From the NCBI RefSeq assembly GCF_036669915.1, contig NC_089314.1, positions 24,373,799 to 24,437,798 on the forward strand: DNA of 64,000 nt. The letters are read 5' to 3'. Under the pieces are notes generated by a model. That model was not told the origin of the DNA, made no database searches, and saw only the letters and a program-made list of their open reading frames with translations. Positions within the stretch are counted from its first letter, which is position 1, and every line of letters starts with the position of its first letter. Shown here piece after piece: positions 1 through 64,000 of the stretch. This stretch comes from Pocillopora verrucosa. Taxonomy: Eukaryota > Cnidaria > Anthozoa > Scleractinia > Pocilloporidae. Position numbers and translations under genes: made by a program.

Positions 1-138
1 ATTGAAGAAAATGGACATTTTTGCCTTTTAGTCGTGACTATTTTTTTTTCTTGTTGTTACTCTGTAAAAACTGAAAATGTTGCGCAACATATCGAACATA
101 ATTTTCTGATATTTAGTTTTTATAACGTCTATTGCCAG

Positions 139-1504
139 CTGTTTTTTGTTGTGACTTTAACGAAAAGAAGATAATCAGCGGGGGAGGTGACGGTTTGATA
201 AAGATCTGGGATGCTCAGACAGGAGATAATACATTCACTTTGGTTGGGCATACAGGGGAAGTGGTAAGCGATGAATCCATAGTTTGCTTATTGTATGAAA
301 TACGAAGAGACATAAGTTTTACACAATTATGCACGTTATTTTGGCCATCAAGCAAAACTGATATCCTTCAGTGAGGTAAATTCGCCTTAACGCCTTTTTT
401 AGGTGTTGGTTGGAGTTAGTGCGCGAAGTTTGATGCTGAACACATTACCATCTTTCTTAATCTGTTCAATAGCACTCTGTTTTCGTTTTGCTGATCGTCA
501 CATATGAACTTAGTAAAAACCCTAGATCACCATAGAGCTCCCTGTAGCTCAGTAGTCGAGCACCAGAGGGCGCAATGCAAGAACTGAGGTTCAGTTCCTC
601 ATATGGAAGTATTTGGCATGATTGTCCGTGTATTAATTTAAATGGCCAAAAAGCCAGCACATCTTTTGATTTCACGTGCACGAATTGAACACGTTCTCAA
701 ACTTTCTTGGCTACTTTATCCAGTACTGTTTACAGTTTAATGATGACATAATTGCGTCTGGTTCGGCGGACAGTACTGTGCGATTATGGAGTCATCGAGG
801 TAGGTGACTTTTTCATTTCTTGTGGTTACACCTTGTTTCTTGATGCACTCTAACTAGATTGTTATTTAACAGTCACTATGTTTGGCAGGTATCCTGCTTC
901 ACACACTGGAGGAGCATATCGGGGTGGTCAGGTGCCTGTGCCTCTCAGGTAATCGGCTCATTTCTGGTGGAGACCGGAAGCGCATCGCTCTTTGGGATAT
1001 GAAGGTATGCCGTAATGCTGTTTGAAGAAGTACTTCGTAATTTTAGCGTATGTATCATGAAACGTTTAACCTGTTATTTTTCAAGATTTTTTTTTTATCC
1101 TTATTAGTCTTCGCTATCCTCGGCATTCTATTCCCTACTGGCGTTGGCTTACCTTGCCAAAAGACTATATTAAAGCTTTTGTACAGCACATCTCCGTAAC
1201 CTTGAACTGGTATGGACTTAAAATGCCGTGCCTTAAATCGTTTAGGATTTTTTGTGTAAATGTAACTTTCTTACAGTCTTGACTGGATTCTATTTTCAAA
1301 TAAGCAAATGGAAAATATCTTCTCTAAGTTTTTATAAAACGGGAGACAAACGTTTTCTTTGTTCCCTTCCTATAGGAGGGCAAGCTGTTGAACGTGCTGC
1401 ATCGTAACCCAACATTGCTGCACCTTATGTGGGCTGATGAAACCAAGTTAGTCACTGCCTCTCCAGACACACCAGGAACTGTAACCATCATAAATTACTG
1501 GTAG
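139..1504 (+). CDS. WD40-repeat protein, C-terminal exons (5' part outside window)
   Basis: Four exons join in phase: 139-263, 724-799, 889-1004 and 1376-1504 (TAG stop). The translation holds successive WD40 blades with the hallmark endings LIKIWD, TVRLWS and RIALWD, each preceded by SGG/SGS turns (IISGGGDG, IIASGSADS, LISGGDRK), and ends in a last half-blade, VTIINYW. Such beta-propellers act as protein-interaction platforms. F-box/WD (substrate receptors of SCF ubiquitin ligases) is a common family with this tail layout, but no F-box is present here because the N-terminus lies upstream, so the exact family is left open. Donors are GTAAGC, GTAGGT and GTATGC; all acceptors are AG. A polyadenylation signal follows at 1969. 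Intron 1 carries a tRNA-like SINE head. Confidence 0.85.
545..599 (+). repeat. tRNA-derived SINE head (A box and B box)
   Basis: Inside intron 1 of the WD40 gene. TAGCTCAGTAG at 545-555 matches the RNA polymerase III A box and GGTTCAGTTCC at 589-599 matches the B box, with tRNA-like spacing (44 bp start to start). The cloverleaf is degenerate and the 3' side does not form an acceptor stem, so this is a SINE remnant rather than a working tRNA gene. Confidence 0.6.
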
Positions 1505-1968
1505 GGTTGTAACAAGTTACAAACCTGGCGTGCAGGTTGCGTGTGGATATGTGTACTTCGGCAATCGTGCAAGTCCTTCCTGAGAAATATAAGGGATCAT
1601 GTACCTTCTCTAGTGACTTGCAACAATTTCCCTTTTGCACACAAGTTTGGTGTGATATCGAAAACAAGAGTGAATTTAATCATTGATGGTGGCAAAGCAA
1701 GTCGAAAGTCGATCTTTCTTATGGCGTGAATGCAGAACCCTTGTGGCATGATGGACAAGCCAATAGTCAGTGTTCATCTATTGATGAAGGGTGACGAGTT
1801 ACCTGCGATACCATTTTTGTATTAAATGAACTCGGGCGAACAGTACCCTCCCGAGGAGATCAACGCCAGAGAGGAAGAGTGACGTTAGCACAGTTGTTTA
1901 GAATAGGGCGTACGAAGCACCGATATGAAACAAAGGTTGTATAGCTCAAAATTGGTATAAGCGTTGTA

Positions 1969-1974
1969 AATAAA
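1969..1974 (+). terminator. Polyadenylation signal of the WD40 gene
   Basis: Canonical AATAAA 465 bp after the stop codon of the WD40 gene, giving a 3' UTR of about 490 bp. No other AATAAA was noticed between the stop and this point. Confidence 0.6.
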
Positions 1975-2285
1975 ATTGGAAATTCCATGAAAAAATCTCT
2001 AATACTCGGGATATCTTATGTAATACCGATTAACGAAGGGATTATTAATGAAAAATGAGAGGTACTTCTCCTTCACACCACATACGCATATGTTCAAATT
2101 GGACAGTTACGTTAGCGGCAGGAATGCAGGATTTCATAAAAAAGGATGCAGTTGGTCATCAAGGTGATTCCGACGTTTCGACTGTATACCGCAAGTCTTC
2201 TTAAGGCAATGATGTTAACTGGATTCGTGAAACATTATGATCCTTCTCATTCAGTTGTGATTTGCTGGTCTCTGCAGCTGTGGTT

Positions 2286-3524
2286 GGTATCCAGTCACCT
2301 CGCCACCAAGCAGACTCGCCACCAGCGAACTCGCCACCAAGGAACGATCTCGCCACCAACGTACTCGCCACCAAGCGAAGTCTTCTCGCCACCAACCACC
2401 AATAAAGAGATTAGTCGAGGACAGTAGGATGTTCGGCTGATAAGTCTGTACTTAAACTTTATAAACGTATGTTGTCGAAAGCACGTTCGAAACCGATAAG
2501 TTTGTTCGCTTGTCTGTACTCAAACTTTATAAACGTATGTTGTCGAAAGCACGTTCGAAACCGATTCAATCTAAAATCTTCAAGCACTGGGAAGACTTTA
2601 ACGGCAACGAGATTTCTGCCCGCCGCCTTCTCAAACTCTGCAGTTACCTGAACGGCCCGGCGACCAGAACCTGAAGCAGAACCTGGAACATCAAAAAACG
2701 GCTCTTTTAGGAGCCACCGCGCCCTGGTTGCGTCTTTAGGACGTTTCCAGGTCGCTAAAAATGGCTCTTTTAGGAGCCGCCACATCTGCAAAAGTTATGA
2801 TCAACATATGAGCTGCTCTTCCAGATTTAATATTCAATAAAGTTTGTTGTTATTTTGCCGCGGGGAAACTGGGTAATATAATTCGACCGAATATTGAATA
2901 AGTTCCCTTGACAACATCACAGACGTCGAAATTTGCATACAGATAAGTAAACAAACTCTCGAGTCGATTCGTTCGAACTTATAACATCACAGACGTCGAA
3001 ATTTTCATACAAATAAGCAAACAAACTCAGGAATCGATGGGTTCGAACTGTTGACTCTCCTTGGGAAACAACTGTAGTTGCCTTAGGAAAGCTTCAGTCC
3101 ATCGACGCTTACAATTTCTCCCACCGACTTGACAATTTCTCGCATTTAGTTTTAATACAACTGCTATCGAGTTTCATTTCATCACTTATTTCTTCCCATG
3201 AAGTTTCATCAATTTCTCCTCGCTTACGTGCAAAAGACAAACACGATACGTTTCGATGTCAATGAGTTAGGAACGGAACACATCTAACACGTCGCTGAAG
3301 GTCATAATTTAAATACAGACAAGCGCACAAACGTATCGGCCGATTTGAATTGTGCTCGTTCGAACATCCTACTCTCTTCGACTACTTTATTCTAGTTTAT
3401 CTCTTTATTGGTGGTTGGTGGCGAGAAGACTTCGCTTGGTGGCGAGTACGTTGGTGGCGAGATCGTTCCATGGTGGCGAGTTCGCTGGTGGCGAGTCTGC
3501 TTGGTGGCGAGGTGACCGGTAACC
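2286..3524. mobile_element. Non-autonomous DNA transposon (1,239 bp) with long composite TIRs and 8-bp TSD
   Basis: The direct repeat CTGTGGTT flanks both ends exactly (2278-2285 and 3525-3532), an 8-bp target-site duplication. The ends are inverted: left GGTATCCAGTCACC (2286-2299), right GGTGACCGGTAACC (3511-3524), 11 of 14 matching. Each terminal inverted repeat continues about 120 bp inward and is made of six copies of an 8-11 bp subrepeat (CGCCACCA left, TGGTGGCG right) in matching irregular spacing. The interior has two direct repeat pairs (about 2447-2500 with 2508-2565, and 2909-2978 with 2982-3049) and two histone-like stem-loops, but no transposase. An 8-bp TSD is known for hAT, P and Merlin elements; the termini do not let me choose. 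It sits between the 3' ends of the WD40 gene and gene A. Confidence 0.85.
2700..2778 (+). other. Pair of histone-mRNA-type 3' stem-loops inside the transposon
   Basis: GGCTCTTTTAGGAGCC occurs at 2700-2715 and again, identical, at 2763-2778. It has the metazoan histone stem-loop form: 6-bp stem with two G-C pairs at the base, pyrimidine 5' arm, UUUA loop. The only departure is a closing U-G instead of U-A pair. The first copy also has the usual flanks, an A-rich stretch before it and ACC after it. Between them a third hairpin can form (CCTGG about 2723 with CCAGG about 2747, inner CGTC/GACG around TTTAG). No histone coding sequence is visible upstream. The structure is seen; a histone origin is inference. 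Confidence 0.5.
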
Positions 3525-3532
3525 CTGTGGTT

Positions 3533-3830
3533 AAGGCATTACGCAGAAAACCCTCAGTGGTTCGCAACTAACGTCGTCTTTTTAGATTTCTATTCTTTTA
3601 GGAATAAATTTCTATTCTATTGCCCCCCTATCCTCCTCCACCCTTCTTGGTTCTTTAAAATGCAAAAGATGAACTTGGCCATTATCCGGTTATCTTGACG
3701 TTTATTAATCATGTGACTGATTCAGAAGGTAATATAGCCTATCGTGATTATTGGTCATTGAGTTAGTGTCATTGAAATATTGCAAAACATTTTATAGCAA
3801 GGGAGATCGACCGAATATGTTGGTCTGATA
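3533..3830. other. Intergenic: 3' flank of gene A
   Basis: About 300 bp between the transposon and the gene A stop codon. Holds the probable polyadenylation signal of gene A at 3701-3706 and otherwise nothing recognisable. Confidence 0.6.
3701..3706 (-). terminator. Polyadenylation signal of gene A
   Basis: TTTATT on the + strand reads AATAAA on the - strand, 125 bp downstream of the gene A stop codon, a typical distance. Confidence 0.5.
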
Positions 3831-6482
3831 CTAGGGGTATCTAAATAACACGTATCCGTCACCGCTACTATGTGATACTCCACTACTTGACAGGGGTGCA
3901 CCATTGCCAGAGGATCCACCCCCTCCTGACCGTGAACCAAACGATGTGGCATACACTCCCCCTCCAGAATACCCACCTCCGCCTCCTCCAAAATCGTTAT
4001 ATGCCGCTCCACCTCCACCGAATCCCCCATTACCATCTCCTTTGCCCCCCACACCACCATTCAAATATGAGAACCCAGCCTCCTTGCATGATCGAGGAGA
4101 AACGCATGTTATATTGAAGGCGCATTTCCCGTCTCCTCTAAATCCACCACCTCCACCTGCATAGTTTAACTCGTCAGCACACACTTTCCCACCCAGGCCA
4201 TTGACTCCTCCGTAAACGCTTCCATTTGTTCCTTTTCGGCCATCATCGCCAACCTTTGATGTTATCTGACCCCCTCCACCACCCCCACCGCCAGCTGCCG
4301 CAAAAAGGGTATTATTACTGAAAACTACAAAAGTACCTCCACCCCCTCCTGCAGCGGAAGATCCTTTGAGACCTTTCTGACCAACTAAGAGGTGCAGGAC
4401 AGTACCCTTGAAAAGTCTCACAATTCCACTTACAATTGCACCATTCCCTCCTGGTCTATATCCCTTCCCCCCTGATGCCCCAGCCACAGTGAAACTATAC
4501 CGCGCGGTAAATGGAACCGTCCAGATCTGTATTCCTTTGTTGAGTGTTACTATCCCTTCTAGAGGCGTGCGTTTGTATCCAGCTGTTGATGTCGGCCCAT
4601 TGTTGCCTTGAGCACCGAGGAAAGTGAAATAAAAGGCTATTGCTGAAACAACAAGGAAGTCAAAGGAACAATGCATTAATGGATTAATAATCGATATTAA
4701 AAGATAACGTAATAAATTGGATTTTAAAAAAAAAAACTGTGTCAGCGTTATCATCTCAAGCTTAAATAGTGCTATTACCACCACTACTCCTAAATCAAAG
4801 CCTTCGAGTTTTCTACCATACAGTGTTGTGTACACCATCACTGAAATCTTGCAGAAAACAAGGGGAAAGGTCTTGTGCTTATGAAAATTGACAAATTTCT
4901 TTTCAGCCACAGAAAGAAAACAAAGCATTTGTGAGGGAATGTAGGAACTAATAATCACCTCGCTATGTCGAATGACAATGTTCTTTGAGGCTGGAGTTTT
5001 TATTGGGCGACAATTAAAGAAACGTTGCTGTTCTTTAAGAACATTAATTCGCTTTACCTCACTTTGTTACTAAATTGAAAGAGTAAAAATATTCAGGAAG
5101 CTTTCTTTAAACCCAATCTGAAAATGGAGCAGACGAAGGTGGACCTGTGACAACTCTGCAAGACTGATCTCATCCTAGGTTGTTAAAATGTTACCTTTAG
5201 ACTTTTCACAGTACATTCCAGTGTATGGCTTCTCACAGAGGCAAGCATATCGTCTGTTATCATGGTCATAGCTACATGTCTGACCATTTTGACATTTGCG
5301 TGAGCAAGGCGTCTGACAGGAAAGGTTACACACGTTACAAATCGTTTTTATTTTTTGAACACCGTCCACAACCTCGTGGAAGTGTTCTCATTAGTCTCTG
5401 TTATTTAATCAACGGAGCTGTTTTATTTCTCCTCTCTCGTCATTGCTCAGAAAATTGGTACTTCAGTACTTCTTTCAGCAAGTTGTTTTCTTTAAGTTTT
5501 ATGGCAGTTTTCAGAAATATATTTACGATGAGAGCTTCCTTGGAAATCAAAAACTTCATTTCTTTTATCGTTCGATCTCTTGACCACAATTAATGATTTA
5601 AGAAACAAAATAAATACCGCAATGGAAAAGTTATGCCTTAAATTCTTCTTTAACGACTTCAAATTCGACTTGATTATCACATCTTCCCCCGTTTTTAGTT
5701 AGATAGACGTTTGTCCGATACGCCAGCCAATTCAGTAATTCTTACTGCATTTGTACTTTACTCTGAAATTTGGGCCTTGAACTGCATGCTTTCAAAATTC
5801 GACTTGAATTGATTATCAAACCCTCTTCGGTTTTTTGGTCGGGTGAATGTTTATTCCAATGGGCCAATTCACTGATCCTTACAGCATGTTTGTTTTGCCC
5901 AAACTGTTATTTATTTCCACTGTAAATAATCAATGTCCAGAGAATCATTGAGAATTCGTCATTTGTTGGAGACAAATGGAAACGGTAAATGAATAGTTTC
6001 AATTGAAAATAATTCCGCATTACTTGCTCCTTGTTTTTTTTGTTTTTCTGTTTTTTTTAAATGAATACTAAAAATTACTTTATTACAAATGTAATGCAAA
6101 ATGTACTTACGTGAAAATCTATGTATTGTTGGTAAGTACATCCATCGCTTTTCACGAAGGCATCTTCAGCCAGCCCGTCTTTGATTCCTCTTCGATGCAG
6201 ATAGCATGTTCCCTTGAGTTTCTGCCACGGCTCGCGGCAGTACGTTTGTGCGATGCAGTCACTTTCAGACAAACAGGCGAGGCCACAGTGAACTTCCCCC
6301 GATGTTTTCACTGTTCTTAAGATGTCCCTTTTAAATGCAAAGTCACGCCGGAGTAAAACTGCTCCATCAAAGTATAAGCTATCACTCAGACGTTTCCAGT
6401 GCAATGACTGTAGCGATTCTCCTAGAACAACTAAGGCACATGTGGATGTGAACACATGAATCAACGCAGCTCTCTCAGCCAT
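3831..6482 (-). CDS. Gene A: secreted PAN-like / EGF / ALK-type glycine-rich protein
   Basis: Three exons in phase: 6482-6111, 5312-5195 and 4642-3831, giving 433 aa. Exon 1 (residues 1-124) starts with a hydrophobic signal peptide and continues as a Cys-containing PAN/apple-like domain (CLSESDC, GTCYLH). Exon 2 (about 125-163) is one EGF domain (CSRKCQNGQTC ... CLCEKPYTGMYC). Exon 3 (164-433) is the glycine-rich domain of ALK/LTK receptors: the entry GIQIWTVP and AGASGGKG, then LHLLVGQKG, AGGGGGTFVV, long Gly runs and GGGYSGG. In ALK this domain binds the ligand; here there is no transmembrane segment or kinase and the chain ends shortly after the domain at YVLFRYP. The product is therefore probably extracellular, as matrix component, adhesion protein or ligand-binding decoy (inference). 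Donors GTAAGT and GTAAC; intron phases 0 and 1 are shared with genes B and C. Confidence 0.85.
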
Positions 6483-7252
6483 CTTCTCGATCTAAATTGT
6501 GTTCCTATATTTACTCAATACTTCAGGCGTAAATTTTTCATTTTAAGTAATACTTTATTCGTTGCACATTTATGTTTTTTGTGATATATTTAACTTATTC
6601 TAAATGCAAGACATCTTGGCGGAAGTTTTCCGTCTTTGTTGAGTTTTCTACGTATCGAATTGACAGATTTGATAGGTTTTTTCTTGTAAATGTAAACAAA
6701 TTGAAATTATTTCAAGATCTGTTCCTTCTGAGATCCCATTTGTTTAGTTTTGGGTTCTCTCCTTATATAATTGACGTTTTTTGTTCGTTATATTTTTGTA
6801 CATGCAGAGAAAAATAAAGTTACTCTAAGATCTGTTGCTTTTGTGATAAAGATGAGTGTTTGCGCTACATTTTTTCCAGCGATTTTGGAGTGGGTAACTG
6901 TATTGTGCAACATAAGACTGAATCAACTAATTGTTTTAACGCATCAAGGAGCGTGATAAGAAATCCATTACATCAAAACTGTCGGCTGGTCCTCACTTTC
7001 CCTTACAACTTGTCTTCTTCTTTTTCAACTCTATTATTGAGCTTATGCAGACCAATAAAAGGTGTGAGAGTATGTCCCCCCCCCCCCCCCCTTCAGCTAC
7101 TTGGCCTGCGATAACAGAGCTAATTTATATCGGGTCACATAGTTTCTTTTTGGTTCGCTACAGTTAATATGCCCTCTTCTGCTCATTCGCACAAACAAAA
7201 AAAACTATAAAACATCCTTTTGATTTGAAGAACAGAATTTTAAACTCTGTTG

Positions 7253-7558
7253 TTAGTGCATGAACGCCACCTTGCAATTGGCCAGTGAGCATCGATACGT
7301 AACATTTGTTTTTGTGGTATTACCGCCAAAAGTTCCACCTGTCTTCTGAACTGGAGATTCGCGCCATAAGTTGTAGATGGACCGACTGCTTGCCCCATAA
7401 AATTCATCATGCCCATACATGCGGCTGGTAGAGCTCTCTTTCAGATCTATCAATCCTGAAATAGCGCCCTGACACAAATAATTTTCCACTAACGCGTTGG
7501 TAACATATAGCAATGGAATACAAAGACTTAAAAGAAGAGAGATCAACGAATCAATCAT
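7253..7558 (-). CDS. Unassigned ORF with signal peptide, starting 7 bp after the gene B stop
   Basis: An ATG-initiated 101-codon ORF. Residues 1-22 (MIDSLISLLLSLCIPLLYVT) look like a signal peptide. The next stretch, ENYLCQGAI, weakly recalls EQRYMQGAI at the same place in gene C exon 1, but the rest shows no PAN cysteine pattern and no EGF or glycine-rich exon follows on this strand before gene A. It lies in what should be the 3' UTR of gene B. It may be the first exon of a decayed cluster member, a separate small secreted protein, or chance. I do not recognise it. Confidence 0.3.
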   Translation of the reverse strand: MIDSLISLLLSLCIPLLYVTNALVENYLCQGAISGLIDLKESSTSRMYGHDEFYGASSRSIYNLWRESPVQKTGGTFGGNTTKTNVTYRCSLANCKVAFMH

Positions 7559-7565
7559 TGTTTTC

Positions 7566-10484
7566 TTAATTTAAACTGTTATTGAAATCTATCAATACGT
7601 ATCCGTCGCCAGAGTTGGTTTCATTGCTTGACTTCAACCACCCTACGGGCCAGTAAGATCCACCCCCTCCTGCCCGTGAACCCCAAGACGTGGCATGCAC
7701 TCCCCCTCCAGAATAACCCCCTCCGCCTCCGCCAAAATCTTTGTATGCCGCCCCACCCCCGCCGAATCCTCCAACACCATTCCCATCGCCACCCAGACCA
7801 CCATTTACATAGGCCAACCCGGACTCGTTGCATGGATGAGGAGTTAAGGAACATGACACATTGCGGCTACATCTGCCATTTTCCTGAAATCCAGCTCCTC
7901 CCCCTGCATTGTTGTCCTCTCTAGCGCACACTGATCCACCCAAACCATTTACACCACCATAAACGCTGCCAGCTTTGGTCGCTTGACCATCATCTCCGTC
8001 TTCTGAGATAATATGACCACCTCCACCGCCACCACCGCCTGCTGCTACCAAAAGCGTGTTTTTGTTAGAAACTACGAAAGTTCCCCCACCTCCTCCTGCA
8101 CCAGAACTTCCTGGAAGTCCTTTCTGACCAATCAAAAGGTGCAGTACAGTTCCCTTCGTTAGCGGTAACACTCCTGCTACGATTGCACCCTTTCCCCCTG
8201 AGGATGACGCGTTCCCTCCTGAAGCTCCAGCGACTTTGAGCCTATAAAGAGCAGTGAATGGCACTCTCCAGATCTGGACCCCTTTGTCGAGTGTTACCGT
8301 TCCCTGTAGTGACGTGTTCACATATTCAGCAGTCGATATTGGCCCAGAGTTACCTTGTGCACCAAGAGTGGTGAAACGAAAGGATATGGCTGGAATAAAA
8401 CCAAAGTAAATCTCACTTCCTGTTATAGTGCACAATAAATTGGATTCCCTTTATCTCGATCCCATTTGGACGACGAGTGAATTGGAGAGACAAAGTTTTA
8501 GTTATAAAGGGCATCATTATAGAGATGCCTAATGGTTCTTCGTCTGCGACCCTTTATTTTTTTTTTAAATGTTGAGTTTTGGTTTTTGTGAATAAACTAA
8601 GTGGAGCGCGGATGAGAACACTCATCACACTCAATCCACAACTTCGGGAATTGAACCCAGACCCCAGCTGTGATGGGCGAGCGCCTCCACAACTGCTGCC
8701 TCCCCAAAGCAAATCCCATTAGGACATAAATCAAATTATTTTTCATCCCATAGGTACAGCTTGCAACTACTTTTTGATGAGGATGAGGTGAACCTGGTAT
8801 TGTTCGAAGCTACTGGTTTCTTGATTTACACAATTTTGCGTTAAGAAAAAGTGTTGCAGCTCTTGAAATGCTTAATGTAATGCGCTGAGGATTCTACCTT
8901 GAAGCTGGTTGCAATCAATTCCTGTGTAGGGCGGCTCACATCTGCGTTGGCATTTTCTGGTATCATAGTCGTACTGACACTTCATACCATTTTGACATTT
9001 TCTTGAGCAAAAGACCTCCTGCAAGATTCATAACACCCTAATCTCGAACAGTTGCTTTTGATTAAAGGCAGTATCAGCAGTAAACCCATAAAGTTATTTC
9101 ATATTGGGCCAGTCTTGTATGTTTTACAGCCAGCTCGATATTTTTTTAGTATGGATCTTGCCTGACTAATCTACTTTACTCTGTGTTTTTATGCACGTCA
9201 TAACCTTGTTTGTATGTTTGGCCGTTTATATTTCCGTTGTGTAGCAATATTTGACCTTAATTTTGTAACCTTCTGATTTCTTTGATGTCTTGTTACAACT
9301 ACTAGTAGAAACAAAGTGTTTACTGCAAACTACAACACCCCGCCTCAGAGAATCTACCCTTTTCTTTTTTTTCACATTCCCTGGAATCCGATCCTTCATG
9401 CAATCAATGCTCGTTCAAGGCCTTATATACGACTCGAAGAAGTAAGATAAATTACGCTCTCGATGGCAACAATTCATTTACTTGTTTTCATTCATAGCCT
9501 CAGATAAGCTGACGATTGTTTTTTTTTTTTTGCGGTTGAAAACATGTGTTAGGCACCTATGATGATTAAAGCCAATATTTGCATGCAGTTTAAGCGCTAA
9601 AAACACAATGTTTGTCTAAGATCCGATTGTAATCTTGTACATAAATCAATACTGCTAGACACTGCCTTGCCTGTCATTTACCTCCCTTTATATAATTTTT
9701 CCTTGCGATAAAATTTCACTAAAGCATGGCAGGGCACAATTAAACGCGAAGGTTTTCCCTACTTAGTTGCTTTCGGTTTTTTTGCGGTTATGAAAATGAA
9801 CATTGAGGAGAGAAAGTTCATCACTTTGAATAAATACAATGAATTCTAAGTTAGCAAACATATTTTGATTTGAGCCCTGCGCTCAGAATGCTTTTTTCCG
9901 ACTAAAAGTAAATTCTAAGACACTTAATTAATACTAAGATCCTGAATAAAAAAATTGTGAAATCCTTTGAATTGTAAAGTTTCTCATCAAAGATACCTAA
10001 TTTGATGTGGTTGTTAGTACATCTTTATCGCTACCAGAAGATATGAAACATTTAGAAGAGAATTTATCTATATTTTCGTCAACAGAAAACTAAATATTTG
10101 TTGACTTACGTCTAAATCCATGTATTGCTGAAAGGTGCATCTCTTGCTTTTTACGAGACGGGCACTGTTCTCTTCGTGCTTAACGCCGTTTTTATGTAAA
10201 TAGCATGTTCCTTTGGGATTTTTTCTCCTTGGCGAATCGTCGCAGTACGTTTGTGCGACACAGTCGTTTTCAGACAAACAAACAAACGCACATTGAATCT
10301 CCCCGAAAGTTTTCACTTTTCTTAAAATGTCCGTTTTCAGTGCAAAGTTTTGACGGCAGAAGAGAGCACCATTAAAGGATAAATTGTTCTGTCCTCTTTT
10401 CCAGGCTGAACATTGTGGCAAGTGAAGCAAATATCCGAAGACAATGAAATATGATACCAAGGCCATAATAGCTTTGACGAACAT
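7566..10484 (-). CDS. Gene B: secreted PAN-like / EGF / ALK-type glycine-rich protein
   Basis: Three exons in phase: 10484-10110, 9018-8898 and 8389-7566, giving 439 aa. Exon 1 encodes a signal peptide (YFIVFGYLLHLPQCSA) and a PAN/apple-like domain close to that of gene A (GALFCRQNFALKTDILRK, CLSENDCVAQTYC). Exon 2 is one EGF (CSRKCQNGMKCQY ... CEPPYTGIDC). Exon 3 is the ALK/LTK glycine-rich domain (GVQIWRVPFTALY, LHLLIGQKGLPGSSG, AAGGGGGGGGH, GGVNGLGGSVC, DGYVLI). No transmembrane segment or kinase follows. It lies in tandem with gene A on the same strand, has the same phases (0, then 1), and is its closest relative in the window, so the two look like a local duplication. Its 5' end faces gene C across 1.1 kb. 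Confidence 0.85.
8615..8712 (-). repeat. tRNA-derived SINE head, reverse orientation
   Basis: In intron 2 of gene B. On the - strand GGTTCAATTCC (8657-8647) is a good B box, and the region around 8700-8676 resembles a diverged A box followed by GGCGCTCGCC. The sequence is anticodon-arm-less and has no acceptor stem pairing, so SINE remnant is preferred to a tRNA gene. Confidence 0.4.
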
Positions 10485-11569
10485 GATTGAAGAGTGCTTT
10501 GCAAATTTAACCTAGGGATCTTGCATACATCCTGCTGAATTCTCCTCGGTGAAACACTTTATCCTTGATTTGAACTTAATAATGTTTACTTTGTTTCAAT
10601 GTATCATTATACTTTAAGGTAAATGGAAGACAGAATTTCGACGTTCTATCGGAACGTTTTGATCTTGTTGATACTTCTCCTTGGCAACTGTCAGATAATC
10701 GGCAGACGATTTTGATTTATTAAAATATAAATGAAACTAAATAAGTTTTCTTAAAATGGTGCAATTTTTTTATTAAATTGTAATTTAAATGTTGACACGA
10801 TCTTACTTTTTAAATTGACTTTTGGACATGTGCATTGCTAAAAGGTGCATCTCTAAAGACATCTTTGGGTGCGCAGTGTTTTTCCGGCATTATTATAATC
10901 ATTATTTATTATTATTGTCGTAACTATTATTATTGTCGTAACTATTATTAGTATCTTTATTTTTTATTTTCCAGTTTTTTGAGCTATCATCGTAATTCTT
11001 TTATTCTGAATTGATAAATTAACTCCCAAAAATTGCGATAAAAGTAAAACAGTCAATTTAAAAGATTAGGGAATTTTTTTTAACAGGAGTATTAATTTAA
11101 CAGTGGAAATTGAAAAATTAAGAAAAAAAACGCTGAAATTACTACTCAATAATAATAATAAGTTATTATTTTAATCATAATTGTTATTATTACCATTATT
11201 ACTACTGAAATCGGCGATTGTAAAAATAGACGGGATACAGAGTTGATGACCAGAGTTTGAAACAGTTATTTTAGTCTGACCTAATGACACGTCACTAGTT
11301 ACTTAAAGCAAAGGTTAATGTGTTTTGTTCGACCACAGCTTTTAAGCTTCCCTTTTATTGTTTACTGTATCTGGCACTTCCATTGTTGTATCGAAGAGAA
11401 GTTTTAACGTCAGTGGAAAGCATAATTATCAGTGTTTGCTCAAAAAGCAACTGATTTCATAGACAATATACGCAAGTGGCCATTACAACACCTTGTGCCT
11501 TAAGAGAAACGATCAGTCTTAACTATAATGAGTTTTCTCTTAGTTATATGATATTGAGTGGTCTTCGAG
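10485..11569. promoter_or_regulatory. Shared 5' region of divergent genes B and C
   Basis: 1,085 bp between the start codons of B (-) and C (+). It is AT-rich, with TTATTATT/TTATTGTCG microsatellite-like stretches at about 10890-10955 and 11140-11200. It must contain the 5' UTRs and promoters of both genes. I could not identify a TATA box or specific factor sites with confidence. Confidence 0.45.
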
Positions 11570-13509
11570 ATGAATTCACCTGTTTTTCTGTGGGTTCCTG
11601 TTACTGCACTTCATATTTTTGGAATTTCTTGCAGCTTCGAACAACGCTACATGCAGGGTGCAATTAAAACAATTTTGGATCACAGGCTTAATGGCCACCA
11701 GATTAGGACTCTAAACGGTTCTACGTCATTGTCTTGCGCTCATTCGTGCTTGATGGAGACCAGATGCGTGTCCACGAACTTTGGAATTTCCTCAGCGGAG
11801 AATAAGCTCTTGTGTGAGTTAAATGACCACGGCGGTGATTCCTTAATTTCTGGCGATGAATTGATATACGCGGAAGGATTTACATATTCTGCCTACTCTC
11901 CAGTGTTTCAAAGTAGTATCAACGTTATGGTGGGTGACAAAGTTCTTCTTTTACATGTTTACTGTAATATCTTGAGATTTCAGTTTCTGTTGGTTAATTA
12001 ATTTTTAGATGATATTCGTCTCTTAAACTGTTTTTCCTGTGTGCCCCATTTCCATATCTCATTCCTCTCGAAATATTTTTCTGATTTTGTTCATTTCCAT
12101 ATCTCACTTATAAAAAACGAGAACCTTTTGCTGCCAAATGTCAATCATGACCATTACCAAATTTCTGAGGAGCTTTGAAATGTAATACTGAGCTATTGTA
12201 AGTAGATATAAGCTCCGAGTTAGTACATTGTTACAGATGCGACTCTATGTGAAGTCCAGTAGCTTTGTTTACCTTCATTTATTTTTCCGACGATTTTACC
12301 ATTGATTCAGGACGAATGCAACCAGATGGTCTGTCTCAATGAAGGCCTCTGCAATTACAACAACGACAAACAAAAATATCGGTGCAAATGCAAACTTCCG
12401 TGGTTTGGGGACATGTGCGAAAAGAAGATAGGTAGGTAACATTGTTATAAAGCCCAATGTATCGCGACATGAAAGTTTATTTCATTTGATACTATCAGAG
12501 TATTCACGGTGTGCGTGTACCGATATGCTCCATATGCTTAATGCTTTTTTATTTCATAGTCAAATAAATTAATGCATGTAAAAGGTGGAATGAAGTTTTC
12601 ATTTTTTGCACGTCTAAAGTGTATAGACAGAACTTTTCGTTTCCTATCTGAGCAAAGGTTTTCCTTGTTGTGTTGTTAGATATCGAATATCATTTCACTA
12701 CACTGGGTGCAACGGGTACGTCTGGGCCAGTAAATAACGCGCTGTACCAGGGTACATCACTGGAGGGGATTTTAGTGAAAGACGGTTTGCAATCATGGGA
12801 CATTCCTTTGTCGGCCACGTATTACCTCGAGTTATGCGGAGCTACAGGTGGGAATCACGAGGGATTTAATACCACCGGTGGTAAAGGAGCGAAACTAAAT
12901 GGGACGGTCCATCTTCAACAGGGAATACAGCTGACAATTTTAGTAGGGCAGCGAGGCAAACGGGGTGGAGGTGGCGGAGGAGGAACTTTTGTTGTTTTGG
13001 CAGGCAATGGCAGTCCATTGGCTGTGTCTGGCGGGGGTGGCGCAGCTGACTTGGTAGATGGTGATCCTGGACAGGCCGGGTTGAGTGGTAGCGTCAATCC
13101 TGGGGGAAAAGGAAAGGGAGGGAAGGTCTGCATGTCGGGGAATGATGCAGACTTACGTGGTGTTGGAGGTGGTGGAGGTCTTCTCACGGATGGGCGCTGC
13201 TATAGGGCGTCCAGTTGTAACAAACCATGTGACCAGAAAGATGGAGGCAAATCTTTTCAAACAGGAGGAAGGGGTGGATACAGCAAAATAAACAAGTGCA
13301 CAGGAGGATTCGGTGGCGGGGGAAATTGTGGAGGAGGGGGTGGATACTCTGGTGGTGGGGTGCAAGTCGATGGCAAGAGTAAGAACCTTGATCTTCATGC
13401 CGGAGGAGGCGGGTCTTTTATCCCGCCTGATGCTAACTGGACGGCGGTGTCTGGAGGATGTCCTTACGGCGACGGTTATGTTTTGTTTAAAATTGTAGCA
13501 ATCGATTGA
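11570..13509 (+). CDS. Gene C: secreted PAN / EGF / ALK-type glycine-rich protein, with a phase break
   Basis: Exons 11570-11929, 12311-12432 and 12680-13509. Exon 1: signal peptide MNSPVFLWVPVTALHIFGIS and a PAN/apple domain (LNGHQIRTL, CAHSCLMETRCVSTNFG, LLCELND). Exon 2: EGF (CNQMVCLNEGLC, then CKCKLPWFGDMC). Exon 3: ALK/LTK glycine-rich domain (FTTLGATGTSGP, LQSWDIPLS, ILVGQRGKRGGGGGGG, GGGYSGGGV, DGYVLFKI). Exon 2 ends in phase 2 at its GTAGGT donor, whereas the glycine-rich exon needs phase 1 (as in A and B); the three exons total 1,312 nt, one more than a multiple of 3. An A5 run sits right after the last EGF cysteine. Either a one-base indel (real or sequencing) or an unseen micro-exon explains this. 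C is more diverged than A and B and is transcribed away from B. Confidence 0.75.
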
Positions 13510-16500
13510 TTATATGATTTGGAAGAACATGGATTTTAACATTAGTGGATTTAGAGTGAAGTTGTTAAATGTAACTTACAGGCGATGGTCCATGAGAAGT
13601 CTAATACAAGTTTTCATTATTGCAAAAACTCTTCTAAAGAACTGAGATTTGAAAGTGAGTCCCGCATGTCTTCAATTAAGGCTTTGTGGCAACAGTGGAT
13701 ATTTCAGTGTCCTCTCGAGCACAGGGCATGCTTGCAAACGCATTTTTGGTACCTGTTTGCTTAGTGTAGGATTTCATTCACGTACAGCGAATTTAAGGGT
13801 GCCCCGCGGAAAATTATTCATGATTTCACTATTTCTCCCCCAAATTAAAATAGACAGAACGTGATGCAATGAGAGTGGGTAGCGTCATACAAGCGTATCA
13901 TGACGAAATGCGACATGACATTTTTCCTGATTTTTTTTCCTTTTAGATAGGTTAGCTCATTGATTAATTTGGACGATAAAACCTATGGAAGAAAATTTTT
14001 TTCTTTCCTGTCCTTCCTGACCCTGGTGGTTTGACTCCGTGATGAAAAGTTTCGTCTTAGCTGAGTGCACTGATGCATTCAGCGTTGAGCACAATTTCGC
14101 TGACTCATTAGAAGGATGCGTTTTCACATTTCGTAATCAAAACCGTCAAATTAATTGAACAAAAACAAGCAAACAGGTTGCCTCTCAAAAACAAGCTTTT
14201 TCCGACCTCACAATATCAGTAATGAGTTTTTTGAAGAGTCTCGGTCATTAACCGTCGAAAAGTATGAATTGTCAGTTAGTTTTGATGTTTGTTTGTACTC
14301 TTACTAAGTAGTAACAAAAGTAGCAAAAGCTCAAGTACTTTTTGTGTTCCATGTACACGAAACAGTCGAGCGCACTTTGGTTCTTGACTTCAAGCTTGGT
14401 TTCTGGCCTCGCATCATCAATCAGTGATAAAGTTAATTAAAAATGATTTATCGGTCGCTATGTTTTTTTTTTTACTCAAGCTGAATACATTATTCGGTCT
14501 TTTAAAAACTGAAGAACTTTAGAAACATATATCTATTGAAATGGAACACGTTGAAACAAAAACTACAACACTGAGCTGTTACACCATTAGATCTTTAAAA
14601 AAAAGTGCCGGTTGATTTGCATTTTAACCTTGTCAAAGTCAGTGAAGTGAAATTTCCTCTTAACACTTATTTTCACTGATGTAAATTGTGTGGGACTGGT
14701 TTTCGGAAAACATTAACTTTTTTTAGATAAATGCAACTTGGCTCAATCAGTTTGTGAAAATGAGGGTGAATTGATTGTAAGTAAAATGTATTTCGTGGCC
14801 GTAAAGAATCTCTAACGCCTACTCAGTGATTGCATCAATGACAAAACAAATCGACCGTAAAGGAGTTAGTTCTTGACCCCCATCTCCCGCACAAACACAG
14901 TGTTACTCGTGGGTTTCATCATGATATCACGCTGTAACTGAACAAAGAAAACTCTTTGCACTTCCTTGAATTCCTAAGGCTTTACGTTTTTCGTTAAGCT
15001 GTATATGTAAAATCGAGTTCGAATGAATATTTATCACAGCCTTATTTTATGTTGCGTAAGCTTTTGATTCTCTTCTTTTATAATCGAATTGAATATATCT
15101 GCTATATATGCATCGTAGTAGCATTCACTGAATACATTCAATTATTGATAAATTGCAAACAGTTTGATTTAGCGTTTTCTTTTTCGGCGTCATATCCAAA
15201 CACATCCTATCGTGCACGTGATTTAGAGCACAACTACCCGGCAAGGTCAGCTTTTCTGTTCTACGTAACAGGAAAATGCTCAGCATTGAAGTCAACTATT
15301 TCGTGTCTCTTGGCCGACACAATATGATAAGGCTGAGTACAATTTTGTCAGCATAACAGAAATTACAAGAAACAATTATGATCACGGGAATCTTGGAGCG
15401 ATTTTATGACTAGGCTTTCGGAGATAAACGACTTACAGTTTCAGGCCACTGGTCCATGGCTAATTAAAAAAAGAGACTGCCCATAAACGAGACTCAAGTG
15501 TGACGTTAGCGTTCTCTTGGACTTTAAGATTTTATTGCACAGTTAATTGTACAAAGATTAAAAGGGGCTTTACAGCGAATAATAAACATTACATTGATGA
15601 ACCCCTCGCGCGGATTTGAACTCGTGGCATGATCCATCAACTTCGTCAATAAGAAATAGCAGGGTGCCAGTAAACAGCAGACAAATAACAAGAACTTTTT
15701 TCTGTAAACTTCTATCTCTTGTTTAAAATAAGGTTTAAACTGTGCGTTGATTGATTTAGAATTGATAGATAATACAAGTTTCCGTGAGTTTTTATTGCGT
15801 GAGTTCAGCCGAACTAAAAACAATTGAGTGCGTTTATTTTTTTACGCACGTAATTACAAAGATGTAATTTACGCACATAATTACAAAGATGTTGCGCTTC
15901 GTTGATTCTTAGCAGAACTGTCACGATGTTGGCCAGTCTGTCTTTTTTAAAAAATAAAATTTCCATAGCTTTTTTCCATTTACTCGGCGAAGTAATGAAA
16001 CTTTGGCCATCAGATTTGATATGCATTAATATAGTATCTGGCTTTGCCTAATCGACCCAGCCTGAGGCATCACGACCAATGTTGATGCTAAATAACCAAT
16101 CAAAGATGCATGAAAAGATTCGAAAGAGAAGCGAAAAAATAAGCTGTAATTTAGCTCTATTAATAGTCAGTCTTTCCAGTTAGACATCTTTCTGAATAAT
16201 TGACAAACTAGAAGGTTCGGCCGGACATATAAACGGAGTCTTGCAAAATTGGAATAACTAAGTGAAAATACGTCTCGTAAAACTGCTCAATTGGAACATA
16301 CCGGTAACAACAGTTTCAAACTTCTAGGCTTGAGGCCATAACGGCTGCTTAAAATGCTGGACTATGTTTTGCCCAGTGGCCATCAATATACCAGCTTGGT
16401 TCGAAAACACAACATCCCTTTCAAATCCTTTAATATTTGCCGATCATTTTAAAGACAATGTTTTCTGCATAATAGGCGAAGGTAATGACATTCGCCTCTC

Positions 16501-17122
16501 GAAGGGAAAGGATCCTCAAAACAGTTTCAATTTAACTGTGCTTATTCCTACAAATACGAGTTGTGATGTTATTAATGTATTCATACTTTCTCGAAGGGAA
16601 AAATAGCGTGTGATCGACAAATTAAATAAAATTCCGCTTTTGACTTGATCCATGAGGTATTCGGTGAGGTGTGTTGACCCGAAAAATCAATTTGTTGTTT
16701 CTCCACAACCGCAGACGAAAACATAGTGCAAGAACGGTGTTTGTGAAGGACAATAATTTTAGATAATGTTTTCATCTACTTTATTTTCTTATACCAAAAC
16801 ATGGCCAAGTGATAAAAAAGGAAATAATGAGGATAATGTGCAGCTGGTGTTTGTTGACGTTGCTATGGTAATTGTGACGTGCTCGACAAAATTAAAGAAG
16901 CAAGTGAACCACATTTGCCCTTCACTTTTTATTCAAACGTGCGTGAGTGAAACACCCAATCTACCTGTATAAAGATCGCGGGAATTTTTTCCATAATTTT
17001 CACCATATTCACCGGAATTACTTTTGTTTATCTGGTGCCTTCTTCTCTTTAGTAACATTCCGAGTATAACTGGTTAAAAGTTGTTGCAAAAGACGCCCCC
17101 GCTGATAACGTTACACTAAACG
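13510..17122. other. Intergenic, 3.6 kb, no gene seen
   Basis: Between gene C and the mucin-like gene. AT-rich with short open frames only, none with a recognisable domain or good splice context. A 24-bp imperfect direct repeat lies at about 15840-15890. An ATTAAA at 13844-13849 could serve as the gene C polyadenylation signal. Confidence 0.5.
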
Positions 17123-20100
17123 ATGGCGAAGGTCGCATTCATATTGACCGTAATGATCTTTCAGGGCTGTCTATTTTGTCGAGGTAAGAGTTCACTTTTT
17201 TTCATCATTTGTTCACAATAGTGATTTTAACCTTAAATTCGTCGCACATAGAAAAAAAAACGATATAATGGGTGTGTGCGCGGTGGTATACGTAGAACGT
17301 ATCTTCAAGGCACATCTTTAAGATGTTTCTTATCCTTTCCTTTAAGTTGTGGAGAGACTTCGTGCCCACAACTACTTGTAACTTACTTGCACTTATAACC
17401 TGGTATATCTTTGAAGTTACTTGTACAGAGGGCTTGATTTGCATTCAGAAGCCATTGTGCTGTTCTATGAAAAGTTTGCAAGTTCTCCACAGCTTTGTTA
17501 GTAATGATGGTCATGATACTTCCAGGTCTTTTAATAATACTCCAGGTTAACGTTGATCGCATCGTTCGTTGCAAGTTACCTAAAACTAACCCTCTACAGA
17601 TTTCCCAAATTTTAAGCGCGGATAACTCGCTTTAAACCGCATTTAAAAAAGCTTGCTTTCGTATGATCGTTACTGCATCGCTATTGAATTTATAATTTTG
17701 ACCAGAGTAAGACTGTAGACTGACTATACAAATGCATGTCTCAGAAAAGCCGGTGTTTCTGCAAACAAAGAAGATTGAAAACACGGATACCCGCTCTCTT
17801 TTTTCCAAAATTACGTAATGCAGATATTTTCTGAGCATATTTATATTGAATATTCTGAGTTGACAAAAACATAACCAAGTAGTTTTTCTTGCTCACGCAG
17901 GAAGGAAATTTCCTGCTGGTTTCTCCTTGCTGAATTATAGGTAATTTTTCCCTAACAACGATGACAGAATAGGTGTTTATTTCAAGGTAACCAAGGAAAC
18001 AAAATACTTAAAATCGTGACCATTTTCGATGCACTTGTTGGTTATCAAATAGGTATTTCATTAAAAAAGAGGCCGTTTCAGAAAAATAGAGCAGTGATTA
18101 GCGAAAAAGGATATTCAGGATTTATTTTTAATAATCATCCGAGAATCGATCATTGACCGATATGTATCAATAACTTAGCCGGCGTGTGTCCAATATCGCC
18201 CTCTGAGTAACATCCCGCCCATTCACTTAACTGTTATTCTAACACAATTTCGCTTTCTTTTTAAATGGAGAATATGATAACAAAAAGTTGAGGACAAAGA
18301 GCGGAATGTTGAAGATCATTGCGTATGAAATGTATTCTAGCCGGCCGGTTTGATGAATTAAATCATTCTAGGTCACGTTATCCAACTTTAAAGGTCATCG
18401 CTGTCAAAGCCTCAGAAAAACGCGTGTACATTAGCTGAACCGCCAAACCTTACGAAGATTATTAATCCCCTTAGTCTTAGGAAAGACGTTGAAGGTCTCT
18501 GTTTCTTGATTTTACAGTCAAATGAGAGAGAAAAGAATACTTTCACTCAGCAAACGCAACAGTAACCAAAACCCAAATAAAAAATAGGAAAAGGAAATGG
18601 TAGGCTCTTCTTTGATAGGTATTGTTTTTGAATCTTTATTTCCCCTCAAGGTTAAAAAATAATAGCCAGTCAAAAGGATACGCCTTTTTTCGAAAAACGT
18701 CATTATTTAGAATCAAATAAACCCAGACCTATTTAGCAGCAAATGTTATCAAGCGAACAAAATCAAAAGCCTTAAAATAATTTCCGTTGTCTTGATATTT
18801 CAAACGTCCACGTAGACATAAATCTTGTTTGTAACAAAAGGAACAACTATAACAAAAAGATTTCGATAAATCCACAGTCAAACGCACTACAGTAGAGATC
18901 AATGCTTCCTTTCAACTGGAGCAGCAAAACCAGCAAACAAATGCAAAAGCGTTAGCAGAAGTGTATTTGTTATGAAGTTGCACCTGTCACAAGTGGGAAG
19001 GCCAATAATTACAATGCAAATTCATCCTCAATTGATAATGACGATACAAGATGACCCGTTCCCAGTCCCTCTTGATCCAACACAAACAACGACAGTGAAT
19101 AAGAACTTACTTACTGAGAGGATCACCCATGAATTTGACTTTTTAAAACCTTGTTTCTGTGGTCCTGTTCATCATTGTTATTGACAGAATGTTTCTCTGT
19201 CTCAAAAAGATCATAAATTTAGTAGGTTTTCCAAGACTTTCCACTTCTTCATTCACATTTGTGAGAAGTTGAAAGTGGACAGCTGTTAAATACAAGCCAC
19301 CCTGTTGATTGACGTGAATGTCACAGTTATTCGTTTTTTTTTTGCATGGCACAGTGATTTTCTTCACATGTATTCGTCATATATATTAGAATAGCAGTTA
19401 ATGTAACAATTAAGAAATAGTTAGTAACGTTTTTGTCTAATATTGTGTTGTTACAAAAAGTATTCATACTTATTTCACGGAGGGATGGAGGCTTTATTTC
19501 TTTGAGTACCCTTCTAAAAATTCCAGTTTTGCTCCACACTTTTCTTCAAAACCTCTGGTCTTAAAGACCCCTCTCCGAGAATTTTCAATGACCCACTACT
19601 GGTTGCGAAAGAAGATTTTCATGAACCAAACATTTTTTTGTTTTTTTAGAAGAGTTTTACAACAACTCTGCACGTTTCTGCTAACTATGGTTAATGTAAG
19701 TATGATTACAAAAAAGAAATGGAAACTAAATACTCCACTGATATTTCTCCGCGCTGAATAGACAAAAGTTAATATTGTTTAATTCCTGAATCATTAAAAC
19801 TTTATTTATGCAAATTTTTTGAAGGCAAGCAAGATAGTTCAGGATATTTGATGGTTTGCTTGACCTCCGAAGTTAGCCTCATGGCTGCCTAAGTTACCCG
19901 AAATCATCAGAAAAGCTCTTCTGCGCTTGTTCAGCTAATAATTAAATTTCAGCGTAACCCCATGCTACATACGAAAATTTTTCCCCGAGCCTTTGTCTAT
20001 GAACTATTTTTGCAATCAGACTTTGTTATCATCAAGGAGGGGAACAAATTTGTTATTAGTATTAGTAGAATAATCTCAAATACGCCTGTACTTCCATTAA

Positions 20101-23100
20101 CTTAAACAAATGCTAAATTTTCGAAAAAAAACCAAACAAAAGAGAAAAGAGACAAGTACCAAAGTCGTGTAATTTGTGTGGTGCTGTGCCAAGCCGAGTG
20201 AAAATTCGAATCCATCACAAGGTGCATTGACGCGCTGTTATTTATCCTAATTACCTTATTTTACTTTCCCTATTAGTTCAGCCGAAACGTCTATTAAATT
20301 CAACTCTTTACACAGTGGCGACTACAATATGCCTTTTAACTTATTATATGCTTCTGCCGTATCCGCAATTTCGATATTCTTAACTTCATAGCCTTCCTGA
20401 CGTTGATCGCTATACTTTAACTTCAGATTCTGCTACAACAACAACGATCGCACAGAGCCCAACCACAACGAGTGAAGGTAAATAAACAAAAATTAATATT
20501 GTTTACTTTCTGAATCATTAAAACTTTATTTATGCAAATTTTCTGAAGACAAGCAAGACAGCTTAGGATATTCGATGGTTTTTTTGACCTCCGAAGCTAA
20601 CCTCATGGCTGCCTAAGTTACCCGAAATCATCAGAAAAGCTCTTCTGCTCTTGTTCAGCTAATAATTAAATTTCAGCGTAACCCCATGCTACATACGAAA
20701 ATTTTCCCCGAGCCTTAGTCTTTGAACTATTTTTGCAATCAGACTTTTTTATCATCAAGGAGGGGAAAAATTTTTTATTAGTATTAGTAGAATAATCTCA
20801 AATACGCCTGCACTTCCATTAACTTAAACAAATGCTAAATTTTCGAAAAAAACCAAACAAAAGAGACAAGTATCAAAGTCGTGTAATTGTGTGGTGGTTG
20901 TGTCAAGCGGAGTGAAAATTCGGATCCATCACAAGGTGCATTGACGCGCTGTTATTTATCTTAAATACCTTAGTTTTACTTTCTCCATTAGTTCAGCCGA
21001 CAAATCTCTTAAACTTTTACTCAATACACATTGGCAACTACAATATGCCTTTTGACTTATTACATGTGTCTGCCGTGTCCGAAATTTCGACATTCTTAAC
21101 TTTATAGCCTTCATGACGTTGATCTCTATACTTTAACTTCAGATTCTGCTACAACAGCCTCGGTCACACCGAGCCCAGCCGTAACGAGTGGAGTTGGAGA
21201 AACCACCACTGCAGCAGTTACACCCACAGTTGCAGGAGAAACAACTACTAGTACAACTGGTGGAGGGGTAAGTGCCACCACAGAGAGTGGAGAAGTAGTT
21301 ACCACTTCAGCAGCTGGAGGAGGAGTAACTACCACTTCAGCAGCTGGAGGAGGAGGAGTAACTACCACTTCAGCAGCTGGAGGAGGAGGAGTAACTACCA
21401 CTTCAGTAGGAGGAGGAGTAACTACCACTTCAGTAGGAGGAGGAGTAACTACTTCGGCAGTATCCAGCGGCGATGTGACTAATACAGGAGTGGTCGTGGG
21501 AGTAGTAACTACAACTAGAAATGTAGCAGGAGAAGCTACAGCCACTACAGTAGCCGGAGGAGAGGCAACTACCTCGGCAGTGGTCGGAAGTGAAGTTACC
21601 AGTTCAGCAGTAACCGGAGGAGATGTAACTACCACTGGAGCAGCCGGAGGAGCAGTAACCAACACTGCAGCAATGAGTGTTATTGCAGCTACTACGACAG
21701 GAATTGGAGGAGGGGTAACAGCCTCAACAGTTGTAGGAGGTGGGGCAACAATCTCAGCAGTTGGAACAAGTGAGGCAGCAACCTCAGCAGTTGGAGGAGG
21801 AGAAACTACATCGGCAGTAGATGGAAGAGAAGTATCTCCGATAAGCACGCAAACAGCACCACCTACAACCAGTGTTTATGTGGACAAAAGACCAGGCGAG
21901 TGAAACAATCAGATTCTTGGGGAACCGTTGTGACTAAGGGTGGGAAATTGTAATTAAAAGTCGATCATCAAGGTTAAGTTGACGGCGTCACTTACCTAGG
22001 CGCCATGACGGATTTTTCAAAAGCTACCATCGGATTTTACAAACAGATTTTGGCGGTTTACTATTAGAATAATTATTTGGGGGAAATTAAGCTGTTTTTA
22101 AGATGCCTCGTTTCATCAGAATTGAGCTGACGCTCTGATTCCAATAATTTAATTACCCTTAACGTTAGAAGTCGTTGAAGGAAGATCAACTTAATTTATC
22201 CCAAATTATATCGAGAGCTGAATTTAATTTTATGCCCCAGAGTTTCGCGCCGGCAAAAACGAAGAATACGGTAGCTATTAATTTCCATCATTCCAGATCT
22301 GAAGAAATGTTACCCCAATCCTGCAAGAAAACACAATCTAAAAGAAACTGAGTCAACACAATGACGTTATCATGCTTACCAAACGAGTATGAATACTAAA
22401 GTGAGCCTTTCTTTTATTCAGGTGCATCAGTATCACTGAGCCTGAAAATCACAATTGATTGTTCTGGCGCCATCTCGGTCACTTTAAACGCGACCATAAT
22501 AACTGCTGTAAGTAGAGAGCTTGGTTACTTTTATAAGAAAGGATTTATCGTCATGTCGTGGCAGCTCTTATCCGAAACGACACTTAAATATGCCTCAATA
22601 TGCCTTTTTAATAGACAATAAGAAATAGCAGGTAAGTTAGTGTTAACAACTGAGTTGAAAACGTAAATTGGCCACCATAAAGGGTAAAAAAGCTACGGTG
22701 GCCAATTTACGCTTTCAAGTCAGTTTTTAACACTAAATTACCTCTATACTCTCCCACCGACGCAGTACGACAGTTTCTTTAGAAATTTACCCCCTTTATC
22801 AATAAGAAATATACATGAGTTCTCGATGAAGACACGTTTCTCGTGTCCCCTTGCGCGCGAGGTGTTTCTGTTCTGGTTATTCTGATTTGCCATAAAGATA
22901 AATCTTTTAAGATTTTATTGTCGCGAAATGTATGGGTGGTATACCTTTTCAATAGTCATTAAAAAGGTGTGGGATTTGTGGCTCAACCATGATAAACATG
23001 GCATAAGCTGATCGTCAATTGCCTGTATGAATCGCTGACTATGTATCTAAATGCGAACATTTCCCATAAAGCCGTTGGTTTCGTTACTTTTTAGGTGAGA

Positions 23101-25334
23101 ACGTTTTGCAATCGAGTGTATATATATTTTGAAATGTACTGTCTTTCATCAATTCACTAATTTATCTTTAAAAAAGATCTATAACAAAAGGCAGGATGAT
23201 TGAATTAAGTTTTATCATCACCAAATGCAGATGCCCAAAACACGAATCCTTAAGTTCTTAGCCATAATTACTCACGCGTTTTTCCAATCTACAGCTTCTC
23301 AAACTATATAATAGTGCAGGATTCAGACTCGGTGGAGTGGAAGCTAAAAACGTTATCTGCGACAACATGTTTCAAGGGACATATATGCTGTCATTTTACG
23401 TTGGAGGACCCTCTAACTTAACGATCGAAAAAGTATTTGAGAATGGACTTCAACAAGGCGTTTTCGGCAATGATATAAAAGCAGAGAACACGGTATCCAC
23501 TTTCGAGTTTCAAGGTACTTCTTTAAACCGTATGTAAAAGGTAAAATTAATATTTTAATTCCATGGTTCAATTTCGAGATGTCTGAAATGAGTCACGGTT
23601 CCAGTAATACACAGAGTCGACACTAACAGATAAACTTCTCAGGAAAAACGTTTTGAAACTTTTAGCTCGCTTCCTTGGTTTCGGTGGTATAGTTTTTAAA
23701 AAGTTTTATATGTAAAAGGAATACATGCTGTTCCATTTGGAAATAATTAGGTGAAAATTAGGTGAGGACAGCCAAAATTGTACGAGGCCATAGGCCGAGT
23801 CCAATTTGGCTGTCAGAAGATTCTTTTGGAACAAGTGAAACAAGTAAAACCACCAAAGGAAAGCTTTTCCTCTTCTTATTTGACGCGCAAATTTTACGAA
23901 TGGCTCTCCGGCTGGAAGTGAAATTTATATAGTAATGAAAAGCAGACCGCAATGGACGTCGTGTAAATGCTTTTTGCATTTCAGACCGTATCATCTGCAG
24001 TAGCAACCAAGAAATCAATTATACGCCTCAGAGATCTGTAATGTGAGAAAGAGAAGTTTCATTGATGCGGATGGTGCTAAAGAGGTCTATCCTCTCATCC
24101 CCAGGGGAAAAAATTAAAACAGTATCACAAATCGGGCTCTCTTTGAGAATAATAAGGTCCTTAGAGACCGATCTATTAAGAAAATAAGAGGTTTTTTCAT
24201 ATGCTTATCTATTAGTTTAATTTTAAGCTTAGAATAAGTGATTGATGAGTTTTTTTGGAAGCTTTTGCTGGCGTTTTCCAGGATCTCAGAGAAAAGAGAC
24301 CAAACGACACTCGGCGAGGCCCATGCAGGCGTTTTTGGCTCGCTCCCCTTTTTCGTTATCCCTACTGATGGAGAGCCTAATCAATGTACATATTAAGATA
24401 ACTATTCTCACTTTACGAAATTTTGGTTTTGATTTTCTTATAGGAGTTGTCATTGAAGTAACGCCCAAATCTGGAGAGTGCGAAAGAGTCTGCTGTGATG
24501 GACAAGGCGGGGAAATGATTGTAGAGAGAGTATGCACACCTTCCGACAAATGTCACGGTTTTGACACCTCAGAAAAGGAAGATAAAGGATATTGTCCAGG
24601 GGAGTCTAAAGCTCAATGCAAATGCAGTAAAGGTAAGGTCTTGAAATTGATATTTAACAAATAGATTCCGTGTTGCCGCACATTTGTTCGGTAATAGACC
24701 AAAGATGACGTAAAAATATGTAAGAACAGAAGAGAAAAGGCACATGAGGCGCAGTCAAGTGTGTCGCTTATGTTTTTACCACATTTTGGCGTCTTCTGTG
24801 ATCTATTATTGCATAGACCCAGGGAAACATGAAATCTATTCGTTTTGATATGATAAAAAGAAGAATGTTTTTAATGGTGTTGTCATCTGACATCTTTGCT
24901 TTCATTCGCCCCATTTTTCCGTCATAAATGTAGGTTCTCACAGAAATGTGATTGAATTTACGACCATATTCTAACAGGTTTTCATTTTTGAATCAAGGTT
25001 TGCAGGATTTGCCAAGTTTCGCTTTAATCACTGTACTGGGACTCGCATCATTGATGAAGTAAGTAGCAGAAATGTAATAAAAACTAAGAATATTTACTTA
25101 AAAAAGATGTCATCGGGAGGAAAGTCTCTAGTGATTACATGTATCGACTAAAAGCAGCGGTATTGTTTTTGGGGTTGCAAATGTATGATACGTGGCTGAA
25201 AAAAAGAAAAAGGAAAGTTGGGTTTACAAATAGGATCCCGCTCTTTTACTCACTACACTATAACATGGTCACCCGATATGGTTCATTATAATACCATTTT
25301 CTCTTGTTTTCCTAGGTCTCTATTCTCATCGTAA
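17123..25334 (+). CDS. Secreted mucin-like protein, probably GPI-anchored
   Basis: Eight exons close in phase to 479 aa: 17123-17183, 20427-20477, 21143-21895, 22422-22507, 23295-23514, 24444-24632, 24998-25058 and 25316-25334 (TAA). Exon 1 is a signal peptide (MAKVAFILTVMIFQGCLFCR). Exons 2-3 (about 268 aa) are Thr/Ser/Ala/Gly/Val-rich with repeats of the type GGGVTTTSAAG, a likely heavily O-glycosylated stalk. Exons 4-5 form a compact extracellular domain with N-glycosylation sites (NAT, NLT) and two Cys (IDCSG, VICDN) that I do not recognise. Exon 6 is Cys-rich (CERVCCDG, CHGF, CKCSK). Exons 7-8 give a short hydrophobic tail (FALITVLGLASLM) ending SLFSS, as in GPI-anchored proteins. Exon 3 uses a probable GC donor. 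An alternative exon 7 acceptor at 25005 would replace the tail by a non-hydrophobic one; small exons in the 3.2-kb intron 1 could have been missed. Confidence 0.7.
19757..21195 (+). repeat. Tandem duplication of an intron-exon block in the mucin-like gene
   Basis: About 720 bp (19757-20480) is repeated as 20480-21195 with high identity through intron and into the exon. Both units start near CAAAA(G/A)TTAATATTGTTTA, share the stretch beginning CTCATGGCTGCCTAAGTTAC, and end in an acceptor followed by ATTCTGCTACAACA. Unit 1 exon (20427-20477) is 51 bp; the unit 2 exon continues into the long repeat exon. The duplication is phase 1-1 and so adds 17 residues without a frame change. Confidence 0.85.
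21280..21460 (+). repeat. In-frame coding minisatellite
   Basis: Consecutive units of 24-36 bp based on GGAGTAACTACCACTTCAG with variable GCAGCTGGAGGA or TAGGAGGA spacers, coding for VTTTSAAGGG and VTTTSVGGG. Unit lengths are all multiples of three. More diverged copies continue to about 21830. Such arrays change copy number quickly. Confidence 0.8.
22640..22800 (+). repeat. Palindromic dispersed repeat, family 1 (copy 1)
   Basis: Begins AACAACTGAGTTGAAAACG, has ATTGGCCACC and its inverted partner GGTGGCCAATTTACG, and ends in a tail with CTCTCCCACCGACGCAG and AGTTTCTTTAGAAA. The same organisation recurs at 35583 and 47229. MITE-like; no coding capacity. Confidence 0.7.
23098..23120 (+). repeat. 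Solo end of the TA-flanked inverted-repeat element
   Basis: ACGTTTTGCAATCGAGTGTA here matches, with one base missing from the T run, the right terminal repeat of the complete element at 43004-43250, including the TA. No left end is visible nearby, so it is a truncated copy in intron 4 of the mucin-like gene. Confidence 0.55.
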
Positions 25335-28300
25335 CTGCGCATGCTTAACGGAAACGAACTACTCCCTGTGAGAGCATACGACTCCAGTTTTGAAGCACGA
25401 CTATGACATCTCATAACGGTGGGAGATTCTTACCACGGACAATAGACTTATTTTAGTTTTAAAAATTTGAAGCTTAATCAAAGAACGACAAAATAAGAGA
25501 AAATGTTTTATATTTTCCTTAGTATATGCAATTGTAAACCTGGCTATCTTCACACGGATGATTCTTTAGATCCCTTTTCTATCTCCGTCATTCCCGACTG
25601 AAATATCTAACCAGAAGAAAGGAATAACGCTTAAGCCAGGATTTGACATAGAATTTGACAGAGATAATCAGCCATGAAGATGGACTTGCGACTCAGATGT
25701 CCCGAATGCCAGTCACGGGCGTCACTTAGTGATGTTAAAATGGTCTAATTTTCCGCCTTGCAATCGAGAATTTTCACCTTGTTATCTTATGTTGGAGTGA
25801 TTAGTTTCATAGATTTGCCCGCCGTACTCATCCATAAGCCACAAACAATGCTTATCAAATTCAGTAGACTTACTTGTCTCTCCTGCATGAATCGTCGACT
25901 TTCTCTTCAAATCTTTTCGATCAAAGCCGGTTTGTCAGAGTTCTTGGTATAAATATTCTTAGTAAAAAAAGCAGCTACACGTATATCGTAGAGTTCAGTG
26001 GGACAGAGGTCATACGTAGGGGCTCGAAGCAGAGAACCTTTGCATTTTCATATAAAGCAAGGTCATTCGATGCTTAGCCCCTACGCCTTTGTTCAAAATC
26101 TTACTTAAGATTCATTTTTGAACGCGTGCGTCTGTTTTGGTCGCAAATTTTTAAAGGCATCACGTTTTACAAAAGATTTTAATTCATTCCGCTATGATAA
26201 GTGCATTCTACCACGTCTGTTCTTTTACCATTGATATAAGAATAATCTTATTAATCCTTTATTAGTAGTGTATCGAACCCTCAAGCAAGTGATGCTTTCC
26301 TCTTATCGAGTTTAAATAGAGGATCTTACTTGTTACCGTTTTCATTTAGAAGTGAGTACGCTGAAGTGTGTTTTGTAAATAAATCTTAACTCGGAAACCC
26401 GTCTACTGAGATTTTGTTAATAATATGCTTTAACTGAGGTGTAAAATACTCTTAAAGTTGGCCAAATGAGAATCAAAACGTTTGATAACTTATTGGACAT
26501 AACCAACAACCTCTTATTACGCAAAGCACCCAGTGCGACAACCTCTGAAATCCTGCACAATTTATGAAACCCTGGAAACTTTTGAGTGACAACCTACAAG
26601 CTAACAATTGCCCCTATGCTGAAAATCTTCCATTATCATGAACTAACATTCGTTTACTTTTATACCGGAACACTAAACAGTTTGAACCAAATTACATAAA
26701 GTTATTCATATGAATATGTATGAGGTTTCAGAAGCAATGGAAATTTGAAAATGGAACTGACAAGCTTTTCATTAAGACTTCCGCTCGTCCAAAACAGTGT
26801 GTCAATTAATGGAAAAGAACACTTTGTGAACGGAGAAAACTTGACAAGCATACTTGCTGAGTAAAACTGCGAAGGCTTCAAGTTAAATTCTTGTTCAACA
26901 ACTTAATCAAAACAAACGCTACGAATGTTGTCGACGACTCCTTGTTCTAGTAGCTTTAAAAATTTATCCTAAAAGAATCTACTACGTACGAAGTAACACA
27001 AGGCTAATGTCAAAGCAGCTTAAGGTTTTTAACCACTAAACTCCCAAAATCTGGTAGTAAACTCTCCCCACTAGCTGCTAAACTTTTCCTCTAAATTATT
27101 TACGAGAATTTAGTGTTAGATCAAGATGAAAACTCTACCTGATAAATTTGAGTATTCTCATTACCTATTTTCTGGATTGTGTCTGGATTCTATAGGGAGA
27201 AGTTACAAGTTAATCACTTTTGGGATTTAAATGGTTAATGGATAATCTTATGCGATGTTCGCATTAGCCAAGTGTGATGCAAATAAGACAGCTCGGCAGC
27301 CAAAATAAAAGAGTGTGTACATTGATTGTTGCGAATGAAGATAAATTCGACTTTTTCGCATTTCGAAGACTCGCTCCTCAATTATAGTCATTATTGTTGT
27401 ATTAATTTCACCAGTTTACAGGCTTACTGCCTGATTATTTTTTAATCAACCTTCTATACACCTTTGCGACGAAGAATTTTCCTTATAAACATTTTTAGTG
27501 CCTGCTTGATCTCTCTTTTTTGCATTTCATAACCACAAAAAAAATGAAGCCTCAGAGGGCTGCAAGTGGAGCGCTAACTGAAAAAACTTCCCGATCACGA
27601 GTTCAGGCAAACAAGATATTCAAAAACATATTGAAAAGATCAACTTATGAAATATATCTGCGCAAAAACTGAAATGTCTAATGAGAATAAATAATTAGTT
27701 TTATGCAAATACTAGCCCCTTTTTATTTTGAATTGTTACCAATCTGTGGAAATCAAACTTCGACAAGTTAGGTTTTTTTTAAACTTATGATGCAGTTTCT
27801 CGTTCACTCAGACGAAATTATACGTCTTAAATTATACTGCCCACTGAAAAATAAGATTTAGCTGTAAACTACCGAATATGAAAAGAACCCTAAAGTTGTG
27901 TAATTGAGTTAATATTCCGATGTTAGTCGGATTTCTCATTAAAAATGTATTACTTAAGCTTTCAAGATGGCACTGCACACTTTGCCGAAATGTCGATCGA
28001 TTTGAACTTATCAAAAGGAACAATATTTTCCAGAGTAAAAGGAATAATGTTCTAAAATATCATGAAGTTCGGAAAATTTCAAATCGCTCAAAGTATCGGA
28101 GAAATGATGGTCTTAAATTGTTTCAAGTTTTATAAATCATTTTGAATGATATAAGGAATTTTCTTTTCTAAAATTTATGCAAACATCGAAAATTAATTAA
28201 ATTTAAAGCCACGTTTACTTGGCCACCTACAAAATAAGAGCGAAATAAAATATTTATTTCGGAGCCGGTATGAATTTCCTATGCAGTTTAATGTTAGTGG

Positions 28301-28829
28301 TTCTAAATTTCAAGTTGGCAGTTTGCGATTAATTAAAACAGCCATCTTTCCTACAGCGAACCCCTATAATAACTGAAATTGTGATATTGACACGTCATAA
28401 TAAAGCCGCTAATGTATTATAAACGACAGATGAAGCTTTTTAATGAAAAGAATTAGGCACGAGACAACTGAATAATTCTTTGATGTTATTACAGTATTGT
28501 TGGCATCCAAATGCAGGTATTTATTTTCACGATGAACACTTTAAAAAGCATAAAAGCAGCTTTAGATTATTAACATGTGTTATGGCGCTTCGCCTTAGGC
28601 GAGGAAATAAGATCATTGGAGTCTTATTTTGTCGATAGAAATTACAGGCTTCTGTCAATATTTTGTCTGACAAGTCCTGAGGCTAATCAGCTCATGTGAT
28701 ATCTAAACTGTCACAGTGGCCAATGGTGTCTCTTTTTGAAATAATGACTTTGGCATCAGTATCGACGATGCGAACAAGAACCTTTGGCTCGTCATAGAAG
28801 TAGAAGCGATGAATTGCATCTAGTTTAAA
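25335..28829. other. Intergenic, 3.5 kb, one repeat and no gene seen
   Basis: AT-rich, with short open frames without domains. One copy of the TTAACCC-type repeat lies at 27028-27239. Nothing else recognised. Confidence 0.5.
27028..27239. repeat. TTAACC-ended palindromic repeat, family 2 (copy 1)
   Basis: Starts TTTAACCACTAAACTCCCAA and ends in the inverted form TTGGGATTTAAATGGTTAA with internal features (ACTCTCC near the left end, GGGAGAAG near the right) shared with the pair at 34683-35102. MITE-like, diverged. Confidence 0.55.
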
Positions 28830-29201
28830 ATGATGCGCTTTCGACCTTCAACGGTCAGGAGACGGCGATCTCAGAGTGCATCAAGTGCTTTGAAAGACAA
28901 GGATAGCAACCACGTAAAGCAAGATTCCACGCCGGTAAAGAAGAAGTCGGTTCAGTGGGCAGACAATTTCAATGGAGAACAGTTTTGCAAGCCTCCTTTG
29001 CGAAAATACAACTCTGACGGTATCCTTGAGTTCGACAAGGCGTTAGAGAAGCTTACCAGGGTATCAAGCATGCTAGAAACATCGACAACACTGGAAACGG
29101 ATTTTGATGATAATTTGAAGATAATTCAGAAAAAGCTTCTGACGGATATAGATCTGAACGAGACCGATGAAAAAACAGCGGTGAAACCTTTTAGAGATTA
29201 A
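28830..29201 (+). CDS. Small intronless protein with PP1-docking-like motif
   Basis: A 123-residue ORF in a good start context (AAAATGATG). I do not recognise the family. The N-terminus is basic and Ser-rich (VRRRRSQSASSALK), residues 39-45 read KSVQWAD, matching the RVxF-type docking consensus for protein phosphatase 1 catalytic subunit ([K/R]-x-V-x-[F/W]) and followed by acidic residues as in PP1 regulatory subunits, and the C-terminal half is acidic and probably helical (LEKLTRVSSMLET). No signal peptide or membrane segment. A 4-codon upstream ORF (28809-28823) ends 6 bp before the ATG. AATAAA at 29642-29647 could end the transcript. A PP1-regulator role is inference from the short motif. 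Confidence 0.6.
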   Translation: MMRFRPSTVRRRRSQSASSALKDKDSNHVKQDSTPVKKKSVQWADNFNGEQFCKPPLRKYNSDGILEFDKALEKLTRVSSMLETSTTLETDFDDNLKIIQKKLLTDIDLNETDEKTAVKPFRD

Positions 29202-29921
29202 TTCGAAACAGCGTTGACCAGTGTTGCATTCGGTGTACACGTATATTCTTTAGTAGAGACAGAGTCATACATTTGAATTGTTTTCCTTTAGCAACGATTA
29301 TGACTTTTAACTACTACAGATCTTAAATCAAGAATATATATTTAATTCAAAGAGAAATTGATGGCAAGTGCTGACCGCCAGCTTGAAATTAAACTTAACT
29401 TAAATTATGAAAAAAAAATGTATGCAAAATTGTGAAGAGCTAAATGCGTGGGATCATTTTCTTTGCTTCGACGATTACGATGTCTATATCTTAAACCATG
29501 AGTAAATCTTGGAATATCCCCATGATGTTAAGTTATTCAGAGCGAGCTTGCGTACGAGATGGTATTACTGTCTGGCTGGTTTCCTAATTTTTCTTCACCT
29601 TCCTGAATGAAAGAAAAGCAAAAAACATTAAAATCATTTTGAATAAAAGCCCTTACGCCTTTTTATTATTAAAGAATACTGTCTAGGAATATTTGAGTGG
29701 ACGACTTCATGGCTATAATTTTTAGTGTACACAAGAACATTTTAAGATATCTTTACAACTGTTGAATATTTCATATCCCTTAGGCTACAAGTATTATAAT
29801 GGGGAAGGAACAGAACTTTCAAAATGTAATTTGAAGAGATTGCATTTAACTTGATGATGGCCTCGATTCAAGATATTAGTGGCCAGATACTGAGGGTAGG
29901 CGTGTCAAAAAGCACTCAAAA

Positions 29922-30730
29922 GGGATCTTAGTGCACTACCATTGTTACGCGTAAGCTACCGATTGCTTTTTGTGCGCGCGATAGGTTTAGCTGACAACTT
30001 GAACAGTCGGTACGGTTAGATAATCCGACTCTCTTTTATTTTGATAAGTGAAGCTGGTTATTGTGTTTGTTTGTATGTGATTCCGGTTTTTAAAAATAGT
30101 GGAGTTTCAATATTCTTAGATGTCTTTGACTAGGCTGCAAAAAAAAAAAAAAAAAAAAAAATTATAATAATAATCGTGGTGGTGAGAGATAGGGATCTTA
30201 GTGCACTACCATTGTTACGCGTAAGCTACCAATTGCTTTTTGTGCGCACGATAGGTTTAGCTGACAACTTGATCAGTCGGTACGGTTAGATAATCCGACT
30301 CTCTTTTATTTTGATAAGTGAAGCTGGTTATTGTGTTTGTTTGTATGTGATTCCGGTTTTTAAAAATAGTGGAGTTTCAATATTCTTAGATGTCTTTGAC
30401 TAGGCTGCAAAAAAAAAAAAAAAAAAAAAATTATAATAATAATCGTGGTGGTGAGAGATAGGGAACTTAGTGCACTACCATTGTTACGCGTAAGCTACCA
30501 ATTGCTTTTTGTGCGCACGATAGGTTTAGCTGACAACTTGATCAGTCGGTACGGTTAGATAATCCGACTCTCTTTTATTTTGATAAGTGAAGCTGGTTAT
30601 TGTGTTTGTTTGTATGTGATTCCCGTTTTTAAAAATAGTGGAGTTTCAATATTCTTAGATGTCTTTGACTAGGCTGCAAAAAAAAAAAAAAAAAAAAAAA
30701 TTATAATAATAATCGTGGTGGTGAGAGATA
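29922..30730 (+). repeat. Three tandem copies of a 270-bp unit with internal poly(A)
   Basis: Units start at 29922, 30192 and 30461 (periods 270 and 269 bp) and end at 30730. They differ at only a few positions (for example GCGCGCGAT against GCGCACGAT). Each unit contains an A run of about 21-22 bp, then TTATAATAATAATCGTGG. A poly(A) followed by a short AT-rich tail suggests that the unit derives from a retroposed transcript later amplified in tandem. I see no convincing RNA polymerase III box or coding sequence. Confidence 0.85.
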
Positions 30731-31868
30731 GTCTGTAGGTACTCGGAAGGGAAGATGGGAAGAGACCGTTATTAAAGTCTTGGGAGCCTGTTTTAGTTTC
30801 TCAAATGTTGGTTTTTTTGCCAGGGAGACGAGTACTGTGTATCTTTTGTTCCGATGGCAAACTAATGCCATTTTAAAAAAATTCAAATTGAATTACTTTT
30901 CATATTTCATATAAACCTCACAGGTAGTCGCCTCGAGCTGAAACGTGAAAGGGTAAGTTTAGACGAAACCCTGTAAAGTATTTCGTATGGAAAACCGCAT
31001 GTATCTTACGAGTACATGCTTGCTATGCATGCTATTCCTGTTAATACAACAATCCCACCATTTTCTAACGCGCCGCTGACCTATAAGATGCTTAACTCTT
31101 GAGCCTTTACTGGCCGCTTTAGTCACCATTAGTCACCACACGTTTGAGCTACGGGTACTTGTTTAGTTATTGGATTCAAATTGATCGGAGATTGCTGTCA
31201 TAAAGGTAGGCTATAAATTTGTATGAAGATCTTCCGACTGAGCTAAAGTCTAATAAGCTGTAGAGCTCAGTAAAATTTTATCGACATAGTTCCTGCGATA
31301 AGAAATTGATCTCTGGTCCGATTGATTACCTCTACCGATTCCTTGTCGATTACCTCATGGGTCAGCTTCAAAAATATCATTTTACACGCAAAAGTTGATG
31401 TATGGCTAAATTATCAGTTCTTCAGGTTGCACTATGATTCGACGCTGATTCGCTTCGGTTAGCCTAACTATGGTCACTTGAAGTACAGTGTATTTTGCAA
31501 ATATCTCCCTCTTGATTTGGTGACATGACTTTTGAGGTCTAATAATTGTTTGTAACCAAACGCTTAAATTTGAATTTGAATAAGCTAAATGATATCCAAT
31601 AATTGGAATCATATTTTACTGCACAAATTCATTTTGCCTGACAAATTTTGTTCCAAATTTTTCCCCTGGATTTGGACGAATCACCTTTCCAAGCTGATCG
31701 TAAAAGTTTTGACTCACCTCACAGTTACTGTTCATGTGCTTCTTTGAAATTTCTATGAAATAATGTTGTCTGGCTCCACATTGCAGTGTAATAATGCTTG
31801 CCCAATTTCTGTAAATGTCAAGTCTCACTGCATTTCATACAATTTTTTATATCACTCTCTTGAAAAAG
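30731..31868. other. Intergenic / CNOT10 5' flank, no gene seen
   Basis: 1.1 kb upstream of the CNOT10 start. An in-frame upstream ATG lies at 31815. A polypyrimidine tract and AG just before 31869 leave open that the CNOT10 start codon opens an exon after a 5' UTR intron. Confidence 0.45.
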
Positions 31869-34800
31869 ATGTCAGAGGTGCCATTGGATAACACAATAGA
31901 CAGTCTACTGGAGCCTGTTCCCAGAGTTGGTGTGACAGATGCTGAGAGGGAACTTGCAAACAATGCTCATGTTGAATTTGAAAGTAAACAATATGACAGG
32001 TATGAAATATATTAAAAGGTGAGGTGAAAATAAATCTTGGTTTCAATGGTTTATGCAAAGCTCATGTTAAAGAGGAAATGGACAATATATTCTGTGTGGA
32101 AGGCAAGATATAGGACCCCTTTGAAAGTTTTCTTCAGATGCACAGGAATTTAAGGGGTGCATGGAGAAAAGAAAAGGCCTACATGACCTCTGACAGACTG
32201 TTAAATCCTTCTTCAAAATTATCCTGTATCATCTTGTGAAACAGAGGAAGAAGTTAATGTGGCATCAAAGTAACTCAAGACTTAATTCTATACAACCATC
32301 TGCATTGAATTTTGAATGTTTTTTGTGTGTGTAAAGTATAGAATCTATTTATGAATCCAAAGTCGACTGCAATTGTATGCATGTTTTAATGTCACAACCC
32401 TTGTTTTATGCCATATGAAGAAATAAGTTTTGCTTTTGTTTTCAGATGTTTGATGTCATTGAACAAGCTTGCAGAGTTAAGGAAAAATGATCCAAAGGTT
32501 CAGCATAACAAACTAGTGGCACAATTTTACCACTCAAGCTGCAGAGGAAGTGAAGAATTTGCCTGTAACTTACTACAGATAAGAAGACAAGTGAGTATTG
32601 TATGAGTTCTTGAAGTCCCCAGTGATCAAGATGTAAGGGTTATCTATGGTGTTTATGGTTATTTTTTGTTTATTTCAAACTGTGCAAAGTACTTGTACTT
32701 AATTTGTTGGCATTATAATTATATAATAAATGTGTAACTAAAGGCTGATTTTCTCTGGCAATGGAGTTTAAGTCTAAGTTGGAGTCGTAAGAGAACCTCC
32801 AATCTGGTGAAAATTGAAAACCATGCTTAAAAGCTGGATGGAATAGGAGTTGGAAGTATCAGATCATTTTCATTTTCTTCTGATTCTGCTTATGACTGTA
32901 ACACTTATGATCCAGTGAAAACCAGAATATCCAAGCCCCAAGCAGAAGTGGCAGATTCAGCCAATCACATTGGGAGTTCTTAGGCTATTCAATGACTTAC
33001 AACTCCTACATACCAGTTTTCACTGGTTGCTAAGTGACAAAGTCATAAGTGGCATCAACATTTTTCTTCCAATTTTTTCAGTTTGACTTTCACTAGATTG
33101 TATGCTCTTTGATTCTGATTACAACTACATCTCTGAAATGAAAACCAGCCTTAAGAGTTCAAATTTCCACTATGTTTGTGTCTTTATAATTTTCCACAAG
33201 TACATGCAATATCTGAAACCATATCTTATAGCCAAGAAATATTACTTCAGACTCTTATAATCATTGAAACCAAGCTTAGATCATATCAGCCATCTTGATT
33301 GATGTAATTACAAAAATGTTACAAAAATAATAAATCCTAACAGGGGAAAGGGGGTGGGGTGTCAAGGAGGCTGAATTTTCTACAGCTGTATTTATTGTAT
33401 ATGTTAATGATTTTAATTTTCTAGATCGAGAAAGAGAGTGGTGAAACTGGAGAAGAGTTAGATGACATTGACACAGCTCACCTGTTATACAACGAGTCTG
33501 TTATTTACTTTCATGTGAGTCTGCAGAGCTAATACTGTACTTTCTTTTTTTAAGCTTGGATTCAAAGTAAGCCAACTTTAAACAAAGAGAGTATTTTTGT
33601 ATGTAAGGTGAAGGAATATATGAGCCAACTGTTGATCAGAATATTTTCTGTCTTTATTGAGAGTAAACAATTAATTTGTGAATTTATCTTGTTTCAGTTA
33701 CGACAGTACACAAAAGCATTGCAAATTCTTGAGAGGCTGTTTAAGATTGTTGAACCCCTAGGTATTTAAAATTTGTATCTAAACTATTTCACTGGTGAAT
33801 ATATTGATTGCAATTACAATTGTTGCATTTTAAATCAGTAAATGTTATGCAAAAGTCAACATGTAATAGAATTAACTCAGAAGTTATATGTTCCTTTGGG
33901 ATTTGATGCTTAGATAACATAGCATAATTTTTTGTTTTGACTAATCTTTTCACTCCCAGAAGTGATCAAAAAGGAATTTCTTCTTACAAGATCAATACTT
34001 TCTCAAGCAAAAGGTGATGAGAAGAGAGAGATACAAGTAGTAAATTGGAACATTGTTTGGTTTGACAACAAACTGTCAGAGCTAAAATTATAGGAAATGT
34101 GTGGGAAACATTGTGGGTGTTTGCATTTACATGTACATTGTAGATCTTGCTAGTAAACAGGTTACATGGAAAATCTGATGTTTCCATTACAGTATTTTGG
34201 TATTTCTTGTTCCACAGAGGAATCTCTTGGATACAAAATTTGCTTCCTGCTCAGTGAAATTTACTTGACACTCTACAAGGTAATATGTCTTGATTGTAAT
34301 AATGTAGTTCTCATGCTGTTAAAGGTTAGTTTTCTGGTAGGGGCTTGATTCATCTGTTACATGTAGCTTTCTTTCATGCCTGAAAGCTTACCTTTCTCAA
34401 GAGAAAGGGAAGTAGAGATCATTTTTTAGCTATTTTGTGATACTTGTTCCATTAAGATATGTCATGATATCTTTACATGTACAGTTGTATACAAACCAAC
34501 ATTGTACATGTACAGCCAAGGAGAAAAAAAATACTTTATCACCAAGACAAAGTTTGCCAGGCCCACTCCCTCAGCATTGCAGTTCTTTAATCTCTAAGAG
34601 TAATTTGCCTCTGACTCTTTCTCACAGAATCACCATTGAATCAAATATAAAAGTCATGAGAATAAAGACAATGATCATCAATTTAACCCTTTACACCCTA
34701 AAATCAGTATGTATATTCTCTATACAGCTCTTTATATATTTCCTTAGGTGCTGACAAGGAGAATTTGTTTACCAATCAAAAGCTTCTTTCATTGGTGATC

Positions 34801-37800
34801 ATTTCCTTTATTCTCATGATCTTAACATGTGATTCAAGGGTGATATTGTAAGGAGAAATTTGATGCAAGTCACTCGTAGGGTTTAACCCTTTAACTCCCA
34901 AGATCTCACTTGTAATTCTCCTTACTGTCTGCCAAACAAGTATCATTATGTTTGTTTGGAGAATTTGGTACCGGATCAATTAGTAATCCTATAACTGATA
35001 CTTTTCTTAATTCTCATCACTTGTTTACATGATATTGTATAAATATTGTATGGAGAAATTCTGTCTTGGTCACTAACAGGAGTTAAAAGGTTAAAGGGTT
35101 AAGAAGCTCCTGATTGTCAAACAAATTATCCCTGTTAGAGCTACATAGGAAATGTAAAAAAACAGTGTGGAAATTATGAATACTTATGTAAGGGTATGAA
35201 AGGCTGACAAATGTAAGATTCATGATAAAAAAACCTAAGGAGATATGCAGAGGTACTACAAGAGGTAAACAGTGAGATGAATTGTAGATGTTGCACAAAC
35301 AACCCTAGAAGGCTTAAGATTTCATTTTCAAATTATGTAAATCTGAAAAATTTCAATATTTTACATGTTTTCATCTACGGCAGTAAGTGATAACATTATA
35401 GTTAATTCTTTAAACGAAAATTTTCTTTCATATTTATTATTTTATTAGGCTGATAAAGCTCACAATGTTCTGTCAGTGTTGGAAGCTGTGGTGTTTGGTT
35501 CAAATAAACCAGTTGAGGTACAACCTGTGTAAATGATAACTAAAGCTGTCATACATGTATGTTGTATGTTGGATAGTTTGGTATTATCAACTGAGTTGAT
35601 TACGAAAATTGGCCACCGTAAAGAGTTCCAAAGCCGACGTTTTGAGTGTTTGTCCTTCGTCAGAGCGAATGACAAAGGGCTAATGCTCGAAACGCTTTGA
35701 AATTCTTTACGGTGGCTAACTTACGTTATCAACTCAGTTGATAATATTAAATTACCCTGTTATACTCTCCCACGGACGCAGCACCAAAGTTTCTTTGGAA
35801 ACTTATTCCCATTTATCATAGGGTGCGTGTAGTTGTTTTCGCACAGTTTAGAAGTTCTATTTCTACTTCAATTCTGTACTTTATGTCAGAGGTGATAAAT
35901 GGTAAGGTGCAAAATTTGCTTAGATGCCATCAGGTATGTTTGAAAAATTTTCTATAACTAGACTAAAAAAGAATAGAGAGATCTATAGTGAATAGAATTC
36001 ATAACCATACACTACAATCATTTCATTTTTTGGATCACAATTTTCAGTATTCCTATTTTTGCGAGTAAACTGAATTGTTCTTAGTCATGTTGCGTTGTTG
36101 TTTTGTTAAATAAAACGTAGGATTAGACATTACGTTAAAAGTGTACTTATATTCGGTAACTGTGAAAAACAACTCACTAAAAACTCTGTCGGCTGACTAT
36201 GACTGACAGTCAGTTATCTGTGGGAGATCTGTCGGTAAGTTTGCGTACCAAAATAAAGGTTCTCTATGCCTTGTAGGATGTTCCGACGCGCAGACAGTTG
36301 GCTGTTAGTCACAATTAGCAAAATATTACATTCATAGACATCATCCTCAATGTGCTGTTCATTTTTGTTTAAGTCTCAAATGATTCAAGGTGGTTTGCAA
36401 GTTCAACTTGGACCTGGAAGTCAAACTGGACCACAACCCATTAAGGAAGTTGACGAGTCACTAAAACTGCACATACATCAGGTACCAAAACGTATCACAC
36501 AGACTGAAGGATTGAAAGTATGTCTGATTCCACTTGTTCATTCACTCAAAAGTTAAATTATGATTTTTCTTGCAGCATAAAGCTCGTCTGAATATCCTGC
36601 TAAAATCAATGAAAGCCTGCAAACGCGAAATAAAGACAGTACTTAACGCGAACAATATGGTAAGCACTTTCGGTTCTCATTGCGCATCTACTAAAACAGC
36701 CTTGCAAAGGAAGGAGAACGGCATGATAGAGCCTGAAAGATTGTCACAAATGTGAATCAACTTTTCATTTCTTGCGATTTATGCACTAGGTGGGGTACCC
36801 CTCTTATTACTTGGCCGCTATGACCATGCAGAATCGCCTATCATCGTGTCGTACCAAAGTTTTGATAATTGGAGAATATCTCTTGGGGAATATTACAACG
36901 ATATTCCTCAGTATCGGCCGATGATTAATCTGTCACGCTCGTAGACGAATCTATTGAGTACGAAAATGCTTGAAGGAATATGATCAGGCTGATTCGGTGG
37001 TTAGGTGGGTCAGAGTCATACATTGTACCTTGCACTAAACAAAATATACAAGCTCCTGCATTTAATAGAGTTCACAATGACAACATTCTTTCCGTAGACA
37101 CCTGAAGGACTTTTCCTCAAAAGCAACTTTGAATTCCTGCGTCAGAATTTTCGGAAATCCATCAAGCTGCTCAATAGTGCTCCCAAACCGAACGATCTGA
37201 CGGATCGAGGCCAGTCAGTGAGCACAATGTATTACAACAACTTGGGATGTATTCACTTCCAAATGCACAAGTACAACTTGGCTGCACTCTACTTCAGAAA
37301 GTCTTTACAGGAAAATAACAAAGCCCTTTCCGCGCTTCCTCCTGTTGACAAAAGTATGTTTATTTTTCCGTGTTTATTTCCTTGTTATAAGTCAGGGAGA
37401 AGTGGTTTTTACGGTAATCGAATATACTGTTGTAGTGTAAACAGTTCAGTCACCTTTCTTTGTCAGTCAAAAAGTCGTATACATAGTTTGGTATTTTTGT
37501 AAAGAATACTATTTTAACGAGGTTTTTATTGGAGCGTAGAAGCCAATTTCTTCTGAATGATCGGTGCTGCTGTATGGGGGGTGGGGTGGGGGGGGGGGGG
37601 TCGCTGGAGAGGATGGATAGTTTATAGGCAGGAAATGTACGTGAACATTGTTCGAATAAAACTATTACCTCTGTAGATGCCCCTGTCTCCAGCCGCACCT
37701 TAGTGACCCTTGGTGTTAGCCGCCGTCACGAGATCCTCTATAATTTGGGAATTCAACTGCTGTTTTCTGGCCGACCCGTTGTTGCTTTTGATTGCCTGGT

Positions 37801-40800
37801 TGAAGCTGTACAAATATACCACACAAATCCTCGACTGTGGCTTCGACTTGCTGAGTGCTGTATTGTAGCCTTCCAGTTGGTAGGTTACATATTTTGTTAC
37901 CACCAGCCCAAGACTTCATATATTTACTCCGTCATTTGGATAAGAAATAATATTTTAATTTTAAACCGCTTTTTGGATAGGGAATTGTATTCAGCTGCTG
38001 GAGCTATCTTTCAGGAGTTAGTCGCGTTCTCATGGCAGAGCTTACAAAATGGTTAGAGGCTTAAAGTTAGTGTTTTAAAGGCAACTGAACGCACTTGTCC
38101 CAGAGAGAATGAGCTCGAAATTTCCTTGCATCGCACCCCTTTCTGTATTTATCTTTTTGTTTGTTTGTTTGTTTGGTTTTTTTTTTTACACAAGTTAACC
38201 TCTATCTTTTTTCAAAGGTGCCATGGGATAATGACGACTAATTGAACACAGTTTACCATCATTTTCGACCTTATAAATTTTAATTTAAGTTTAAGACCCG
38301 TAGGGTGGAACAGTGCTATATACATATACATATATATATATATATATATATTCTATGATTTATTTTTTTCTCATTGCACAGTCGGACGACTTTAGACAAC
38401 AGTGCATCAAGAAGAGCGATGTTGTTCAGGATGTTGTGGGTTCAGGTCCTCACCGTAAGATCGTCCTTACCCCTCAAACTGACAAACAGTGCGGTACTGA
38501 GTAAGTGAAACAGTAGCAGTTTAGTTTATTTTAGTCCACATCTCTATTCTAATTTACTTAAACACTCCACTCCCTTCTCAAAGATAAGTGTTAATCTATT
38601 TTTTGAGCCCTCCAATTTCTTCTTTTACAAAAATTGACAAGGGGGAATGTTTCAAGAATTATGACGAAGATTTTAGTTTTTTTTTTCTAGTTTGAAAACT
38701 GGGAAAGAAGAACCCTCTTTCTCTTCTTGAATTTTAAAACAGTAGATGTCAAAGGAGCCACTTAACGGTTGGGGCATCGAAACAACTTAGCCATCATTCA
38801 CCTCCTTTGACCTCATTCTTCGTGAAAACTGCATGTAAACAAATCAGGCAAGGTGCAGAAACAAACATTGCCATCCATGTTGCATTTCCTTTACAGAGAA
38901 AACAGAGGTCAGTCTGCTGCAATGCCAGCCTGTACTCTAGCATTTGCGTCTTTGTGTCTTCAAAATGCTCTGATGCTGTTAAAAAGTGCGGAGGTGACAC
39001 AAGTCCATGAATCAGAGAGTGTGCAGGAGAATCAGGCAGTAAAAGAGGAGGATTCACTTGGCCAGGAAACGGACGCTTCAAGGTATGTAGGACTTGTGTC
39101 ACATGTAGACTTAGTGGTGAATCAGCTCACTGCAGGGTCTCTGTGGCTCAGTGGTGGAGCATCGGTGAGCAGAATTCAATGGTCTGAGGTTCGATTCTTC
39201 ATGGGGACTCTAATTTTACATCGTCCCAAGTTCGTGACAAGACTGAAAGACATATGTCCTTTTGCCAATACCTCTGCCATGATACTTTGGGAACAGTTTT
39301 TGTTACCGTCATGTTTACTGCCTTGCGAATCAGTTCAAATATTTGTATTTACATAATTGTGTCATGTTGCAGTGACAGTGGTGGCTTAAGTCGGTCCTCC
39401 TCAATTCAGAGTGAGACAAGTATCCCAGCTCCCCCCGGGCCACCGGTAAAACTTCGTGAGCTTCCACACTTGAGGTAAGTGTGCACATTAGCAGCAGCAT
39501 GAAGCAGTCCGTGTCTGTCATTGGGTTTAGACACCAAAACAGGAGTTTTAACTTGAGCATATTTTGCTTGGGAATTGATCTGTAAAATATAAAAAAGAGT
39601 AAGACAGTGTTATGTTCCGGGGAATGTTCTTATTACTGGCAAAAGATGATCGAAATAAACTTATAGGTATTCCTTTATCTATGTTATTCCTGTTTGGGTA
39701 GGCTCCAATACCGTTCCAGAACTTTGGCTCATTTCCCGAACAGCGGTTGCTAATGGAGTCACGTGTTTAGAATTCTTATTATACATGTTTTTAACAAGTT
39801 GTGGACGGAATACGAATGCCTGATATCGATTGGGTTCGATTGATTTGAAACGCGAAATATACAGATTGTTAAATTTGAATGTGATTCGAGAAAAAGGTAG
39901 TCACCGTCGGCGAAGCGTTAAAAAAAAAATCGGCACCCAAACTAGACAGCTGCAAAAAAAAAAAAAAAGGGCTAAATTTTTGATCGAGTTGGTTTGAATT
40001 TTCGTTCCAAGTCCCTTGCTAATAAACAACATGGCTCAATTCCTTTGGTGCTTTCTGCAGATGTTGATTGATAATGTTTCGTGTCATTACAGGTGCTCCA
40101 TTCTAGCGTGCAGTTCTTATGTCGCGCTGGGACTGGGTGACAATGTGATGGCCTTAGTTCATGCGCAGAAACTTCTCTCACAATCTAATCTTGTAGGAGC
40201 ACTCAAGTAAGTGGAAATGTAACATAGTTATTATGATAACCATCACAGGAAGATTTTCTTTCCTTTTACTTAGATCTTCATTAATTAAAGATGCTATTTG
40301 TTTGATTGTCTTCTCCCTTATTAAAGGTTTCTCGGCCATTTGTACGCTGCCGAAGCTCTGATCAAACTGAATCGTTTACCGGAAGCTATAATGCATTTGT
40401 CACCTGATAATATCAACAACATTAACATCATTCCGGCCAGTACTACTGCGGAAGGTATTTTGCCTCATCACTTGATATACAAAGTTTGGTTGTACTTTGG
40501 AGGAGTTTCGGGATCAATGTGAGTGTATTAGCAACTGCGGATCTATCCCCCCCCCCCCTCCTTACCCAACATTAACCTTAACTTGTTATCAGCTGACTAT
40601 TGTTGGGTTAGGGGAGGGGTACGTGCGCAGTTGCTTAGGTACTGACATTGATCCGAGTGTTCAATATTTTTTCCATGGTAATTAGTTTCATTTTGCTGAA
40701 ATTTGTGTTGTTTGCCATGTTTTTCGGCCGTCATATTTCCATTTTCTTTCGCAGTTGGATCAGGGGAGAATGTTGATAAGGAAAAGGAAACGACCAAGCC

Positions 40801-42689
40801 TCGCGGTAAGAAAAATCCCTTTCCATAAATACCCGCGATTACTACTATCAGTTATCGGCCTGACCCCGGATGTTCGAGGGGTGGATGACGTTCTCCATTA
40901 GATAAATCTCTATCTAACAGATAGCACAGCACGTTTTTGGCAGTAACTGGACAGCCATTTCTGCGTTAGATAGTGTTACTCGCCCTTTGAACAACCAGGC
41001 CCTAATATCTTGTCACTGATGGTTAATAAGGGGATGAAGCAACGGGGAATATTGCATCTTCTTCTGTAAGTCATATATGGCAGTTAACCCCAACTGTTAA
41101 GTTCACTGAGATGTAAGTCTATTTGCTGTTTACCACTCAGTGAATGGTTTAGTTTCCTTGACATTCTAGTAGTACCCATATAAATTTTTGGTTGGATGAA
41201 GGTACTTTGAGAGTGAGGTCGTGGAGTGAAAGCGGGCTAAACGAGGATACTATTAGCTAGGATATTTTAGCTCGCGCGCGCTCGCTTAGTTTGTTCAAAC
41301 TCCTTTGGCGTCGTTTTTTCATTTTAGGCCTTCAAATAATTTTACCTTTCCTCGTCTGTTTATTCAACAGCCTGTGAGAAGATGACTTTTCCAGAGACAT
41401 TAAATGAAGCCCGTTCCTCGTTCCTTGTTAATCTAGCCGGGGTGTACAGTTTACGGAGCGAGTTTGATAAGGCACGGAAGTGCTTACAACAGGTAATTCA
41501 TGCAAACAATAAAACAAAGTTTTACCAAGAGTTCCCTTAACAAAAGGTAGCCAAGCATTAAAGATGAATACACTCAAAGGCGTCGAGTGCAACTAGTTAG
41601 TTTCACATGCAAGTCTGTGCCAAAAAGATGAAGCATTATAGCCTTTCAGTAAGTCATATATGGCAGTCAGCCTCAACTGTTTAAGCTCATGGAAATGCTT
41701 AGTATTGTATACGAAACGAGAAACCTAAAAAGGGAGTAACTTGGTCTTCGTGAGCTGTGATGTCTAGATACGTCGTATTCATTGTGCCTTGAGTGTAAGG
41801 AGAACCTGGGAGAGAAGAGAAAAAGAAGCAAATCCTTGTGAGTTTATCAAGCTGGTTGTGTGTCCAGTTATGTGGTTGTGGACATGGAGGTCTACACCTT
41901 ATCTTCCTCTCTCCACCCCCCTCCCTCCCTCTCACCTTGTCCCTTAGTTTCCCCCGTCCCGCCTTTCCTCAGGCAAAAACGTAAGTCCATCTTAAACCTT
42001 AGGCAAAGTGGTTGATTTTTTGTCCTTTCATTGTTATTTTGTTGAAAATCTCAAGGATCACCACAGCTTTGTTTCTTCTGTAGGCTTGTTCTCTCGGCTA
42101 TTCTAAAGACTTCTCTGCACGCGTTGTTTTATTGGCCGTGTACATAGAGCTTCAAAGCGGTGAGTGTGTGTTTTCTTTACTTTCTATTGTCAATATTTTC
42201 AAGCCGACCGCAGCGCTCTTTCAGATACGCTTGCGTCCTTATCAGGATGCACAACACATCGGGAAGTCGCAAAAAATAAAAAAAAACTTTAAAGCCTTTA
42301 CATCTGGCTTACGCTTCTGTTAAATTAAAGTAATATACTGATGTAGGTAAGTCAGTAAGAGTTGCGCTAACTTGCGAGCTTCGTATGGCCAATTGACTGA
42401 CGGGAATCGTCATTGCGTCGATAAAATTAGTGCTCTTGAGAGAAATGACGAAACCGTTCAAATTGATTGTAGTAACTGTGATCGGCTGTCACTTCTTGAG
42501 TTTCAAAGAGCAGCCCCAGACTCCTCGGAATACCTCAAAGAGCGCGCGGCTGAATGACACCGTTTTGTTGTCTCTATAGGGAACACCGCTGGTGCACTGC
42601 AAACGATTAAAAAGCATCAGGTACTTCCGTTTAGCAAAGGGTTCAAGGCAGTGAAGAAGACACGTGGAGCTGACGTGTGGAAAACATAA
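31869..42689 (+). CDS. CNOT10: CCR4-NOT transcription complex subunit 10
   Basis: Nineteen exons close in phase to about 739 aa (human protein 744): 31869-31999, 32446-32590, 33425-33514, 33698-33761, 34218-34279, 35449-35517, 36374-36481, 36576-36659, 37098-37353, 37677-37879, 38382-38500, 38897-39082, 39373-39474, 40093-40206, 40327-40454, 40755-40805, 41371-41492, 42084-42159, 42580-42689. Diagnostic stretches: [13 protein letters not shown] [116 protein letters not shown]. It is a TPR-type helical-repeat protein which, with CNOT11 and the CNOT1 N-terminus, forms a module of the cytoplasmic mRNA deadenylase complex. The central linker (exons 12-13) is acidic and Ser-rich and poorly conserved. 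An in-frame ATG at 31815 could add 18 residues. The introns hold several repeats. Confidence 0.96.
34683..35102. repeat. TTAACCC-ended palindromic repeat, family 2 (two units in tandem)
   Basis: In CNOT10 intron 5. Unit one runs from TTAACCCTTTACACCC (34683) to about 34885; unit two from TTAACCCTTTAACTCCCAAG to GGAGTTAAAAGGTTAAAGGG at about 35100, so the outer ends are inverted. Each has AATTCTCC- and GGAGAAAT-type motifs near its ends. MITE-like with no coding capacity. Confidence 0.7.
35583..35817 (+). repeat. Palindromic dispersed repeat, family 1 (copy 2, most complete)
   Basis: In CNOT10 intron 6. The arm ATTATCAACTGAGTTGAT at the left returns inverted as ATCAACTCAGTTGATAAT near 35735, each followed inward by CGxAAATTGGCCACCGTAAAG or its complement, giving a hairpin arm of about 44 bp. 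A non-palindromic tail follows (TATACTCTCCCACGGACGCA, AGTTTCTTTGGAAACT). Copies also lie at 22640 and 47229. Confidence 0.75.
37576..37602 (+). repeat. G-rich tract in CNOT10 intron 9
   Basis: GGGGGGTGGGGTGGGGGGG-type stretch, able in principle to form a G-quadruplex on the coding strand. Confidence 0.5.
38317..38351 (+). repeat. TA microsatellite in CNOT10 intron 10
   Basis: TATACATATACATATATATA-type dinucleotide repeat 30 bp upstream of the exon 11 acceptor. Confidence 0.7.
39135..39215 (+). repeat. tRNA-derived SINE head in CNOT10 intron 12
   Basis: TGGCTCAGTGG (39144-39154, A box) and GGTTCGATTCT (39189-39199, B box) with 45-bp spacing, beginning GGGTCTCTG and followed by CATGGGGACTC. 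Closely resembles the head at 545-599 and has the same orientation relative to its host gene. The anticodon arm is not convincing, so it is not called a tRNA. Confidence 0.65.
40857..41002. repeat. Palindromic MITE-like element, family 3
   Basis: In CNOT10 intron 16. Left end GGCCTGACCCCGGATGTTCG with GGGTGGATGAC; right end GAGTAACx, CGCCCTTTGAACAACC and AGGCC is its imperfect inverse. The interior is made of TAGATA/TATCTA palindromes. A diverged half (GACCCGGGTTGTTCAAAG) occurs at about 47533. Confidence 0.6.
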
Positions 42690-42794
42690 AGGATCTAACA
42701 CTGTTGCTGGTTGATGCGAAATCTTATGTGAGGATCTTAATCAGTTAACCCCAGTGGTTACCTTTAGTTTGCTCTTGAACAGTCAAATAATAAG

Positions 42795-42800
42795 AATAAA
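42795..42800 (+). terminator. Polyadenylation signal of CNOT10
   Basis: AATAAA 106 bp after the CNOT10 stop codon, preceded by CAAATAATAAG. Confidence 0.65.
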
Positions 42801-43003
42801 TAGAATTTCATCGAACGAGCGGGTGTTGTTTACCTTCGAAGCTGCCTTTCCTCGATTTTGTTCGTAACAGTCAAGGTTTATGTTAATCTAGATCCTGTAC
42901 TATTTCGCAATTAGTTACAAGAATAAAGCTCAAACGAAAGTAGATATCAGCGTCTGCTACTGAGAGATTATCATGTTGAAGACCCATGAGCGAATCGAAT
43001 ATA

Positions 43004-43250
43004 CACTCGATTGCAAAAACGTTGACACCTTGAAAGCATAAACTGTAACTGTAAACGTAAATCGTCCGAGTATGCTTTGGGCATACTTTTTTTTCCAGCA
43101 ATGTATTTTTTATTGCAAAGAATAAGAATAGTAAATTATTGATTATCATGATGGAAATGAGGTTATTGTTTAAACACTACCCACAAATCCGTCGGGTCTC
43201 ATCGTTCACGGTTTATGCTTTCAAGGTGTCAACGTTTTTGCAATCGAGTG
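43004..43250. mobile_element. 247-bp MITE with 40-bp perfect TIRs and TA target duplication
   Basis: The left end, starting CACTCGATTGCAAAAACG at 43004, is the exact inverse of the right end, finishing CGTTTTTGCAATCGAGTG at 43250; 40 bp pair without mismatch. TA flanks each side (43002-43003 and 43251-43252). TA duplication plus long inverted ends fits the Tc1/mariner superfamily; there is no transposase, so it is non-autonomous. Perfect TIRs suggest recent movement. Confidence 0.8.
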
Positions 43251-46200
43251 TAGTTGAATGCTGGAAAGAGAGTCAACTGTGTCCCTCTTAGTGTCCAAGA
43301 CACGAGCGGTAAATTGTTGTAATGCTGTATCTTGGCATTGTGGTGATTATTTCAGTTTTTTCCGTATTTATTTTCTCAAGCTCAACAAAGTAATAAGAAC
43401 TGTTGAAGAGGATTTTATCCTCTGATGTAATGGTAACACAGTTTATGTTCTTGGGCTAAAATTACTCTGGACTGGGCCCAAAACATATTTTTGTTGTTTT
43501 GTTCTTAAAAAGTGTTGCGTGTCAAATCCATGGGACCTTCGTCTTTTGCCCCACGACTCCAGGAAGAGGGGCAATTCTCCCAGCCGCTGCATGTAGTGGG
43601 GACTTGAGTTGACCCCAGCGCTTTGTGTAGCTCTTGGCTCGAACTTAAACTTGACCTTACCTCTTACGTTGTTTGTAACCAGTTTTATTTGTATATACCC
43701 CATAGTTCTTTTCGTGCACGCTGATTGGCGATTTCAGAAGTGTGTATAATTCACCACTGAGTAGCCGAAGAGACAAACTCGCCCGTCAAGAGTTAGATTT
43801 CCGAGCATTTTTCGGTGTATTTACAGAAATAAACTAATATTTTGGTTTCAGTGTGGCACATACTAAAACATTATTTCATTCACCTCAGTGTCAGTGAAAA
43901 TGTTTCTTCCACTACGGTGAATAATGGTTAACCATTCTGTATCCTCAGTCATCCTGGTTCCTTTACGGATTGTCCTCAAGTTCTGTTGCCTTTTATACCT
44001 TAAGGAGACATTAATTTTATAGGGTTTAGAATAGTTATTCTGTAAGTCGCAACAAACCACTTAAAACATCCTCCCTCATATAGAAATTGACTAATAATTT
44101 CTTCCCATAGCTGGCCTGTCTCACGGTCATGAGTAACGAGACACGGTGTGTTTTAATCATGTCAAATGATTAACCAATTGGCTCTCAGTAACCTAACACG
44201 TTTTCTCGCTACTGAATCAAGTGAACTGTGTTCGGGTTCATGAAGACTGGGTCTAGTACAGGCGATGCCTCATTGTTAAGCCTCTAGCCTAAAAGCGCGA
44301 GCGAAGAATTCTTGCCTTTGAACTGCGGTTAGTACACAGGAATATTTAGCAACTATAAGATCCTTTACAACTATCTCATTTCCCTTTCTGTATTTACCCT
44401 CTTTTCTCATAGGTTTGGTAATAGATGACCTCATTGTACGTGCTTTTATTTCGCAACATAAGTAAATCGAAGCGTAATTAATAGTCTCCTGTCATTTATA
44501 AAGCAAATAAGGACGTTATTGTATTGATAACAAAATTCAACAAGCAACGAAATTCACGGGCCTTGGAGATTATCAAAACGTTTTCCTCGGAAACATTTAG
44601 AATCACTAGGTCGTCATGTCAGTGAGAAATCTCACAGTATGAGATGAAAAATGGCAAGATAGTGGTCGAAGCCAACCGTTAGACTGTTTTGCGTGTTTCA
44701 AAGAAAGGTGCTTCTACTCATTATTAAAATCACCCCGTGCGAAGTGATATTAGCAAGATATGACGTTCCGTCAGCCAATCAGATCGCACGCTTCTGTTTA
44801 ATCACCTCAGCAATTTTAGGATAAGTTAAAGGCAGGAGGGTGCTAAAATGGAAAGCAGATGCTTCGAGTCTCCACGAGATTGCTAAGGTTCTAGACGACC
44901 AAACAGAAAACCTTTTCACATTTGAAGAAACCACAGGTATTTTTGTCTACGTTTCCCTCGTTATGTCAGAAAAGGTCGAGTGCAATGTTTATGTGTGTGT
45001 TTTACCTTCGTATGATGGATAAGTTGCAGATGCTATAAAGAACTGCAAATATCTTCGTGTTACAAATCTGAACTCTGCATTAATACACCAAAGTTGTTAA
45101 ATGCTGTTTAAGTGGCGAATTCATTTCTCCAGATTCTTACTTCGCGCCAAAAGCTGCTTACAGTAAGTGTTTTGAACCATTGCTGCGAATGAAATAACGA
45201 AGCGAAGGTTCTTCTTTTAAATAAGGCTTTTATATTTATTGTAATTTTCCAACGATCGATTGACAGTTGGAATTATTTCCCTCAGCGATGATCTCATTTC
45301 TTATATGTATTAATTCAAAATTTGCATCTGTGTGTTCAGTATAAATATCGATCACGAATAAATCGACCAAAGCAAGAGTTATGCTGGTAAAATAAGTCGT
45401 TTATTTCTATGGAAATTTGCCTGTAAGTGTGTGTTAAGAACAAATATCACGAATATATTGGCGAAGCTAAGGCGTTTTCCTCGCAAATAAGTCATTTATT
45501 TTTATGGCGTATTCCTACTTGATTAGTTCAAAAGACATCTGAAATCATTTGCCACTGAGATAAATCGTAACTCTCTAATTACTGGCGTTTGATTTTAAGC
45601 TTTCATGGAAGGGCATATTGTCTCATGCAAAAGCTTCAAGCACATGCTGTATTTGCCATGACAAATTTTAATTATCAAACTGAGCAGAACGGCCTAAAAA
45701 GCTGATAAATATTGTTTGCGAGAGTAAACCATCGATTTGAACACCTGCTGAGCAGACCTGTTATGACTAAATTTCTATTTCTTTCTTTTGCAAATGATTT
45801 TTTTTCTCTACTTTTGCTCAAAGAGTAAGTGGAAAGCGGTTTAATTATCGCCAGTCGATATCACTTTTAAGTCTTACATGTGTTGCAACAGTGTCATCTT
45901 ACAAAGTGAATTCGTGCTTGATAAGTTCGCCTATTAAAGATCTTTAAATGACGGGGGACATTTTTGTTCCGGTTAACAATCAAATTAGCAGAAACAGTGC
46001 GTTTAACAAGGATTGGGTGCTAATTTTCAGTTCATTGTTTGCCTGTAATTAGGCGCGATTTTGTCTCTTCGGCTGCGCGGAGGTGTATGATACTTGCGAA
46101 TCACTTCCGAAAGAGCCAATCAGCGTTTGAAAAGCTTTATTTACCTGTGTGGTATTTAGAAAAAAGACTGTTTTTGAACAACGGACCTGAAAGGTAAAGT

Positions 46201-47228
46201 CTTTGGGTCAGTGCTCTAACGTGCCGAAAAATTTCGCTTTTCACCTGTAGATTTGTGTATTATCACCTATACAATATAGTAATCCACTTTCATTGTATCT
46301 TACTCTTAGCTTCAATTCAGGTAAAATGAGTGACCAGATCGTTTAATGTAATGTGCATATTTTTCAGGGCTTTCTCGAACTAACAAAGATCGGCTCAAAG
46401 CAAATTGATTTTACCTGTCAATTTTGATTAAGGATGGATTTCTTCCGTATGGTGAGAACTTTTAGTCTAGTAACGGCACGGGTTTTGCCGAAATATTAGC
46501 GAAAACACTCCACGTTTTTTAGCATCTTGATAAACTTTAAATATTTTTTCCCTTATTTAAATTATATCAAAATGATTGGCTATTTTTTCACTTTCAAACG
46601 TTCCACCTAATAGCAGGGATATGCTTCTTTTAATGGCAAATGATTAAATCTTGCATGTGTAATTTCTCGTTCTATCCTCGCTTTTGTTTCTTGTCTACTG
46701 CATACGAGACAGTTAGTGGTCCTAAGCCGTGCCATCTTTATTCGTTAAGTCACACTGGGATTACGAGAGTTAAGTAGTCAAGGGTTTTAAAGAGTTTCGC
46801 TTTACAGTAGTAAGTACGCCACTAAATTCACACACAATGTATGAGATAAGACATACTCCTTTTCGAGGGAGTAAGTACAATCTTCTTTCGAGGCCTGATT
46901 TTTTTTTGTTCAGTCAAGTTTTCACAATGATTTTAATTGTTAACTGTAAGAGACCAATATGTCACCTTTCACTTGACCAGTTAAGAACTAAGATCATGTG
47001 TTTTAATTTACGCTTTGGGTAAGAGAAGCGACAGGTAATGGATATTTTTTTTGAAAACCGATATTAGATAATCTCGTCACTTATTAATCAATGCAAAATG
47101 ACAGATTAATGTTGAATAACCAATCTTGATTTGCAAACTGAAGCTGGGATTGAGTCGGATCGTATAGTGAGTCGTAACGGTCTATATATGGTAAGGTGCC
47201 TGCAAAATTTTAAGGATAATTTGGTTTC

Positions 47229-47386
47229 ATCAACTGAGTTGACAAGGTAAATATATTGGCCACCGTCATGTACAAAGTTTCCAAAGCTGACGTTTCGAGC
47301 GTTAGCAGTTGATAAAACAAAATCTTCTTGCATTACTCCCACCGACGCAGCGCTACAGTTTCTTTAGAAACTAACCCCCTTAGAAC
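47229..47386 (+). repeat. Palindromic dispersed repeat, family 1 (copy 3)
   Basis: Has CAACTGAGTTGACAAGG, ATTGGCCACCGTC, TCCAAAGCTGACGTTTCGAG and the family tail CTCCCACCGACGCAGCG then AGTTTCTTTAGAAACT. The right palindromic arm is mostly missing. Confidence 0.65.
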
Positions 47387-47532
47387 AAAATTAAGACTTG
47401 GTGGATCTACTTAAAATTTATATCAGATTAAGCTTTTTTTTCATTGAAATGTTCGCGGCATTTTGTTTAAGCGCAAAAATATTTAATAATTAAAATTATA
47501 AATTCTGCCTTTTCTTGCGCATATCACCTTCT

Positions 47533-47760
47533 GACCCGGGTTGTTCAAAGCTGGGTGAAGATAATCCAAGGTTAGGGTGGAATTTGATTTCAGGTCTAAA
47601 AGCTTTAAAAGAAAATTCAGTTCAAATCTTTTTGCTTGCAATATGCCCCTTGGGTGCTCTAAAAACAATAGAGAAAATGTTCCCTAAGAGGCTTTGGAAA
47701 AAGAAAAAAAACCTGGATTAAAATTTAACCATGGTTAGCGCTAATTTGCTTTCGAAAAAG
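47533..47760 (+). repeat. Remnant of palindromic family 3
   Basis: GACCCGGGTTGTTCAAAGCT followed by GGGTGAAGATAATCCA resembles the end of the element at 40857-41002. Degenerate and without a clear second end. Confidence 0.4.
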
Positions 47761-48180
47761 CAGCTGAACATTTTCTATTTTTCCTGAAAATTAAAAAGGG
47801 ATTCAGTAAGGAATAAAGAGACGTCAGTCTCCGAAATAATTCAACAAAAGTCATTTGTTAATCAAATATTTATCTTATTTTCAAGCAAAACACCTGTTTG
47901 TGAAAGAATATGGAATATGGGTGGGTGTTAATTGAAGCTTTGGAGAGGTTTTATTTTGGGGCTTTTAAAGATTATGTGAAGGACGTTGCCCCTAGGGAAA
48001 CATTGCCTGTAAGGAAACACTTCTTAAGTGCAAACGAATTAGTTCATGTGTCATATGTTAATTTTCTCTTTTCAAGTTTGTTTGTGAATGACAGTTAGGT
48101 TTTTTTTAAATGTTATCTCATTGAGGATTGTAGTTATTTCCCTTTAAGCGTGGTGATCAGTTGACTTGCAATCTGAAATC

Positions 48181-51100
48181 ATGGCGGCTCCTACGACATC
48201 TCTACACGAAGAACTGTTGTCCCGATCGATTTCCTCCACTGCTGGAGAATCATTCCTGTACGCGTTCATTGTATCTGTAGGCACTGTTGGTAACTTTGCA
48301 GTTCTTCTGGTCTTGTACAAAAATCATCGTCTCCGGAACATTCCCGCGTATTTTGTTGTTTCCTTGGCGATATCTGATATCATAATGCTGGATTTGTGCG
48401 CGCCATTTTCAATAGCAGTACTTATGACTGGCGACTGGTTATTTGGAGACCTACTCTGCCAGATTCAAGGTTTCATCGTCATGTTGGTCGCCTGTGCTTC
48501 GTTAGGAACACTTGCTCTAGTTGCGATAAACAGGTAAGAATAAATTCAGTTTTAATTCAATGAATTCAATTTTTGATAAATGAAGTAGAGATTTGGAAAG
48601 AAAGATCTGTTTTGATGAAGAGTGCCAACCTTTGTTTTCAATATTTGTTTGACTTTTTTTATCTTAGCTCTAGTGAATATTTTTTCCAGGCGTATTTTGG
48701 CATTCGTTTATCAACGGCACGCAAGCGCCATTCGCTGATAGAATGGGTAAGGGGAATTGTAATTGCGCTGCATGTATTGTAATGACGAGGACGAGAAACG
48801 GTGTTGTAAAGCAAAGCTACAATCAGGGTAAATTCAAGTTTTCTCCCTTGAGCAAGAGGAAACATTATTTAAAATTACTTATTAGACAAAAGACCAAACC
48901 TAAAATTTAATGTTAGTTTCCGCACCACAATCGATGGCCAATCAGACTCGTGCAGCTCAGTTCCTTGTAGATCATATAAACCAAGATTATCATTCGGCTT
49001 AATTTTGTAAGTATCAACGCTCTATAAGGTCAACTTAACCCGTCGCCTCACTATTCCCTTTTTGTTCGCCGTTGTCTTCTGCGTCCCCCTCTTTTATTGC
49101 ACAGATGCAAAATAATTTGTTTCCTCTCAGTTTATTGAACGAAACTAGAAACAAAATATAGCGCAAGGTAGGATCTGCAAATCGTTTTCAGGAAAAACTC
49201 TTATTAAGCTGTGCCGATGCAGGGTTAAAAAAGAAGAAAAAAATGAATGTCGTTAACAATGATGGCCCTTGTGCTATGTGGCATTGACAATAGTCCTTCC
49301 CGCTGTTAGGATCAGTTGAGTCAAAAGTGTCGTGAGTGCGAATGGATGAAAAATAAATTCAATTTGCTATTTCCAAGGTTGTTAAATGGAAAAGGGAAAC
49401 CTTCCATGCACGATTCCTTTATTACTGGTTTCCTTTGTAAACACTTTATTGGCAAATACAGTGTCATTACATTTATTCGGAACACCCTGTCTTGACAGTT
49501 GGATTCACCCCAATTATTACTTTTTCCTCTTTCAAGAAGACATTTTTTAAACAAAAAAATGGCGTTATCTTTAAAGTGAGGTTATTTAAACCACGGAAGT
49601 CCTATTCACAGAGTTGCAATTCGTTTTATTCAAATATTTTGATTCTGATCCATTTTTTTTCTTTTCGGTGTACCAAACCGGGAAAATTATTATTTGCACT
49701 TGTTTCCCCAAGTCAAGATAAAAATAAGTAAATAAAAAAACTTTGGAACAACATGCGACACGCTTAAATTTCTGGCGAATTATTAATCGTTGCATTCTCA
49801 TTTCATCCGTACTTTTTTAGTGTCATGATGATGATCTATGGTAAAATGTTGGAAGATTCAATTCCATTTGAGTATTTTTTTCCGTTGTCAAAGAAATGCA
49901 ATAACAAAATTCATTAGATGAATAAATTTTTTTTGAACCAAAAAGTAAATACCTCAAATTGGTGTCAGGCTACCAGCCTAATTGAATTGTTACTTGTAAG
50001 TTAAGCGAATTGTATGAGCAGAATTTGAAACAATTTGCTCTAACTTTAAGATGCCGTTTTTTTTCTTAAGGAATTTTTCGGTCACATTTGATTTGACTTG
50101 CATGAGTTGTTTATGCTGAAATTAGGTCGAAAAACCGACCGTCTTAAAATTGACTAAAATGTATAACAACTCACAAATCTGACGGAAAAATCGGTAGCGT
50201 AGTTACTGTGGTTCTTCTTAAATATTTTAGGGACACTTAATCGAACTCATCAAAAAAAGCTTTCATTGCAAGTCACGTTTAACTGAAAATAGTTTTGCAT
50301 CTAGTCGGGGTGGACAGGATAGGGATTCTAAGAGAAAATTACTCCAAAGAATTTCCTTTTATTCCTTGCGTTGAAAGGCGCAGAGCCGATGAAAGAGCGG
50401 GAAAGCACGAGCACTGGGTTCTATTGGTTGGAAAGAAGGCACCGGCCTGCGTTTGCTAAGCTAAATCATCATGTAACTCCTTGAAATTCAATCTATGGTT
50501 CCTCCTCCAGTTTAGAGACGAAACCAGAGATTTCTTGTCAACTCCTTTCCTTGACTCGAGCAGTTTACATTGCGCCTAATATCAGGGAGTTGACGGAATT
50601 AAAATTTTTAATGTCTGCTGATTTTTGGAGGATGCTATATACAACCAGAAATACACAATGTCCAATAAGTATTACAATTTAGAATTGCACTTTATTCATC
50701 TGGATAGAAATAAAATGAATGACTAAACCTCTACCACACTTGATTAGAAGTGATTTGCCGAAACAGATTCATATTTACTGACACCATTTTCCAAAAAGGG
50801 TCCATCTACTGATACCTTTTGGTTTTGTTTCTCAGATATTTTCATATTGTCAAAACCTCACAGTACAGAGTTATCTTCACTCCAAGGAACGCAGTCCTCA
50901 TCATACTCGGTGGATGGGCATCTGCCTTTATCACACCTTTGACTTACACTGCGGCTGGTAAAGATTACGTATTCCAACCTGGAAAGTTCTTTTGTTTCAT
51001 GGAATCGAAGTTCACTTTGCTCGTGCTACCCTTTTACGGTTTTATTGCCATCTCAATGTTAATTCTCATCGTATGCTACCTGAGTGTGTTCAAAGCGTTG

Positions 51101-51562
51101 AAAGCCCATGAGAAAAACGTTTCAAACAATCTTCGGAAAGGAAACACCCGCCAAATAGTAATTTCGTTGGAAGATATCAGGGTCACCAAGATTTTATTTG
51201 CTACTGTGGTAGGCTTCGTCCTGTGCTGGACACCAGTACTGGTGATTGACATTGTCGATGCATTTCTTGGGTCGGAATGGGAGCTAACCCGTGGGACCTA
51301 TTACATGTATACCATATTTGGTATTACAAGTTCCGCCATTAACCCTATAATTTATGGAGTCATGAATCCTTCCTACAGGAAAGCTTATTGCCGGTTATTC
51401 GGATGCCGCCGAGTAGGTCGCGTCGGAGATGTGCCAACTACCCAGGGACCGGAGCTGACGAAACATGAATTGATCCCGCCAGCAAACGACGATTCGTCAA
51501 AGACTTATTCACAGCAGATCCCACGGTCTGTACACCAGGTTCCTTTTTCTGATCAAGAGTGA
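48181..51562 (+). CDS. Rhodopsin-class GPCR, melatonin-receptor-like
   Basis: Two exons, 48181-48533 and 50836-51562, give 359 aa with seven membrane segments. Class A marks: G37-N38 in TM1, LAISD (62-66) in TM2, Cys93 and Cys171 for the TM3-ECL2 disulfide, N117-R118-Y119 (NRY instead of DRY, as in melatonin receptors), CWTP (248-251) in TM6 and NPIIY (287-291) in TM7. LRNIPAYFVVSLAISD and IIYGVMNPSYRKAY resemble melatonin-receptor TM2 and helix 8. The TM7 lysine needed for retinal in opsins is Ile here, so it is not an opsin. The intron is phase 2 and cuts the Arg codon of NRY. The start is the ATG at 48181 with A at -3. Ligand unknown; the family couples to G proteins at the plasma membrane. 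It is convergent with the acyltransferase gene. Confidence 0.88.
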
Positions 51563-52708
51563 GAGGGTCATACGAAAGCCCCACTAAGGCAAAATTAAGT
51601 TAAACTTTTATCAAAATGTACAAGACGAGCTGGCGTTTTACAATGCAGCTAAAAAGTTCAAAATAATCAGGGAACTGTGTGGTATGCTGATCAAGCACGA
51701 ACTCCACAAAAATCGAATCCACGGAAATCAGATCAACCATGAAAGTTTTTTGGTCTCTGTTTCGAAAAAGTGAGAGATAAAAACAAACAAACGTACAATC
51801 ATAAGCGAAAAAAAAATGCGAATAAGAAGGGTTTACGGACTAGGCAATTCAAGCCAAGATAAATCATTTAATGTGAAGTAAAGACACGAAACACTAAAAA
51901 AACGGCCCTGATTTATATCACCAAACGTAAACGTCCCCTTTATTATGCATCATAATACTCATATCCTACGATGCGATGTTACAAGTAATGTTTACAGGGG
52001 TTAAAAAGGGGCATTAAGCCCTTACTCGTATGCTTTATTACTTACAAAAGTTAGATATGAAGTACCAAGCTAACAGTACAAGACATGGGTATTAGGCCCT
52101 CTGCATAGCCATGTAACTTGGTTTGGTAAACACATAAAACTGTCGCGGTAAGATTAACTATAATTAACAATTTTGAAGCCACTGACAAATAAGTGCAAGA
52201 TTTAATCGTTAAATACAAAAGTTAACAAGACTTGCAAGGTAACAAAAGTTAGTCTCTAGAATGGACGTCTTTCGAAACGCCCCCACCATCAAGCAGCTTA
52301 ATCTCGCTTTTAATCGTAAATGGCCTCAAAATTCGAAATTCTGTTTTTAATTTCGTACGCAAGGTCACTTGACTTGGAAATACAACGATATTTATCTGAG
52401 AAGGAAAATAATAAAAGCTCTATCGCACGATGATAATTGCTAAATGTGTGAGGTTGAGTTGTGGCCTTGATTTTACTACGCTTTCTAACAACATGCGAAC
52501 CATGAAGTTAATGTTGAGGACCTCTCAGGAAACAAGGATGGTGTTTCAGAAAGTTTAAAAGATTGTGTTATGAGGTTTGATGACAAGATTTCGGTTAAGT
52601 TTGTTATCATTTTTCTGCATTTCGAGATTCGTTAATTTCTGGCTATAAGACCGAGAATTAGCATTTAATTGTATGGCGCAATATGACAAGTGAAAACGAC
52701 CTCAGAAA
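51563..52708. other. Intergenic between convergent genes
   Basis: About 1.1 kb holding the 3' UTRs of the GPCR (+) and the acyltransferase (-). TTTATT at 52034-52039 would be AATAAA for the - strand gene and AATAAA at 52410-52415 for the + strand gene; both are tentative and would make the transcripts overlap. Confidence 0.4.
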
Positions 52709-55700
52709 TCAACGATCAAAAATAAGCTTCTCTAACTGCATCATGGGAAATTCCACGCAAACTGACACCACGAAAGCGGCTGCATATGAAATACCGACCA
52801 CTCCAACAAAAGAGATGGACTGCAAAGAAAAGTAACACAACAGTTAGAAACATTGGTCTACGCATAATCATGTGCCTGTAAGGAGAGCTGTCGAGGCAAG
52901 TTTTGTCGAAGGCTGCGATAGATTATTCCTGTAATGAAGTTGAAGCAATGGCAAGAAGTTTGAATGTCGACGATTTTTCTTGTTTGTCGCACTATTCACT
53001 AATAACTCACGCCCTTCGAAGAAGGCGTGAGTTAAAAATTCGGCTTAGTTCTTCTTCAGTCCTAAATTGTCGTTGAGTCAAAAAGCACACTCGTGAGTGC
53101 AACTTTTTCACAAGAAAGCAGGGGAAAAGATTTCCACATCATTCTCGAATTCTTTTCACAAGCCTTTAACTCAGCAAATGTCAAATGGATGTGTTTGACC
53201 CTTCCATTAAAAAACGATAACACTAATGAGCTCAGATTCGTTTCCAACTAATACTAACTAGCTCGTTTACGCGATTAATGTAAGTAAACTATGTTGTTGT
53301 TCTCTTTAATTTCTATAAATTTCTTAAGACAAAATCGACACAACTTACAATGTGGACATCAGAATATGCTTGCACAGTCTCGAACGATCCATAGAGTGCA
53401 ACAATGGCAATTATATGGACAAGGTACGCACAGTAAGTCAGACGGCTTAATGGAATCCAGAATCGAGCTGACAAAATTTGATTCACCAAACCTTCAAAGC
53501 AGACAAGCAAAGACAAGTAAAAACAAATGGATTACAAAAGTCGCCTAATTCTCAAAATGCAAAAACACATAATGTACCTCGTAAAACTGCTGAGATTTCT
53601 CATAACACAAAAACTTACCACCAAATCCGTTTTGACAAGCAAAAATCACCCAGGCTAAGGCCAAGCTCCACGCAAAGCGGGAAAATGTCCCGTATGTGAT
53701 ATTCTCGGCGCGAGAGAAAGGTTCAGGATGGTCTTTTCGTAAAGCTTTGTATTCGCCATAAAGCGTCGACAGAGCGAGGGCAATAGCCACACACCAACCA
53801 GCCATGTTCAGCAAGCGCATGTTGGTCTTACAAGAGAAAACAAGATCTCTAATGATCGCGTTAATTAAAGGCAACTGATAAATCTTCAGAAATATTTCTC
53901 CTCGGCAACACAATAGAAACTGATTCACTTAAAAATCCGTAAATTTAACTCATTAAAAATTCATAATGATAGCAATCTGAAATAAATGTAATTGGAACAA
54001 ATTATACAATGTTAATCTTGTAGCTAATCGTGGGAGCACCTCTCGGAATCATTCACGACATTCAACAGCAATAAACACCAAGCAACGAAAAGAATAGGCA
54101 TCAAAATACAACATAGTACCTTTGAGGGAAGCTTCCAATTCTTTGCGTGAACAAGTAGGTAACCCAACACCATACCAACAAGATATGGTGCAATTCGACA
54201 GTAGGGCTTGACATATGTGAGGGACGAAGAATCAATACCAGCCGCTCTACAACAAAATGATGAACAAGAAACACATAAGCGATTTAATAATCAGGGCTTT
54301 TGCTGCAAAGGTCAGCCTCTTTGATTAAATCGCGTGTTTTGGCTTGTGATAGACGCGCTTTATCTGTTTTCCAGCCATAAACCTGCAAGTTCACACAACT
54401 ATCGTGGCGTGTTGTTAATCTCCAATGCTAAGTTCAGAGTAGGCCCTTTGTTCCAGTGGGGAGAGGTTTTAAGATTTACAATTTACGTGACAAGTTTCTT
54501 GGCTGTCTTTCGGCAGCGATTCACATTCCTTGGTTGGCTTGTTCGAATCACAAGTTCGCTAGCTCGGTGCAAGGACAGATTTTTCATTTAGCTCTGAGAG
54601 CTTTGCCGAAAATTTTCCTGCTTATACAGGGGGTACACTTTTTCCTCGAAAACCTCTCAAAATTCTAGAATAATGCACAGTTTCATAGAAAAGAGATCAA
54701 AATCAAGTTTATCTCTAAATTCTGATTTAGCACCAACTACCTCGAACAACTGGGCCCGGTGAAAACAGTTTCCGTGAGATTAAAATGCCACACCCAAAAA
54801 CCTTCTCAACGATTTAAACCCTGATATTTCGATCCGGCGTTCATCACAGTAACCAGCACGCTGCCTCTTCTCTCAATATGGATTTGCAATTTATTTTTGC
54901 ATATTTTACATAAGGGTAAGTAAGAATGACTTACGCTTCAGCAGTAGCTGCAGGACTTAACTGAACTGCAGCAAGATGATAATGTGCATATAAGATAGCT
55001 GTTGTGATAAAACTGATCCCCATCAACGCAGCAACAATGAGAAGCAGTCCCCGCAAGCGGAATCTAATCACAAAAACACGTCACAGTTAGAAACAACAAA
55101 AATACTCTAGGATGCAAGTTAAGAAAAATGCACGAATTTCCCTATGAGAAAATCTTAGTAGCAATAATTTTTTTTGTGCCAATAATACATTTGCGTCCTT
55201 GGCACAAAAGAAGTGACAGTTATATAAGTACCATTTGTGTACTTTCGTTTCCAGCGTTACATCTTGATACAGCGGTCATGTCAGTCGATCACACAAATAA
55301 TAAAAGGACTCTATATTTCAAAAGTAGAAACTATACGAAATCATTGACTATCCTTAAAGTGAACTATACTTTTCAACACGAAAAAGGTTTAATTCTGTGT
55401 ATTACTAGAACCTCACAGAAACGCTAAAGCGCCACGCAAAAGCAGCAGTTGGGAGCATTACCATACTCAATTCAGGACTAAAATAAATCAAAATTTTATC
55501 TATTGATTGGTCTAAACACATCTTGAAACCGAATATGAGGCTTACAGTTTTCCTAGCATGAAGCTATAGTGCACACTAAGTTTTTGCGAAAATTCAGGCC
55601 ACAACGAAATATATATGTTCTGTCTGGATGGTGCAAGGTTGATACCTAACATTTCTAAAGAAGTAAGATTTTTAGCCTGAATACCTGTATGCCGTGAAGA

Positions 55701-58700
55701 GGATAGCAGGAGAGATGATATAGAACTGCATATCATTAGCTAAGTACCAGGACCAGCCCATACACTGTAAAGAAAACAATGATAGGATCCATACACGTAA
55801 AACTGTCAATAAACAGTCCACAAAAGGCTACACTTCCGTATCTGTCTTAAAACGTGGGAATGGAGTTTGGATATCAGGACTCCGAAATTCTTCCCTCTGC
55901 AAATGTCCCTCAGTCTCAACAGGCATGTTCTTTTTCCAGGCTGATAATAAGTAAAGGTCTCCATTTAAACATACACAACATCTACTATCCTGAACATTAG
56001 TTTTAAGTCATACCGAAATTGAAAATTTAGTGGGATAAAAGTTGTTGATGTAGAGAAGATTCGTCCACCAGTAACTGCCGCAAGTGTTGCCCGCCTGCAA
56101 TGTATACCACATCGGACCCTCGCCCAAGAATGGCGTCATTTTATCGAAAAACAGCAAAACGAACATGTAAGTTGGAGTCAACCTGTAAAGAATTGATGAA
56201 ATAAACTTTTAACGAGATGTCTTCCAGTTCAATACTATTATCACAAAAATAAGAACCTCAACGTAAAAATGTAGAGGTTTTAAAGCGTCACACAATCGAC
56301 TTTCGCCTGAAGGGTCTATCCTCTAGCCAGAGGGTTAATTAGATATTCAGCTGAGTCTTTCAACAAGTAGCACACGTTTGTTTTTAAATTGCCGATTTAT
56401 TATTCCAAACCTAAACTTTAAGGCCCGTGTTCGCACAGCTTTCCGTGCTTTTCCTGTTCTAGATTGATTCATTTGTCGGACGAAGTCTTTTGACATGAAT
56501 AACAGTGATGGTAAAGCAAGCTTAAAATGACAGGAATCGCCAGAAACTACGACGGACACACAGGGTGTGAGTAAGTTTTATCGATTTCACGTGTAAAATG
56601 TTCATATTTCGAAATATTTATTGTCGTAAATCCACCATATTTCGTTCCCCATACTATTCCTTATAACGTGTTCAAATGTTCAACGGTTCCTGACGCTTTC
56701 ATGAATTAATCGTCGGCTTTTTCTCGAGACGTGAGCTTTGTCCGCCTATGTTTTCCAAGAGACAAATTTCAGATATTCGAATTGAATTCCCTCAATGCAT
56801 TTAGAGTAATTACAGGTTCAAGAAGCTGTTTTGACCAACAGCCCTTCACACGCAATGTCAAACTGCACAACTAGAACTGAAGGTACTTGAACTTGTACAG
56901 TACCTTCTACACTCTAAATATTATATTACCGTCCTCTGAATAGAAGTAAAAAAATACAATATCATATCCATGCTTGTACCTCCAGAAACGGTGTAAGTAA
57001 TACATGAAGAGTGGAAGTTCCCCATTTTTCTTTTCCATATTACGAAGTGCCAGATAAGCCACCAAAAGGCCGCTGGTTTCAAAATGAATAAAAGTAGTTA
57101 AGATCATCACTCAATTTGCAAAACTTCCTCTAGAAAATCAAGAAAATAACATCTTTCAGTTGTGTTTTTCAAAATGCTGCTGAATACCATAGATACACTG
57201 ATAAGTAGAGAATAATACATGGGTGCGATAGCTCACGAATGAGAAGTCGAGTTGAACACGAGAAGAGAAATTTCATATTTACAAGCAACCATGTATTATT
57301 TTGTTTATCGTCTAAACTCAAGAGCCTTTTACTGACAAGAAAAGTCGACTTTATTACTGAATGAAAATGAAAGGATCGACAGTCCCCGAATAAAAATCGT
57401 TAAATGCGTTGGCGCACTCAAGATGAAAATTAACAATTGGTTCATACGTCAGCGTGCGTTCATAGAGATATGAAGCACGCGGGAAATTTGGAGAGCACGA
57501 AAGATGCGTAAGAGTTGCTCGAGGCGTAGCCGAGAGCAGCTCTATCTTCTTGAGTGCTCTCCAAACTTCCCAAGTGCTTCATATCTCGATGAACGCACAG
57601 CTGACATATGAACCAATTGTTTTATAACATTTTAAACCCGATGGAAATTTTTTTTCTCGAGGGATTTGTTTGCTGACGTCATGAGCGTGCACAATAGGAA
57701 TATGAAGCACGCTCGCGCTATTGAATTAGATTAGGCAAATTAACTAGCTATGTTATAACATGGGTTGAATCACTACAAAACAAACAATGGGCCTAGTTTA
57801 CATTATACAAATTCTCATTCATTGAATTGGTCCTTATCGACAGAAGAAATCTTTCAGGCACACGGCCAAAATCGGCCTGTGGCAAATCTTCCAGTCTTCG
57901 ATTTTCTTTCTCAGCCGCGAGAAATGCCATTGCCAAAGCCACTGAAAACCGAAAAAAACCACTGAAAAACCGAAATTTACAAGTTGTAACTTTCGGTTTT
58001 TCTTTCCGTATTTTGGTTTTCTTCCCCTTCTAGGAAAGTTTGAACATCACTATCGGTAAGTGACACGGATTTTACGGTGTTTTCGCAGCCATAATCCGAA
58101 AAAAATTCCGACAAAAAACTTTGGATTAAGAATTGCGAAGGCTTTGCCAGACCGAGTGGCGCGAAAAGCGAGTGACGTGTCAGCAGCTGATTGGCGACAT
58201 CAAATACACGTGAAAAAATATCGTATTTTTTTTCACGTGTGTTGTTACGGCTTTTCTCAGAGCTGGAAATCCATGTATAACAACGTTGTTTACATGATAA
58301 AGAGCTAGTACTGATCTGTCGCAAAAAGTGGAGATCACGATACTGGCAGGAAGCTGTCTGGAGTTAGGACCGGTCGTTACTTACCGCCTGGGGAGGGGGG
58401 GGAGGGGGAAGAAGGGGGGAAGGAAAAGGAGGATTTTGGTTGTGTTACAATAAAATTTACCCAGTAGGCTCTGTAGAATTCTCATAATCCCCTTCGTTTG
58501 CAGTTAATGGGCGGTCAATATTTGATGGTACCTCTTTAATACTCTGTTGATGACGACTGATCCCGCTTTGTTCCTCCCGAAAACCATGTGATCCCCCCTT
58601 AAAAAAATCCCCCAACCCCCTCCCCCCTCCGTTACACAATTTCACATAATATGGAGACAAACTTACAAAAATGCGTTTACATTGGATTTTATTCAGGGTT

Positions 58701-61700
58701 TAAGATGACCTCGAAAATGGTTTCAGGACTAAAAGATGCAGAACGTACCTGAGGAAAAAGAAAGTATCCACTGAAAAGGTTGCATTGCCAACCGCTTGGA
58801 ATGTGAACCGATGAATAATGTTCGTAAATAACTTCAAATTACCTACAGCAAATCAGAATAAGAAAATTGATATGGTTAGTTGCAAGACGCTCGTAAATAT
58901 CTCGATGAGACAAGTTGTCCACATTCGTCATAAACCAAGTGATATGAAAAAGAAAAAGGAACAACAGGTGAAGAATTAATATGAGAGAAAAAACTGATCA
59001 AAATAATGATTGAGAAAAACAACTTTTAAATTCGTTTCAGAGATATTTTAGTGCAATCAACACTTGTAATGTAAGTTGTGTGAGAAGTGATGATATTGTA
59101 AGTGTTGCTAGTATTGTAATGTTTGTGGCTCCAATATGGTAGTGTCAGTAGCATTTAGTAGTAACTTAGTGCAACCTAACTTAGCGTTAAAATTTAAAAT
59201 TAAATAGTAGCGGTGGTAGTAGCAGTAGAATTGTGAGTGGGGTTGATACTAAAGTGCAAATAGCTTTAATATTATAGTGCCGATAGCGTTAGTAGCTAAA
59301 TAAAAAGTAAAGTAATGTAGAAACTGTCAGTGTAATTAGTATCTTTACAGAAGACAAAATATAAGCAAAATCAAATACTTACTAATAGATGTTATCATTT
59401 GTACGGAGAAGAGATGTCCTAAGATGACCCACCACATGCTTAGCACTCTCATACCATTAATTGATGTGATGGCACTGGGAGGGACATTGGTATCCATGAT
59501 GCGATTTGTATTTTGGATCCATGAAAAACATAACAAGAATCGCGACACAAAATCTACGGCAAAAAATCAAAGAAATCTTGTTAAGTAATAGAGAGTGCCA
59601 CTTGTCCTATTTTAAAGGCTGCAGTTTGAAGGGGTTCGACTTGAGTATTTCAGCGACTCGCACTGTAAATATCTTAGTGCTGCATAAACATTAGTATGAT
59701 TCTCAGACGGTCTACTATCGCAGTAAATTCGTCGGGGAAATACACCTTGTGACACATTTTGCAAACCCACTACAGAAATTCAAACGGAAGGCGACCACAC
59801 TCTTCTCGGTCAATCTGAAAATTTTCAAATCGTTGATAAGAAAAACATCTGAATTTCCTAAAATTTATGTCTACAATTTTCTTTCTCCTTCCGCGGAAAC
59901 ATTATTCAGTGTTTGGACACATCGGCGTGTTCAATCAGTGAGGTTCACCTTTGAGGATCCTTTCGATATTTGATTTCCATTCTGGTTCGTTGGCGGATTA
60001 TTTTTTTTCAAGCCTTACACATCCTTTATAAACGTCCAGAACTGTCGTGTAAGTGTGGTCTTCGTAGCCTTATGAAACCTTCTATTTAGCATCAGACAAC
60101 GCAGCTCTCAATGGAAAAGATCTTTGTGTGAAAACAAGTAGTTATACGCGATTTCATTGGCCTCTCAAACATAATGGTTCCATGAGGTGAGGAAAGAGAA
60201 TTCCGATGATCCCAAGGTTCTTTAGGCTACGAAACGAAAAGGTGAGGGGGGGAGTGGGCGACTTTGAACAAGTTGGGAAGCAACCCAACCCGCAGATCAA
60301 ACAATTCTCAAAAAAATATCTGTAGCATTTAGAACCCTCAGAGGATGAATTGATACACTACATCCACAGTTGAATAAGCGCAATAAAAGTTCAACGACCA
60401 CAGCACACTGATTTACATAATACCTACTTGGCTTAGCGGGTTCTTGAGGAAGGCTCAACAAAATTGGCCTTGAACTCGAGGACACTGTGGAAGAGTGGAT
60501 TAGATTTGAGCTGTCACTGAAGGTATCATGGTCTGTTGCCATGGAGGCCCCTCTGACCGGCATGAAGCCATCACTTTTGTTGACCGGTGTGGAGTGTGGT
60601 TTCATAAAGCCAATAGCTATGTCCAAGCTGGTTCCAACCAGACAGAGAAGCAAGACTAAGCCAATTAAAATCCTGTGAGGATGAAGAGAATAAAAAAAAT
60701 ACTTACCTACAGGACATCGTGCAAATTCAGAGTCAGGTATGAGTTAGAGTTTCTTGAACCATTGAAAATCAATAGTAATTCGTCTTGTGTAAAAAAAAAA
60801 AAAGGTTCGACAATATTACAGCAGTCTAAGAGAGTTATCAAACCTCTCATGGATTTGTAAATTTAATACATTTGGAAGGACTCAAAATTGAGGTATAACT
60901 CTGCGATGATTTTGAGAAATTTAAATGTAGAACAAAAGCTCAGACTATTGGGAAATTTTTCTATGGCCTTGTGAGTATAGTTTTTAACGTATCGCGCGCG
61001 CTGGCCCAACAACAAATTACTAGTTGGCAGAAAGCATAATTAGCAAAAGGAATTATGTTGCATCCGGTAGATTTGCAGGAGTATTGCACAAATTTGATAG
61101 CAGTGCTATAGCCGTCAGAGGAGGGCCCAAGTATTACGCTATAAATTATCTTAACTGAAAAGATGTGACTCTTTGGGAACAAGGCACACTTTAAAGCGGC
61201 AGTCATCAATAGTGTTACACTGAATATCTTTGTCTCATAATCAGCATATGTACTCACAGCGTTAACTTTACTCCCGTTGTGTATTCCGAAGGTTTATTAC
61301 AGAAAACAGGTTTCTTATGGGATTTATCTCCGATGAAACTAACTGGCTGAGGGTCCAAGCTCACCACCGACTCATTGCCACCTGAAAAGGGGAGTATTTT
61401 GTCGTTAGAGTGTATGTGTTTCTTCAATTAATCTTGTTTTCTACGTCATTAACCCTTTAGGCCTTAATCTTTTCATTCCAAGCAGCATCAATACACTTAC
61501 TTAGGTTCTCTGTACAACTTCATTACACTGTTATATGGACAGCTGATGATGATTTAAATAATAACAAAAAAGTAATAATATTTTGGAAAAATTAAACCAA
61601 ATTCCTAGGACTAACTGAAAAACAAATATTCTATATTCCTTTTCACTTCTTGGCAGTTCATACAATTAAGAACGAGCTCGTGTCGACCCTGGTTTCACTT

Positions 61701-62948
61701 AAGAAAGTGCAAATCCTCACCATTGTTTAGTTGTAGTTGGCTATCGCTTGTTGGGTAAAGAAGAGTATGTAAACACTGATCAAGTGAGAGATGTAGTAGG
61801 CTAATGGTTAGTGCGCTGGACTCCGGTTCAGGACCTGATCAGGTCAATGTGTTGTGCTCTTAGGCAAGACACGTTATTCTCACAGTGCCCCTCCCCCCGA
61901 AGAGTATAAAAAGGATACCGGCGAATCGTAAGGGAAGCCTGCTAAAATGCTGGAGGGTAACCGCGCGACGGACTAACATCCCATCCAGGGGAGAGTAGTG
62001 ATACCTCAAGTCACAAGTTACTTCATGCTAAGGAAACCGAGATAAGTTCGCCTAGGTGGCCAGTTGGCCCGGGTAAAACCTAAACACTGATCACACATCA
62101 GCATTACAGCTGTGGATGTAGTTGGTATTTTGCTATCTCACTACTTCATGTTTTAAACATAACTCAGTCAAAATCTATACGCGGACCTTCATCGAAGGAA
62201 ACGACACTGAACATGTGTTTTTACCTGTAAATATTTCTTGTAGAGCTTTCGTTACATCCTCTTCACTGCATTGTTTTGGCGCACAGACACCCCAATGTAT
62301 GGGCACAGTCTTCGTGAAAAAGGGAAAAAAAACAATCAGAAAAATTAGTACCATAGAAGAATTCTAATAAAACGCTGATGAGGTTGGAAAAAATCTTCTA
62401 GGTTCGCATACAGATGGCTAAATCTCCCAGATTAAAATAAAATTGGACATCATCTTCATGAAAGAGGGGTTCTAAACTAAATTTCAACTCCACCAGGAAA
62501 AGGAGGAGATTGCCTTTGGAAGGAGAGTTATGTTTTTTGTTTGTTTGTTTGTTTTTTAACATTCGAATTATCATTTACAAACTGCATAGACTGCTTGAGA
62601 ATGGGGACTTATCTACCTTCATTATAGCAAAAATATTTTGTTGAAGAATTTTTCGTTGTATCTTTGCAACTCTTTCTTCTTTCCGAGTTTTGATGATGTA
62701 CGTCCATTTAGCAATTTCAGTTCATAGGGAGAAAGTGTAATTCAGTAGCCACAACAACAAAAACAACAAACAGAAGTTGCATCTCTTAAGTATCTTGGAT
62801 CAAACAATCTGTAAACACTTCACCTTATTTAATGAGATGTAAGCTAGGCAATAGTGTGCATCACTGATGGTCTTTGTGCATTCACTGTAGGATCCTAACC
62901 AACCAAAATTTCCCAATAGAAATCCACTTTGAGGTTTACCAAGGGCAT
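52709..62948 (-). CDS. NRF-6-like multipass acyltransferase (acyltransferase 3 family), 5' end outside window
   Basis: Fourteen exons in phase from 5' to 3': 62948-62824, 62309-62225, 61381-61258, 60672-60428, 59553-59383, 58842-58749, 57072-56980, 56182-56014, 55764-55685, 55063-54935, 54246-54120, 53826-53619, 53491-53349, 52819-52709 (TGA); 633 residues present. First comes the extracellular Cys-containing NRF domain (ALGKPQSGFLLGNFGWLGSY, HWGVCAPKQCSEEDV), then a first membrane helix (LIGLVLLLCLVG), a Ser-rich linker, and the acyltransferase-3 core with its conserved His region (NGMRVLSMWWVILGH), DTFFFLSG, HRFWRLTPTY, WWTNLLYINNFYP, MGWSWYLANDMQFY, KPYCRIAPYLVGMVLGY and SRLTYCAYLVH. The family is named after C. 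elegans nrf-6 (fluoxetine resistance) and thought to transfer acyl groups within membranes. The N-terminal exon(s) and signal peptide lie beyond 62948; none was recognised in the last kilobase. Confidence 0.93.
57432..57621. repeat. Palindromic MITE-like element, family 4
   Basis: In an acyltransferase intron. The left arm AACAATTGGTTCATA, GTGCGTTCAT and AGATATGAAGCAC returns inverted on the right (GTGCTTCATATCT, ATGAACGCAC, ATGAACCAATTGTT), with a further GGAGAGCAC/GTGCTCTCC pair inside; arms about 75 bp with some mismatches. No coding capacity. Confidence 0.75.
58385..58430 (+). repeat. G-rich low-complexity tract
   Basis: GGGGAGGGGGGGGAGGGGG-type stretch in an intron of the acyltransferase gene (C-rich on the transcribed sense strand). 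Confidence 0.5.
61790..62065 (+). mobile_element. tRNA-derived SINE, nearly full length
   Basis: In an acyltransferase intron, antisense to the gene. TAGGCTAATGG (61797-61807) and GGTTCAGGACC (61825) are A- and B-box-like, followed by a body with TTGTGCTCTTAGGCAAGACA, GTATAAAAAGGATACCGGCG, ACATCCCATCCAGGGG and CTTCATGCTAAGGAAACCGA. These body motifs fit a tRNA-SINE type I recall from cnidarian genomes; that family assignment is from memory. Confidence 0.65.
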
Positions 62949-64000
62949 CTAGGTCTAAAGAAAAAAAAATCAATTTACACTTCTGTTTACTGGTATCATT
63001 CTCTGATTAGGCGCCACGATTACATCATTGTCTTTGTTCGTGTTTTTTGTTTTTGCTAAGCTTTAGTCTTGGCGTTCTTGTAGTTCTTGTTAATTAGTCT
63101 CATATTGTGTTCTTTCTTCGTTCGATATGTTTGGTTTTATTTTGCATTTGTGTGTTGTGTCTCGGTTGATTATTTTTCGTCAGTTCAGGTTTATTTCTGC
63201 GTTGGTTGAAGACTATTTCAGTCGTAGTGGTTTTTTTTTTCACCGCTTCGATGGCTTTGCTTTTCTTCGCTTTGTGTTTTGCATCGATTAGTCTGGTTTT
63301 GTTTTGTCGATTTAACGAAATTTGCGACTACAATCTGTGTAATCCTTTTCGACGTGATGACCTTTAGTGACGTTTCGAGTTCAGTCTCCTTTACACAGTT
63401 TCTCTGGTCACGTAATACAACAACAACAACTAAGAAAAGCCTTCGAAGTGATAATAATCGTCTGCCAAGGTCCACTCCATCATAGGACGCTTTGATATGA
63501 TGGATTGGTTTCCGGCACTTGCCATATTGACAGACCATCTCACAAAGACAACAATGCGTGACCCTCTCTTATGTGTCCCCGCAAGTAATGTCTTTCTTAC
63601 TGAGTAGCCATTGAAAACATTTGTTTTTTAACACCAAAATGCAATCATGATTTAACAAAATTGAACAATGTTTAACGCATTTTAAAGGCATCGGCGTAAA
63701 ATCAAGACCGCGATAAATTTATGAGCGGATCACCATTGTTTTCATTGAAGTAAAATTGAATAATGTCACGCAACAACCGGTTGAGTATTTCGCCGGAACA
63801 AAAATGAGAATGAAATAACAGAAGAAGATTCCGAGACAAATTTCCTGCATTCCATTTCTTAACTGATACCTTCGTCTGCTTCTGATTACATTGAAGTAGC
63901 CCTGAAATGGAGGGCACGAAATCCTTAATTGGTCGCCTTAAGAATGACGTACGAAATGAAACCCAATCGCTTGGCGATCGCCGATCAACACTAAAGAATT
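62949..64000. other. Upstream intron or flank of the acyltransferase gene
   Basis: 1,050 bp without a recognisable exon. An open frame at 63538-63218 (-) is Arg/Lys/Thr-rich without a domain. The exon preceding 62948 must end in phase 1 (first base of an Asp codon); no such donor with NRF-type sequence was found here. Confidence 0.45.

Follow-up and report, generated by a model that had tools for sequence, protein, structure and literature searches.

Three neighbouring genes on chromosome 3 of this anthozoan encode proteins that, judged from profile matches and a predicted fold, end in an ALK-type glycine-rich (TG) domain and carry no kinase. The genes, termed A, B and C, occupy positions 3831-13509 (from the stop codon of gene A to that of gene C) of the window, the 64,000 nt stretch of DNA that was analysed (C3:24373799-24437798). 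The ligand-binding domain of ALK is usually described as part of a receptor. Here the domain is used without a kinase in a large, partly tandem family, of which A, B and C appear as the chromosome-3 members. In the literature searched, which was judged from listings and left most subscription papers outside, there was no recognisable description of such a use or of kinase-free ALK-type domains in cnidarians, and no ALK-type domain appears in the accessible parts of six papers (PMC12549020, PMC13044578, PMC10236652, PMC12314368, PMC11876637 and PMC7853314).

Gene models and shared exon plan

The products of all three models begin with a hydrophobic N-terminus and a PAN/apple module (exon 1), continue with an EGF-like module (exon 2) and close with the glycine-rich domain, after which exon 3 ends in a stop codon. 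Gene A (433 aa) lies on the minus strand with exons at 6482-6111, 5312-5195 and 4642-3831, and gene B (439 aa) lies on the same strand with exons at 10484-10110, 9018-8898 and 8389-7566. Gene C (436 aa) is encoded on the plus strand by exons at 11570-11929, 12311-12431 and 12680-13509, and is arranged head-to-head with gene B at a distance of 1.1 kb. Every intron has GT-AG borders, and the phases are 0 and 1 throughout (exon 2 of gene A, for example, is entered in phase 0 and left in phase 1). The initial annotation had described a common exon plan with these phases in three neighbouring genes, and the three models agree with it.

Identical residues number 254 of 428 aligned positions between A and B, 162 of 409 between A and C, and 160 of 411 between B and C, a range of 39-59%. 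By this measure the three genes are old and diverged. Comparison of A with B gives dN/dS values of 0.35 for exon 1, 0.71 for exon 2 and 0.29 for exon 3, which suggests that exons 1 and 3 are constrained and the EGF exon less so. As far as the sequences can tell, the reading frames of A, B and C are more than chance.

Two further features adjoin these genes. Directly past the stop codon of gene B is a 105-codon open frame (7256-7570, minus strand) whose translation opens with a hydrophobic segment past the third codon and has no Pfam match. Near gene A, opposite-strand open frames at 2251-2451 (minus) and 3308-3571 (plus) contain a nearly identical stretch (WWREDFAWWRVRWWRDRS...), which thus forms an inverted repeat beside the gene.

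The terminal domain resembles the TG domain of ALK

The glycine-rich domain in exon 3 comprises 269-275 residues, and the exon 3 products contain 27-29% glycine. Scored as single sequences against PF12810 (curated cut-off 24.5 bits), gene B exceeds the threshold with 30.2 bits, gene C falls just under it with 23.9 bits, and gene A is well under it with 14.1 bits. The profile search that the initial annotation had proposed as a check thus gives a match over the cut-off for B, whereas C and A, taken singly, score under it. The domain of gene A is 66% identical to that of gene B, and the exon 3 products of A and C are rows of the family profile. When an eight-row profile of the domain was compared with PDB sequences, it retrieved only ALK, LTK and SCD-2 (nine of the nine matches listed at E up to 0.01), and the match with ALK is colinear and spans the whole length of the domain.

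The predicted structure of the domain of gene B, the only one modelled, adopts the TG fold seen in ALK, a TNF-like jelly-roll with a glycine-rich layer. The model was built from eight sequences and has a mean pLDDT of 73 (54-73 among five models), with weak polyglycine loops. Profile and predicted fold together agree with the earlier assignment of an ALK-type glycine-rich domain, and individual residues of the domain are conserved across the family alignment. The colinear match with ALK and the predicted fold rule out a plain glycine-rich repeat or an artefact of composition.

In each gene the stop codon of exon 3 ends the protein after this domain, as the initial annotation had stated. Hydropathy analysis of A, B and C revealed no hydrophobic stretch C-terminal to the TG domain. 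Windows with values of 1.67 (A) and 1.75 (B) fall inside the domain, on strands of the modelled fold.

PAN and EGF-like modules precede the TG domain

The best PAN scores are 19.5 bits for A (PAN_4), 17.2 bits for B and 15.3 bits for C (PAN_1), all under the Pfam cut-offs. A ten-row profile of the family, in contrast to these single sequences, matches the apple domains of factor XI, kallikrein and microneme proteins, and the predicted fold of exon 1 of gene B is an apple fold in agreement with the profile. The PAN-like module that had been proposed for these genes is supported on both counts. Factor XI, plasma kallikrein and microneme lectins are the known PAN/apple proteins most like these; here a single PAN module stands ahead of EGF-like and TG modules. 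The extreme N-terminus is hydrophobic by hydropathy in A, B and C, and forms a helix in the model of B.

Evidence for the EGF-like module differs among the genes. Exon 2 of A (15.6 bits, E 0.02) and exon 2 of C (15.0 bits, E 0.03) match the Pfam EGF profile weakly and under its cut-off, and both contain the six-cysteine EGF pattern. Neither a Pfam match nor this pattern was found in exon 2 of B, which is homologous to exon 2 of A (57% identity over 35 aa) and appears to be a degenerate EGF-like module. The EGF assignment of the initial annotation thus agrees with the cysteine pattern of A and C, though at scores under the cut-off, and in B with neither pattern nor score.

The family extends across the genome

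The searched genome comprises 353,415,432 bases in 52 contigs. A search with the PF12810 profile found 94 places (all 115 candidates scored), and the domain of gene B used as query found 138 (141 of 158 candidates scored), which rules out a purely local novelty. The figure of 138 is not a count of genes, whose number is lower because several places are exon pieces or hold stops. The three best places are the window genes and the next nine are near-full-length domains on C2; C8, C5, C4 and C10 account for most of the remainder, in the form of half-domain exons, and C11, C12 and C14 have one place each. Together with six places from the PF12810 search, the resulting 144 places fall into 25 groups under a 150 kb rule, the largest of which hold 30 places on C5 (25.43-25.85 Mb, 420 kb) and 17 on C8 (0.55-0.79 Mb, 240 kb).

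In a tree of single-exon domains, A, B and C lie on one side of a branch that separates them from nine C2 sequences with support of 100/97, where one C2 row (L032) is a truncated frame and the match of another (L028) holds a stop. In a larger tree that also includes chromosome-5 rows and human ALK, A, B and C group with support of only 58/87. The tree favours expansion by local duplication, as had been suggested for the cluster. A diverged TG domain copy lies some 300 kb ahead of the window (C3:24069853-24070674, minus strand); its match contains one TAG and four TAA codons, and from its sequence it is probably a pseudogene of the chromosome-3 island.

Paralogues that were read elsewhere also carry PAN ahead of the domain and a stop behind it. 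Of seven PAN stretches scanned in paralogues, six exceed the PAN_1 cut-off and that of L016 falls under it. Additional modules include fn2 in L009 (4.9e-13) and, in the array locus L022, PAN_1, a SUEL lectin (7.6e-23), EGF repeats and a COLFI match just under its cut-off; L003 and L008 have exons that resemble F5/8C, identified solely by visual inspection. On C12, locus L018 reads by eye as PAN (phase 0), EGF (phase 1) and TG up to a stop codon, and an additional intron interrupts its TG domain. The exon plan is therefore not confined to the chromosome-3 island.

Substitution patterns were compared in a set of 14 rows, three of which repeat the same place and in which L042 and L043 have no row. 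Over the first half of the domain, six C8 places (L001, L003, L004, L007, L008 and L039) give dN/dS values of 0.25-0.37, with no sign of diversifying selection among them. Pairs with L006 reach about 0.6. The C4 pair L002/L005 (27.42 and 27.50 Mb) shows eight nonsynonymous and no synonymous changes in 165 codons, which for one pair is possibly chance. Some C8 copies are very close (dS 0.009 for L003/L008).

Kinases, ALK ligands and the architecture of ALK

Kinase places in the genome were listed by PF07714, with at least 151 matches (136 of 2016 candidates scored), and by the ALK kinase domain, with at least 142 matches (141 of 573 candidates scored). Among 69 kinase places picked by hand, the nearest to any of the 144 TG domain places is 372 kb away; because both tables are lower bounds, a kinase absent from them is possible. 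A scan of loci L001-L023 and the window for the kinase HRD motif gave no match. For A, B and C, a receptor with an overlooked downstream kinase exon is ruled out by the stop codon in exon 3. Judged by eye, the best matches to the ALK kinase domain are an SH2-kinase of Src type (L045) and a kinase that looks FGFR/RET-like (L044). An ALK orthologue with no TG domain nearby may exist among the pieces of multi-exon kinases (e.g. C5:12.85-12.96 Mb). An ALKAL profile found nothing over the cut-off in the genome (best E 5.4).

The proteins differ from ALK in several respects. In ALK, LTK and SCD-2 the TG domain is followed by a membrane span and a kinase, and A, B and C, with their exon 3 stop, have neither. 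The EGF-like module precedes the TG domain in A, B and C but follows it in ALK, as in the TG-EGFL constructs described in the accessible part of the ALK review PMC10605310. Ahead of the TG domain stands PAN in the three proteins, in place of the MAM/LDLa modules of ALK. In the alignment, the stretch from GQ-G to the next glycine run measures 36 residues in ALK, about 2-12 in eight family members and about two dozen in two chromosome-5 rows. We take the 36-residue insert of ALK to be its three-helix-bundle-like part. Near the end of the domain, where ALK has the Glu of its GHGE motif, presumably an ALKAL contact, the three window genes have Tyr and five C2 rows have Lys.

Viral and phage relatives of the domain

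All eight family members match two phage protein families of unknown function, phrog_22713 (best 1.5e-33) and phrog_7388 (best 2.3e-20). Among viral structure models, 119 match the domain at E up to 0.001; the 50 of these that were listed include nine named 'receptor protein-tyrosine kinase' and 12 named 'glycine-rich domain-containing protein'. A fold search with the domain of B found the same TG-type fold in phage fibre and tail-tip chains. Phage and giant-virus glycine-rich proteins match the fold more weakly than ALK does. A tblastn search of phage records with the domain of B and the low-complexity filter on gave no match. Since viral proteins share the domain, it is not specific to receptors. 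The kinase names in the viral set are likely an annotation artefact of the TG domain, and automatic labels of this kind may rest on that domain alone.

Proposed function and origin

These architectural features suggest that A, B and C are probably secreted, kinase-free recognition or adhesion proteins. The PAN module would attach to a glycan or protein on mucus, matrix or a microbial surface, the EGF-like module would hold the two ends apart as a spacer, and specific binding would, by analogy with ALK, fall to the head formed by the TG jelly-roll and its polyglycine layer. The proteins would then act extracellularly as soluble or matrix-bound binders, and be neither receptors nor binders of ALKAL.

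Three other readings can be set against this one. If the proteins were structural components of matrix or mucus (skeletal organic matrix, mesoglea or glue), the glycine part would be mechanical, PAN and EGF would aid assembly and no specific ligand would be needed, an arrangement that fits the glycine content, the putatively secreted modular architecture, and the fn2 and sub-cut-off COLFI matches among paralogues. We consider it rather unlikely, for the glycines build a specific ALK-like fold and not repeats, and conservation of the domain extends to single residues. Slightly better placed, though still doubtful, is a variable repertoire for immune, symbiont or self-recognition that grows by tandem duplication, which would be a special case of the recognition proteins favoured here. 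Consistent with it are the many places and their dense groups on C5 and C8, the near-identical C8 copies, the stops in some places and the SUEL lectin in the array locus. The low dN/dS in the six C8 places, however, indicates no fast change (pairs with L006 are higher, and the one C4 pair points in the opposite direction), and A, B and C are themselves old and far apart in sequence.

The initial annotation had suggested that the proteins could be a soluble ligand-binding or matrix system made from a receptor ectodomain. In the same direction lies a role as soluble decoys or co-ligands in ALK signalling, derived from an ALK-type receptor. That the fold is that of the ALK ligand-binding domain agrees with such a role, which we nonetheless regard as very improbable. 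Both the role and the derivation are opposed by the lack of any checked kinase place (69) within 370 kb of the 144 domain places, the EGF-like module on the other side of the TG domain, the missing ALK insert and the absence of an ALKAL match over the cut-off. The derivation is further opposed by the presence of the domain at 138 places and in viral proteins, and the decoy role by the non-acidic residue in place of the GHGE Glu. In the accessible part of PMC10605310, Aug homologues are described as unknown outside vertebrates, which also argues against a decoy.

The release of a receptor ectodomain is one direction of two that evolution could have taken. As a tentative and rather speculative alternative, the TG domain may be an old extracellular binding head common to phage and giant-virus proteins, which in this anthozoan forms a large secreted repertoire with PAN, lectin and other binding modules. 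The ALK/LTK kinases would then be late recruits of a soluble head, and the arrays would constitute a recognition system of the animal. The number of places and their distance from the checked kinases make the origin of the ALK ligand-binding domain testable, and structural and binding studies could draw on the stand-alone TG domains of the family.

Other features

No Rfam family was matched in positions 1-16000 of the window. A 267-codon open frame at 21100-21903 (plus strand) encodes mucin-like repeats rich in Thr, Val and Gly, and the stretch 48157-51562 (plus strand) contains two exons of a GPCR of the rhodopsin family (7tm_1, E 4.7e-18 and 3.8e-24). Elsewhere in the genome, 74 matches to GFP-family exons, which make a reef-coral kind of anthozoan the likely source, form two clusters on C1, at 0.67-0.88 Mb and 28.36-28.79 Mb.
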